DNA from: Streptacidiphilus neutrinimicus | Lineage (GTDB): Bacteria > Actinomycetota > Actinomycetes > Streptomycetales > Streptomycetaceae | DNA: 49,051 nt | Assembly (NCBI RefSeq): GCF_000787815.1 | Contig: NZ_BBPO01000014.1 | Location: forward strand, 49,229-98,279 | Direction of reading: 5' to 3' | Part shown: positions 1 to 49,051 of the stretch, one piece after another | How the letters are laid out: each line of letters opens with the position of its first letter | Numbering within the stretch: position 1 is the first letter of the stretch | The notes under the pieces: generated by a model | Databases searched by the model: none | The model's input: the letters and a program-made list of their open reading frames with translations, nothing else | What the model was told of the DNA's origin: nothing | Translations under genes and position numbers: made by a program

Positions 1-163
1 CCTCGGTGCGCTGCGCCGGGCCGATCCCGTAGCGGCGCTCCCACGAGCGCACCGTCACCGGCGACACCCCGAGCCGCCGCGCCACCTCGCCCGTCGGCAG
101 GCCGCTCTCCTCCACCGCATCCTCCACGGCCTCGTCCTCGGCGCCGGCGCCCCGGGGGCTCAC
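1..163 (-). CDS. MerR-family regulator, CarH/LitR-like, N-terminus only (cut by window edge)
   Basis: Only the first 54 codons are present; the gene runs off the left edge. After about 25 acidic residues there is a MerR winged-helix start, with GEVARRLGVSPVTVR followed by SWERRYG. The WERRYG motif is typical of the B12-binding light-sensing MerR branch (CarH, CarA, LitR), which represses carotenoid and photoprotection genes in the dark. That function is inferred; the cobalamin-binding C-terminus lies outside the window. The start is the GTG at 163-161, which overlaps the TGA of an 11-codon reading frame with a good ribosome site. It is divergent from the FAD oxidoreductase operon, as expected for a local regulator. 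Membership of the MerR family is secure, the light-sensing role only probable. Confidence 0.72.
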   Translation of the reverse strand, partial: MSPRGAGAEDEAVEDAVEESGLPTGEVARRLGVSPVTVRSWERRYGIGPAQRTE

Positions 164-195
164 GCGGCGACGGAGGGGAAGGCGTGACCGGGCAT
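160..195 (-). CDS. Possible 11-residue leader peptide coupled to the MerR gene
   Basis: ATG at 195-193 is preceded by a perfect AGGAGG at 206-201 with a 5-base spacer. It encodes MPGHAFPSVAA and ends in a TGA that overlaps the GTG of the MerR gene (GTGA). The MerR frame itself has no equally good ribosome site, so translation of the regulator may depend on reinitiation after this peptide. The alternative is that the peptide is not functional and the GTG is used directly. Confidence 0.4.
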   Translation of the reverse strand: MPGHAFPSVAA

Positions 196-259
196 GGCGT
201 CCTCCTGGTACTCGGTTCTCGCCACATCACCCTGGCCGTCGGCACGGACAGCAAGCTCC

Positions 260-278
260 ATGCATCGATGGTGCATCG
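260..278. promoter_or_regulatory. 11-bp-spaced direct repeat, candidate MerR/CarH-type operator
   Basis: On the minus strand CGATGCA occurs twice with exactly 11 bp between equivalent positions (CGATGCA-CCAT-CGATGCA). CarH-type regulators are known to bind direct repeats one helical turn apart. The repeat lies 65-115 bp upstream of the MerR start and about 320 bp before the divergent operon. Binding is inferred. Confidence 0.45.
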
Positions 279-477
279 CTTCACCCGCTCCCGCCACGCG
301 AGGCCCACGCTCCGCGCGGAGCCGAAGCGGTCGCGGGATCCCGGACGGCTGCGCCTGCGGCGACAGCCGTGGCGCGCGGCGGGCTGCCGCGCATGCGTGA
401 CTGGGTCGCGTCAGCGCGCGTGACGACGGGCGCGCCCCGCGCGCAGTGAGCGCACCCGGTTCTCGCCCGCCTGCCCC

Positions 478-521
478 ACCCGCGCGCGGGCGCTTCGGGC
501 CCGGCACGCCCGCGCGCGGGT
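478..521. repeat. Perfect 15-bp inverted repeat upstream of the FAD oxidoreductase
   Basis: Arms at 478-492 (ACCCGCGCGCGGGCG) and 507-521 are perfectly complementary around a 14-base loop. It sits about 75 bp before the start of the FAD oxidoreductase. It could be a transcription terminator or attenuator in the 5' leader, or a DNA site. No T-run follows, which is normal for high-GC actinomycetes. The rest of 207-594 shows no gene. Confidence 0.5.
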
Positions 522-594
522 CGATGCGGAATCGCTGCGCATCGACTCCGCTGGGGCGGGCGGCGACGGTGGGCGCGAGAGGGTGGTGGTGCAG

Positions 595-1899
595 ATGTCG
601 CGGACCGTGCGGGTGGACGCCGTCGTCGTGGGTGCGGGGATGGCCGGGCTGGCCTGCGCCGCGGACCTGTGCGCGGCGGGGCTGGAGGTCATGCTGCTGG
701 AGGCGTCCCGGCAGGTGGGCGGCCGGATGGCCTCCGACCGACGCGACGGGTACGTGCTCGACCACGGCTTCCAGGTCTTCAACACCGCGTACCCACAGGT
801 CCGGCGGCGTGTGGACCTGGCTGCGCTGCGGCTGCGCCCCTTCGACCCCGGATACGTGCTCGCAGACGGCGACCGGCGGCTGGCGCTGGCCGACCCGACC
901 CGTCGCCCGGGCGACCTCCTCGGCGCCGTCGCCGGGCTGCTGGGGGACGGACAGCGGCCGCGCGACCTGGCGGCCCTCGCCGCCCTGAGCGGGCGGGACA
1001 TGCTCGTGCCCGCCCGGTTGCTCAAGCGCGGGCCGGACATGACCACCCGTCAGGCCCTGCGGGGCGCCGGGCTCGACGACGACTTCGTCGACGCCGTCCT
1101 CGCGCCGTTCCTGCACGGCGTCTTCCTGGAACCGCGGCTCGACACCTCCGCCCGCTTCTTCCACCTGGTGTGGCGCAGCATGCTGCGCGGCTCGCTGTGC
1201 CTGCCCGAGCGCGGCATCGGCGCGGTGCCACGGCAGCTGGCCGACGGGCTGCCGCTCGGCACGCTGCGGCTCGGGGCGGGCGTCGAGCGGCTCACCGACG
1301 ACGGCGTGGCCCTGACGGGCGGCCTCGCCGTGCACGCCCGCGCGGTCGTCGTGGCAACCGGGCCGACGGCCGCGCGGGCACTGCTCCCGGCGTTGCCGCC
1401 GGTGCCGACGCACGCCGTCACCACCGTGCACCACGCGGCGCCCGAGGTTCCCTGGCCGCGCAAGGCCCTCCTGGTGGACGGGGACGGCCCGCTGCTGCAC
1501 ACCAGCGTCGTGAGCAACGTCCAGCCCGCGTACGCCCCGCGCGGCGTCGCCCTGGTCTCCACCTCGCTGCCCGGCGTCGCCGACGAGGAGCAGCTCACGG
1601 CCGCCGAGGCGCGCCTGGCCGACCTGTACCGGACCTCCACGCGCGCGTGGGAGCGGATCGCGGTGCACCGCGTCGCCGAGGCGCTGCCCGCCTCGCCCGC
1701 GCCGTGGCCGCTCAGCCGCGGCACCCGCCTCGCGCCGGGCCGCTATGTCTGCGGCGACCACCGCGCCACCGCCTCTGTGCAGGGCGCGCTCGCCTCGGGG
1801 GCCCGCGCCGCCCGCGAGGTGCTGCGCGACCTGTCGACGGCGCAGACCTCCCCCCGGAAGGCGCGGACCCCGGCCCCCGCCGACACGGCGGCCGGCTGA
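595..1899 (+). CDS. FAD-dependent oxidoreductase, phytoene-desaturase/amine-oxidase-like
   Basis: A 434-residue flavoprotein. The N-terminus has the Rossmann dinucleotide fold (G13-A-G15-M-A-G18 with E36 at the end of beta-2) followed by VGGRM, the GG motif of the amine-oxidase/phytoene-desaturase superfamily. A second FAD contact, ARAVVVATGP, is in the middle, and RYVCGDH near the C-terminus matches the usual terminal FAD-binding GD motif. It probably oxidises a lipophilic or isoprenoid substrate, but the substrate cannot be read from the sequence. I chose ATG 595; GTG 583 is in frame four codons upstream. It is the first gene of an operon with the next two and is divergent from the MerR gene. 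Confidence 0.8.
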   Translation: MSRTVRVDAVVVGAGMAGLACAADLCAAGLEVMLLEASRQVGGRMASDRRDGYVLDHGFQVFNTAYPQVRRRVDLAALRLRPFDPGYVLADGDRRLALADPTRRPGDLLGAVAGLLGDGQRPRDLAALAALSGRDMLVPARLLKRGPDMTTRQALRGAGLDDDFVDAVLAPFLHGVFLEPRLDTSARFFHLVWRSMLRGSLCLPERGIGAVPRQLADGLPLGTLRLGAGVERLTDDGVALTGGLAVHARAVVVATGPTAARALLPALPPVPTHAVTTVHHAAPEVPWPRKALLVDGDGPLLHTSVVSNVQPAYAPRGVALVSTSLPGVADEEQLTAAEARLADLYRTSTRAWERIAVHRVAEALPASPAPWPLSRGTRLAPGRYVCGDHRATASVQGALASGARAAREVLRDLSTAQTSPRKARTPAPADTAAG

Positions 1900-1941
1900 G
1901 GAGTCGTCCGCACGAACCGACCGACCCCGAAGGAGACCGCG

Positions 1942-2331
1942 ATGAGCGAGCACGACCTGCTGCTCGGCGACACCGTCGGCACGATCGTCGCCACCGGCGT
2001 CGACGCGCTGATCGAGCTCGTGGCCGACGGCGTCATGTGGCGGGGCACGCCGATGGCGGGCTCCACCTGGGCGGCGCGAAACCTGCCTCGTCCTCTCGAG
2101 GGCCGCGCGGACCTGCGGGACCGGCTGGCCGTGAGCGGGTTCCTGCATCTGGAGCGGGCGTCGTACCGGGTCGGCGAGCGGTGGGTGCCGGCCGGGGCCG
2201 TGCGGCTGCGGCTCGAGTCCGTCTCGGCCTGGTGGCTGCGCGGCGCCGCCGGCGTGCCCGAGGCCTCGTCGGCGACGACGGCCGACCGGAGCGGGACGCC
2301 GGAGCCGGCGGTCGCCGAGGTGGCGTCATGA
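1942..2331 (+). CDS. Small protein of unknown function in the FAD oxidoreductase operon
   Basis: A 129-residue soluble protein that I do not recognise. The ATG follows AAGGAGACCGCG, a good ribosome site. The N-terminus (LLLGDTVGTIVATG) suggests a small beta-rich fold, the middle has tryptophans and arginines, and the last 25 residues are Ala/Ser/Thr/Pro-rich and probably disordered. It starts 42 bases after the oxidoreductase and its stop overlaps the next start (ATGA), so the three genes are translationally linked. Its job is probably tied to the flanking redox enzymes. Confidence 0.7.
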   Translation: MSEHDLLLGDTVGTIVATGVDALIELVADGVMWRGTPMAGSTWAARNLPRPLEGRADLRDRLAVSGFLHLERASYRVGERWVPAGAVRLRLESVSAWWLRGAAGVPEASSATTADRSGTPEPAVAEVAS

Positions 2332-3887
2332 CGGCGCGCGGGGCGAGCGGCGCCGCGACTGGTCCCGGCGCGCTGTGCCTGGTCACCGGCGCGACCGGTT
2401 ACATCGGCGGGCGACTGGTAAGGGAACTGCTCGACGCCGGATACCGGGTGCGCTGTCTCAGCCGGAACCCGGACCGGCTGCGCGACCAGCCGTGGGCGGG
2501 CCACGTCGAGACGGTCCGCGCCGACCTGGGCGACCCGGCCTCGCTGACTGCGGCTCTGGACGGCGTCGACGTGGTGCACTACCTGGTCCACTCCCTGGGC
2601 ACCGGGCCCGACTTCGAACAGGCGGAGGCCGCCGCCGCGCGCAACCTCGCCGACGCGGCGGCCCGCGCGGGCACGCGCCGGATCGTGTACCTCGGCGGGC
2701 TGCTGCCGCGCGGCGTCGAACCGGCCGCGCTCTCCCCGCACCTGCGCTCGCGGGCGGCGGTCGGGGAGATCCTGCGGTCCGGCGCGGTGCCGACGGCGGA
2801 GCTGCGCGCCGCGGTGGTGCTGGGCTCGGGCTCGGCCTCGTTCGAGATGCTGCGCCACCTGACCGAGCGGCTGCCGGTGATGGTGACCCCGCGCTGGGTG
2901 CGCACGCTGATCCAGCCAATCGCCGTGCGCGACGTGCTGCGCTACCTGGTCGCCGCGGCCGCGCTGCCGCCGGAGGTGAACCGCAGCTTCGACATCGGCG
3001 GCCCCGAGGTGCTCAGCTACCGCGAGATGATGCTGCGATACGCCCGTGTCGCCGGGCTGCCGCGCCGTGTGATCGTCCCTGTGCCGGTGCTGTCGCCCGC
3101 CCTGTCCAGCCACTGGGTGGGTCTGGTCACTCCCGTGCCCAGGGGGCTGGCGCGGCCGCTCGTCGAATCGCTGCGGCACGAGGTGGTCTGCCGGGAGCAC
3201 GACATCGCGCGGTTCGTCCCCGACCCGCCGCAGGGCCTGGTGGGCTTCGACGAGGCCGTCGCGCTCGCGCTGACCCGGATCAAGGACGCCGAGGTGTCGA
3301 CCCGCTGGTCCTCGGCGGCGCTGCCCGGCGCGCCGAGCGACCCGCTGCCCACCGACCCGGGCTGGGCGGGCGGTTCGCTCTACGAGGACGTGCGCCAGGC
3401 AGCGGTGGCGGCGAGCGCCCGCGACCTGTGGCAGGTGGTCGAGGGCATCGGCGGCGAGAACGGCTGGTACTCCTTCCCGCTCGCCTGGGCGCTGCGCGGC
3501 TGGCTGGACCGGATCGCCGGCGGGGTGGGCCTGCGGCGCGGACGCCGTGATCCGCACCGGCTCCGCGTCGGGGACTCGCTGGACTTCTGGCGGGTGGAGG
3601 AGATCGAGCCGGGCCGGCTGCTGCGGCTGCGCGCGGAGATGCGGCTGCCCGGGCTGGCCTGGCTGGAACTGCGGGTCCAGCCGGACGGGCCGCGGCGCTC
3701 GCGCTACGTGCAGCGCGCCGTCTTCCACCCCCGCGGCCTGGCGGGCCACCTGTACTGGTGGAGCGTGGCGCCCTTCCACTCGGTCGTCTTCGGCGGCATG
3801 ACCCGCAACATCGCCCACGAGGCCGCCCGGCACGACCACGCGCCCGCCAGCCGCGGGCACGCGGGCCTCGCCGGCGGCCTGTCCTGA
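2328..3887 (+). CDS. SDR-family NAD(P)-binding protein with C-terminal DUF2867-type domain
   Basis: A 519-residue protein. Residues 15-300 are an atypical SDR/NmrA-like fold with the dinucleotide motif TGATGYIG (G21, G24, G27). The C-terminal 180 residues (LWQVVEGIGGENGWYSFP, FWRVEEIEPGRLLRLRAEM, and aromatic strands) match the DUF2867/SRPBCC-like domain found fused to such SDRs. Its start overlaps the previous stop by ATGA. The enzyme probably binds NAD(P)H and a hydrophobic ligand; the reaction is unknown. Linkage to a CarH-like regulator and a desaturase-like flavoprotein suggests a light- or stress-induced lipid or isoprenoid modification. Confidence 0.82.
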   Translation: MTARGASGAATGPGALCLVTGATGYIGGRLVRELLDAGYRVRCLSRNPDRLRDQPWAGHVETVRADLGDPASLTAALDGVDVVHYLVHSLGTGPDFEQAEAAAARNLADAAARAGTRRIVYLGGLLPRGVEPAALSPHLRSRAAVGEILRSGAVPTAELRAAVVLGSGSASFEMLRHLTERLPVMVTPRWVRTLIQPIAVRDVLRYLVAAAALPPEVNRSFDIGGPEVLSYREMMLRYARVAGLPRRVIVPVPVLSPALSSHWVGLVTPVPRGLARPLVESLRHEVVCREHDIARFVPDPPQGLVGFDEAVALALTRIKDAEVSTRWSSAALPGAPSDPLPTDPGWAGGSLYEDVRQAAVAASARDLWQVVEGIGGENGWYSFPLAWALRGWLDRIAGGVGLRRGRRDPHRLRVGDSLDFWRVEEIEPGRLLRLRAEMRLPGLAWLELRVQPDGPRRSRYVQRAVFHPRGLAGHLYWWSVAPFHSVVFGGMTRNIAHEAARHDHAPASRGHAGLAGGLS

Positions 3888-4162
3888 CGCCCGCTCCCAC
3901 CCCATGGTCTGCTGCACGAACGATGCACCCTGCGCCCCGCCGCCCGCATCCGCTTTCCTGACCCCGCGGGGCCTCCTCCGGCGGCATTCCAAGGCCCCGC
4001 ACCGAGGCGGCCGAGGACGCCCGACCCCCGTCCCCGGCCGCCCGCCCGCGTGCGGCGGCATCGGGAGCTTCTCGGCCGCAGCCCGCGCAGGGCCGTACAC
4101 CGGCCGGTAGCACCTTCCCTGGCCGCCCTCGCTCCTGGACGGCCACGGAGGACCGGCACGAC

Positions 4163-4190
4163 GACCCGCCCGGCTGCAACCGGCCGGGTC
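4163..4190. terminator. Hairpin terminator for the anti-sigma kinase operon
   Basis: GACCCG-C-CCGG / CCGG-C-CGGGTC forms a 10-bp stem with a single C-C mismatch and a CTGCAA loop. It ends on the stop codon of the minus-strand kinase gene. The rest of 3888-4162 between the convergent transcripts holds no gene I can support. Confidence 0.5.
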
Positions 4191-4638
4191 AGCGGGCGAA
4201 GCGGGCCCAGACGGTCTTGCCGGAGGACTGGGGCGTGCTGCCCCAGGTGGTGCTGAGGCGGTGGACGACCTGGAGGCCGTGGCCGCCCGGCTGGGACGGG
4301 TCGCCCGGTTTCTGGAGCTCGGGGGGACGGGACTCGCCGTCCGTCGCGCCGACGACGAGCGTGTCGCCGTCGAGGGTGACCACGAGTTCCCGGACGCCGC
4401 CGCCGTGCGTCATCGCGTTGGCGACGAGTTCCGAGACGACGAGCAGGACGTCCTCCGCGCGCTCGCGCTCCTCCGGGTCGGCGGCCTCGGGATCCGCCCA
4501 GCCCCACTCCGCCAGCGCGCTGGCGGTGAAGGCGCGGGCCCGACGGACCGGGCCGCTGACGTCGCGCAGCCCAAGTCGGCGCACCTGCGGGCCGGGCGTA
4601 GAGCGCTGCAGGCCGGACTCGGCGCGCGGCGCGTTCAT
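4189..4638 (-). CDS. RsbW/SpoIIAB-like anti-sigma factor serine kinase (HATPase_c)
   Basis: A 149-residue GHKL ATPase. It has the N-box LVVSELVANAMTHGGG, a short G1-like segment (LVVGATDGESRPP) and the GGHGLQVVHRLSTTWG G2 box, the standard order in the many small ATP-binding proteins of Streptomyces. These bind a sigma factor or phosphorylate a STAS antagonist. The N-terminal 50 residues (RRLGLRDVSGPVRRARAFTASAL) are the usual preceding helices. The start overlaps the STAS gene stop (ATGA), forming an antagonist-kinase pair. The partner sigma factor may be the SigF-like protein 1.3 kb away, but this is inferred. Confidence 0.85.
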   Translation of the reverse strand: MNAPRAESGLQRSTPGPQVRRLGLRDVSGPVRRARAFTASALAEWGWADPEAADPEERERAEDVLLVVSELVANAMTHGGGVRELVVTLDGDTLVVGATDGESRPPELQKPGDPSQPGGHGLQVVHRLSTTWGSTPQSSGKTVWARFAR

Positions 4639-5015
4639 GCGTCCGCCAGCGCGGTCGCGAGGTCGCTGTGCGTCTCGAAGACGCCGTCCGCGCCCGTGAG
4701 TTCCAGCAGCCGGCGCAGCTGCGGGCCGGGACCGGCGAGCAGGAACCGGCCGCCGTCCTCGGTGGTGGCGAGCCGCGCCTTCAGCAGCACGTTCAGTCCG
4801 GTCGAGTCGCAGAAGCCCAGCTGTGAGCAGTCGACGACGACGCAGGTGACGCCGGCGTCCGCGAGCGAGCCGATGGCGCGCGCCAGCGCCGGCGCGGTGT
4901 CGTGGTCGAGCTCGCCCACGACCTCGACTACTCCGGCCCCGCCCTGTCTGCGGACCGAGACGGTCAACTGCTCCTGGTCGGGGTCCTCGTGGGGAGTCTC
5001 GGGCCGTTCGGACAT
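4635..5015 (-). CDS. STAS-domain anti-sigma factor antagonist (RsbV-like)
   Basis: A 126-residue single STAS domain. Beta-strand VVEVVGELDHDTAPAL is followed by CVVVDCSQLGFCDSTGLNVLL, where the DSTG serine is the conserved phosphorylation site of RsbV/SpoIIAA/BldG proteins. When unphosphorylated it should sequester an anti-sigma kinase and release the sigma factor. ATG 5015 has GGAG 11 bases upstream; an in-frame TTG at 5030 is less likely. It is translationally coupled to the kinase downstream. Confidence 0.86.
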   Translation of the reverse strand: MSERPETPHEDPDQEQLTVSVRRQGGAGVVEVVGELDHDTAPALARAIGSLADAGVTCVVVDCSQLGFCDSTGLNVLLKARLATTEDGGRFLLAGPGPQLRRLLELTGADGVFETHSDLATALADA

Positions 5016-5175
5016 GCGGGCGGTCTCCAAGGGTCGGTGGTCGTCTCAGCGCAGAGGCTACCGCGCACGTTCCCCGGCCGGGACGGCGCCATGCACGGAC
5101 CGGGTGCACGTTTGCGGCCGCCGAACGCGGTCAGACGCCTGGCGTCCGGGGTGGACGCGGGGCCCGGACCGTTGT

Positions 5176-5213
5176 GGAGCCCCCGGCACCCTCACCCGGG
5201 TGCCGGGGGCTCC
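5176..5213. terminator. 16-bp perfect hairpin in a divergent intergenic region
   Basis: Arms 5176-5191 and 5198-5213 (GGAGCCCCCGGCACCC and its complement) are perfect over 16 bp with a 6-base loop. It looks like a strong terminator but lies between two divergent starts (STAS at 5015, second kinase at 5278), where no gene ends. It may be an attenuator in the leader of the kinase-sigma operon or an insulator. Confidence 0.6.
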
Positions 5214-5277
5214 GGCGTGTGCAGGCCGCGTGCGGGGCCGCGGACAGGCCGGGGCGAGACGGAGACGGGGTGGCGAG

Positions 5278-5868
5278 GTGGACTGCGGCCAGACGGACAG
5301 GACTTGGCACAGGACGTGGCCCGCAGAAGGGCGGGACGCCCGAAGGTGCGCCCGGCTGACGCTGCGGGACAGCGCGGCGCCCGCCTCAGCGGCGCGGCGA
5401 TTCTCCCGGCTCACGCTCGACACCTGGGGGTTGTGGAACGGCGCGGAGGAGCCGGCGGGCGTGAGCGACATCGTGCTGGTGGTCTCCGAGCTGGTGACCA
5501 ACGCCGCCCGGCACGGCGGCGGCGCACAGTGGATCATCCTGTCCGCGCCGGGCGAGGACACGATCCGGGTCGAGGTGGCTGACGTGAACCGGCGGCTGCC
5601 GGTGGTGCGCCGGTCCCCCGTCCCCGCTCGCCCGGGAGGCCACGGACTGCGGCTGGTCCAGCACGCGGCCGACCGCGTCGGCGTCAGGCTCTGGGAGCAC
5701 CGGCCGGGCAAGTCCGTCTGGGCCGAGTTCCACCGGATCCTCCCCCACGCCCTCACTGCGGTCCTCCCGCCTGACGAGGCGACAGCAGGCAGCGCGGAAG
5801 AGCCACTCGCCCCGGATCATCACAGAACGGTCACGGCCGTCCTGCATCATCCGGGGGAACGGGGGTAG
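5278..5868 (+). CDS. Anti-sigma factor kinase (RsbW/RsbA-like), upstream of the sigma factor
   Basis: A 196-residue protein with an HATPase_c core: LVVSELVTNAARHGGG (N-box), VEVADVNRRLPVV (G1-like) and GGHGLRLVQHAADRVG (G2). Its position 71 bases before a SigB/SigF-family sigma gene resembles rsbA-sigB of S. coelicolor, so it is the best candidate for the cognate anti-sigma factor. The start is uncertain: GTG 5278 was chosen, GTG 5230 is also in frame, and the core fold begins near residue 22. The C-terminal 40 residues are a non-conserved tail. Confidence 0.78.
   Translation: MDCGQTDRTWHRTWPAEGRDARRCARLTLRDSAAPASAARRFSRLTLDTWGLWNGAEEPAGVSDIVLVVSELVTNAARHGGGAQWIILSAPGEDTIRVEVADVNRRLPVVRRSPVPARPGGHGLRLVQHAADRVGVRLWEHRPGKSVWAEFHRILPHALTAVLPPDEATAGSAEEPLAPDHHRTVTAVLHHPGERG
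5844..5868 (+). promoter_or_regulatory. SigB-type promoter candidate before the sigma gene
   Basis: GCAT (5844-5847), a 15-base spacer and GGGTAG (5863-5868) resemble the published S. coelicolor SigB consensus GNNT-N14-16-GGGTAY except for the last base. It overlaps the end of the kinase gene, about 72 bases before the sigma start, and would give autoregulation as reported for sigB. Confidence 0.35.
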
Positions 5869-5939
5869 GCGGCGGGAGAAGCCCGAAGAAACCGAGCCCT
5901 GCCGCAGCGGCGGCGGGGCCACGTCGACGGAGGAGCCTC

Positions 5940-6839
5940 ATGCCCCGCACTGTCACCGCACCCGCTGCCGGCGGCCGCGCACCGGAGGCCCGTGACACCG
6001 GCAACAGTGCCGTCACCCCGGTGGACGCCGCTCTGCCCGAGATGCCCGCCGACCCCTCCGCTGTGGACACGGCCACGGCGAAGGAGCTGTCCCGGGTCCT
6101 CTTCGTGCGGCTGCGCGCCCTGGAGGAGGGGACGGCCGAGTACTCGTACGTCCGCAACTCGCTGGTCGAGCTCAACCTCAGCCTGGTGCGGTACGCGGCG
6201 TCGCAGTTCGCGCACCGCAGCGAGCCGATGGAGGACATCGTCCAGGTCGGCACGGTCGGACTGATCAAGGCGATCAACCGCTTCGACCCGGACCGCGACG
6301 TCGAGTTCCTCACCTACGCGCTGCCGACCATCGCCGGCGAGATCAAGCGGTACTTCCGGGACTCGAGTTGGGCCGTGCACGTGCCGCGCCGCCTGCAGGA
6401 GCTGCGCCTGCGCCTCGCCAAGGCCAACGACGCGCTCGAGCAGGAGCTGAACCGGGAGCCCACGACCAGGGAGCTGGCGGAGCACCTCGGCCTGCCGGAG
6501 CAGGAGGTGGTCGACGGTCGGCTCGCCGCGAACGGCTACACCGCGGGCACGTTGGAGGCCCCCGGGACGGCGGACGCGGACCAGGACAACCCGCTGGAGC
6601 AGCGTATCGGCATCGTCGACGACGGCTTCGACCAGGTCGAGGCGGTCACCTCGCTCAAGCCGCTGATCGCGCGGCTGCCGGAGCGGGACCGGCTGATCCT
6701 CGGGCTGCGCTTCGTCGACGAGTTGACCCAGTCGGAGATCGGCAAGCGGATCGGTGTCTCCCAGATGCAGGTCTCCCGGCTGCTCGCGAACACCCTGGCG
6801 AACCTGCGTGCGGGGCTGGACGCCGACGAGACCGGCTGA
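5940..6839 (+). CDS. SigB/SigF/SigG-family RNA polymerase sigma factor
   Basis: A 299-residue group 3 sigma factor. After a 45-residue variable N-terminus come region 2 (LNLSLVRYAASQF; DIVQVGTVGLIKAINRFDPDRDVEFLTYALPTIAGEIKR in two blocks, covering 2.1-2.4), region 3 (VHVPRRLQELRLRLAKA ... PTTRELAEHLGL) and region 4 (LIARLPERDRLILGLRF, then SEIGKRIGVSQMQVSRLL as the -35 helix-turn-helix). The start has a strong GGAGGAGCCTC site. Family members control general stress response or sporulation and are held by RsbW-like kinases, two of which lie immediately upstream. The exact paralogue (SigB, F, G, H and others) cannot be assigned. Confidence 0.93.
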   Translation: MPRTVTAPAAGGRAPEARDTGNSAVTPVDAALPEMPADPSAVDTATAKELSRVLFVRLRALEEGTAEYSYVRNSLVELNLSLVRYAASQFAHRSEPMEDIVQVGTVGLIKAINRFDPDRDVEFLTYALPTIAGEIKRYFRDSSWAVHVPRRLQELRLRLAKANDALEQELNREPTTRELAEHLGLPEQEVVDGRLAANGYTAGTLEAPGTADADQDNPLEQRIGIVDDGFDQVEAVTSLKPLIARLPERDRLILGLRFVDELTQSEIGKRIGVSQMQVSRLLANTLANLRAGLDADETG

Positions 6840-6862
6840 CCCGCTTCCCCCGCACGGCACTT

Positions 6863-6896
6863 GGGCCCGCCCGCGCGACACCGCGCGGGCGGGCCC
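6863..6896. terminator. Terminator of the sigma factor gene
   Basis: A 15-bp perfect GC stem (6863-6877 with 6882-6896) and an ACAC tetraloop, 24 bases after the stop codon. It is the clearest terminator in this part of the window. Confidence 0.85.
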
Positions 6897-7003
6897 TCGT
6901 CATGCCCGCCCCACCTTCCCGGCACCGTTCCCGGCACCCGTCTCCCGCACCGTTTCCCGCACCGTTTCCGCCGACGGTTCCGGGGCAGGCGCGAACTGAC
7001 GAA

Positions 7004-7019
7004 CTGTCGGTCCCGACAG
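7004..7019. promoter_or_regulatory. Palindrome upstream of the DUF6458-like gene
   Basis: CTGTCGG-TC-CCGACAG is a perfect 7-bp-arm palindrome, 45 bases before the next start. It is preceded at 6940-6985 by imperfect 12-base repeats of the type CCCGCACCGTTT. It may be an operator or part of the 5' UTR; the regulator is unknown. Confidence 0.4.
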
Positions 7020-7064
7020 CGGGGCCGCGCACCACCGAACTACCGGAAAGGGAAGGGTGAGCTC

Positions 7065-7295
7065 ATGGGCATCGGAGGCTGCATCCTCGTCTTCGCCGCC
7101 GGGGCGGTCCTCGCCTTCGGCGTCGACTGGCACGTCAAGGGAATCGACATACCCGTGGTCGGCGTGATCCTGATGATCGCCGGGCTGCTCGGACTTCTGA
7201 CCTACAGCGCGGTCCTGCGGCGCCGCCGCCTTCTCGTCGACCGTGCGCCGGACGCCGAGATCGTGGAAGAGCGCCACTACCGCCAGGACTACTGA
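7065..7295 (+). CDS. Small two-helix membrane protein, DUF6458-like
   Basis: A 76-residue protein with two hydrophobic helices (residues 3-19 CILVFAAGAVLAFGVDW, and 29-48 IPVVGVILMIAGLLGLLTY), separated by a short charged loop, and a charged tail (RRRRLLVD...VVEERHYRQDY type). This topology and the tail are typical of the actinobacterial DUF6458 family, of unknown function. GGGAAGGGTGAGCTC precedes the ATG. It sits between a stress sigma factor and an SsgA-like gene and may belong to the same envelope-stress response. Confidence 0.75.
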   Translation: MGIGGCILVFAAGAVLAFGVDWHVKGIDIPVVGVILMIAGLLGLLTYSAVLRRRRLLVDRAPDAEIVEERHYRQDY

Positions 7296-7360
7296 CCGCT
7301 GCTCCGCCCGCAGCACCCGCCGTCCCCTCCTTCCGCCCCGCCCCGCCCCGAGGAGCCGCG

Positions 7361-7783
7361 TTGTTCTCCGAGATCGAGCATGCCGTCCCGCTCGTGCTGG
7401 TCGTCGACCCGTCCACCTCCGGGCTCCGGGTGCCCGCGCTGCTGGGCTACCGGCGCGACGACCCGTTCGCGGTCCGGCTCACCTTCCCCGGGATCCTCGG
7501 TCCGGACGAGAAGGACCTCACCTGGCTGCTCTCGCTCGAACTGCTGGAGGCCGGGCTGCTGACCGCCGTCGGCGACGGCGACGTGCGGGTGGTCCCGGCG
7601 TCGGCGGGAGCGATCCGCCTGCACCTGCGCTCCGGTGCCGCGGAGGCCGTGCTGGAGGCGCCGAGCCGCCGGGTGGAGCGGTTCCTGCGGGCCTGCCGCC
7701 AGTGCGTCCGCCCCGGCGAGGAGGAGACCGGCTACGACTGGGACGGCGCCTGGGCCGACCTGCTGCGCCGCGAGTGCTCCTGA
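7361..7783 (+). CDS. SsgA/SsgB-like protein (SALP), sporulation and cell-division regulator
   Basis: A 140-residue protein matching the SALP family in length and in the conserved core: RVPALLGYRRDDPFAVRLTF, then WLLSLELLEAGLL and GDVRVVPAS. SsgA and SsgB recruit FtsZ to septum sites during sporulation-specific division; other SALPs act in septum or wall maturation. The start is TTG 7361 with AGGAG 5 bases before it, an unusual codon but the only well-spaced one. The gene is restricted to morphologically complex actinomycetes, which supports the host assignment. Which of the several SALPs this is cannot be told. Confidence 0.9.
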   Translation: MFSEIEHAVPLVLVVDPSTSGLRVPALLGYRRDDPFAVRLTFPGILGPDEKDLTWLLSLELLEAGLLTAVGDGDVRVVPASAGAIRLHLRSGAAEAVLEAPSRRVERFLRACRQCVRPGEEETGYDWDGAWADLLRRECS

Positions 7784-7858
7784 CGGGCCGCCACGCGACC
7801 TCGAACGCCCAGGGCCCGCGCGCGGCCCGCCCGTCCCGCGGCCGGTCGCCTCGGCCGG

Positions 7859-10314
7859 CTACGCGGGGCGGTGGATGCCGACCAGGCAGGTGTCGTCGTC
7901 GGTGTTGGAGCGGCTGTGGGCCAGCAGGTGGTCCAACTGCTGGGCCACGCTGCCCGACGCGGGGAAGGACCCGCCGCGCAGGGTCGCGTGGAGGTCCTCG
8001 AAGCCGCTGCTGTCCTTGCGCTCGATCAGGCCGTCGGTGAAGAGCAGCAGGGTGGCGCCCTCCGGCAGCGGCATCTCGTGCTCCTCGTAGTCGGCGTCGG
8101 GGACCGCGCCGAGCAGGATGCCGTGGCCGAAGTCGACGGAACGGGAGGCGCCCTGGTGCAGCAGCACGGGCGGCGGGTGACCGGCGCTGGCCCAGCGCAG
8201 CAGGCTCTCCCCGGGGTGGTAGATCCCGCAGACCGCCGTCGCCGTGACGTTGTCGGTGAGGTGGAAGGCGACGTCGTTGAGCCAGGCCAGCAGCTGCGCG
8301 GGCCCGGCGCCGGTGGTCGCCAGCCCGCGCAGCGAGTTGCGCAGCACGACCATGCCGGTGGCCGCCTCGATGCCGTGACCGGCGACGTCGCCGACCGAGA
8401 GCAGCACGTCCCCGTTGGGCAGCGGCACCGCGTCGTACCAGTCGCCGCCGACGGCGTGCTCCTGGTGGGCGGGGCGGTAGCGGACCCCGATGGTCAGCCC
8501 GGCCATGGCCACCGTGCCGGGTGTGGGCGGCATGATGGCGTGCTGGAGCCGCAGCGCGAGCCGCGCGCGCTCGTCGGCCTCGGCCTGGGTGTGGGCGAGT
8601 TGGTCGAGGGTGGCGCTCAGGGCCACCTCGGTCCAGTGGTGCGCGGAGATGTCCTGGCAGACGCCGCGGATCGCGACCAGGGTGCCCGCCTCGTCGGCGA
8701 CGGGCTCGGCCACCACCCGCACGTGCCGCACCACGCGGTCGCCGCGATGGAAACGCACCGCGACGTCCCGCGGCTCCCGGTGCAGGGTGACGCCGGCGAG
8801 GAAGGCGTCGAACGCCTCGCGGTCGTCGCGGTGCACGCGCGCCCGCAGGTGCGACAGCGGCAGCGGCTGGCTGTCGGGCGCGAGGCCGAACAGCTCGAAC
8901 AGCTCGGGGTTCCAGGTGGCCCGTGAGGTGAGCAGGTCGTCCTCGAACCCGCCGATGCGGCCCAGGCGTTGGGCGTGCTGCAACAGCGTGCCGAGCCCGG
9001 CGTCGTCCTCCTGGGCCCGCCAGGTCAGCAGCACGGCGTCGTGGATCCGGCTCACGCCCACCCGCGCCTGGTTGATGACGGGGATGTCGCCGATCTCGGC
9101 GACCAGCGCCAACCGGTCCGCGCGGAACGGCTCGCCGGTCGCGTAGACGTGCTCGACCTTCTCCGCCGGGCCGCCCGCGCGCCCGAACCCCGGGTACGCC
9201 TGGAGCAGCGGCCGCCCCTCGACGAGGGCGGCGGGCCGCCCGGCGGGGTCGGCGAAGCGGTCGTTGAGGTAGGCGATGCGGAAGTCGGTCAGCCGCCCGT
9301 CGCCGTCGAAGAGCGGGGTGAGCACCAGCGCCGGGTCGTGGAGGCTCTCGGCGATCTGCCGCGCCACCGGGTCGACGTGCGGGGTCGCGGGTTCGTCGCC
9401 CTCAGTCCCGGCGGCCGGGGCGTGGGGGGCGCCGCCCGGCTCGTCCAGGGTGTGGGCGGCGAGCTCGGCCAGGGCCAGCAGCTGCCGCTCGACGCGGCGG
9501 TCGCGGACGGGCGCTCCCGAGGTCCAGCTGATCTCCAGCGCGCCGAGCACCCGGCCGCGGCGGACGGCCGGAGCCACGACGGTCACCGCCGCCGAGCCGG
9601 GGGCCTCCTCCTGCTCGGCTGCGGCGGCCCAGACGATCGTTCCGCCGCGCACCGCCTCGCCCACGGCGTCCGCGGGAGCCGCCGGGGCCGGCGAGCCCCC
9701 GGGCGTGAGCCGCACTCCGGCGCGGCCGGCGAGCAGGAGACCGCCGTCCTCCCGGGCCGCCCACAGCTGGACGCCGTCCGCACCGAACGGCTGCAGTGCG
9801 TGCTCCAGGATGGCACTGGCCGCACGCTGGCCGTCCTCGGCGTGCCAGCGGGGCAGCCCGGCCGCGGGCGCTCCTCCAGGACCGGGCGGCCCGCTCGGAC
9901 CTCCGGGCCCGGTCACCGACCCCGGCAGCGTCGCCGTCGTCTCCCCCGTCGACGCCCGTGTTCGCGCGCCCGGCGTCCCGCCGTCGCGAGCCGCAGCGCC
10001 CGCGAGGATCTCGTCCGCGCAGCGCAGCACGGCCCGGCCTCCGGTGCGGGCCTGCGTGTGCAGGTGCCGCAACGCCTCCTCCGGTCCGCAGCACAGACGC
10101 TCCATCAGCACGCCGGTGGCCCGGTCGACCAGGACCCGCGCGTCGTCGCCCTTCCCGGCGGCGTCCAGCACGGCTTGCACCCGGTCGAAGGCTTCCGCGA
10201 GCCGCCCGAGGCCCGACGCGGCCGCCGCGCCGGGCCTCGGGCGCGGACCCACCCCGCCCTCCGGGCGCGGACCGGGCGCCTCGTGGCCGGTGGCGGGGTC
10301 CTCCTGGTGACCTG

Positions 10315-10318
<4 letters not shown>
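7859..10318 (-). CDS. Multi-sensor PP2C (SpoIIE/RsbU-type) phosphatase with ANTAR, GAF and PAS domains
   Basis: 819 residues. Residues about 40-105 (RATGVLMERLCCGPEEALRHL ... ADEILAG) look like an ANTAR RNA-binding domain. A Gly/Pro linker leads to a GAF domain (about 170-300), two PAS domains (about 320-450 and 455-570, the latter with GGFEDDL...WNPELFELFGL and VCQDIS) and a C-terminal SpoIIE-type PP2C (VGGDWYDAVPL, SVGDVAGHG, LLLFTDGLIERK, DDDTCLV), which holds the metal-binding aspartates. It should dephosphorylate STAS antagonists in response to signals. Its GTG overlaps the stop of the histidine kinase gene (GTGA), so the two are co-translated. An ANTAR domain at the N-terminus of a PP2C is uncommon. 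Confidence 0.86.
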
Positions 10319-14016
<3,698 letters not shown>

Positions 14017-14253
14017 CCGTCCTCCCGGCCCTTCGCCGGTTCCTGGAACGAACCGGACCGGCCACTCGCGAACATTCCGCCCAGCCTATGGGGACCGACC
14101 GGTTCGCGGGCACGCCTGACGCGAACACGGCGAGGAGGTCCGGGGCGGACTCCGTGCAGGTGCGGCCCCATGGTTCCGGGCATCAGGCGGTGCCGACCGC
14201 CTCCGCAGCCCGGTCCGCACATGAGAGAAAGGCCACGCCGGCGGACACACCCC

Positions 14254-14310
14254 GTGTCGGCCCGTGAGCTCGGGGTAGGCGCGCCCCATGAGCCGGTCCG
14301 GCCGGACCGG
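14254..14310 (+). promoter_or_regulatory. SigB-type promoter candidate and 18-bp palindrome before the PRC-barrel gene
   Basis: GTGT (14254-14257), 15 bases, GGGTAG (14273-14278) resembles the SigB promoter consensus apart from its last base, the same variant seen before the sigma gene. A perfect 18-bp palindrome, CCGGTCCGGCCGGACCGG, follows at 14293-14310, just before the ribosome site. The rest of 14017-14253 contains no recognisable gene. Confidence 0.35.
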
Positions 14311-14335
14311 CCCCTGACACCGTGGAGGTGCCCCC

Positions 14336-14689
14336 GTGAACCGGCAGCTGTGGAGCTACCCGACCGACAGCGGCCTGGTGGCCGGCGAGGACGTGACCGG
14401 CTACCGCGTCGAGGCGGCGGACGGCCCGATCGGCCACGTCGAAGCGGTCCTCGACCGCGAGGAGCAGCGCTCACTGATCGTCGACACCGGCACCTGGATC
14501 TTCGGACGCCGCGTGGTCGTCCCGGCCGGCGCCGTCGCCCGCGTCGACGGCGCGCACGGGACGGTGTACGTGGCCCGAACGAAGGACCAGGTCAAGGACG
14601 CCCCCGCCTTCGAACGCAACGACGACGACTTCTGGGCCCGCCTCGGGAGCTACTACGGCGGCTTCCCCGGCATGGGCCCCCTGATCTGA
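14336..14689 (+). CDS. PRC-barrel domain protein
   Basis: A 117-residue protein with one PRC-barrel domain at residues 10-80: EDVTGYRVEAADGPIGHVEAVL, TWIFGRRVVVPAGAV and VDGAHGTVYVARTKDQVKDAP. The C-terminus (WARLGSYYGGFPGMGPL) is typical of the Streptomyces versions. These are often stress-induced, abundant proteins; the molecular role is unknown. GTG 14336 follows GGAGGTGCCCCC. Confidence 0.85.
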   Translation: MNRQLWSYPTDSGLVAGEDVTGYRVEAADGPIGHVEAVLDREEQRSLIVDTGTWIFGRRVVVPAGAVARVDGAHGTVYVARTKDQVKDAPAFERNDDDFWARLGSYYGGFPGMGPLI

Positions 14690-14703
14690 CGCTCCGCCTC
14701 CGC

Positions 14704-14739
14704 GTACGCCCATCCGCGCAGGCGGACGGATGGGCGTAC
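14704..14739. terminator. Terminator after the PRC-barrel gene
   Basis: A 13-bp perfect stem, GTACGCCCATCCG and its complement, with a 10-base loop, followed by TTT. It also bounds the 3' end of the acetyltransferase relic on the other strand. Confidence 0.8.
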
Positions 14740-14742
14740 TTT

Positions 14743-15070
14743 GACCCAGATCATGCGTCGACCGGACTCCGCCGGCGCGTACGCCTCGTCCGGCTCGATG
14801 CGGTCGAGACGGTAGGCGAGACGTCTGGCGACCGCGGCGCTGCGAATGCTGGCTCGTCGTCGCAGGGGATCTCGACGCGGTGGATCTGCCCCAGGTCCAG
14901 CAGGACCCGGGTGAGCGCGCGTGCCGCCTCGTTCTGACGCCGCGCCCTGTGTGGTCGACGTGGCACCAGTAACCGATCTCGACCGCCCCGGGACCGAGCT
15001 GGTCAAGAACCGCGGCCGTGCCGAGAATCGTCCGCTCGTGCTCGTCGAAGACGCTGAACTGGGAGCTGCG
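14743..15070 (-). pseudogene. Decayed GNAT acetyltransferase
   Basis: Three adjacent pieces in three reading frames line up as one GNAT protein of the RimJ/RimL type: LGPGAVEIGYWCHVDHTGRG (about 15010-14945), then EAARALTRVLLDLGQIHRVE (about 14935-14875), then SAAVARRLAYRLDRIEPDE and ESGRRMIWV (about 14845-14745). Breaks are near 14935 and 14845, each fitting a one-base indel. The acetyl-CoA loop is interrupted by the first break. No credible start with a ribosome site remains. Sequence error at two places is the alternative. Confidence 0.75.
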
Positions 15071-15178
15071 ACCGCTCGGCGTTCGACTGCACTCGCGGAC
15101 TACCCCCCACCTGCACGGGAGTGCAACGCGATAACGCGCTCTGCGCATTGAGCCGCTCTGCGCACTGAATTGGACAGT

Positions 15179-16243
15179 TCAGCCTCCCGCCCGGTCCGCC
15201 AGGTCGCCCGTGCTGACCAGGACGCGCGGAAGGGCGTGGGGTTGTTCGTCGCGGAGATAGGCGGCGAGCTGTTCGCGGACCAGGCAGCGCAGTTCGAAGG
15301 CGTCGGAGGCGTTGTCGGCGGTCATCAGGGCCCTGACGACCAGGGTCGTCGGGGTGGTGTCGACGACCTGCAGGGCCTGGCCGTCGCCGTTCCAGAGCTT
15401 GGTGGAGAGCAGCACCTCGGAGAGGCGCTCGCGCAGGTCGGCGATCTCGGTGCGGTAGTCGACGTGGATCAGCGCGGTGCCGGTGATCGCCGGGTCGCGG
15501 CGGGACCAGTTCTCGAACGGCTTGCCGGCGAACGCGGACGCGGGCATGACGATGCGGCGCTGGTCCCAGGTGGCGACCACCACGTAGGTGAGGGTGATCT
15601 CCTCGACCGTGCCCCACTCGCCGGCGACGACGACCTCGTCGCCGATGCGCATCATGTCGCCGAAGGCGAGCTGCATGCCGGCGAAGAGGTTGGCCAACGT
15701 GCTCTGCGCCGCGATGCCCGCGATCACTCCGATCAGGCCCGCGGAGGCGAAGACGCTGGTGCCGATCGTCCGCACGGTGCGGAAGGTCATCAGGATCGCC
15801 GCGACGGCGAGGACCGCGCACAGCGCGCCGGTGATGCGGCGCATCAGGTCGGCTTGGGTGCGCACCCGGCGCACCCGCGCCGCGTCCCTGGGCTGGACGG
15901 TGTAGCGGGCGAGGCCGAGGTCGAAGCCGACGCTCGCGACCTGGTAGACCAGCCAGGCCGCGGCGGCTATCAGCAGGACGAGCAGCGTGTGCCGGGCGAC
16001 GCCGTCCGCGTCGCCCGCCCAGCGGAAGCGGCTCCCCGCGATCAGCAGCGCGAGCGGCACGAGCGTGGCCAGCAGCGGGCGGCGACAGCGTCCCAGCAGC
16101 CGCACGGACGCGCCCCGCGCCGCGCGGCCGCGGATCGTGCGCCGCGCCACCCGTTCCACCGCCTCCACCGCCAACCACGCCGCCACCATGGCTGCGGCGA
16201 TCGCGATCAGCGGCACCGTCACCGACTCGACGGCTGGATTCAC
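15179..16243 (-). CDS. MscS-family mechanosensitive ion channel
   Basis: 354 residues. Hydrophobic segments lie at about 8-24, 55-70, 82-103, 135-155 and 160-180. The last is the pore helix region (FASAGLIGVIAGIAAQSTLANLFAGMQLA), followed by the MscS beta domain (IGDEVVVAGEWGTVEEITLTYVVVATWD, RRIVMPASAFAGKPFENWSR) and the C-terminal alpha/beta domain. Such channels release solutes on hypo-osmotic shock. GTG 16243 has GGGAGGTCAC before it; in-frame sequence upstream is non-coding. Its place next to stress genes fits an osmotic role. Confidence 0.9.
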   Translation of the reverse strand: MNPAVESVTVPLIAIAAAMVAAWLAVEAVERVARRTIRGRAARGASVRLLGRCRRPLLATLVPLALLIAGSRFRWAGDADGVARHTLLVLLIAAAAWLVYQVASVGFDLGLARYTVQPRDAARVRRVRTQADLMRRITGALCAVLAVAAILMTFRTVRTIGTSVFASAGLIGVIAGIAAQSTLANLFAGMQLAFGDMMRIGDEVVVAGEWGTVEEITLTYVVVATWDQRRIVMPASAFAGKPFENWSRRDPAITGTALIHVDYRTEIADLRERLSEVLLSTKLWNGDGQALQVVDTTPTTLVVRALMTADNASDAFELRCLVREQLAAYLRDEQPHALPRVLVSTGDLADRAGG

Positions 16244-16499
16244 GTGACCTCCCCGGGGTCCTCCCGCGCTTGCGCGCCTGTTCTGGCCGCGCCTAACCGG
16301 GCCAGCGCGGCCCAAACGGGGAGGAGGAGTGGCCCGGATTACATCCGCTCCGGCGCCTCGGTCCCGAGCGGCGACAGGCCCAGCGTCAATCGCGGCGTCG
16401 GACAGCTCCCCCTCCCCGGGCTGTTCGCCGGGAAGCGGATGTGGGCATGAAGAAGGGAAAAGGGGGAGGCGTCGGCCGGCCAGCGAAGGAGGACATGAC

Positions 16500-16964
16500 G
16501 TGAGCCTGACCGTTGCACAGGTCCTTTCCGCCAAATCCGACGGTGGTCGCACCGTCCACACGATCGGCAAGGACAGTACGGTGCTCGCCGCGCTCGGGCT
16601 GATGGCCGAGAAGGGGATCGGAGCTCTCGTGGTCGTGGCCGACGAGCAGATCGTCGGGATCGTCACCGAGCGGGACTACGCCCGCAAGGTGGAGCTCTGC
16701 GCCCGCTCGGCCGCAACCACGCGCGTCGACGAGATCATGACCGCGAAGGTCCGGTACGTCGAGCCCGCCCAGAGCGCGGACGAGTGCATGGCGCTCATGA
16801 CCGAGCACCGTATGCGTCACCTTCCGGTCCTCGACGACGGCCGGCTGAGGGGCATCGTCTCCATCGGCGACCTGCTCAAACAGCAGATCGCCGACCAGCA
16901 GTTCACCATCGACCAGTTGGAGCACTACATCCAGGGCGCGCCGAGCCCCGTCCACCTGCGGTAG
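16500..16964 (+). CDS. Tandem CBS-domain protein
   Basis: 154 residues forming a Bateman pair: CBS1 about 8-65 (VLAALGLMAEKGIGALVVV, IVGIVTERDYARKV) and CBS2 about 72-130 (CMALMTEHRMRHLPVLD, LRGIVSIGDLLKQQI). Such stand-alone pairs usually bind AMP, ATP or other adenosyl ligands and act as energy sensors. GTG 16500 is used: the nearby ATG at 16495 gives only ATG-ACG-TGA, and AGGAGG lies 7 bases upstream of the GTG. The stretch 16244-16499 before it holds no other gene I can see. Confidence 0.9.
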   Translation: MSLTVAQVLSAKSDGGRTVHTIGKDSTVLAALGLMAEKGIGALVVVADEQIVGIVTERDYARKVELCARSAATTRVDEIMTAKVRYVEPAQSADECMALMTEHRMRHLPVLDDGRLRGIVSIGDLLKQQIADQQFTIDQLEHYIQGAPSPVHLR

Positions 16965-16986
16965 AGAGAGCCGCGCGGACGCTTCA

Positions 16987-17015
16987 GGGCCGGGTCCGCG
17001 CCGGGGGTCCGGCCC
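16987..17015. terminator. Possible terminator after the CBS gene
   Basis: GGGCCGG and CCGGCCC pair across a 15-base loop, followed by TT. The stem is modest, so this is tentative. Confidence 0.4.
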
Positions 17016-17085
17016 TTGGCGCGTGCGCCGGTTGGTCCCGTCGGGGGGTTGGGCGACACGCAGAGACGACGCCCCCGAACGCGGT

Positions 17086-17254
17086 CACCCACGGCTCCTC
17101 CATCAACTACCCGGACGTCGACCTCGCCCTCAACACCTCCGGCGTCGCCTGATCCACCCTCTACTACGGCGACGACCACCCCCGCCTCCAGCGCGTCAAG
17201 GCCCACTGGGACCCCGCGACGTCTTCCGCCACGCCCTCTCCGTCGACCCTGGCC
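17086..17254 (+). pseudogene. Relic of a FAD-linked (BBE-domain) oxidase C-terminus
   Basis: Read across an in-frame TGA at 17150-17152 and a one-base loss near 17218, the stretch gives INYPDVDL, STLYYGDDHPRLQRVKAHWDP and RDVFRHALSVD. This is the berberine-bridge-enzyme C-terminal signature (NYPD, YYG, RLQRVK, WDP, F). Nothing of the FAD-binding part is left. The remaining intergenic sequence 16965-17302 shows no other gene. Confidence 0.75.
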
Positions 17255-17302
17255 CACCCGTAGGATCACGAAGGCCTGGACGCTTTCGCGGAAGGATGGT
17301 TG

Positions 17303-18055
17303 ATGGAGCTTCAGCGAGTCGGAGCCGGAGCGCACGCGGTGTTGGTGCTGCACGGGTGGTTCGGGTCGTCGCGGGCTTGGGGGACGCTGCTGCCGCATCT
17401 TAACCAGGATGCCTTCAGCTACGTCCTCCTGGACTACCGCGGCTACGGAGCACGGCGCGGGGAGAGCGGGCGGTTCACCCTGGCGGAGGCGGCGGCGGAC
17501 GTGCTGGCCGCCGCCGACACGCTGGGGCTCGACCGCTTCTCGCTGCTCGGGCACTCCATGGGCGGCACGGTCATGCAGAGGGTGTACGCGGACGCGCCCG
17601 CGCGGGTGCGGGCGATGGTCGGGGTCTCCCCCGTGCCGGCGAGCGGCTTCCCCTTCGACGAGGCGGGCTGGCAGCTCTTCTCCGGCGCGGCCGACGACGC
17701 GGGCCACCGGCGGACCATCATCGACCTCACCACCGGCAACCGGCTGACCGGCGTCTGGCTGGACGCGATGGTCCGGCACTCGCTGGAGCACTCCGACCGC
17801 GACGCGTTCGCCGCCTACCTGCCCGCGTGGGCGCAGACCGACTTCCACGCCGACATCGAGGGCAGCGAGGTCCCGGTCAAGGTGATCGTCGGCGAGCACG
17901 ACCCGGCGCTGGGGGCCGACACCATGCGGGCGACCTTCGCCGCCTGGTACCCGAACCTGGAGACCGAGGTGCTCGGCAACGCCGGGCACTACGCGATGGA
18001 CGAAACGCCGGTGGCTCTCGCCCGCTCCGTCGAGCGGTTCCTCGCGCGATGGTGA
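17303..18055 (+). CDS. Alpha/beta-fold hydrolase
   Basis: 250 residues. The oxyanion HGWFGS segment, the nucleophile S85 in GHSMGG, an acid in GEHDPALG and a base in GNAGHYAMDE give a complete triad. The family includes lipases, esterases and C-C hydrolases; the substrate is unknown. The start is ATG 17303 with GGAAGG upstream. Its end overlaps the P450 start, so the pair is translated together and may act on the same hydrophobic compound. Confidence 0.9.
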   Translation: MELQRVGAGAHAVLVLHGWFGSSRAWGTLLPHLNQDAFSYVLLDYRGYGARRGESGRFTLAEAAADVLAAADTLGLDRFSLLGHSMGGTVMQRVYADAPARVRAMVGVSPVPASGFPFDEAGWQLFSGAADDAGHRRTIIDLTTGNRLTGVWLDAMVRHSLEHSDRDAFAAYLPAWAQTDFHADIEGSEVPVKVIVGEHDPALGADTMRATFAAWYPNLETEVLGNAGHYAMDETPVALARSVERFLARW

Positions 18056-19296
18056 CGGCCCGTCCGGACGTCTTCGACCCGCGGGTGTTCGCTCGCGGCA
18101 TCCCGCACGACGCGTTCCGCGTGCTGCGCGACAGCGCCCCGGTGGCCTGGCAGGACGAGCACGAGGTGTTCGACTGGCCGGCGGGGCCCGGGTACTGGGC
18201 GGTCACCCGGCACCGGGACGTGAAGGAGGTGCTGCGCACGCCGGAGGTCTTCTCGTCCTGGCTGGGCGCGACCCAGATCCGCGACCCGGAGCCGGACGAC
18301 CTGGGCTTCATCCGGCGGATGATGCTCAACATGGACCCGCCCGAGCACAGCCGGATCCGCCGGATCGCCGCCGGGGTGTTCACCCGGCGACGGCTCGAGC
18401 GCTCCTACGGGCAGGTCACCGCGCGGGCCGCCGCGCTGCTGGACACGGTCGCCGCGCGCGGCCGCTGCGACCTGCCGGTCGACGTCACGGACGACTTCCC
18501 GCTGACCAACCTGGCCGAGCTGCTGGGCGTGCCGGGGGGCGACCGGCGTCTGCTGCTCGACTGGACGAACCGCGTCATCGGCTACCAGGACCCCGAACAC
18601 GCCCAGGTGGTGCGCGACGCACAGGGACGGCCCGTCAACCCCCGCTCCCCCGCGATGCTCCGCGACATGTTCGACTACGCCCAGGAGTTGGCCCGGCGCA
18701 AGCGCGCCGAGCCCGGGGACGACCTGATGACGGCGCTGGTCCGCGCCGAGGTCGACGGGCGGGCGCTGACCGACGCCGAGCTGGAGATGTTCTTCTTCCT
18801 GCTGGTGGTCGCGGGCAACGACACCGTCCGCAGCGCGCTGCCCGGCGGCGTCCTCGCGCTGCTGGAGCACCCCGACCAGTACCGGCGGCTGCGGGCTGAG
18901 CCCGCCCTACTGCCGAGCGCCGTCGAGGAGATGCTGCGCTGGCACCCGCCGGTGCTGAGCTTCCGCCGCACCGCCGCGCGCGACACCGAGCTCGCCGGGC
19001 AGCGGATCCGGCGCGGCGACAAGGTCGTGGTCTACCACGTGTCGGCGCACTACGACGAACGGGTCTTCCCCGATCCGCACCGCTTCGACATCACCCGCAG
19101 CCCCAACGACCACCTGGCGTTCGGTCAGGGGCCGCACCTGTGCCTGGGCGCGCACTTCGCTCGGCTGCAACTGCGGGCGTTCTTCGGCGAGTTCCTGCGA
19201 CGGCCCGAAGCGTCGCTGGACGGGACGCCGGTGCGGCTGACATCCAACTTCATCAACGGCCTCACCCACCTGCCGGTCCGCATGCCGACCGGGTGA
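18049..19296 (+). CDS. Cytochrome P450, similar to the CYP124/125/142 steroid and lipid hydroxylase group
   Basis: 415 residues, a complete soluble bacterial P450: MNMDPPEHSRIR region early, I-helix AGNDT with T259, E-x-x-R in the K-helix (EEMLRWHPP), and heme loop FGQGPHLCLGAH with axial C365. The C-terminal SNFINGLTHLPV is characteristic of the mycobacterial CYP124, CYP125 and CYP142 group, which hydroxylate cholesterol side chains and branched lipids. That substrate class is therefore likely but not certain. No ferredoxin or reductase gene is adjacent. The start at ATG 18049 (or GTG 18052) overlaps the hydrolase stop. Confidence 0.9.
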   Translation: MVTARPDVFDPRVFARGIPHDAFRVLRDSAPVAWQDEHEVFDWPAGPGYWAVTRHRDVKEVLRTPEVFSSWLGATQIRDPEPDDLGFIRRMMLNMDPPEHSRIRRIAAGVFTRRRLERSYGQVTARAAALLDTVAARGRCDLPVDVTDDFPLTNLAELLGVPGGDRRLLLDWTNRVIGYQDPEHAQVVRDAQGRPVNPRSPAMLRDMFDYAQELARRKRAEPGDDLMTALVRAEVDGRALTDAELEMFFFLLVVAGNDTVRSALPGGVLALLEHPDQYRRLRAEPALLPSAVEEMLRWHPPVLSFRRTAARDTELAGQRIRRGDKVVVYHVSAHYDERVFPDPHRFDITRSPNDHLAFGQGPHLCLGAHFARLQLRAFFGEFLRRPEASLDGTPVRLTSNFINGLTHLPVRMPTG

Positions 19297-19463
19297 CAGC
19301 CGGCGCGCGGGGGCCCGGCGCACGGGGCCCGCGGGCGGACCGTGAGGCCGCCGAACAGGTGACTTCTCCGGCGGGACGCCAGGGCGGGGCGCGGCCCGGG
19401 CATCAGTAGGCACCAGGCGGCCCGCAGCCGAGTGGCGTCCGGCCGTCGACGAGAGCCTCGTCC

Positions 19464-19691
19464 GTGATCCGCCTGACCCCCCTGGGGGCGGCAGCCCTGC
19501 TGCCGCTCCTGATCGTCGCCGCGGCCCCGGCTGGGTCGGCGCCACGACCCGCCGGGGTCCACACCGGCGGCCTGCCCGACTGGTCGCTGGTGCTCGACGA
19601 CGCGTTCGACGGCGCCGCGCTGAACACCGCGATCTGGCGTCCGGGGCTGGCAGTGGCGGTCCTGACGCCGAGGCTGAAGCGCGGGGGCTGA
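19464..19691 (+). pseudogene. Truncated glycoside hydrolase family 16-like secreted protein
   Basis: 75 residues. A signal peptide (RLTPLGAAALLPLLIVAAAP, cleavage near AGSA) leads to DWSLVLDDAFDGAALNTAIW, the usual N-terminal strand of GH16 beta-glucanases (D-F-G-L-W pattern). The similarity ends there, followed by 18 unrelated residues and a stop. The catalytic ExDxxE region is absent, so this is a remnant. No ribosome site precedes GTG 19464. Confidence 0.6.
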
Positions 19692-19716
19692 CGCCCGGGC
19701 CCGGCGTCGGCGGGGC

Positions 19717-20796
19717 TCAGGCGGTGCGTTCCAGGACGAGCACCACCGCGTCGTCCTTGAGCGCCTCGGCCCAGGCGCCCACGTCCTGCTCGATGAACTC
19801 CGCCACGCGCGCGGGGCTGCGGCGGTGGCCCGTGTGGCCGGTGAAGTGGGAGTCGAGGCGGGCGGTGAGGGGGTAGAACCTGTCCTGCGCGTCGCGGGCC
19901 TCGGTGATGCCGTCGGAGTAGGCGACGAGGAGGTCGCCGTCGGCGAGGCGGTGGGTGACCTCGTCCTGGCGCGGCGCGCCGAGCATCGGGCCCAGGCCCA
20001 GCGGCAGGGCGAAGGGGGCGTCGAGGGGACGCACTCCGTCGGCGTCCATGAGCAGCACCGGCGGGTGCCCCCGGTTGAGCAGACGCACCACCGGCTCGTC
20101 GGCCGGGAACTCGAGCAGCACCGCGGTCACGAAGAGTTCCTCGTCGTGGGCGTCGGTCGAGTCCAGCACCAGGGCGGTCTCGATCCGCTCCGCGACGTCT
20201 CCCAGGCTCTTCTGGACGGCGGCCGCCTCCCGGAAGGTCGCCAGGGCGGTGGCGACGGTGGCGACCGCGCCGTTGCCCTTGCCGCGCACGTCGCCGAGGA
20301 TCATCCGGGTCCCCCAGGCGGACTGCCGCACGCCGTACAGGTCCCCGCCGACCAGCGCCTCCGCGTCCGCCGCGCGGTAGAAGCCGGCCATCGCCACGGG
20401 CCCGACCCGACGTGGCAACGGGCGCAGCAGGGCCCGCTGGGCGGCCTCCGCGAGCGCCTGGACCCGTTCGAGCCGCCGACTCGAACGGGCCGTGGACACC
20501 GTGAAGAACACCGCCGCCCCCGCGATCACCGCGTTCGCGCCGAAGTCCACCCCGAAGTGGGAGCTGTAGGCCCGGCCCTGGTCGATCTGGAGGGCGATCA
20601 TCCCGGCGGCGCCCGTCGCGGCCACGGCGACCACCCAGCCCGTCCGGTAGTACAGCGCGGCGAGCGGGGCGGCGGCGCTCAGCAGGGACAGATAGGAGTA
20701 GGCGCTCGGCGTCGCCAGCTCGAGCGTGATGCTCAGCGCGATCAACACCCAGGGCAGCGGAGCGGCCCACCGGGCCCGAGAAACGGTTTCCGTCAC
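19717..20796 (-). CDS. Membrane-anchored PP2C (SpoIIE-type) protein phosphatase
   Basis: 359 residues. The N-terminal 110 residues hold about four hydrophobic helices (WVLIALSITLELA, LSLLSAAAPLAALYY, VVAVAATGAAGMIAL, ANAVIAGAAVFFTV). A short coiled linker leads to a PP2C domain: PLPRRVGPVAMAGFYRAADA, GGDLYGV, LGDVRGKG, LLVAYSDGITEARD and KDDAVVLVL. The expected substrate is a phosphorylated STAS antagonist. GTG 20796 was chosen because AGGAAG precedes it; upstream in-frame codons are low-complexity. This is one of three such phosphatases in the window. Confidence 0.88.
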   Translation of the reverse strand: MTETVSRARWAAPLPWVLIALSITLELATPSAYSYLSLLSAAAPLAALYYRTGWVVAVAATGAAGMIALQIDQGRAYSSHFGVDFGANAVIAGAAVFFTVSTARSSRRLERVQALAEAAQRALLRPLPRRVGPVAMAGFYRAADAEALVGGDLYGVRQSAWGTRMILGDVRGKGNGAVATVATALATFREAAAVQKSLGDVAERIETALVLDSTDAHDEELFVTAVLLEFPADEPVVRLLNRGHPPVLLMDADGVRPLDAPFALPLGLGPMLGAPRQDEVTHRLADGDLLVAYSDGITEARDAQDRFYPLTARLDSHFTGHTGHRRSPARVAEFIEQDVGAWAEALKDDAVVLVLERTA

Positions 20797-21116
20797 AACT
20801 TCCTGAGTACCACGCCGCCCCCGACTCCGCCGTTCGGCCGCACGCACGGGCCGCGGGCCAGCGCCCGTGGCGGTCCCGGCCGGATGCGGAGCACTGTTCC
20901 GCGACCAGGGACCGTTTCCGCTCGTCCACGATCGCGTGAGAGACCGTCACGGTCCTTTGACCACGACCGGCCCACGGGGTCGTTTTCCTGTGCCTCAGGC
21001 GTAACGCCGCGCTCACGGCATGTGTATGATCTGCGACCCCGGCCCTGCTCCACTGCGACTCCACCGCGACTCCACCGCGGAACAGGTGCGGCTCAATCGT
21101 TACATCCCGGGCTATC

Positions 21117-21144
21117 TTCACCAAACCTACTCAGTGGCTAGGAT
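21117..21144 (+). promoter_or_regulatory. Promoter giving a probable leaderless transcript
   Basis: TTCACC (21117-21122), a 16-base spacer and TAGGAT (21139-21144) lie so close to ATG 21153 that transcription would begin on or next to the A of the start codon. No ribosome site is present. The remaining divergent space 20797-21116 contains only a short CCGCGACTCCA duplication and no gene. Confidence 0.55.
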
Positions 21145-21152
21145 CCGGACTC

Positions 21153-22094
21153 ATGGCACTATTTGGGCGCTCCAAGTCGTCTCCACGCCTGATGCCCGAG
21201 CTGGACGACGGCGAACTGGGCAGGCTGTGCAAGCAGCTCAGCCCCTCCACCATGCGCAGCATGGCCGACTTCAACGTGGAGGCCGCGGAGCGCCTGCTCA
21301 AGGACGCGGACACGGACTGGGACCGGCGCTGGCACCGGCTCTCGGTGCTGGCCGAGTCGACGGCGGACTTCAACTTCGACCGGTCCTGGCAGATGCGCCG
21401 CTCCCGCAGCGTGGACGCGATGCTCTTCGGCGCCTGGGTCGCCGCGGTGCGGGTGAGCCGAGGGGAGCCGGCCACGGAGCTGCCGGAGGCGGTGGAGGCC
21501 TGCCGCCACGCCAGCGAGCTGCGCCCGCAGGACCCCCTGCCGTTCGTGGCCCTGCTGGGCATACTCCGGCTCATGCGCCGTCCGTCGCACGAGCTGAACG
21601 AGGTATGGCAGGGCGTCGTGATCCGCGACCCGTGGAACCGCGAGGCGCACCTTCAGGTGCTCGCGTACCTCTCCCCCGAGGAGTGCGGACTGCCGGGCCA
21701 GGCACGTGAGTTCGTCGACGCGCAGCAGACCAGGATGCCGGCCGACGCTCCGGCCACGGCGCTCGAACTCACCGCGTCCGTCCGGGAGTTCCACCGGGCC
21801 ACGTCCGGGAACCAGCTCAACGGCATTCTGGCCGACATGTGGTGGGACCGGCCGCACGCCGCCGCGGTGCTGGACCGCGCCCTGACCCTGTGGACGCGGC
21901 CGGGCTTCCTGCGCCACGCCGCGGCGCTGGCCGACCTCAACCTGCTCGCGTACGCCCTCACCCAGGCGGGGCGGATCTCCGAGGCGGGGGCGGTGTTCGA
22001 GCAGCTCGGGACCACGGTGGTGGGGTGGCCCTGGCTGGAGCGGGGCGAGCCGGTCGAGCAGTTCGCCGCCTGGCGCAACCGGGTGCTGCGCTGA
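21153..22094 (+). CDS. TPR-like helical protein of unknown function
   Basis: 313 residues, soluble and helical with many Ala, Leu, Trp and Arg. Repeating helix pairs (AVEACRHASELRPQDPLPFVALLGILRL; LNLLAYALTQAGRISEAGAVFEQLG, shown in parts) resemble degenerate tetratricopeptide repeats. I do not recognise a named family. A basic start (FGRSKSSPRL) precedes the helical part. The mRNA is probably leaderless, starting at the ATG. It may be a scaffold; no enzymatic motif is visible. Confidence 0.8.
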   Translation: MALFGRSKSSPRLMPELDDGELGRLCKQLSPSTMRSMADFNVEAAERLLKDADTDWDRRWHRLSVLAESTADFNFDRSWQMRRSRSVDAMLFGAWVAAVRVSRGEPATELPEAVEACRHASELRPQDPLPFVALLGILRLMRRPSHELNEVWQGVVIRDPWNREAHLQVLAYLSPEECGLPGQAREFVDAQQTRMPADAPATALELTASVREFHRATSGNQLNGILADMWWDRPHAAAVLDRALTLWTRPGFLRHAAALADLNLLAYALTQAGRISEAGAVFEQLGTTVVGWPWLERGEPVEQFAAWRNRVLR

Positions 22095-22133
22095 ACCACC
22101 CCTCGCTCCGCCTGGACGCGGGGCCCGGCGGCC

Positions 22134-22167
22134 GCGCGGGGCCCGGCAGGGAGGCCGGGGCCCGCGC
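22134..22167. terminator. Shared terminator between convergent genes
   Basis: A 14-bp stem with one mismatch (GCGCGGGGCCCGGC against GCCGGGGCCCGCGC) and a 6-base loop, midway between the TPR-like gene and the gamma-glutamyltransferase-like gene, so it can serve both. Confidence 0.75.
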
Positions 22168-22188
22168 GCCTACCGGGCCCGGTGGGGT

Positions 22189-24039
22189 TCAGCGCCCCAC
22201 CGCGTAGCCCTGCATGCCGCGCGGGTTGGCGGCGGCCGAGAGCACACCGGTGCGCGGATCGCGGGCGACCGCGCACAGGCGGCCCTCCGACCAGGGGTCG
22301 GCGAGGGTGACCTGGTGGCCGCGGGCCCGGAGCTCGGCCGCCACCCCGGTGCCGATCCGGTCCTCGACGACGAGGCTGCCGGGCCGCATGCCACGCGGAT
22401 AGAAGGAGCTGGGGAAGGCGTCGGTGTGCCAGTTGGGGGCGTCGACCGCACCCTGCAGGTCCAGGTGTCCGGCGACCTCGGGGCGCAGCGCCACCGCCAG
22501 GAAGAAGTGCAGGCTCCACTGGTCCTGCTGGTCCCCGCCCGGGGTGCCGAAGGCCATGACCGGCTCGCCGTCGCGCAGCGCAAGCGAAGGGGTGAGCGTC
22601 GTGCGCGGCCGGCGGCCGGGGGTGAGCGAGTTGGGCAGGCCCTCCTCGAGCCAGGCCATCTGGAGCCGGGTGCCGAGCGGGAAGCCGAGCTCGGGGACGA
22701 CCGGGTTGGACTGCAGCCAGCCGCCGCTGGGCGTGGCGGAGACCAGGTTGCCCCAGCGGTCCACCACGTCGAGGTGGCAGGTGTCTCCTCGGGTGAGCCC
22801 GTCGCGGGCGACGGTCGGCTCACCCGCCCCGGCGAGCAGCATGCCGGAGGGCAGCGCCCCGGAGGGCGGCGTGCCGAGCGCGTCGAAGCCGTCGTCGGCC
22901 ACGGCCGCGGCCAGGCGCTCGATGTGGGCGGGCAGGCGCGGGCGCTGTCCCGCCGGGGAGCCGGGTCGCAGCTCCAGGCTCGCCCGGTCCCCGATCAGGG
23001 TCCGGCGGGCGGCGTTGTACTCCCGGGAGAGCAGCGCGTCGAGCGGGACCTCGGCCGCGTCGCCGTACCAGGCCTCGCGGTCGGCCATGGCCAGCTTGGT
23101 GGTCTCGACCAGGGCGTGCACGTAGCCCGCCGAGCCGTACGCGGTCGCGCCGGTGCCGAAGTCGTCCGGGAGCAGGGCGAGTTGCTGCAGCAGCGCGGGG
23201 CCCTGGCTCCACGGTCCCGCCTTGCACACCGTCCAGCCGTTCCAGTCGAGGGTCACCGGCGCCTCGTACCCGGCCCGGTAGGAGGCGAGGTCGTCGCCGG
23301 TCAGGACGCCGACGTGGCGCTCGCCGGAGGTGTCCGTGGTCGGCCGGGCGGCGGCGCGGACCAGTGCCTCGGCGACGAAGCCCTCGCGCCAGACGCGGCG
23401 GGCGGCCTCGATCTGCGCCTCCCGGTCCGCCCCCGCCGCCTCGGCCTCGGCGATGACGCGCCGCCAGGTGGCCGCGAGGGCGGGGTTGCGCAGCAGTTCG
23501 CCGCCGCGCGGGGCGCGGCCGCCGGGCAGGTAGAGGGCGGCGGAGCTGGTCCACTCCCGCTCGAACAGTTCGCGCACGGTCTCGACAGTGGCGCCGACGC
23601 GCTGCAGCGCCGGATGCCCGGACTCGGCGTAGTGGACGGCGTAGCGCAGTACGTCGGCCGGGCGGCGGGTGCCGTGGTCGCGCAGCACCAGCATCCACGC
23701 GTCGAAGGCCCCCGGCACGGCGGCGGCCAGCGGGCCGGTGCCGGGTACCAGGTCCAGGCCGAGCCCGGTGTAGTGGGCCGTCGTGGCCCCCGCAGGAGCC
23801 GGTCCCTGACCGCACAGCACCGTGGGCACTCCGCCCGCCGGGGCCAGGATGACGGGTACCTCCCCGGCCGGTCCGTTCAAGTGCGGCTCGACGACGTGCA
23901 GCACGAAACCGGCCGCCACGGCGGCGTCGAACGCGTTCCCGCCGTCCTCGAGGACGGCCATCGCGCACTGCGAGGCGAGCCAGTGCGTGGTGGAGACCAT
24001 GCCGAAGGTGCCCTGGAGGGTGGGACGGGTGGTGAACAT
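22189..24039 (-). CDS. Gamma-glutamyltransferase-family protein (Ntn hydrolase)
   Basis: 616 residues. The N-terminal part (MVSTTHWLASQCAMAVLEDGGNAFDAAVA split here as two blocks, plus NGPAGEVPVILA) and the autoprocessing site GDTCHLDVVDRWGN, with nucleophile T420, match the family. Downstream blocks ATPSGGWLQSN, TLTPSLALRDG and AFGTPGGDQQ complete the small subunit. Such enzymes cleave or transfer gamma-glutamyl groups, for example from glutathione or polyglutamate. No signal peptide is seen at ATG 24039, so it is probably cytoplasmic, unlike classical periplasmic GGT. A longer in-frame start is possible but the added residues look non-coding. Confidence 0.87.
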   Translation of the reverse strand: MFTTRPTLQGTFGMVSTTHWLASQCAMAVLEDGGNAFDAAVAAGFVLHVVEPHLNGPAGEVPVILAPAGGVPTVLCGQGPAPAGATTAHYTGLGLDLVPGTGPLAAAVPGAFDAWMLVLRDHGTRRPADVLRYAVHYAESGHPALQRVGATVETVRELFEREWTSSAALYLPGGRAPRGGELLRNPALAATWRRVIAEAEAAGADREAQIEAARRVWREGFVAEALVRAAARPTTDTSGERHVGVLTGDDLASYRAGYEAPVTLDWNGWTVCKAGPWSQGPALLQQLALLPDDFGTGATAYGSAGYVHALVETTKLAMADREAWYGDAAEVPLDALLSREYNAARRTLIGDRASLELRPGSPAGQRPRLPAHIERLAAAVADDGFDALGTPPSGALPSGMLLAGAGEPTVARDGLTRGDTCHLDVVDRWGNLVSATPSGGWLQSNPVVPELGFPLGTRLQMAWLEEGLPNSLTPGRRPRTTLTPSLALRDGEPVMAFGTPGGDQQDQWSLHFFLAVALRPEVAGHLDLQGAVDAPNWHTDAFPSSFYPRGMRPGSLVVEDRIGTGVAAELRARGHQVTLADPWSEGRLCAVARDPRTGVLSAAANPRGMQGYAVGR

Positions 24040-24538
24040 CCGTGAGTACTCCCAGCGTGCGTGAGGCGTCCAGCGTGCGAGAGGCAGGGCGGCCACTCTG
24101 ACATGAAAGTGGCACCCATGGGGAGAGGGCATTACCCATGGAGATCACCGGCCTGGATCACCACTCGGCCCCCGGCGCGAAAGCGCTCGCGCGGCGCGCA
24201 TGCCGGACACATGCCGGACGTTCGGGCGTGGCCGGTCCGCCGGGCTTGCGCGGGCGCGCGGAACCGCCCCGGTCGTCCCCGCGCCCGCGCGCGGACGCGG
24301 GGATCGCGGGACGGAGCTGGGCCCCCGCCCGCACCGAGCGTGCGTCAGGAACCCACCGCACGCGGAGCGAGCGGGACAGAACGGAACACGGCGAGTCTGA
24401 TTCCGGCCATTATGACATGTGCATGACATGACCTGTTCGGCCCATCAACTGCACGACGTGACAAAACCCTGTGGCAGTGTCCTCGCTCGGGACGAACCGA
24501 CCGCTCAGACGGTCACGGAACGCAGCTCGGAGGACACC
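24040..24538. other. Divergent intergenic region with two sets of direct repeats
   Basis: It separates the GGT-like gene from the inhibitor gene. Near the GGT start the unit CCAGCGTGCG-N-GAGGC occurs twice with an 18-bp period (24052-24067, 24070-24085). On the inhibitor side ATGACATG occurs twice 11 bp apart (24412-24419, 24423-24430). Both sets could be regulator sites. A 97-codon frame from 24138 has a poor amino-acid composition and I do not call it. Confidence 0.5.
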
Positions 24539-24961
24539 ATGCGTCACATCTCGCGCCGACTGGCCACCACCGCCCTTCTCACCGCCACGGGTCTGATCGC
24601 GCCGGCCGCACCCCTGGCCCTGGCCGATCCCACCCCCGGGACGACGGGCCCCTCGGTGCTGGTGCTGACAGTGACCCCCGGCACCCCGGACGCACCGGGG
24701 GTCGGCCACTCGGCCGTGCTCCAGTGCGGCGACAAGCCGGGTGGGACCCACCCGACGCCCGCCGCCGCCTGCGCGGCACTGCGGGCCGACGGGCTCGACT
24801 TCACCTCCAGGCCCACGGTCCAGATCATGTGTCCCGACATCGTCCGCCCCGTCACCGTCGCCGCCACCGGCGTCTGGGACGGCACACCGGTGGACTACCA
24901 GCACACCTACACCAACGAGTGCCTGATGCAGCGCGCGACCGGCGTGCTGTTCGCCCTCTGA
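24539..24961 (+). CDS. Subtilisin inhibitor-like (SSI family) secreted protease inhibitor with Asp at P1
   Basis: 140 residues with a signal peptide (RR start, hydrophobic 9-28, cleavage ALA29-D30). The mature part shows the SSI pattern: four cysteines C63, C78, C98 and C128 for the two family disulfides, VTVAATGVWDG, and a NEC...VLFAL ending. The reactive loop follows CP: SSI has CPMVYDPV with P1 Met, here CPDIVRPV, placing D100 at P1 and I101 at P1'. An acidic P1 would not suit subtilisin, so the target protease may be different. CGGAGGACACC precedes the ATG. The extracellular location is clear. Confidence 0.9.
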   Translation: MRHISRRLATTALLTATGLIAPAAPLALADPTPGTTGPSVLVLTVTPGTPDAPGVGHSAVLQCGDKPGGTHPTPAAACAALRADGLDFTSRPTVQIMCPDIVRPVTVAATGVWDGTPVDYQHTYTNECLMQRATGVLFAL

Positions 24962-24971
24962 TCGGAGTGCC

Positions 24972-25202
24972 ATGCAGAGCTCACCCACGTTCCTGAGAAA
25001 CACCGGCCGACACGACGGCAGCGTGGAGCGGTGGCTCCACGACCTCACGGGCTTCGTGGTCGCGGGGATCGCCCGGCTCGACCGCCCGTGGCAGGAACAC
25101 GCGCGGCGCAACGCCTTCGAGGCGGTTGCCGCGCTCCGCAGAGACCGCAGGGAGCGCCTCTTCTTCCCCGCCCCCCAGCGCACCGCACCGACCTCGCGCT
25201 GA
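24972..25202 (+). CDS. Small basic protein of unknown function downstream of the inhibitor
   Basis: 76 residues, starting 10 bases after the inhibitor stop with CGGAGTGCC as ribosome site, so probably in the same transcript. It is helical and basic (VERWLHDLTGFVVAGIARLD, HARRNAFEAVAALRRDRRERL) with no signal peptide. I recognise no family. Codon use is normal for the window, supporting a real gene, but similarity support is lacking. Confidence 0.55.
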   Translation: MQSSPTFLRNTGRHDGSVERWLHDLTGFVVAGIARLDRPWQEHARRNAFEAVAALRRDRRERLFFPAPQRTAPTSR

Positions 25203-25217
25203 TCGAACCGCACACCC

Positions 25218-25241
25218 GGATCGGGTACGCCGATCGGGTAT
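25218..25241 (+). promoter_or_regulatory. SigB-type promoter candidate before the adenylate kinase
   Basis: GGAT (25218-25221), 14 bases, GGGTAT (25236-25241) fits GNNT-N14-16-GGGTAY exactly and lies 24 bases before ATG 25266. It is the best match in the window to the stress-sigma consensus, and suggests that this second adenylate kinase is stress-controlled, perhaps by the sigma factor at 5940. Confidence 0.5.
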
Positions 25242-25265
25242 ACCGCACCCTGGCGCCGGGAACAG

Positions 25266-25889
25266 ATGGACGATCAGATGCCATCCTCCGCCACGAAAGG
25301 CCCCCGACGTCAGATGCGACTCGTCCTCATCGGCCCGCCCGGAGCGGGCAAGGGCACCCAGGCAGCCATGCTGAGCTCCGCCTTGGGCGTCCCCCACATC
25401 TCCACCGGCGACCTCTTCCGTCGGCACCGCGACCTGGGCACGCCGCTCGGGCGGGAGGCGGAGCGCTACCTGGACGCAGGTGAGCTGGTGCCGGACGCGG
25501 TCACCGTCGGCATGGTGCGGCTGCGCCTCGACGAGCCCGACGCCCGGCACGGGTTCATCCTGGACGGCTTCCCGCGGACGGTCCCTCAGGCCGACGGACT
25601 CGCCCTGCTCCTGGACGAGTCCGCGGTGAAGCTCGACGCCGTCGTCGAGTTCACCGCGCCCGAGGACGTCCTGGTCGGCCGGCTGCTCGCCCGCGGGCGT
25701 CCGGACGACACCGAGGACGTCGTCCGCAACCGTCAGCACGTGTACCGCCGTGACACCGCCCCGCTGCTGGCCTACTACGCCGACCTGCTGCTCTCGGTCG
25801 ACGCGGTGGGCGGAGCGGAGGAGATCGCCGACGAGGTGCTGACCCGCCTCCAGGCGGCACCGCAATCCGAACGCCGCCGCGGACGCTGA
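25266..25889 (+). CDS. adk: Adenylate kinase, short-LID paralogue
   Basis: 207 residues. The P-loop GPPGAGKGTQ, NMP-binding STGDLFRRH, GFILDGFPRT and ARGRPDD...NRQHVY show an adenylate kinase (ATP + AMP to 2 ADP). The LID is the short form, going directly from LLARGRPDDTEDVV to the next helix, as in the mycobacterial enzyme. It lies outside the ribosomal-protein operon where Streptomyces keeps its main adk, so it is probably a second copy (inferred). The native start could be ATG 25266, 25278 or 25314; only the last begins right at the fold (MRLVLIGPPG). The 25266 start has GGGA nearby. Confidence 0.87.
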   Translation: MDDQMPSSATKGPRRQMRLVLIGPPGAGKGTQAAMLSSALGVPHISTGDLFRRHRDLGTPLGREAERYLDAGELVPDAVTVGMVRLRLDEPDARHGFILDGFPRTVPQADGLALLLDESAVKLDAVVEFTAPEDVLVGRLLARGRPDDTEDVVRNRQHVYRRDTAPLLAYYADLLLSVDAVGGAEEIADEVLTRLQAAPQSERRRGR

Positions 25890-25898
25890 TCGGCTCAC

Positions 25899-25925
25899 GG
25901 TCCGGGCCGCCCCGGGGCCCGGACC
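25899..25925. terminator. Terminator after the adenylate kinase
   Basis: A 10-bp perfect stem (GGTCCGGGCC and GGCCCGGACC) with a 7-base loop, 9 bases after the stop. A second, bulged hairpin follows at 25952-25992 (GGCCCC...GCACGTG against CACGTGC...GGGGCC). Confidence 0.75.
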
Positions 25926-26010
25926 GCCGCACCTCCCGCCTCCCCCTCGGCGGCCCCGCCCGCACGTGCTCCCCGCGTGCACGTGCGGGGCCGCCACCTG
26001 CGGTTTCGCC

Positions 26011-26039
26011 TTGACACACCAGGAGGCCGAGCGTACAGA
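26011..26039 (+). promoter_or_regulatory. Housekeeping-type promoter for the multi-sensor phosphatase
   Basis: A perfect TTGACA (26011-26016), a 17-base spacer and TACAGA (26034-26039). Transcription would begin at about 26045-26046, at the chosen GTG, so the message is probably leaderless. Confidence 0.55.
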
Positions 26040-26045
26040 GAAGGG

Positions 26046-28589
26046 GTGCGCCAGGATGTGCCCGATGATCCGGGAGGGGCGGCCGGGACCGGCCGTCGCG
26101 GCGGCGGAGCCGGTGGACCCACGTCGGCCGCCGACCGCCACTGCGACGACCTGCTGGCCGACGCGGTGGAACGCACGGTGCGGGGCACCGGCGCCTACGG
26201 CGCCATGGTCTACCTGCGCTCGCGCGACCGCCGCTCGCTGGTGCTGAGCACCGTCGTGGGCGTGCCCGTCGCCACGCTGGAGCCGTTCCGCAGGGTCTCG
26301 GTCAAAGGCGCGCTGCCGGGGGCGCTGGCCTTCCGGTCCCGGCGCACCGTGCACCTGGCGGGGCCCGAGGAGACCATGCGCCGCTTCCCGCAGCTGCTGA
26401 TGGGCCTGCCCTACGCCTTCGCGTCCGCCTACACCCCGGTGATGGACGGCGAGGAGGTCTTCGGTGTGCTGTGCGCGCTGTGGCCGGCCACCGACCAGGG
26501 CGTGCCCGCGACGGCGCGCCGGCACCTGCGGCAGACGGCGCGGCGGCTCGGCGGGGAGCTCTCCAAGCTGCTCGCCGACGGCGGGACCGTCGAGGGCCGG
26601 ACCACGGTCGTGGAGCTGCCCTGGCTGACGGGCCAGGCCGTCCGGCTGGGCCTGTTCGACCTGGACCTCGAGACCCGCGCGCTCGACCTCGACGACGCAC
26701 TGTGCTCGCTGTTCGGCCTCGCCCCGGGAACCCGTGACAGCCGGGCCGAGGCGCTCGCCGCCGCGATCGCCCCCGACGACCTGCCGAGGGTCCGGGCCGC
26801 GCTGCGGCGCGCCTACCGCACGGGCCGGTTCCCGCCGCTGCTCCTGCGGGTCGTGGACGCCTCGCAGCACGTCCGGCCGGTCCAGGTCTGGGCGCGGGTG
26901 CGCGAGGGGGTCACCCACGGCGTGCGCGGACCGCACTTGGTCGGCGCGGTGCTCGACGTCGGGTCCACCGCCGCTGCCGCCCAGACGGTCGAACGGATGC
27001 GGCAGGGCGTCTTCTCGCTCGACGGCGACGGCCGGGTCCTGTACGCCAACCTCGGCGCCGAGCTGATGCTGGGGGTCCGTCGGGAGACGCTGCTGGGCAA
27101 GACCCTGTGGGAGATGCTCCCCTGGCTCGGCGACCCGGTGCACGAGGACCGCTACCGGGCGGCGGCGATCTCCCGGCAGCCCACCGCCTTCCTGGCCTGC
27201 CGCCCGCCGGACCGCTGGCTGGCGTTCACCCTGCAACCGGACGCCCAGGGCATGACCGGCACGGTCGTGCCGGGGGCGCTTCCCTCGGGCGGCCAGGGCC
27301 TGCGGGCGGCTGAGGGCGGCGCGGTGCCGGTGGCCCAGACCGGGGAGGCGGCCAGGCCCGGGGGCGCGGGCGCGATCTACCACCTGCTCCAGCTGGCCGG
27401 CGCCCTGGCGCAGGCGGTGTCGGTCCGTGAGGTGTGCGCGGCGGTGGCCGAGCAGATCGTGCCCGCGTTCGGCGGCCAGGAGCTGGCGATCTACGTGGTC
27501 AAGGAGAACCGGCTGCACCTGGCCCTCCAGGTGGGCTATCCGGAGGGCTTCCTCGATCCGTTCGAGGGCACGCCCATGCGCGCGCGGCTCCCCGGGGTGG
27601 ACACGCTGACCAGCGGCGCCCCGATCTTCTTCGCGTCCGTCGACGAGCTCGCCGGGGCCTACCCGGGCATCCCGCTGGACCAGATGTGCGCGTGGGCGTT
27701 CCTGCCGCTGATCGCCTCCGGGCACCCGGTCGGCAGCTGCATCCTCGGCTTCGACGAGCCGCACCCGTTCACCTCGGAGGAGCGCGGCGTGCTGACCGCC
27801 CTCGGGGGCCTGATCGCGCAGGCGCTGGAGCGCGCCCGGCTGTACGACGCGGAGTTCGCCCTCGCCCGGGGCCTGCAGCAGGCGCTGCTCCCCCACGCCC
27901 TGCCCCGGCTGGACGCGGTGCGCATCGCCGCCCGCTACCTGCCCGGCACGCGCGGGATGGAGATCGGCGGCGACTGGTACGACGCGATCGTCACCGACCG
28001 CGGGCTCTGCCTGGTCATCGGCGACGTCGAGGGCCACAGCGTGGCGGCGGCCGGCGTCATGGGACAGCTGCGCAGCGCGGTCCGCGCGTTCGTGGCCAGC
28101 GGGCACCCGCTGGAGCAGGTACTGGAGCACGTCAACCAGCTTCTGCCCGACCTCGGCTCGGGGCTGCTGGCCAGCTGCTGCCTGGTCGAGCTGGACCCCG
28201 TCTCGGGCCGGGCCCAGGGGGTCCGCGCAGGTCATCTGCCGCCGCTGCTGCGTCACCCCGACGGCCGCACCGACGTGCTCGACCTGGGCGGCGGGGTGCT
28301 GCTGGGCGTGGACCCGCGGGCCACCTTCCCGGTCGAGGAGGTGGTGCTCACCCCCGGCTCGGTGCTGGCCCTGTACACGGACGGCCTGGTCGAACGCCCG
28401 GACGGCCCGATCGACCACGGCATCGACCGGCTGCGCGCCGCGTTGGCGCACGCCGACGTGTCCTCCCTGGAGCAGCTCGCCGACCGGCTGCTCGCGGACG
28501 CGCTGCCCGCGACCAGTCGCCTGGACGACGTGGCGATGCTGCTGGCCTCGGTCGACCGCTGGGGCCCTGGCCGCCTGACGCCCGGCTGA
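26046..28589 (+). CDS. Large multi-sensor PP2C (SpoIIE-type) phosphatase with GAF and PAS domains
   Basis: 847 residues. In order: a GAF-like domain (about 35-175, AYGAMVYLRSRDRRSLVLS), a PAS-like segment (about 195-310, GLFDLDLETRALDLDDALCSLFGL in parts), a PAS domain (about 320-420, GVFSLDGDGRVLYANLGAEL), a second GAF (about 450-600) and a C-terminal PP2C (LQQALLPHALPRLDAV, GGDWYDAIV, IGDVEGHS, LALYTDGLVERPD, LDDVAMLLA). It should dephosphorylate STAS proteins in response to cellular signals. The start was set by the -10 box immediately upstream; residues 1-30 are low in conservation, and GTG 26058 is an alternative. The gene has its own promoter. Confidence 0.88.
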   Translation: MRQDVPDDPGGAAGTGRRGGGAGGPTSAADRHCDDLLADAVERTVRGTGAYGAMVYLRSRDRRSLVLSTVVGVPVATLEPFRRVSVKGALPGALAFRSRRTVHLAGPEETMRRFPQLLMGLPYAFASAYTPVMDGEEVFGVLCALWPATDQGVPATARRHLRQTARRLGGELSKLLADGGTVEGRTTVVELPWLTGQAVRLGLFDLDLETRALDLDDALCSLFGLAPGTRDSRAEALAAAIAPDDLPRVRAALRRAYRTGRFPPLLLRVVDASQHVRPVQVWARVREGVTHGVRGPHLVGAVLDVGSTAAAAQTVERMRQGVFSLDGDGRVLYANLGAELMLGVRRETLLGKTLWEMLPWLGDPVHEDRYRAAAISRQPTAFLACRPPDRWLAFTLQPDAQGMTGTVVPGALPSGGQGLRAAEGGAVPVAQTGEAARPGGAGAIYHLLQLAGALAQAVSVREVCAAVAEQIVPAFGGQELAIYVVKENRLHLALQVGYPEGFLDPFEGTPMRARLPGVDTLTSGAPIFFASVDELAGAYPGIPLDQMCAWAFLPLIASGHPVGSCILGFDEPHPFTSEERGVLTALGGLIAQALERARLYDAEFALARGLQQALLPHALPRLDAVRIAARYLPGTRGMEIGGDWYDAIVTDRGLCLVIGDVEGHSVAAAGVMGQLRSAVRAFVASGHPLEQVLEHVNQLLPDLGSGLLASCCLVELDPVSGRAQGVRAGHLPPLLRHPDGRTDVLDLGGGVLLGVDPRATFPVEEVVLTPGSVLALYTDGLVERPDGPIDHGIDRLRAALAHADVSSLEQLADRLLADALPATSRLDDVAMLLASVDRWGPGRLTPG

Positions 28590-28679
28590 CACGTCCACCA
28601 CGACGTCGCCCGGGCCGCCCCGACATCGAGCGGGCCTGGCGACCACTCGGACGGGTGAGGATCGCCGTACTCTGCATGC

Positions 28680-29570
28680 ATGCGGATGCGACCAACCCTG
28701 ACCTGGACGCCCACCGGCCCCCCGCAGGCCCCGGCGGCGACCAGCGTGGAGGCCGTCGCCTCGGTCGTGGGCGAGGGCCGCGTCCTGGTCCTGAGCGGCG
28801 CCGGGCTGTCCACCGAGTCCGGGATCCCCGACTACCGCGGGGAGGGCGGCACGCTGCGCCGCCACACCCCGATGACCTACCAGGACTTCGTCGGGAGCGA
28901 CGAGGCCCGCCGCCGCTACTGGGCGCGTAGCCATCTGGGCTGGCGCGCGATGACCGGCGCCCACCCCAACTCCGGCCACCACGCCGTGACCACGCTGGCC
29001 CGGCACGGCTACCTCACCGGCGTGGTCACCCAGAATGTGGACGGCCTGCACCGCGCCGCAGGGACGGCCGAGCTCGTCGAGACCGTCGAGCTGCACGGCA
29101 GCCTCGACCGCGTCGTCTGCCTCGGGTGCCGCGAGACCACCGCGCGCGCGGAGCTCGACCGCCGCCTGCGGGAGGCGAACCCGGACTTCGCGGCGACCGC
29201 CACGCGGATCAACCCGGACGGCGACGCGGACCTGCCTGACGCCCTCGTACGCGCCTTCCGTCCCGTCCCCTGCGCCGCCTGCGGCGGCGGGACGCTCAAG
29301 CCCGACGTCGTCTTCTTCGGCGAGAACGTCCCGCGCCCTCGGGTGGACCAGTGCTACCGCCTGGTGGACGGCTCCGACGCCGTACTCGTCCTCGGCTCCT
29401 CGCTGACGGTCCTCTCCGGCCTGCGCTTCGTCCGCCGCGCGGCCGAGACCGGCACCCCGGTGCTCATCATCAACCAGGGCGCCACCCGCGGCGACACTCA
29501 CGCTGCCCACCGCGTCGACCTCCCGCTCGGCCACGCCCTCACCGAACTCACGCGCCTGCTGGGGCTCTAG
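28680..29570 (+). CDS. Sir2-family NAD-dependent protein deacylase
   Basis: 296 residues. It has the NAD motif GAGLSTESGIPDYRG, TQNVDGLH, catalytic H139 in ELHGS, zinc cysteines CLGC and CAAC, and VFFGENVP and GSSLTV. This is a class II/IV-like bacterial sirtuin removing acyl groups from lysines with NAD. TACTCT at 28668-28673, six bases before ATG 28680, suggests a leaderless mRNA; ATG 28686 is also in frame. There is no obvious partner acetyltransferase nearby apart from the decayed GNAT at 14.9 kb. Confidence 0.93.
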   Translation: MRMRPTLTWTPTGPPQAPAATSVEAVASVVGEGRVLVLSGAGLSTESGIPDYRGEGGTLRRHTPMTYQDFVGSDEARRRYWARSHLGWRAMTGAHPNSGHHAVTTLARHGYLTGVVTQNVDGLHRAAGTAELVETVELHGSLDRVVCLGCRETTARAELDRRLREANPDFAATATRINPDGDADLPDALVRAFRPVPCAACGGGTLKPDVVFFGENVPRPRVDQCYRLVDGSDAVLVLGSSLTVLSGLRFVRRAAETGTPVLIINQGATRGDTHAAHRVDLPLGHALTELTRLLGL

Positions 29571-29595
29571 CCGAAAGCGCAGGCGGAAAAGAAGT

Positions 29596-29720
29596 GCCCC
29601 GGCCGAGCACGACGGCCGGGGCTGAGACCCCGCACACGGGGGTACGGCGGGGTCCTGGTTCGATGGTCCCCGAACCGGAGGGCGGGGCGGTACCTCCGCC
29701 CGGCGGTCAGGACACCGCCG
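29596..29720. other. Series of hairpins between convergent genes
   Basis: Four consecutive stem-loops: 29596-29622 (10 bp, terminator-like), 29626-29654 (8 bp, GACCCCGC/GCGGGGTC), 29657-29676 (6 bp, GGTTCG/CGAACC) and 29701-29720 (7 bp, CGGCGGT/ACCGCCG). The first is a good terminator for the sirtuin gene. The others could be terminators for the minus-strand Clp-N gene, or a structured RNA. Confidence 0.55.
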
Positions 29721-29761
29721 ATCGTCGGATTCGAGTAGTGCAGAGGCGTGCTGACCGACCC

Positions 29762-30331
29762 TCAGACGAGAGTCGCGCGGACGCGCTCGGACAGCGCGGC
29801 GAGATCGAAGCCGTGCGCCCGCACGAGTCGGGTGGCCGGGGAGTCCTCGACGCGCAGCAGCCCGAGCAGGAGGTGGCCGGGGAGGATCTCCCGGCTCTTC
29901 AGCGCGAGGGCCTCGCGCAGCGAGAGCTCCAGGGCCTTCTTGGCCTGGGGGGTGAACGGGAGGTGCCCGCCGGTCAGGCTTCCGCTGCCGCGCCGACGGC
30001 GGCCGGCCGCGCCCCCGGCGCCACTGAGGGCGCCGACGCCGAAGACCGCCTCCACCTTCTCGCGCACCGCGTCGAGGTCGATGCCGATGGTGTCCAGCGC
30101 CTCGGCGTCCAGCTCGGGGCCGGGCGCCGCGCGCCGACCGCGGACCGTGTCGCGGGCGGTCCGCAGGTCGAGTCCGCCCTCGACGAGCACCGCCACGGCG
30201 GCGTCGTCCGGCAGTCCGAGCAGGCCCAGCATGAGGTGTTCCGGGCCGGTCGTGGAGCTCTCCAGCATCCGCGCCTCCTCCTGGGCGAGGACGACAGCGC
30301 GCCTGCAACCGGCGGTGAACCGCTCGAACAT
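29762..30331 (-). CDS. Clp N-domain protein (ClpC-like N-terminal repeats without ATPase)
   Basis: 189 residues with two Clp N repeats: FERFTAGCRRAVVLAQEEARML...GPEHLMLGLL (about 3-60) and FTPQAKKALELSLREALAL...ILPGHLLLGLLRVEDSPA (about 105-180). No Walker motifs follow. In ClpC this domain binds substrates and adaptors, so a free copy could act as an adaptor or competitor of ClpC. The start is ATG 30331, two bases after the stop of the HTH gene, so they form an operon under the twin operators. The longer in-frame start adds residues that belong to the upstream gene in another frame. Confidence 0.88.
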   Translation of the reverse strand: MFERFTAGCRRAVVLAQEEARMLESSTTGPEHLMLGLLGLPDDAAVAVLVEGGLDLRTARDTVRGRRAAPGPELDAEALDTIGIDLDAVREKVEAVFGVGALSGAGGAAGRRRRGSGSLTGGHLPFTPQAKKALELSLREALALKSREILPGHLLLGLLRVEDSPATRLVRAHGFDLAALSERVRATLV

Positions 30332-30333
30332 CG

Positions 30334-30570
30334 TCAGTCTTCCTTCCTGCGGCCGAAACGGCCGCCGCTGCCGTGCTTCTTGTGGACCGCCTGGCGGCTG
30401 ACGCCGAGGCAGTCGGCGATCATCTGCCACGTCCATCCCTGCGCGCGGGCGTTGCCGACCTGCAGGTCCTCCAGCCGCTCGGCCAGCTCACGCAGGGCGC
30501 GCACGGCCTTCAGCCCGACCGCCGGATCGCGGCTGCTCGCGGCGTCCGCGAGCGTCCTGGTTTCGCTCAT
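30334..30570 (-). CDS. Small helix-turn-helix regulator of the Clp-N operon
   Basis: 78 residues. A helical N-terminus (VGLKAVRALRELAERLEDLQV) is followed by a HTH, WQMIADCLGVSRQAVHKKH, and a basic tail. The A-x-x-LGVSRQAVHKKH helix is common in actinobacterial HTH proteins paired with Clp-N proteins. Its own promoter is covered by two palindromes, so it is probably autoregulatory. ATG 30570 lies 7 bases after the -10 box, so the mRNA is probably leaderless. Confidence 0.88.
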   Translation of the reverse strand: MSETRTLADAASSRDPAVGLKAVRALRELAERLEDLQVGNARAQGWTWQMIADCLGVSRQAVHKKHGSGGRFGRRKED

Positions 30571-30573
30571 GCC

Positions 30574-30619
30574 TGTCAATGTAGGTTGACAGAGAAGGCC
30601 CTGTCAACCCTGGTTGACA
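30574..30619 (-). promoter_or_regulatory. Twin palindromic operators overlapping the HTH/Clp-N promoter
   Basis: Two 18-bp palindromes, 28 bp centre to centre: 30574-30591 (TGTCAATGTAGGTTGACA) and 30602-30619 (TGTCAACCCTGGTTGACA, perfect). On the minus strand TTGACA of the second palindrome is the -35 (30607-30602), and TACATT inside the first is the -10 (30583-30578, 18-base spacer), with the start codon seven bases later. A repressor bound at both sites would block the promoter fully. The adjacent HTH protein is the obvious candidate. Confidence 0.8.
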
Positions 30620-30641
30620 TAGGAGGGGGCGTGCGAGCGGG

Positions 30642-30923
30642 TCAGCCGGCGCGCAGCACCGCGTCGCAGTCGAGACAGTGCCGACTGCGGTGCTCGGGCG
30701 GATACCAGGGCGCGCCGGGGCCTGCGGGCACGTAGGGCTCGGGCTCCAGCCCGTCCGTGTCGAGACCGCACAAGGTGCGCGAGAGCGGGTCGCCGGGCGC
30801 CTCGGGGTCGGCTGCGGCGGCGTGGACCGCGCGCACGCGGGCGCCGATGTCGGCCTCGCCGACCTCGGCGTCCACCACCTCCGTAGCGGGCTCCAGCTCC
30901 AGCAGCACGAGGATCGCGGTCAC
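30642..30923 (-). CDS. Hypothetical small protein
   Basis: 93 residues from GTG 30923. The N-terminal part (TAILVLLELEPATEVVDAEVG) is strand/helix-like and acidic; the C-terminal part ends in RHCLDCDAVLRAG with a CxxC pair that could bind metal. I do not recognise the family. The ribosome site is weak. A CxxC near the end and normal codon bias favour a real gene. The region 30924-31122 behind it has a frame with KPLVVLYAPASALRPSPAW that I cannot identify. Confidence 0.55.
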   Translation of the reverse strand: MTAILVLLELEPATEVVDAEVGEADIGARVRAVHAAAADPEAPGDPLSRTLCGLDTDGLEPEPYVPAGPGAPWYPPEHRSRHCLDCDAVLRAG

Positions 30924-31122
30924 GACTCGATCGTGCGCCTTCCCCCGCGCCCGCGCATCCGCTGCGAGCCCGCGCGGCCTGCGACATGCGCACGGACCAG
31001 CCGCAGGGACGCCGCCCAGGCCGGGGACGGGCGCAGCGCCGATGCCGGCGCGTACAGGACGACGAGCGGCTTGCCGCGCCGATGCCGACGATCGCCCGCC
31101 GGGCGCGCGCGCTGACGCGCGG

Positions 31123-31773
31123 TCAACGCCCGGTCAGGGCGCGGACCTCGGCCTCGTAGAGCTGCTCGGGGTCGAAGCCCATCCCGGCGAAGTGGCCCGC
31201 GAGTTCGAGGGATAGCACGCCCGTCAGGCGGGTCCAGAAGGCGAGCGCCAGGCGGAGCGCCGACGGCGGGGCCGGATGCCCGCCGTCCCAGGCGCGGTGC
31301 TCCGCGAGATGGACCTCCAGCGCGGAGGGTGCCGAAGCGACGGGGGCCGCGGCCGCGCCGGCGTCCAGGAGGACGGCCATGATCTCGGCGGCGATGGCCG
31401 TGGTGTCCTCGGGGGCCTCGTACCCCGGCACCGGCGTGCCGTAGACGAGGAAGTAGCGCTGCGGGTCCGCGAGCGCCCACCCCCGCAGCACCCGCGCCAG
31501 CGCGGGGAGGTCGGCGCCCGCCTCCGCCTGGAGGCGGACGGCGTCGGCCAGGCTCCGGTAGGCGTCCCGGACGAGCGCGGTGATCAGCTCGTCCCGGCCG
31601 GCGAAGTAGCGGTACAGCGCGGGGCCGCTCAGGCCCATCCGCTTGGCGATCGCGCTCAGCGAGAGCGCCGACGCGCCGGCGGACCGGATCTGCCCCCAGG
31701 CATGCGCCTTGATCTCCTCCTGCACCTGGGCCCGATACCGCTCCCTGGGCGTCCCCGCATCCGACTCGACCAC
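31123..31773 (-). CDS. TetR-family transcriptional regulator
   Basis: 216 residues. The N-terminal HTH (LSLSAIAKRMGLSGPALYRYFAGRDEL, shown in parts; residues about 38-62) is followed by a C-terminal TetR_C-type domain (RVLRGWALADPQRYFLVYGTPVPGYEAPEDT) seen in the WHG/TetR_C_25 group. It is divergent from a quinone-oxidoreductase-like gene, with operator-like repeats between them, so it probably represses both genes. GTG 31773 with AAGGTGGTGG upstream is the start. Confidence 0.9.
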   Translation of the reverse strand: MVESDAGTPRERYRAQVQEEIKAHAWGQIRSAGASALSLSAIAKRMGLSGPALYRYFAGRDELITALVRDAYRSLADAVRLQAEAGADLPALARVLRGWALADPQRYFLVYGTPVPGYEAPEDTTAIAAEIMAVLLDAGAAAAPVASAPSALEVHLAEHRAWDGGHPAPPSALRLALAFWTRLTGVLSLELAGHFAGMGFDPEQLYEAEVRALTGR

Positions 31774-31790
31774 AGCCCCACCACCTTTCC

Positions 31791-31850
31791 GTTAGAGGGT
31801 ATCACTGATGCTCTTGACTCTTGCGGACGCAATGAGTTAGAACCTATAAC
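31791..31850. promoter_or_regulatory. Two TetR-type operators in the TetR/oxidoreductase intergenic region
   Basis: GTTAGAACCTATAAC (31836-31850) is a GTTA-N7-TAAC palindrome; GTTAGAGGGTATCAC (31791-31805) is its imperfect relative. The first overlaps a possible -10 TATAAC (31845-31850) with -35 TTGCGG at 31821-31826 for the oxidoreductase. The second lies next to the TetR start. Confidence 0.65.
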
Positions 31851-31882
31851 GGAAGCAAGAACCTCTACCGATCGGAGTCGTC

Positions 31883-32914
31883 ATGAGCCGCGAACAGCTT
31901 GTCCAGGTCGTCCTGCCGGGCATCGTCGAGCCCGAGGGCCTCGAGATCCGCGAGGCCTCCGTCCCGGAGCCGGGGCCGGGCCAGGTCCTGATCGCCACGG
32001 AGGCGACCGGCGTGTCCTTCGCCGAGCAGCAGATGCGCCGCGGGCGCTACTACGACCAGCCGCCGTTCCCCTTCGTGCCCGGTTACGACCTGGTGGGCCG
32101 CGTCCTGCGCACCGGCCCGGGCGTCGACCGCGGCCTGGCCGGGCGGCGGCTCGCCGCACTGGTCAAGGTGGGCGGCTGGGCCAGCCACGTCCTGGTCGAC
32201 GCCGGGGACACGGTCGAGGTCCCGGACGGCCTCTCCCCTGCGGAGGCCGAGGCGGTCGTCGTCAACGGCGTCACCGCCTGGCAGATGCTGCACCGCAAGG
32301 CGCGCGTCCGGTCCGGTCAGACGGTCCTGGTGCACGGGGCCGGCGGCGGCGTCGGCTCGGTCCTCTCCCAGCTCGCGATCGCCGCCGGGGCGAGGGTCAT
32401 CGGCACCGCCTCTCCCCGGCACCACGACGGGCTGCGCGCCATCGGCGCGGTTCCGCTCGACTACCGCACCGAGGACATCCCCGGCCAGGTCCGGCGGCTG
32501 GCGCCCGGGGGCGTGGGCGCCGTCTTCGACCACCTCGGCGGCCGCAGCGTCGTCGACTCCTGGCGCCTGCTCGCCCCCGGCGGCGCGCTCGTCGCCTACG
32601 GCAGCGCCTCCACCCGCGACGACACCGGCTCCAAGCAGTGGCCCGTGCTGAAGATCCTCGCCCGGACCTGGATGTGGAACGCCCTGCCCAACCGCCGGCG
32701 GGCGACCTTCTACAACATCTGGGCCGGTCGCGCGCTCGCCAAGGACCGCTTCCGCGCCCGGCTCCGCGCCGACCTCACCGAGGTCTTCGACGCCGTCCGC
32801 CGCGGCGGGGTCACCCCGGACATCGGCGCCCAACTCCCGCTCACGCGGGCCGCCGAGGCGCTGCGCCTGGCAGAGTCCGGCACCGCCAGCGGCAAGATCA
32901 TCCTCGTCCCCTGA
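31883..32914 (+). CDS. Zinc-free medium-chain dehydrogenase/reductase (quinone-oxidoreductase-like)
   Basis: 343 residues. GroES-like N-domain (residues 15-125: VSFAEQQMRRGRYYDQPPFP, FVPGYDLVGRV), then the NAD(P) Rossmann fold with VHGAGGGVGS and a C-terminal part (TRAAEALRLAESGTASGKIIL). Cysteine ligands for catalytic zinc are absent, as in the QOR/crotonyl-reductase-like MDRs. It probably reduces an alpha,beta-unsaturated carbonyl or quinone with NADPH. CGGAGTCGTC precedes ATG 31883. Regulated by the divergent TetR (inferred). Confidence 0.88.
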   Translation: MSREQLVQVVLPGIVEPEGLEIREASVPEPGPGQVLIATEATGVSFAEQQMRRGRYYDQPPFPFVPGYDLVGRVLRTGPGVDRGLAGRRLAALVKVGGWASHVLVDAGDTVEVPDGLSPAEAEAVVVNGVTAWQMLHRKARVRSGQTVLVHGAGGGVGSVLSQLAIAAGARVIGTASPRHHDGLRAIGAVPLDYRTEDIPGQVRRLAPGGVGAVFDHLGGRSVVDSWRLLAPGGALVAYGSASTRDDTGSKQWPVLKILARTWMWNALPNRRRATFYNIWAGRALAKDRFRARLRADLTEVFDAVRRGGVTPDIGAQLPLTRAAEALRLAESGTASGKIILVP

Positions 32915-32964
32915 GCGGGGCCGCCCCCGTCCGCGCTCCGTGCTCGAGCGCAGCCAGCCCCCGG

Positions 32965-33441
32965 TCAGCCCGTGGGCAGGCCGACCTGGCCCCGCTCGAG
33001 CGCGGAGCGCAGCTCCGAGAGGACCCGTACCGCGGCAAGCCCGGACGGGCCGTCGAGGGCGCCCGCGGTCAGCTCGGCCAGCGTCTCCGCGAAGGTCGCC
33101 TCAGCCGCCCCGACGAGCTCCCGCCCGCCGTCGGTCAGCTCCAGCAGCGACGAGCGGCGGTCCGACGGGTTGGGGCGCCGCACGACCCACCCCTGCTTCT
33201 CCAGACGGTCGACTCCCTTGCTGGTCGCGCCGATCCCGATGGCGAACTCGGCGGCGACGTCAGCCACTCGGGCGCCGGCGTGGTCGCGCAGGTAGCGCAG
33301 GAACTCGAACTGCGAGGTGACGATCGCGTGCCGCTCGCGCAGGCGGTCGTTCAGCGCGTTGTAGAGGCGCGTCTCGCAGCGAACGAGGTCGGCGAAGAAG
33401 CCGGGGAGGTCGACCCCGGCACCGCTTGACTTGGACGCCAT
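32965..33441 (-). CDS. MarR-family transcriptional regulator
   Basis: 158 residues. Winged-helix core: SQFEFLRYLRDH, RVADVAAEFAIGIGATSKGVDRLEKQGWVVRRPNPSDRRSSLLELT (two blocks), and a C-terminal dimer helix. The DRR wing is the MarR signature. ATG 33441 was chosen; longer in-frame starts would run through the intergenic repeats. It is divergent from the HSL-type hydrolase at 33509 and probably controls it. Confidence 0.9.
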   Translation of the reverse strand: MASKSSGAGVDLPGFFADLVRCETRLYNALNDRLRERHAIVTSQFEFLRYLRDHAGARVADVAAEFAIGIGATSKGVDRLEKQGWVVRRPNPSDRRSSLLELTDGGRELVGAAEATFAETLAELTAGALDGPSGLAAVRVLSELRSALERGQVGLPTG

Positions 33442-33477
33442 GGCATATAGTCTGACATAAATTCCTGGGCATATAGT
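33442..33477. promoter_or_regulatory. Direct repeat in the MarR/hydrolase intergenic region
   Basis: GGCATATAGT occurs at 33442-33451 and again at 33468-33477, a 26-bp period, in a locally AT-rich stretch that must also hold both promoters. It is a candidate MarR binding region. Confidence 0.55.
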
Positions 33478-33508
33478 TCTGGGGAATGCACATGCCGTGG
33501 AGGCGACG

Positions 33509-34462
33509 ATGAGCAGGCGACAGCGCGCGGAGATCGACGCGATGATCCGGCGGCCCCACCCCGTGGGCCCCAAGTCGGTGGCGGAACTCCGCGCCGGGTT
33601 CGAGGCGCTGATGGCCGGGATGATCGTCCCGGCCGGGATCAGCACCCGGGCGGCGTCGCTCGGCGACCGGCGCGCCGTGCTGGTCGAACCGGTGGAGCCG
33701 GACGGTGCTCCGCACGCGGGGACGATCCTCTACTTCCACGGCGGCTCCTACGTCGTCGGCTCGCCGGAGACGGCCATGTCGCTGACCGGGAACCTGGTGG
33801 CCCGCACCGGCTTCAGGGCGTTCTCGCTGGACTACCGGCTCGCCCCCGAGCACCCGTTCCCGGCCGCCGTCGAGGACGGGGTGAGCGCCTACCGCGCGCT
33901 GCTGGACAGCGGCGTGGACCCCGCGGCGATCGCCTTCGCCGGGGACTCCGCGGGCGGCGGCCTCACCGTCACCACCTGCCTCGCCGCCCGCGACGCGGGT
34001 CTGCCCCTGCCCGCCGCCCTCGTCGCGTTCTCGCCCGGGCTCGACATGACCCGGACCGGCGCGAGCATGGAGACCCGGGCGGGCGCCGATCCGTTCTTCA
34101 CGCGCGAGGGCATGGAGCACACCGGAGCCATGTACCTCGCGGGCCAGGACCCGCGCCAGCCGCTGCTCAGTCCCGCCACCCTCGCCGACCTGACCGGCCT
34201 GCCCCCGACGCTGCTCCAGGCGGGCACCAACGAGATGCTCCTGGACGACTCCACACGTCTGGCAACCCGGGCGAGGGAGGCCGGCGTCGACGTCGTCCTG
34301 GACGTCACCGCCGACGTCCCCCACGTGTTCCAGGCCTTCGCCGGCGTCCTGGACGAGGCCGACCAGGCACTGGACCGCGCCGCCTTCTTCCTCGGCCAGC
34401 ACCTCCGCCGGCACGTCGGCACCGGCCGCGGCGGCCGCACCGTCTTCGAGCCGACGGGCTGA
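33509..34462 (+). CDS. Alpha/beta hydrolase of the hormone-sensitive-lipase (HSL, esterase family IV) type
   Basis: 317 residues. YFHGGSYVVGS gives the HGG oxyanion motif, DYRLAPEHPFPAAVED the family's conserved block, and S147 in GDSAGGG the nucleophile; acid and base lie in the LLQAGTNEMLLDD and DVPHVFQAF regions. It should hydrolyse short-chain esters. ATG 33509 with GGAGGCGACG was chosen over GTG 33497. Control by the adjacent MarR protein is likely. Confidence 0.92.
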   Translation: MSRRQRAEIDAMIRRPHPVGPKSVAELRAGFEALMAGMIVPAGISTRAASLGDRRAVLVEPVEPDGAPHAGTILYFHGGSYVVGSPETAMSLTGNLVARTGFRAFSLDYRLAPEHPFPAAVEDGVSAYRALLDSGVDPAAIAFAGDSAGGGLTVTTCLAARDAGLPLPAALVAFSPGLDMTRTGASMETRAGADPFFTREGMEHTGAMYLAGQDPRQPLLSPATLADLTGLPPTLLQAGTNEMLLDDSTRLATRAREAGVDVVLDVTADVPHVFQAFAGVLDEADQALDRAAFFLGQHLRRHVGTGRGGRTVFEPTG

Positions 34463-34521
34463 GGCGCGCCTACGATGGGAGGGCGGTTGCGAGCGGCCCC
34501 GTCCCAGGAGGGAGATCGCTC

Positions 34522-35331
34522 ATGCCCGTTCATCGGATCCGGCCCGACGTCAGCGTCCTCGGCGACAGCCTCGAGGTGCCCGGGATCGGGTACATCCCCG
34601 TCAACGCCTTCGTGCTCCACGCGGGTCAACCCGTCGTCGTCGACACCGGTCTGGGCCTGCCGGACCGCGACTTCCTGCGGACACTCGCCGAAGTGGTCGA
34701 CCCGGCCGACGTGCGCTGGATCTGGCTCACGCACCCCGACCGCGACCACACCGGCGGTATCCGGGCGCTCCTGGAGGCAGCCCCGGAGGCGAAGCTGGTG
34801 ACGACGTTCATCGCGGTCGGGATCATGTCCTGCGAGTCACCGCTGCCGCTGGACCGGATCCATCTGCTCAACCCCGGGCAGTCGCTCGACGTCGGCGACC
34901 GGACCCTGACCGCGTTCCGGCCGCCGTTGTTCGACAACCCCGCCACGGTCGGCTTCTTCGACGATCTCACCGGTGTCTGCTTCAGCTCGGACTGCTTCGG
35001 CGCGCCGATGCCCACCGCCGACGTCGCCGAGAGCACGGACGCCCGCGGGGTGCCCGCCGAGGACCTGCGTGCCGCGCAGCTGATGTGGGCGAGCGTGGAC
35101 AGCCCCTGGGTCGAGAACGTCGACCCGAAGCGCTTCTCCGACACCTTCCAGCCGCTGCGGGACCGCGCACCCGAGCTCGTCCTGTCGACGCACCTGCCGG
35201 CCGCGGACGGGATCACCGGGCCGATGATCGACACGCTGAGCTCGGCGGCGGGGCTCTCCCCGTTCGTCGGCCCCGACCAGGCGGCGCTGGCCCAGATGCT
35301 GGCCGGCTTCGAACCGCCTGCCGGCCCCTGA
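34522..35331 (+). CDS. Metallo-beta-lactamase-fold protein
   Basis: 269 residues. VVVDTGLG and the metal site THPDRDHTGG (H71, D73, D75, H76) show an MBL fold; the first position pattern is H-x-D-x-D-H rather than H-x-H-x-D-H, a variant seen in diiron-flavoprotein-like members. SSDCFGAPMP and STHLPAADG give further ligands. It could be an oxidoreductase-type or hydrolytic MBL. AGGAGGGAGATCGCTC precedes the ATG. It follows the esterase by 59 bases and may share its message. Confidence 0.85.
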   Translation: MPVHRIRPDVSVLGDSLEVPGIGYIPVNAFVLHAGQPVVVDTGLGLPDRDFLRTLAEVVDPADVRWIWLTHPDRDHTGGIRALLEAAPEAKLVTTFIAVGIMSCESPLPLDRIHLLNPGQSLDVGDRTLTAFRPPLFDNPATVGFFDDLTGVCFSSDCFGAPMPTADVAESTDARGVPAEDLRAAQLMWASVDSPWVENVDPKRFSDTFQPLRDRAPELVLSTHLPAADGITGPMIDTLSSAAGLSPFVGPDQAALAQMLAGFEPPAGP

Positions 35332-35376
35332 ACGCGGCCCTCGCGCGCAGCGCGGACCTCGCCCGGTGGGCAGCCC

Positions 35377-37803
35377 TCACTCGGTGCGCAGCGCCACCGC
35401 CGTGCGGGTCCGGGCGGCCCAGCCGGCCGGACCCATCGCGCCCAGCACCGCGATGACCAGACCGCCGAGGCCCAGCAGGACCAGCGCGGGCGCCTGGTAC
35501 ACGTCCAGCACCGCGGACGGCAGGCGCAGGCCCGCGCTGTCGCCCATCGCCGGGACCACGATCCGCTGGAGCGCCACCCCGAGCGGCACCCCCAGCGCTC
35601 CGCCGACCGCGCCGATGAGGACCACCTGGGCGACCACCATCGACACGGTCTGGCGCGGCGTCATGCCGAGCGCCTTGACCACCCCGAGGTCGTGCACCCG
35701 CTCGCGGGTGTCGAGCACCACCGCGTTCAGCACGCCGAGCCCCGCGACGACCACGAGCATCAGGGTGAGCAGCCCCGTCAGGGCGTCCAGCATGATCAGG
35801 AGTTGGCTGGCCCCGCCGCCGTCGCCGACCTGCGCGATCGCGCCGGTGGGCCGCAGCGCCGCGTCGAGGGCGCGCACGTAGGCGCTGCGATCGATGCCGG
35901 AGGCGAGCGCGACGGAGAAGTAGGCGGCCTTCAGGTGCGGCTCGGCGGCCGCCAGGGTCCTGGCGTCGGTGAGCAGGTCCATGCCCCGGTTCTCGGTGAC
36001 GAAGACCTCGCCGGTGATCTTCACCGGGACCGCCGTGCCGTGGTCGGTGATCACGACGGTGTCGCCGACCCTGGTCCCGGTGGCGGTCAGGAACGGGGTG
36101 GGCGCGACCGCCTCGCCGGGCCGGCGGAACCAGGTGCCGGAGACCATCTGGTAGCCGGCCCAGGAGGCGTCCCCGAGGAAGGCGGTGACGTCGACACTGC
36201 CCGTCGTACCGGCCGCGGTGACCTCGGTCTGCGCCACGCCGAAGCAGGCGCGGGTGCCGTGCGTGGCCTCGATCGCCCGGGCCATGGCCGCGGTGTCGAC
36301 GCCGCCGCGCGCCGCGGGGGCACCGCCGCTCGCGCCGGTGCCGGTCGCCTCGCCTCCGATGGCGGACGGGGCGGCGGGGCCGCCCCACCGCGGCGGGGCC
36401 GAGGTGAGCACGGTGACGTCGGCGTTGCTCCTCTTGGCGTCCTGGATGCGCTGCAGGGAGCTGCCGAGGCCGAAGGCGAAGGTGACGGCGGTCGCGCCGA
36501 AGAGGATCGCGGTGACCATCGCGACGGCCCGCGCCGGACGGGAGAAGGGCTGCGCGAGGCCGAGCGTCACCGGGCGGGGCAGCGGCAGCGAGCGCGCGAC
36601 CCGGGCGGCGCGACGGCCGCGTCCGGTCTTCGGCGTACGGCCGACGGCGAGCGCGTCCACGGTGCGCAGCCGGCCGGCGCGCAACGCGGTGACCAGTGCG
36701 GTCGCGGACACCATGAGCAGCGTGCCGCCGATCACCGCGACGTCGACCGAGGGAGCGACGGAGAGCGAGGCGGCGCCGTAGAGCTGCTCGGTGGCGGCCA
36801 GCACCTGACCGGCCGCCAGGTTGCCGAGCAGGGCGCCGAGCGCCGTCCCGACCGCCGCGGGAATCAGCGCCTGGCCCGTGTACGCCCGCACGACCTGGGC
36901 CGGGGTGAAGCCGATGGCCTTCAGGATGCCGATACGCCGGGCTCCCGAGCCGACGGCCCCGGCCACGACGTTGCCGACGATCAGCACGGACATCAGGATG
37001 CCCAGCAGACCGAAGGCGGTCAGGAACGGGACGAAGAGCCCGGTGCTGTCGTCGCTGGTGCGCTTGACGTCGAGCCAGGTGCGGCTGCCGCTCAGCGAGC
37101 CGGGCGGCGCGAGCGCGGCGACCGCGTCGCGGTCGGCGGCGAGCTGCGCCGTGGTCGACGCGGAGGCGAAGCGGTAGAGCATCTGCAGCCCCGCCTCCGC
37201 GCCCTTCGTACCGGTGAGAGCGGAGACGTCCGACGGCTCGACCCAGCCGTCCGCGGTACGGCTGACGGAGCGGGCGACACCGACGACCTCGAGCTCGGTG
37301 ACGCCGCCGGAGGCGCTCGGGAAGTCGACCTTCTGTCCCAGGCCGAGCTCGGGGCCGGAGTAGTCGGCCGACACGACCAACTGGCCGGGGCCCGAGACCC
37401 AGTGGCCCGCGCTCAAGGTGACGTCGTCGACCGGGCCGCCCGCGTCCCCGCGGCCGACCAGCTTCATCGGGTCCATGGTCACGTCGGCCGGCAGGTCCAG
37501 CCCCGGACCGCCGGACGGGTCCGCTGTGACGGTCCGGAACGGGCCAGCGGCGGCGGTGACCCCCGCGGCGTGGGCGGTCGCGCCGAGCCGGTCCGCGCTC
37601 GCCCCGGCGGAGTCGAACTGGGCCGCGAGGTGCGCGCCGTGCTGTCGGACGAAGGCGTGCTCGAACGGCGCGTCGGAAGCGACCAGCAGCGAGCCGCCCA
37701 GCACCGAGGCGGTGACCGCCATCATCGCGGCCAGCCCGGTGACGGCGGTCTGCACCCGGCGACGGCGGACCCCCGCCCGGATGACCCGGCCCAGCGCGCT
37801 CAT
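35377..37803 (-). CDS. ABC transporter permease, FtsX/MacB type
   Basis: 808 residues. About eight hydrophobic helices in the pattern of a duplicated FtsX permease: an N-terminal anchor (AVTGLAAMMAVTASVLGGSLL), a long extracytoplasmic domain, a central four-helix block (FLTAFGLLGILMSVLIVGNVV; VAVIGGTLLMVSATALVTAL), a further helix after GLAQPFSRP, a second extracytoplasmic domain, and a C-terminal block with three helices (LLTLMLVVVAGLGVLNAVVL, LIGAVGGALGVPLG, LVLLGLGGLVIAVLGAM). Such proteins export or extract lipophilic compounds or peptides. Its ATG overlaps the ATPase stop. Confidence 0.9.
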   Translation of the reverse strand: MSALGRVIRAGVRRRRVQTAVTGLAAMMAVTASVLGGSLLVASDAPFEHAFVRQHGAHLAAQFDSAGASADRLGATAHAAGVTAAAGPFRTVTADPSGGPGLDLPADVTMDPMKLVGRGDAGGPVDDVTLSAGHWVSGPGQLVVSADYSGPELGLGQKVDFPSASGGVTELEVVGVARSVSRTADGWVEPSDVSALTGTKGAEAGLQMLYRFASASTTAQLAADRDAVAALAPPGSLSGSRTWLDVKRTSDDSTGLFVPFLTAFGLLGILMSVLIVGNVVAGAVGSGARRIGILKAIGFTPAQVVRAYTGQALIPAAVGTALGALLGNLAAGQVLAATEQLYGAASLSVAPSVDVAVIGGTLLMVSATALVTALRAGRLRTVDALAVGRTPKTGRGRRAARVARSLPLPRPVTLGLAQPFSRPARAVAMVTAILFGATAVTFAFGLGSSLQRIQDAKRSNADVTVLTSAPPRWGGPAAPSAIGGEATGTGASGGAPAARGGVDTAAMARAIEATHGTRACFGVAQTEVTAAGTTGSVDVTAFLGDASWAGYQMVSGTWFRRPGEAVAPTPFLTATGTRVGDTVVITDHGTAVPVKITGEVFVTENRGMDLLTDARTLAAAEPHLKAAYFSVALASGIDRSAYVRALDAALRPTGAIAQVGDGGGASQLLIMLDALTGLLTLMLVVVAGLGVLNAVVLDTRERVHDLGVVKALGMTPRQTVSMVVAQVVLIGAVGGALGVPLGVALQRIVVPAMGDSAGLRLPSAVLDVYQAPALVLLGLGGLVIAVLGAMGPAGWAARTRTAVALRTE

Positions 37804-38534
37804 CGGGCCACCGCCCCGGCGCCCTCGACTCCGGCCGCGGCGCCGGGAACCACGCGGGTGTCGGAGGCGATCCGGCCGTCGGCAAGGCGCACGACGCGCG
37901 TCGCGCAGCTCGCGGCAAGGCTCTCGTCGTGGGTGACCACGACGACGGTCTGGCCGTCGGCGTGCAGCTCCCGCAGCAGCGCCCTGACCTCCTCGCCGGA
38001 GGCGGAGTCCAGCGCGCCGGTCGGCTCGTCCGCCAGCAGCAGCGGCGGACGGTTCATCAGCGCGCGTGCCACCGCGACACGCTGGCGCTCGCCGCCGGAC
38101 AGCCGACCGGGGTAGGCGCGGGCGTGCCGGGCGATGCCGAGGACGTCCAGCAGTCCGCTCGCATGCCTGCGCGCCTCACCGCGGCCGACGCCTGTCATCT
38201 CGGCGGGCAGCACCACGTTGTCGAGGACGGTCAGGTCGTCCAGCAGGTTGAAGAACTGGAAGACCATGCCGACCTTCGCACGGCGGTAGCGTGCCGCACC
38301 CGCCTCCCCCAGGGAGTCCACCCGGACGCCGGCGACGGTCACCGTCCCGGCGTCGGGCCGGTCCAGGCCCGCGATCAGGTTCAGCATGGTGGACTTGCCG
38401 CTGCCGGAAGGCCCGAGGATCGCCACGGCCTCTCCCGCCCGCACGGTCAGCGAGACGTCGCACAGCGCTGCCGGTCCGTCCACGAAGCGGCGGTGCACTC
38501 CGTCCAGTTCGATCACAGGCTCGGTCATGGTCAT
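37800..38534 (-). CDS. ABC transporter ATP-binding protein, LolD/MacB type
   Basis: 244 residues. Walker A GPSGSGKST, Q-loop VFQFFNLL, signature LSGGERQR, Walker B LLLADEPTGALD and H-loop VTHD are all present. It powers the FtsX-like permease encoded by the overlapping gene (ATGA). A two-component system is divergent from it, as is usual for actinobacterial antimicrobial- or lipid-responsive exporters. The start may be ATG 38534 or the second ATG at 38528. Confidence 0.95.
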   Translation of the reverse strand: MTMTEPVIELDGVHRRFVDGPAALCDVSLTVRAGEAVAILGPSGSGKSTMLNLIAGLDRPDAGTVTVAGVRVDSLGEAGAARYRRAKVGMVFQFFNLLDDLTVLDNVVLPAEMTGVGRGEARRHASGLLDVLGIARHARAYPGRLSGGERQRVAVARALMNRPPLLLADEPTGALDSASGEEVRALLRELHADGQTVVVVTHDESLAASCATRVVRLADGRIASDTRVVPGAAAGVEGAGAVAR

Positions 38535-38645
38535 TTCCCCTTCTCACCCCTCCTGCCCGACGCCGACAACGCTAGGGTCGGGCGGTGACCGGCCACTTCG
38601 GCCCCGGGAGGCATATCCGGTACGCCTCACGGACGACGGCCTGCG

Positions 38646-38667
38646 GGATCATCCTTTTGATGTAGTC
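38646..38667. promoter_or_regulatory. Candidate response-regulator site between ABC and two-component operons
   Basis: GGATCATCC (38646-38654) is a near-palindrome adjoining TTTTGATGTAGTC, the only AT-rich patch in the 147-bp divergent gap. It lies 15-36 bases before the histidine kinase start. Confidence 0.35.
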
Positions 38668-38681
38668 GGGAGAGGGAGAGC

Positions 38682-39971
38682 GTGAGCAGCAGGCCGGGAA
38701 CCGCAGGTCGGACGGGCCTTCGGGGCTTGCTCCTACCGTCCGCCGATCCGCTTCGCCGCCTGACGCTCCGTCAGCGACTGCTGGACACAGGCCTCGCTCT
38801 GGCTTTCGTCCTGGTCGCGGTCCGCTACTCGCTCGAAACGCCCAACCGACCGGCCAGCCCGCTGGCCGTCACCTTGCTGGCGGCGGTCGCGGCCGGGGCG
38901 CCCGCCTGGCGCCGCCGGGCTCCACTGGCCGCGCTGTGGCTTCAACTCGCCTGCGACCTGACTCTACTGGCATGCCACGCGTTTCCTGACGTGCTGTTCG
39001 CCGTGTCCTTGGTCGGCGCCATCGCGCTCTACAGCGCGGTCGCGCACAGCCCGCACCGGCGGCTGTCCCTGGCCGCAGCCCCCGTCGCCGCCACGGTCCT
39101 GGTCCTGCTGATCTCGCGAGCGCGGCTGCCCCACTTCCCCACCTGGGTGGTGGGCGCGCTGTTGCTGTTCCCGGTCGTGGTCGCGGCGCTCGGGCAGCGG
39201 CTGTGGGCGCGGCGGGCCGAGGAGAGCCGGGCCCGGGTGCGGGCCCTGGAGCTGGACCGGATCGAGGCGCTGCGCGAGGCCGTCGAGCACGAACGCGCCC
39301 GTATCGCCCGCGAACTGCACGACGTGGTGACCCACAACGTCAGCGTCATGGTGATCCAGGCCGGCGCTGCGCGGATGGTCCTCGACCAGAAGCCCGAGCT
39401 TGCCAAGGAGGCGCTGCTCGCCATCGAGTCCGGCGGCCGCGCCGCGATGACCGACCTGCGCCACGTGATGGGCCTGCTGACCATGGGCGACTCGGACGTG
39501 CCGGAGGGCTCCGGTGGCTTTGCCGCCTCTGCTCGCTCCGGCGTCACCACCTCCGAGGCCGAACTCGCCCCACAGCCCGGCCTGGACGGCCTGGAGGCGC
39601 TGGCCGACCGGATCCGGCTGACCGGGATCCGGATCGACCTCGCGGTCACCGGCGAGCGGCGGGCGCTGTCGCCCGGCGTGGAACTGACGGCCTATCGGGT
39701 CGTTCAGGAGGCCCTGACCAACATGGTCAAGCACGCAGCGGGAGCCACCGCGTTCGTCCAGGTCGACTACGGCACACAGGAGTTGTCGGTCGTCGTGGCG
39801 AACACCGAGGGACGCCCCGGCGCGGCCGCCGCCACCGGCAGCGGCAGGGGCCTGCTCGGACTGCGCGAACGCGTCGCCCTCTACGGTGGGACCTTGCAGA
39901 CCGGCCCCCGACTCACCGGCGGCTACCGCGTGAAGGCGCTGATTCCGCTGGACTCCCTGGAGGACGCATGA
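38682..39971 (+). CDS. Two-component sensor histidine kinase (NarL-type partner)
   Basis: 429 residues. About four to five hydrophobic helices within residues 30-170, a coiled linker, a HisKA_3 dimerisation domain with H213 in ARELHDVVTHNV, and a HATPase domain (TAYRVVQEALTNMVKHAAG, GRGLLGLRERVALYGG). It phosphorylates the response regulator encoded by the overlapping next gene. GTG 38682 follows GGGAGAGGGAGAGC. The signal is probably sensed in the membrane, as there is no large external loop. Confidence 0.93.
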   Translation: MSSRPGTAGRTGLRGLLLPSADPLRRLTLRQRLLDTGLALAFVLVAVRYSLETPNRPASPLAVTLLAAVAAGAPAWRRRAPLAALWLQLACDLTLLACHAFPDVLFAVSLVGAIALYSAVAHSPHRRLSLAAAPVAATVLVLLISRARLPHFPTWVVGALLLFPVVVAALGQRLWARRAEESRARVRALELDRIEALREAVEHERARIARELHDVVTHNVSVMVIQAGAARMVLDQKPELAKEALLAIESGGRAAMTDLRHVMGLLTMGDSDVPEGSGGFAASARSGVTTSEAELAPQPGLDGLEALADRIRLTGIRIDLAVTGERRALSPGVELTAYRVVQEALTNMVKHAAGATAFVQVDYGTQELSVVVANTEGRPGAAAATGSGRGLLGLRERVALYGGTLQTGPRLTGGYRVKALIPLDSLEDA

Positions 39972-40684
39972 CCACCCCGCTGCGCGTCGTGATCGCCGAC
40001 GACCAGGCACTCGTGCGCACCGGCTTCACGATGATCCTGGGCGCTCAGGGGATCGAGGTCGTCGCCGAGGCCGACACCGGCACGGCCGCCGTCCAGGCGG
40101 TCCGCCGCACCCTGCCGGACGTGGTGCTGATGGACGTCCGCATGCCCGAGATGGACGGCCTCGAAGCGACCCGGCGGATCCTCGCTTCGGACGGGGAACA
40201 CGTCCCACGGGTGATCATCCTGACCACCTTCGACCTCGACCAGTACGTCTACGCCGCCCTCAACGCCGGCGCGAGCGGCTTCCTGCTCAAGGACATCCGG
40301 CCCGAACACCTCGTCACCGCCGTCCGCACCGTCCAGACCGGCGACGCGCTGCTCGCCCCGGCCATCACCCGCCGCCTCATCTCCCGCTTCGCCCAGCGCG
40401 ACGACGCCTCCCTCCCGGGCGGCGGCCCGGACCGGGCCAGCCAGCACAGCCGTCTCTCCTCCCTCACCCCGCGCGAGACCGAGGTCCTCCTCCTGATCGC
40501 CCAGGGCCTCAGCAACAGCGAACTCGCCGCCCACCTGCACCTCTCCGAAGCCACCGTCAAGACCCACGTCGCCCGCATCCTCGCCAAACTCCAGCTCCGC
40601 GACCGTGTCCAGGCCGTCGTCCTGGCCTACCAGACCGGCCTCGTCACCCCGACCCTCGACCCTCAGCCGACCACCCGCCCCTGA
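39968..40684 (+). CDS. Two-component response regulator, NarL/LuxR type
   Basis: 238 residues. Receiver domain (VVIADDQ, D56 in LMDVRMPEMDG, TTF, K in FLLKD) followed by a LuxR HTH (LTPRETEVLLLIAQGLSNSELAAHL, SEATVKTHVARILAKLQLRDR). Its ATG overlaps the kinase stop (ATGA). It probably activates the divergent ABC exporter. Confidence 0.95.
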   Translation: MTTPLRVVIADDQALVRTGFTMILGAQGIEVVAEADTGTAAVQAVRRTLPDVVLMDVRMPEMDGLEATRRILASDGEHVPRVIILTTFDLDQYVYAALNAGASGFLLKDIRPEHLVTAVRTVQTGDALLAPAITRRLISRFAQRDDASLPGGGPDRASQHSRLSSLTPRETEVLLLIAQGLSNSELAAHLHLSEATVKTHVARILAKLQLRDRVQAVVLAYQTGLVTPTLDPQPTTRP

Positions 40685-40741
40685 CGCAAGCTTCGGACCT
40701 CGTCGCGCACTGCGGCGTTCTCGTCTGCCTGCTGGCTGGCG

Positions 40742-41971
40742 TCAGAAGGGGCCGAGCGTCAGGGGGTTGGACGGGACGAGGCGCTGGGAGATGGCCTCGG
40801 CGACGTTGGTGGCGGGGTTGGGGACGGTGGCCGGGGTGGCGGGGGTGTCCGTGGCCGAGACGGCGATGGTGAGGTGGCGGGCGGGCAGGTAGGCCATGAT
40901 CGCGGCGTAGCCGAGGAAGGAGGGGTTCTGGATGATCCAGCCGTTCACCACGATCACGGACATGCCGAAGTGCGCGGCCCTGGTCTGCGGGAAGCAGAGC
41001 GGGCAGCGCGTCGTCTTCTTGCCGAGCCCGATCGTGCCGGGGTTGAGCAGCGTCCGGTAGCCCTGGCGGGTGAGCGTCCGGCCCGATCCGATGCCCTCGC
41101 CCGAGCGGGCGAGGTCGCAGACATCCTGGGTGATGACCGCGCCCGGCGCGGTGGTCCAGGAGGGGTTCCAGAAGGTCGACTCCTCGTACGTCCCGCGCGC
41201 GGAGGTGAAGGCGTGCAGCACCGGGGTCGGGATCTCGGGGGTGTAGCCGTTCGACGTCGCGCGCAGCCCGAGAGGGCGGTAGATGCGCTGTTCGAGCAGA
41301 TGATCGAGCCGGGTGTGGGTGATCCGCTGCAGCGCCTCGCCCAGCAGCACGAAGTTGGCGTGCGAGTAGCTGATGTTGGTGCCGGGCCTGTAGAGCAGCG
41401 TTCTCAGGTTCGCGTAGCGCAGGACCTCCTCGGGCGTCCAGTGCTGGAACGGGTGCGCCAGCAGGGCGGCCTGGAACGCGGGGTTCTTGACGTAGTCCTG
41501 GAAGCCGGAGGTGGTGCTGCCGAGCATCCGCAGCGTGATCCGGTGGGCGTACGGGACCTCCGGCAGCCAGCGTGAGATGGGGTCGTCGAGGCTGATCCGC
41601 TTCTCGTCGGCGAGCTGCAGCAGGATCGTGCCCATGTAGCTGATGCCCACGGAGCCCGCGCGGAAGCGCATGTCGGGGCGGGCCGGGACGGAGGTCATCG
41701 ACGTCCCCAGGGCTCCGGTCCACACGTCACGGCCGTTCTCGGTCACCCGGGCCACCACGGCCTGGAGCTTCAGGTCGCGCCCGGCCTTCCGGACGGCGTC
41801 CTGCACGACGCGGGCCTGGCCACGTGCCGGGTCCGCGGAGGCGGCGCAGTCGGATCCGCGACCCGCGCCGGCGGCGGAGGCGTCGGCCGCGCCGGCGGTC
41901 CCCGCCAGGAGCGGGGCCGTGGAGAGCAGCAGCGCGGCGGCGCACAGCAGTGCGGTTCGCTTACGAGTCAT
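40742..41971 (-). CDS. Secreted serine-hydrolase-like protein (class C beta-lactamase/DD-peptidase fold) lacking the SxxK lysine
   Basis: 409 residues with a signal peptide (RKRTALLCAAALLLSTAPL, cleavage near AGAA). The fold pattern is that of D-alanyl-D-alanine carboxypeptidases/class C beta-lactamases: MRFRAGS, LQLADEKRISLDDPISRWLP, LGSTTSGFQDY, YSHANFVLLGEAL. The expected S-x-x-K is S107-V-G-I110, so the general-base lysine is replaced by isoleucine, and the Y-x-N motif reads YSH. It may be a non-catalytic binding protein or use different chemistry. No close neighbour hints at a substrate. Confidence 0.85.
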   Translation of the reverse strand: MTRKRTALLCAAALLLSTAPLLAGTAGAADASAAGAGRGSDCAASADPARGQARVVQDAVRKAGRDLKLQAVVARVTENGRDVWTGALGTSMTSVPARPDMRFRAGSVGISYMGTILLQLADEKRISLDDPISRWLPEVPYAHRITLRMLGSTTSGFQDYVKNPAFQAALLAHPFQHWTPEEVLRYANLRTLLYRPGTNISYSHANFVLLGEALQRITHTRLDHLLEQRIYRPLGLRATSNGYTPEIPTPVLHAFTSARGTYEESTFWNPSWTTAPGAVITQDVCDLARSGEGIGSGRTLTRQGYRTLLNPGTIGLGKKTTRCPLCFPQTRAAHFGMSVIVVNGWIIQNPSFLGYAAIMAYLPARHLTIAVSATDTPATPATVPNPATNVAEAISQRLVPSNPLTLGPF

Positions 41972-42242
41972 GCTTCACCATCCGTGCCCACCCCCTCGAG
42001 CCCGCGCAGGACACTCCCACCGCCACCCCGATGGCCCACGACGGGAGGGCCGCCCGCACGCATGATGCGATGCGGCGGACGCCGCATCCCACCGGAGGTG
42101 TTCCCGTCGGAGCGTCAGTGGCCCGACGCGGAGGCGCAGCGGCGGCTGAGCCGCCGCAGCGGGGCCGGGGCCCACCGGGCGCGGGAGCCGGTGATGCGGA
42201 AGAAGCCCGGCACCGAAGGCCTGGAACAAACAGCCGCCGGGG

Positions 42243-42734
42243 TTATTGACGGCAGGTGAGGTCCGGGCGGCGGCCACGGAAGAACGGGGTGCGGTGCTCC
42301 GCTCCGTGGAGCACCGCACCCCGTTGCCCGCGGCCGGGGGGATAACCGCGGGCGCCTCCGAGCAGGCCCCGCCGAGGTGAGGAACCGGCGGGACCCGGGC
42401 CCGTGAGCACGAACCCGCGCACCAGCATCGCCGCGCGCGACCGCCTCGCCGCGCGGCGCGACACGCGCGCACGGAACCGGCACAACATGCGCACGGGACT
42501 GTCGCCGGGGTCGCGGCGCCTCAGGCGACCCGGCCGACGGCGGCGCGCGCAGCGCACCGGCGCAGCGCCCGCTCGCCCAGCACCAACGCGACGAGAGCGA
42601 GGACGAAGGCGGCGACGGGGCCGAGGTGGGTCGGGGGAGCCCGGCGCGGGCCCGCCGAAGGGGATCAGCGGGCCGTCGACATCGAGAAACAACAATGGCC
42701 GAAGCCCCCCGCCAACCACGTCCACGATCCGCAC
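42243..42734 (-). pseudogene. Truncated HAD-like protein, N-terminus only
   Basis: GTG 42734 has GGGAGG before it and begins a plausible protein: RPLLFLDVDGPLIPFGG is the HAD nucleophile motif (DVDG) found in a Streptomyces HAD-domain family. After residue 28 the frame becomes Arg/Pro/Gly-rich non-coding sequence to a stop at 42243. In another frame at 42640-42521 there is a hydrophobic C-terminus, PVAAFVLALVALVLGERALR, of a different membrane protein. The region 41972-42867 therefore looks like decayed genes. Confidence 0.55.
42283..42325. terminator. 18-bp perfect hairpin
   Basis: Arms 42283-42300 and 42308-42325 (AACGGGGTGCGGTGCTCC and its complement) are perfect with a 7-base loop. This is the strongest inverted repeat in the window. 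It lies 300 bp upstream of the serine-hydrolase gene's start, not after any intact gene, so it may be the terminator of a lost gene. Confidence 0.75.
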
Positions 42735-42774
42735 CGTACCCTCCCCCGACCGGCCCGTGGCCCGCTGGCCGGTC

Positions 42775-42823
42775 GGTGCATAAACGGTGCGTATGCGCAC
42801 CAGATTCGTGCAGCTCTGGTGCA
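42775..42823 (+). promoter_or_regulatory. GGTGC repeat array before the RHH gene
   Basis: GGTGC-type boxes at 42775-42780 and 42786-42791 (11 bp apart), an inverted CGCACC at 42796-42801 forming the palindrome GGTGCG-TATG-CGCACC, and another GGTGCA at 42818-42823. Ribbon-helix-helix proteins often bind such arrays, so autoregulation by the next gene is plausible. Confidence 0.5.
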
Positions 42824-42867
42824 GGCAGGACGAGATGTGATCGACCGAGAAGAGAGAAGGGCGTGCC

Positions 42868-43098
42868 ATGACCGAGCTTCCCCCGCACCCGAACAGCGAG
42901 CGGTTCTCCGTGACGCTGTGCCCGCCTGCGGTGACGGCCGTGAACGAGCTGGCCGAGAGCGGCCAGGTGAGTAAGTCCGATGTCGTCAACCGGGCGCTGC
43001 TGCTGCTCGACTTCGTCGAGCGCGAGCGGGCGAAGGGGCACGACCTGATGATCAGGAACAACGACAGCGGAGCGCTGGAGCGCATCCACATCCTGTGA
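42868..43098 (+). CDS. Ribbon-helix-helix (CopG/MetJ/Arc-type) small DNA-binding protein
   Basis: 76 residues. ERFSVTLCPPAVTAVNELAE is the basic beta strand and first helix, SKSDVVNRALLLLDFVERE the second helix, the usual RHH layout. The short tail (HDLMIRNNDSGALERIHIL) ends in hydrophobic residues. No toxin gene is adjacent, so it is not an obvious antitoxin. GAAGGGCGTGCC precedes the ATG. Confidence 0.8.
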   Translation: MTELPPHPNSERFSVTLCPPAVTAVNELAESGQVSKSDVVNRALLLLDFVERERAKGHDLMIRNNDSGALERIHIL

Positions 43099-43121
43099 CC
43101 CTCGGCTTGCCTGAAACAGCC

Positions 43122-43532
43122 TCAGAAGCAGTTCAGGAGCGAGAGGTCCGCCATCGCGCAGAGCAGGTGGCCGCCGTGGGCGGCCGGGAGGAAGTCGGTG
43201 GGGTGGGTGAACGGGCCCGTGATGAGCAGGAGTTCGCCGCGGGCGCGGGCCGTGCGGCGCCAGGGGCGGGTGGACAGGAGCGGCCCGCTGTACCAGAGGC
43301 GGCCGTCGGGCGCGGTGACGGCGAGGTGGAGGTCGTTCAGGATCGCCTGCCAGCGGGGGGCGCCCTCCAGGCCGGAGGCCGCCTCCGCCGGGAGCCAGCC
43401 GGTCGCGGGCGGGTGGTCCGGGCGCGAGGGGAAGACGAGTGTGGGGTGGCTGCGCCACAGCTCCGGCCAGACGGCCATCGCCTCGGCGTAAGGATCGGGC
43501 CACCCGCCCGGCGCGGGCATCGAGGTCACCAC
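43122..43532 (-). CDS. Hypothetical protein
   Basis: 136 residues, rich in Pro, Trp and aromatic residues, with strand-like stretches (RWQAILNDLHLAVTAPDGRLWYSGPLL, shown as one block within limits: RWQAILNDLHLAV and PDGRLWYSGPLL). No signal peptide or known motif. The start is unclear: GTG 43532, GTG 43529 or ATG 43520. It is convergent with the RHH gene (23 bases between stops) and its codon bias is normal for the window. I do not recognise a family. Confidence 0.6.
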   Translation of the reverse strand: MVTSMPAPGGWPDPYAEAMAVWPELWRSHPTLVFPSRPDHPPATGWLPAEAASGLEGAPRWQAILNDLHLAVTAPDGRLWYSGPLLSTRPWRRTARARGELLLITGPFTHPTDFLPAAHGGHLLCAMADLSLLNCF

Positions 43533-43567
43533 GGCCGCCCTGCCGAATCAGGGCCGTGCCGCCCCAG

Positions 43568-43585
43568 CGCCGCCTCGGGGCGGCG
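43568..43585. terminator. Possible terminator after the methyltransferase gene
   Basis: CGCCGCC and GGCGGCG pair around a TCGG tetraloop, downstream of the minus-strand methyltransferase. The stem is short but very stable; tentative. Confidence 0.4.
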
Positions 43586-43693
43586 TCGGGGCTGCGGTCG
43601 CGCCGTGGGCGCACCGGCTGGAGGGGTCATCTGAGGCTGAGGCATGTCGTTCCCCGAGCGGGAGGGGCGAGGCGGCCCCCGGCGGCGTGGGGG

Positions 43694-44506
43694 TCAGGGC
43701 TTGATGCCCACCCCGACCCACAGGCTGACCTCGGCGTCGGTGGGCTCCTCCGCCGACGCGGCGTCCGGGCGCCAGCGGTGCCCGACGGAGATTCCCGGCT
43801 CCAGCAGGTCCAGGCCCTCGAAGAAGCCCGCGACCTCCTCGCGCGCGCGGAACTGGACCGGAGTGCCGGCGCCGTTGTAGACGTCCTCGACCTTCTCCCA
43901 GCTGACCGGGTCGAAGTCGGGGGTGCAGTGGCTGATCGCCAGCGCGCTGCCGGAGGGCAGCGCGCCGAGGAGGGTCCGCACGATGCGGTGCGGATCCTGC
44001 GCGTCCGGGACGAAGTGCAGCAGCGCGTTCAGGGACAGGGCGACCGGCCGTTCGAGGTCGAGGACCTCGGACAGCTCGGGGCTGGCCAGCAGCGACTCCG
44101 GGTCGTTGACGTCCGCCTCGATGTAGGTGGTGCGCCCCTCGGACGTGCTGCGCATCAGGCGCTCGGCGTACTTGAGCACCAGCGGGTCGTTGTCGGCGTA
44201 GACCACGCGCGCGGCCGGCGCGACCGACTGGGCGACCTGGTGCAGGTTCGGCTCGGTCGGGATCCCGGTGCCGATGTCCAGCCACTGGCGGATGCCGTGC
44301 TCGCGCGCGAGGACGCGGGTGGCGCGGTGCATGAACGCGCGGTTCTCGCGGGCGCAGGTGAAGATGCTGGGATACACCGCGACGACCCGTTCCGCGGCCT
44401 GGGCGTCGACCTCGAAGTGGTCCTTGCCGCCCAGGTAGTAGTCGTACATCCGGGCGGAATGCGGCCTGTTGGTGTCGAGGCCCCTCGCGGGACGGGTGTC
44501 GCTCAT
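43694..44506 (-). CDS. SAM-dependent methyltransferase, DUF574/Methyltransf_19 type
   Basis: 270 residues. The family's opening block NRPHSARMYDYYLGGKDHF is followed by the SAM motif WLDIGTGIPTEPN, YADNDPLVL, LNALLHFVPD and ISH...VSLWVGVGIKP. This large Streptomyces family often sits beside XRE/DUF397 pairs, as here, but its substrate is unknown. AAGGGGAACCG precedes ATG 44506. It is likely co-transcribed with the DUF397 gene 60 bases upstream. Confidence 0.92.
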   Translation of the reverse strand: MSDTRPARGLDTNRPHSARMYDYYLGGKDHFEVDAQAAERVVAVYPSIFTCARENRAFMHRATRVLAREHGIRQWLDIGTGIPTEPNLHQVAQSVAPAARVVYADNDPLVLKYAERLMRSTSEGRTTYIEADVNDPESLLASPELSEVLDLERPVALSLNALLHFVPDAQDPHRIVRTLLGALPSGSALAISHCTPDFDPVSWEKVEDVYNGAGTPVQFRAREEVAGFFEGLDLLEPGISVGHRWRPDAASAEEPTDAEVSLWVGVGIKP

Positions 44507-44566
44507 CGGTTCCCCTTCGATTCGAACGTCGGTGTGGTGCGCGCCGACCGGGCCCTGGGGCCTGTC

Positions 44567-44833
44567 TCAGCCGGCCAGCAGGTGGTCCGCGAGGCCCGCC
44601 TTGGCTCCCTGGATGAACGCGCCGATCTCCTCGGTGGTGTAGATCAACGCGGGGCCGGCGGGGTCGGTGGACTGCCGCAGCGCGACGCGGCCGTCGGCCA
44701 GTCGCTTCGCCTCGACACACTGTCCGCCGTTGGGGCCGCTCCAAGGCTTCTCCCAGCCCTGCTCGCCGAGTTCGGGGGCCGGCATCCCGTTGTAGACCGC
44801 TCTGTCGGCGCCCGCACTGTCGGTGGTGGTCAT
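44567..44833 (-). CDS. DUF397 small acidic protein (whiJ-locus type)
   Basis: 88 residues. WEKPWSGPNGGQCVEAKRLADG, then VALRQSTDP and a final helix (EEIGAFIQGAKAGLADHL), is the DUF397 pattern (WxKSxxSxxGGxCVEVA). In Streptomyces it is paired with an XRE/DUF5753 regulator and is thought to antagonise or modify it, as in the whiJ and abaA loci. Its ATG overlaps the regulator's stop (ATGA), with AAGGAG inside the upstream gene. Confidence 0.93.
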   Translation of the reverse strand: MTTTDSAGADRAVYNGMPAPELGEQGWEKPWSGPNGGQCVEAKRLADGRVALRQSTDPAGPALIYTTEEIGAFIQGAKAGLADHLLAG

Positions 44834-45702
44834 GAGTACTCCTTACGCATGCGGTTGAGCAGAGACTTGCTCTGCGCGGACGAGGTCAGCAGCGCCATCC
44901 GGTTGTGCGCCTCGAGATGGGCGACGACGTCCGCGCGCTGGTCCAGGTAGACCGAGGCGGACAGGATCTCGCTGTAGACGACGTCGGGCAGCTCCCGCTC
45001 CTGGAAGCGGAAGTAGGTGAAGGGCGCGCACGCTCCCACGTGGGCGCCCGCGGTGAACGGGACGACGTCGATGCTGACGTGGTCGCGTTCCATGGCCGTG
45101 AGCAGCACGTCGATCTGGTCGCGCATCACGTCGGCGCTGCCGACGACGCGATGGAGGACGGCCTCCTCCATGACCACCCACAGGGTGGGCGCGTCGGGGC
45201 CGTCCAGCAGGCCCTGCCGCCGCAGCCGCAGGTCCACCCGCCGGTCCAGCTCCTCCTCGGAGTCGTTGGGGAAGCCGCCCTGCAGGACCGCCCGCGCGTA
45301 GGCGTGCGTCTGCACCAGGCCGGGGACGTAGTGCGGTTCGTAGGTGCGCAGCGTGACGGCCCCGGACTCGAGGCTCACGTAGGCCGAGAACCAGCCGGGC
45401 AGCACGTCACGGTAGGCGTACCACCAGCCGGGCTCGTTGGCCTGCTCGGCCAGCGCGATGAACTCCTCGATCTCCTGCGCGTCCGCGCCGTACTTCTCCA
45501 GCAGCCGTTCCACGTACAGGGGTTTGAGGGCGACCTCGGCTTTCTCCAGGCGGCGCACGGTCAATGGGGTCACACGCAGGGCCTTGGCCGCTGCTTCGAG
45601 CGAGACGCCCGCGGCCACCCGCCGCTCCTGCAGCCGCCGGCCGAGGATCATGCGCAGCACGGTGGGCGCGCCCGTGCCGGCCGTCGAACGGTTCTCGGAC
45701 AC
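44830..45702 (-). CDS. XRE-family regulator with DUF5753 domain (WhiJ-like)
   Basis: 290 residues. HTH (LGRRLQERRVAAGVSLEAAAKALRVTPLTVRRLEKAE, residues about 17-55) followed by the DUF5753 sensor domain (YVPGLVQTHAYARAVL, RRQGLL, VVMEEAVLHRVVG, VPFTAGAHVG). WhiJ-like proteins regulate development and antibiotic production. GTG 45702 with GGAGGTGGAGCAC is the start. With the DUF397 gene and the divergent ATP-binding gene it forms the typical trio. Confidence 0.93.
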   Translation of the reverse strand: MSENRSTAGTGAPTVLRMILGRRLQERRVAAGVSLEAAAKALRVTPLTVRRLEKAEVALKPLYVERLLEKYGADAQEIEEFIALAEQANEPGWWYAYRDVLPGWFSAYVSLESGAVTLRTYEPHYVPGLVQTHAYARAVLQGGFPNDSEEELDRRVDLRLRRQGLLDGPDAPTLWVVMEEAVLHRVVGSADVMRDQIDVLLTAMERDHVSIDVVPFTAGAHVGACAPFTYFRFQERELPDVVYSEILSASVYLDQRADVVAHLEAHNRMALLTSSAQSKSLLNRMRKEYS

Positions 45703-45859
45703 GTGCTCCACCTCCCCGACGATCTGTCGACTCGTCGATCCGTCAGCGTTCCGATTTTGACAGAGACTTGGCATTGATGACACCAGGAGGATGACATCGC
45801 GCTGAAATTATCAGGGAGTTGGTTGCGCCGTGCGCGGGGCGGCGAGCATAGTCGGATCC

Positions 45860-46315
45860 GTGAGTGCTCACCGACAGCAGACGACCGAGCTCCTGCCCTC
45901 CCGGCACTTAGCCACGGCGGGCCTACGACGATCCCACTGGCTGGAGCTCCCGGCTCAGCGCTCCAGCGTCGGCATCGCGCGGCACCGCCTCACCGAACAC
46001 CTGGATGCCTGGTCCGTGCCCAGGCGGACGCTTGACGACGCGGCTCTGCTGCTGTCCGAGCTGGCCACCAACGCCGTGGTGCACACGGCAAGCACGAGAA
46101 TCCTGTGCGGCGTCGCCCTCTCCCCCGACGGCCGCCTGCGCATCGAGGTCCACGACGACCACGGTGTGTGCTGCGAGGCCCCCGATGCCCCGAACCTCGA
46201 CGAGGAGAGCGGCCGGGGCCTGCTCATCGTCCAGGCCCTCGCGGAGTCCTGGGGCGTGAAACCCTCTGCCACCACCGACGGCAAGGTCGTCTGGGCGACG
46301 CTGAAGGCCGCCTGA
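45860..46315 (+). CDS. ATP-binding regulatory protein (anti-sigma-factor-like HATPase)
   Basis: 151 residues. HATPase core: LLLSELATNAVVHTAS (N-box), IEVHDDHGVCCEAP (G1) and GRGLLIVQALAESWGV (G2). It completes the whiJ-like trio, where such proteins probably act as anti-sigma factors or partners of the XRE regulator. GTG 45860 lies seven bases after CATAGT, so a leaderless start is likely; GTG 45830 is in frame but without a ribosome site. It is convergent with the next gene, stops 3 bases apart. Confidence 0.87.
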   Translation: MSAHRQQTTELLPSRHLATAGLRRSHWLELPAQRSSVGIARHRLTEHLDAWSVPRRTLDDAALLLSELATNAVVHTASTRILCGVALSPDGRLRIEVHDDHGVCCEAPDAPNLDEESGRGLLIVQALAESWGVKPSATTDGKVVWATLKAA

Positions 46316-46318
46316 GCG

Positions 46319-46675
46319 TCAGCAGCCAGGGCTCCCGTCCGGGCTTCGGTCCTGGCCCCGGTCCGCGCGCCTGCGCGCGGCGGTCTTGCGCGCCTGCGCG
46401 GTCTCCCTGGCGCAGCCCGCGGCGTGGGCCCGGACGGTCGTCGGGTGCTGGCGCACCGCGGTGCGCAGGTCCTGCACCGCCTGCCGCAGCCTGCCGAACT
46501 CCGCTATGTCCTCCTCCGTCCACCGAGCCCGCTGGAGTGCCTGCCGCGGCTCGGGGAACCGCGCGCGGTACTCGGCGGTCTTGCTCTGCGCGAAGTCGGC
46601 GAGCGCATTGTCCGCCGCATCCAACTCACGTTGGAGCTGGACGAGGTCGTCCGGGGCTGGAAGGGCGTCGGGCAT
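46319..46675 (-). CDS. Hypothetical coiled-coil protein
   Basis: 118 residues from ATG 46675. A long helical region (LVQLQRELDAADNALADFAQ, FGRLRQAVQDLRTAVRQ) is followed by a very basic C-terminus (RKTAARRRADRGQDR), suggesting nucleic-acid or protein binding. No family recognised. No ribosome site is obvious upstream. A palindrome lies 30 bases before the start. Confidence 0.6.
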   Translation of the reverse strand: MPDALPAPDDLVQLQRELDAADNALADFAQSKTAEYRARFPEPRQALQRARWTEEDIAEFGRLRQAVQDLRTAVRQHPTTVRAHAAGCARETAQARKTAARRRADRGQDRSPDGSPGC

Positions 46676-46704
46676 ATGACAGAGCTTACGAAGTCGACAC
46701 GATG

Positions 46705-46732
46705 ACGTCACTAGGCGTCCGATAAGTGACGT
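46705..46732. promoter_or_regulatory. ACGTCACT inverted repeat upstream of the coiled-coil gene
   Basis: ACGTCACT (46705-46712) and AGTGACGT (46725-46732) are perfect 8-bp arms separated by 12 bases. Flanking GATGACG and CGTCATC extend the symmetry imperfectly to about 40 bp. A likely regulator site, regulator unknown. Confidence 0.6.
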
Positions 46733-46825
46733 AGCGTCATCAATGGGCGGCAAATGCGGTGTTGGGACTCCACCATACCCCGGCCCCAGCCCTCCCACGC
46801 CCCGATCCGCCAGGCTCGACCCCCG

Positions 46826-46891
46826 CCCCGGCGTCGGCTTCACCCGCGCACCCCCGCCCCCGCCCCCGGCGTCGGCTTCCTCCGCGCACCC
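46826..46891. repeat. Two copies of a 28-bp GC-rich repeat
   Basis: CCCCGGCGTCGGCTTC followed by N-CCGCGCACCC (with small changes) occurs at 46826-46853 and 46864-46891, a 38-bp period, in the intergenic stretch 46741-47129. Otherwise I see no gene there. Confidence 0.6.
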
Positions 46892-47129
46892 TTTCCCGTC
46901 CCGGACGGGCGGCAGGCGGCGCCGGGGCGGCTCGCCCCAGGACTCCCGCAGGACACCCGAACGGCCGCACCGCCGCCTTGTCACCCGTTCGGGCCATGCC
47001 GGACGGAGCATCAGGTGTCGCGGGGCGGGAGGTGTGCACGTGTAATCGGAAGGGCGCTCCGTCGCCGGACCGGCCGCGGACACCCACGCAGGCGACGCCC
47101 AGGCGAGTCCGAGTCGGAGAGGACCACAG

Positions 47130-47747
47130 ATGTCGAGCACGAGGCGACCCATCTTCCACTACACCGCGGGCATCACCGCCGCTCTGGCACTCTTCGCGCT
47201 CGGCGTGCTCGGACTCAGCGCCTGCACCAGCTCCGCCGCGGGCAACTTCTCGGGCAGCACCGTCATGACCACCCAGCCGCCGGCCACCGGGAACTTCTCC
47301 GGGAACGCACCCTCGGCGCTCCAGTCGCTCGCCTCGGCGGGTCAGGCCTCCGCCGCGTCCGCCTCGGCGTCCATGGAGGCGCGGGCCTCCGCGTTCGCCT
47401 CCTCCGTCGCTGCCGAGTCCGCCCGCACGCAAGCCGCCTACCAGGGGGCTCTGAAGAACGTCACGGGGCGCGGGAACGCGACCGCGGACGTCTTCCTCAC
47501 CGGACTGCCGAAGGCGCAGACCGGCGGCCTCAACGCCGCGATCGTGAACATCACGAACCACACCGGTCCCACCGCCTCATTCGCCGTGCAGGTCGACTGG
47601 ACCGACACCTCGGGGCACGTGGTCGACAGCGTCGTGGTCGGCACCGAGCATCTCGCCCCCGGGGCGAAGGCCACACCGGTCGCGTTCAGCTCGAAGGACG
47701 CCAACCTGACCCTGATCCCGATGGTCGCCAAGGCCCAGCGCTTCTGA
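47130..47747 (+). CDS. Secreted lipoprotein of unknown function
   Basis: 205 residues. Signal peptide with lipobox LSAC, acylated at C32. The start of the mature protein carries a duplicated GNFSG and a long Ala/Ser-rich linker (about 65-115), then a compact beta domain (GGLNAAIVNITNHTGPTASF, VVVGTEHLAPGAKATPVAF) resembling small FxLYD-like domains. It should sit on the outer face of the membrane. GGAGAGGACCACAG precedes the ATG. A transporter gene follows 42 bases later. Confidence 0.85.
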   Translation: MSSTRRPIFHYTAGITAALALFALGVLGLSACTSSAAGNFSGSTVMTTQPPATGNFSGNAPSALQSLASAGQASAASASASMEARASAFASSVAAESARTQAAYQGALKNVTGRGNATADVFLTGLPKAQTGGLNAAIVNITNHTGPTASFAVQVDWTDTSGHVVDSVVVGTEHLAPGAKATPVAFSSKDANLTLIPMVAKAQRF

Positions 47748-47789
47748 GCCGCCGCCGGGACCGGGGACGGGGAGGGGAGAGGAGACCGA

Positions 47790-48965
47790 GTGGCGCACCG
47801 GACGGCTCGACCGCCGAGGCCGGCGCCCCGGCGCCGCGGCACCCCGCAGTTCCCCGCGGCCCTGGACCGGCTCGCCCGCGGGGCGCGGCGGGTGCGGGTC
47901 GTCGACCTTGACCGGGTCACCTCCGGTCCGCACGTGCCGCGCAGCCTGCTGGTGGTCACGGGCTGGGCCTGGCGTCTGCTGGTGCTCGGCACGGCGGCGT
48001 ACGTGGTGTTCCGGCTGCTGGCGAGGTTCCAGCCGGTCGCCGTCGCGATCTTCCTCGCGCTGGTGATCGCGGCGTTGCTGCGTCCGCTGGCGGACCGTCT
48101 GCACCGGGTGATGCCCAGGATCTGGGCCGTCATCTGCGCCTACGTGCTGTGCGTGGTCCTGATCGCCGGGGGCTTCGCCCTGACGGGCTTCCTGGTGGCC
48201 GGCGAGTCGGGGCATGTGACGACGCAGTTCGACTCCGGCATCCACCGCCTGGAGGTGTGGCTGGAGGGCGCGCCGTTCCACGTGCGCCCGACCGCGCTGA
48301 CGGACCTGCAGCACAAGGTCACCACGTTCATCTCGGCCCACCGGACCACGCTCATCCAGAGCGCCCTGAGCGGCGCGACGCAGGTGGTGGAGGCGCTGAC
48401 GGTGGCGGCGCTCGGCCTGTTCTGCTCGGTGTTCTTCGTTCATTCGGGCGAACGCATGTGGGCGTGGTTCCGCGACCAGCTGCCGGCGGGCGGGCGCGCG
48501 GGCTGGGACCGGGCCGGACGGGCGGCGTGGCGCACCTTCGCCGGCTACATCCGCGGCATCATCCTCGTGGCCGGGACCAACGCGATCCTGGTCGGCATCG
48601 CGCTGTTCGCGCTGGGCGTCCCCTTCGCCGTGCCGCTGGCGGTACTGGAGTTCCTGGCGGCGTTCGTGCCGCTGATCGGCTCCCCTTTCGCGCTCGCCGT
48701 CGCGAGCGTGGTCGCGCTGGCCGCCAAGGGTCCGGTGACGGCGCTGATCGTGCTGGCCCTCATCGTCGTCATCGGGCAGATCGAGGGCCATCTGCTGCAC
48801 CCGCTCATCATGAGCTGGGCGGTGCGGCTGCACCCGGTCGTGGTCGCCGTCTCCGTCATCCTCGGCACCATCGCGCTCGGCTTCGTCGGCGCGGTCGTGG
48901 CCGTGCCGTTCGTCTCCGTCGCCTGGGCCGTCATCCAGGCCGTGCGCACTCCGGCCCCCGACTGA
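47790..48965 (+). CDS. AI-2E-family transporter (PerM/YdiK-type)
   Basis: 391 residues with about seven to eight transmembrane segments: two near 55-100 (LLVLGTAAYVVFRLLA; AVAIFLALVIAALLRPLADR), one at 110-130, a central soluble segment, then AALGLFCSVFF, GIILVAGTNAILVGIALF, VLEFLAAFVPLIGSPFALAV, VTALIVLALIVVIGQIEGHLLHPL and the final helices. The family's GQIEGHLLHPLIM block is present. The N-terminal 40 residues are basic. Members export small molecules or ions; the substrate is unknown. GTG 47790 follows GGAGACCGA. The remaining 48966-49051 shows no gene. Confidence 0.92.
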   Translation: MAHRTARPPRPAPRRRGTPQFPAALDRLARGARRVRVVDLDRVTSGPHVPRSLLVVTGWAWRLLVLGTAAYVVFRLLARFQPVAVAIFLALVIAALLRPLADRLHRVMPRIWAVICAYVLCVVLIAGGFALTGFLVAGESGHVTTQFDSGIHRLEVWLEGAPFHVRPTALTDLQHKVTTFISAHRTTLIQSALSGATQVVEALTVAALGLFCSVFFVHSGERMWAWFRDQLPAGGRAGWDRAGRAAWRTFAGYIRGIILVAGTNAILVGIALFALGVPFAVPLAVLEFLAAFVPLIGSPFALAVASVVALAAKGPVTALIVLALIVVIGQIEGHLLHPLIMSWAVRLHPVVVAVSVILGTIALGFVGAVVAVPFVSVAWAVIQAVRTPAPD

Positions 48966-49051
48966 CCCGCGACCGCCTCCACCCTGCAGTCCGCTCAACC
49001 TCCCTCCCGCCGGCCGCCATCGGCCCGGCCACCCTCCTGGCCGCCCGTCGG

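Follow-up and report, generated by a model that had tools for sequence, protein, structure and literature searches.

The analysed window, a 49,051-nucleotide stretch of the Streptacidiphilus neutrinimicus genome, carries a two-gene operon on the minus strand that is preceded by two palindromic operators. The first gene (30334-30570) encodes a 78-aa helix-turn-helix (HTH) protein, and the second (29762-30331) encodes a free 189-aa Clp-N protein (P0002) with the predicted fold of a ClpC1 N-domain but no ATPase; 2 nt lie between the two ORFs. The upstream operator, op1 (30602-30619, minus strand), is a perfect 18-bp palindrome, TGTCAACCCTGGTTGACA, whose second half supplies the -35 hexamer TTGACA (30602-30607, minus strand). 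The downstream operator, op2 (30574-30591, minus strand), is an 18-bp palindrome, TGTCAATGTAGGTTGACA, that contains the -10 hexamer TACATT (30578-30583, minus strand). The operators are 10 bp apart, the spacer between the hexamers is 18 nt, and only 7 nt lie between the -10 and the ATG, whose A is at 30570; the predicted transcript therefore has no leader and the operon promoter should be leaderless. A first-pass annotation of this DNA had described the twin 18-bp palindromes as giving the -35 and covering the -10 of a leaderless promoter, upstream of an HTH protein and an ATPase-less Clp-N protein. Its coordinates are correct, the hexamers and the ATG could be placed, and the two ORFs are as described, with Pfam finding Clp_N only in the 189-aa product. 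Compared with the pattern given in that annotation, op1 is perfect and op2 has 2 mismatches.

A small ORF on the same strand (30923-30642, 93 aa) stops 22 bp upstream of op1; it had no match in a Pfam search and may be a real gene. On the other side of the operon and convergent with it, the plus strand encodes a PAS/GAF/SpoIIE phosphatase (25977-28589) and then a SIR2 family protein (28680-29570).

Sites matching the operator pattern are expected 0.06 times (sd 0.34) by chance in the window, and two were reached in one of 100 shuffles. Perfect 7-bp arms flanking 4 bp occur 24 times in the window, so a lone palindrome carries little weight; we place the weight of the evidence on the resemblance between op1 and op2 and on their conservation in relatives. 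The first-pass annotation had proposed a genome search for the palindrome, and in the 8.4-Mb genome the strict pattern finds no place within 2 mismatches apart from op1 and op2. Nine places have 3 mismatches, versus five for a reversed control pattern with up to 3 mismatches. A looser pattern, GTCAA-N6/7-TTGAC, finds 12 places in the genome versus one for the reversed control. Two of these are op1 and op2, two lie at a gene for a fused ClpC2-like protein (contig C179), one is near the gene for an HTH-DUF3887 protein (C134), and one is near another HTH gene (C46). Through the remaining six (C16, C122, C151, two in C157, and C177), the regulon may reach beyond the operon.

The Clp-N protein matches two Clp_N repeats in Pfam (E 2e-18); at E 0.1 nothing else in Pfam matches its 189 aa, and AAA+ ATPase domains are absent. 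The predicted structure (pLDDT 89) aligns with ClpC1 N-domains at Z ~23 (rmsd 1.6 over 138 residues, 44-45% identity), with a clostridial ClpC N-domain equally well (Z 23.5), and with the C-domain of ClpC2 at Z 16.5. The cyclomarin-contact residues F2, F80, and E89 (ClpC1 numbering) are all present in P0002 and are kept in 77, 75, and 71 of the best 80 relatives, respectively, and the ligand pocket as judged from these residues is retained. Position 106 is G in P0002 and in 61 of the 80 relatives; ClpC1 has E at this position, which we take to be a phospho-arginine contact. The cyclomarin pocket is described as remote from the phospho-arginine sites (PMC9240326).

For the HTH protein, Pfam gives HTH matches only below the curated cut-offs. 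In its model (pLDDT 88), residues 16-43 form a long helix and residues 48-55 and 59-67 the HTH helices, and the C-terminal tail is of low confidence; the second HTH helix is the recognition helix (RQAVHKKHG; 30370-30396, minus strand). When structures are searched with a profile of eight HTH proteins, RelI (9sdc, E 4e-6) and the N-domain of ClpC2 (8ADA, E 0.0013) are matched; the single HTH sequence has no match to 8ADA at E up to 1. A fold search with the model lists common HTH arrangements only (Foldseek none at E <0.001; best Z 5.2), and neither 8ADA nor RelI is among the matches. Homology to the ClpC2 N-domain and to RelI therefore rests on the sequence profile, by which the HTH protein is homologous to residues 4-72 of the ClpC2 N-domain. 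The protein is probably a dimer.

The split arrangement is widespread in actinomycetes. When named genomes were scanned with an alignment of eight HTH proteins, at least 595 stretches matched and at least 544 of these were relatives, the best 80 of which were analysed; these belong to Streptacidiphilus, Kitasatospora, Actinomadura, Streptosporangium, Blastococcus, Pseudonocardia, Modestobacter, Rhodococcus, and other genera. An HTH ORF is followed by a separate Clp-N ORF, located by profile search, in 80 of 80 loci (the best of at least 544 relatives). Clp-N starts -4 to +16 nt past the HTH stop in 79 of them and 43 nt past it in the other, the choice of start being mechanical. At least one GTCA...TGAC palindrome lies upstream in 79 of the 80 loci (two in 67, one in 12), L189 being the only locus of the best 80 without one by the search pattern. 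Measured from start to start, paired sites are 27 bp apart in 30 loci and 28 bp apart in 37, corresponding to a promoter spacer of 17 or 18 nt, respectively. All 146 sites at these 79 split loci are 18 bp long (16-19 bp allowed). Control windows from the same loci contain at least one site in 22 of 2,260 cases and two sites in 1 of 2,260. Among 166 downstream (op2) sites of 18 bp, 145 have TA at positions 9-10, compared with 10 of the upstream (op1) sites, a bias toward the downstream site that is expected if the -10 is carried by op2 only.

A second sample was drawn across the class, and its 30 best loci were inspected. The HTH motif was not found at L324; all 29 loci that have it possess at least two 18-bp sites (15-21 bp allowed) that are 27 or 28 bp apart, and 28 of the 29 have a separate Clp-N ORF within the set limits, the Clp-N frame of L309 extending past them. 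At E 1e-12, the HTH profile has matches in 94 of the 197 genomes and 46 of the 91 genera of the class sample (the 30 best loci having been inspected individually). The split form is thus common and has an operator spacing of its own, both of which go beyond the first-pass annotation. We rejected chance palindromes on the basis of the shuffle expectation and of the upstream conservation in both samples of relatives. We also rejected a truncated full-length ClpC or ClpB, because all 80 loci keep the free form, which comes with operators of its own. To address a phage origin, viral contigs were scanned with the HTH alignment; of 71 pattern matches, one was a weak relative.

ClpC2 of mycobacteria is a partial homologue of ClpC1 in which a dimerisation domain at the N-terminus is joined to a C-domain that resembles ClpC1. 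In its own promoter it recognises CGTCAAC-n5-GTTGACG, which is repeated in many species, and these operators cover both the -35 and the -10 of the gene, which is putatively leaderless; cyclomarin A derepresses ClpC2, which then acts as a drug sponge and protects ClpC1 (PMC10030653). In M. tuberculosis, cyclomarin alone of three peptides tried triggered the ClpC2 response, and ecumicin and ilamycin did not (PMC12913811, in excerpt). The name ClpC2 is unsuitable for the split system, because in Streptomyces papers it denotes a full Clp-ATPase (PMC12607617, in excerpt).

Fused ClpC2-like proteins also occur outside mycobacteria, and the S. neutrinimicus genome itself encodes one, on contig C179, with two 19-bp sites. 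A search for fused proteins yielded 30 loci, 20 of which were inspected; the 10 left out match mostly in the Clp_N part, and nearly all lie in frames as long as full ClpC. Sites are present at 17 of the 20 fused loci, and all 34 of them are 19 bp long (15-21 bp allowed). No sites were found by the search pattern at L219 and L237, and L222, when read in the correct frame, has two 19-bp sites. Operators are thus 18 bp in split pairs and 19 bp in fused proteins (146 of 146 versus 34 of 34 sites). This spacing is a clean marker but a single event, as the difference corresponds to one change on a tree of 120 HTH cores. The fused gene on C179 (L105; 1906-2607 on the reverse complement) encodes 234 aa downstream of its twin 19-bp operators. 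Its product is 78-87% identical to proteins of genus g37, which belongs to another family (f19), and 39-41% identical to those of g9, a genus of its own family; the higher identity to another family's genus suggests that L105 was horizontally transferred.

Additional members of the HTH family are found in other contexts. The same genome has a second split HTH/Clp-N pair (L104, C136), with the helix SRQSVHEKH and a GTCAGG-type operator, TGTCAGGCTAACCTGACA, and the HTH-DUF3887 protein of C134 has an HTH of this family. At L274 (C183), an ORF at 2053-1649 on the minus strand encodes a 134-aa protein in which a ClpX C4 zinc finger (E 3e-16) is joined to the HTH, and twin 19-bp GTCAGG/CCTGAC sites lie upstream. 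This ZnF(ClpX)-HTH type occurs in 21 of the 197 class genomes. The zinc finger is recognised by pattern at 20 of 22 loci; 15 of these 20 have two palindromes, three have one, and two have none, and all the palindromes are 19 bp except for one 18-bp site (L295). A literature search found nothing on a ClpX C4 zinc finger combined with an HTH and no title or abstract opening that describes the split pair, including the passage of PMC13118837 that was available; bioRxiv preprints and most subscription papers lay outside this search, and its silence on both types is weak evidence of absence.

Several loci contain more divergent members. L273 (C64) has an ORF (2161-2778, plus strand) for a 205-aa protein with a C-terminal HTH (MSKQTAHERF) and no Pfam match, and two GTCAG-type palindromes, 28 bp apart, lie upstream. 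A conserved HTH protein (GVTKQAVHRRYG) is encoded at L054-L066, L068, and C46 (L020), and in most of these loci a GGTCAA-N6-TTGACC palindrome is located several hundred bp upstream of the helix; it is missing at L054 and has N7 in L062. The C46 protein, which is from the same genome as the operon, has no Pfam match. L069 and L070 have an HTH of the same family with GTCATC-type half-sites, and at L069 Clp-N is replaced by a gene that has an ATP-binding motif and looks MoxR-like by eye.

The variety of helices and operators allows a comparison of HTH residue 61, the A of RQAVHKK, with base 6 of the half-sites (N-GTCA, then base 6). Base 6 is left free by the search pattern, and the comparison covers loci with twin sites, fused loci included. 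Where residue 61 is A, as in the protein studied here (145 loci), base 6 is A in 143, 145, 143, and 142 of the four half-sites. Where it is S or T (37 loci), the three half-sites other than the -35 half-site have G at base 6 in 37, 32, and 35 loci, and the -35 half-site has A in all 37, as TTGACA requires. On a quickly computed HTH tree of 120 of the 170 rows and 56 columns, from which 50 split residue-A rows were thinned out and in which 69 of the 117 inner branches are drawn open, residue 61 changes four times and base 6 five times. The cross-table contains 71 rows with A and not G, 47 with S/T and G, two with A and G, and none with S/T and not G. Independent residue/base pairs number one on supported branches and four on all branches, too few for a sign test to become significant. 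Four ZnF-HTH proteins with residue A have mixed G and A, which speaks against a strict rule. L298, a row labelled split with sites of 19 bp, falls with the ZnF type on the tree. The covariation is suggestive and points to the HTH protein as the reader of the operator.

The opposite assignment, in which Clp-N is the main operator-binding factor, follows what has been proposed for ClpC2. Taylor et al. placed its DNA binding in the C-domain, and the R185A/R189A exchange weakens operator binding (PMC10030653, in excerpt). Mapped through F172/E181, these arginines correspond to ClpC1 positions 93 and 97. Position 93 is R in 79 of the 80 split Clp-N proteins, which favours the assignment, and position 97 is R in 30 of the 80 and A in P0002. 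Yet the first arginine is also present in ClpC1 of the same genome, and M. tuberculosis ClpC1 is reported to bind operator DNA weakly and with little specificity (PMC10030653). Base 6 of the operator follows HTH residue 61 across subfamilies, which likewise argues against Clp-N. So does the extent of the ClpC2 crystals: the match to 8ADA runs to the end of its chain at residue 72 (...SMGV), just before the recognition helix, and the second crystal of the ClpC2 paper begins at residue 94 (PMC10030653, in excerpt), so the helix is in neither. Other ClpC2 structure entries (8b9o, 9p2p) were matched over Clp_N only. The missing helix may be the reason that DNA binding was sought in the C-domain of ClpC2. 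Overall, we consider it very unlikely that Clp-N rather than the HTH protein is the main operator binder.

We think it likely that the operon is an autorepressed, split receptor/decoy of the ClpC2 type, in which repression, sensing, and decoy action would resemble those of ClpC2. The HTH protein, probably as a dimer, would occupy both 18-bp operators and block the leaderless promoter, keeping operon expression low. A ligand of ClpC1, which could be a cyclic peptide resembling cyclomarin or, during heat stress, unfolded protein, would lift repression; Clp-N would then be made in quantity, soak up the ligand, and spare the ClpC1 protease. Because the drug and DNA sites sit on different proteins, the signal must act in trans, by contact or titration, and with the domains separate the cis mechanism of ClpC2 is impossible; this trans step is what separates the split variant from ClpC2. 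Most likely, empty Clp-N would contact the HTH protein and ligand-bound Clp-N would release it, although this is the weakest step of the scheme. Autoregulation through the twin operators, which the first-pass annotation had put forward, is well supported as a prediction by conservation, by the helix/operator covariation, and by ClpC2 as a precedent. Its suggestion of a substrate-binding decoy gains from the retained pocket and from the ClpC2 sponge (PMC10030653, in excerpt), by analogy with which Clp-N would act as a sponge here. The layout is less new than that annotation supposed, since ClpC2, which it did not name, precedes it.

Two further readings start from the same operon. Its small size and two genes, with Clp-N starting -4 to +16 nt past the HTH stop in 79 of 80 loci, would suit a toxin-antitoxin-like pair in which Clp-N is a growth-inhibiting competitor of ClpC1 and the HTH protein is both antidote and repressor; the antitoxin RelI, moreover, is in the same HTH family (PMC13284704, in excerpt). 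The partner of RelI is an RNase, however, and the partner here is a receptor domain: no RelE/BrnT-type RNase was found beside the HTH, and the next gene is Clp_N here and in 80 of 80 relatives. Fused ClpC2, in which a single chain contains the two domains, protects against cyclomarin (PMC10030653, in excerpt), and matches to the HTH profile in 94 of 197 class genomes (30 best loci inspected) are a distribution that we judge broad for a toxin-antitoxin pair, which makes this reading unlikely. We also give little credence to the strong form of the first-pass annotation's idea, a sensor of proteolytic load in which the HTH repressor would be a ClpC1 substrate and Clp-N would compete for its delivery, thereby feeding back on ClpC1 activity. 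Clp-N retains the receptor fold and pocket of ClpC1, and the C-terminal tail of the HTH model has low confidence, as for a flexible tail; both are compatible with such a sensor, but the tail sequences differ among relatives and no degron was identified in the HTH protein.

The split receptor/decoy could be part of a larger actinomycete family of 'unfoldase-receptor repressors', a joint reading that we offer tentatively and hold to be somewhat short of an even chance. One HTH family would be coupled to a receptor domain of ClpC (fused or in trans) or to the zinc-finger receptor domain of ClpX, and each member would report ligands of its unfoldase and repress its own promoter, which would be leaderless in the ClpC types. 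The split form would sense in trans, with empty Clp-N as the co-repressor. Two features would prevent cross-talk between paralogues in one cell: the operator spacing (18 or 19 bp) and a recognition code in which helix residue A reads GTCAA and S/T reads GTCAG. Actinomycetes are the group that produces antitubercular cyclic peptides. Several of these have ClpC1 as their target, and ClpC2 is the best-worked example of a sensor-sponge that we found (PMC10030653, in excerpt). The split form in many actinomycete genera would represent a common way to sense ligands of a protease receptor and perhaps to resist them. With the recognition helix outside both ClpC2 crystals, the HTH may have been overlooked as a DNA reader, and the operator spacing and the residue 61/base 6 rule lend themselves to simple swaps. 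The most interesting lead is that receptor domains of both ClpC and ClpX are tied to one repressor family.

The components of the split pair resemble several known proteins. The N-terminal domain of ClpC1 shares its fold and pocket with free Clp-N; ClpC1 has AAA+ domains, whereas split Clp-N is a free protein without them and has a longer insert after the first repeat. The RelS-RelI paper had already noted the HTH similarity of RelI and ClpC2 and describes RelI as a small stand-alone protein from a two-gene operon, with an HTH region of the same family (PMC13284704). Its partner is an RNase toxin that is encoded first, in contrast to the receptor domain of the split pair, and by the authors' account RelI has no upstream inverted repeats and no strong evidence for DNA binding. 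The ZnF(ClpX)-HTH fusions are alike in that the same HTH family is tied to the receptor domain of an unfoldase, but the receptor is the ClpX C4 zinc finger, the protein is one polypeptide, the sites are of the 19-bp GTCAGG-n5-CCTGAC type, and several have an untranslated leader by eye, unlike the split pair, which is predicted to be leaderless. Mycobacterial ClpC2 (Rv2667 and relatives) is the nearest described system. It shares with the split pair the two domains, a ClpC1-type ligand pocket, and the lack of an ATPase, as well as twin GTCAAC/GTTGAC palindromes that cover both the -35 and the -10 of a leaderless promoter, an arrangement which in the split pair is a prediction from sequence only. 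Autorepression and the cyclomarin response are shown for ClpC2 and would extend to the split pair by analogy. ClpC2 is one polypeptide with 19-bp (n5) operators, whereas the system described here consists of two ORFs, which are also separate in 80 of 80 relatives, with 18-bp (n4) operators.
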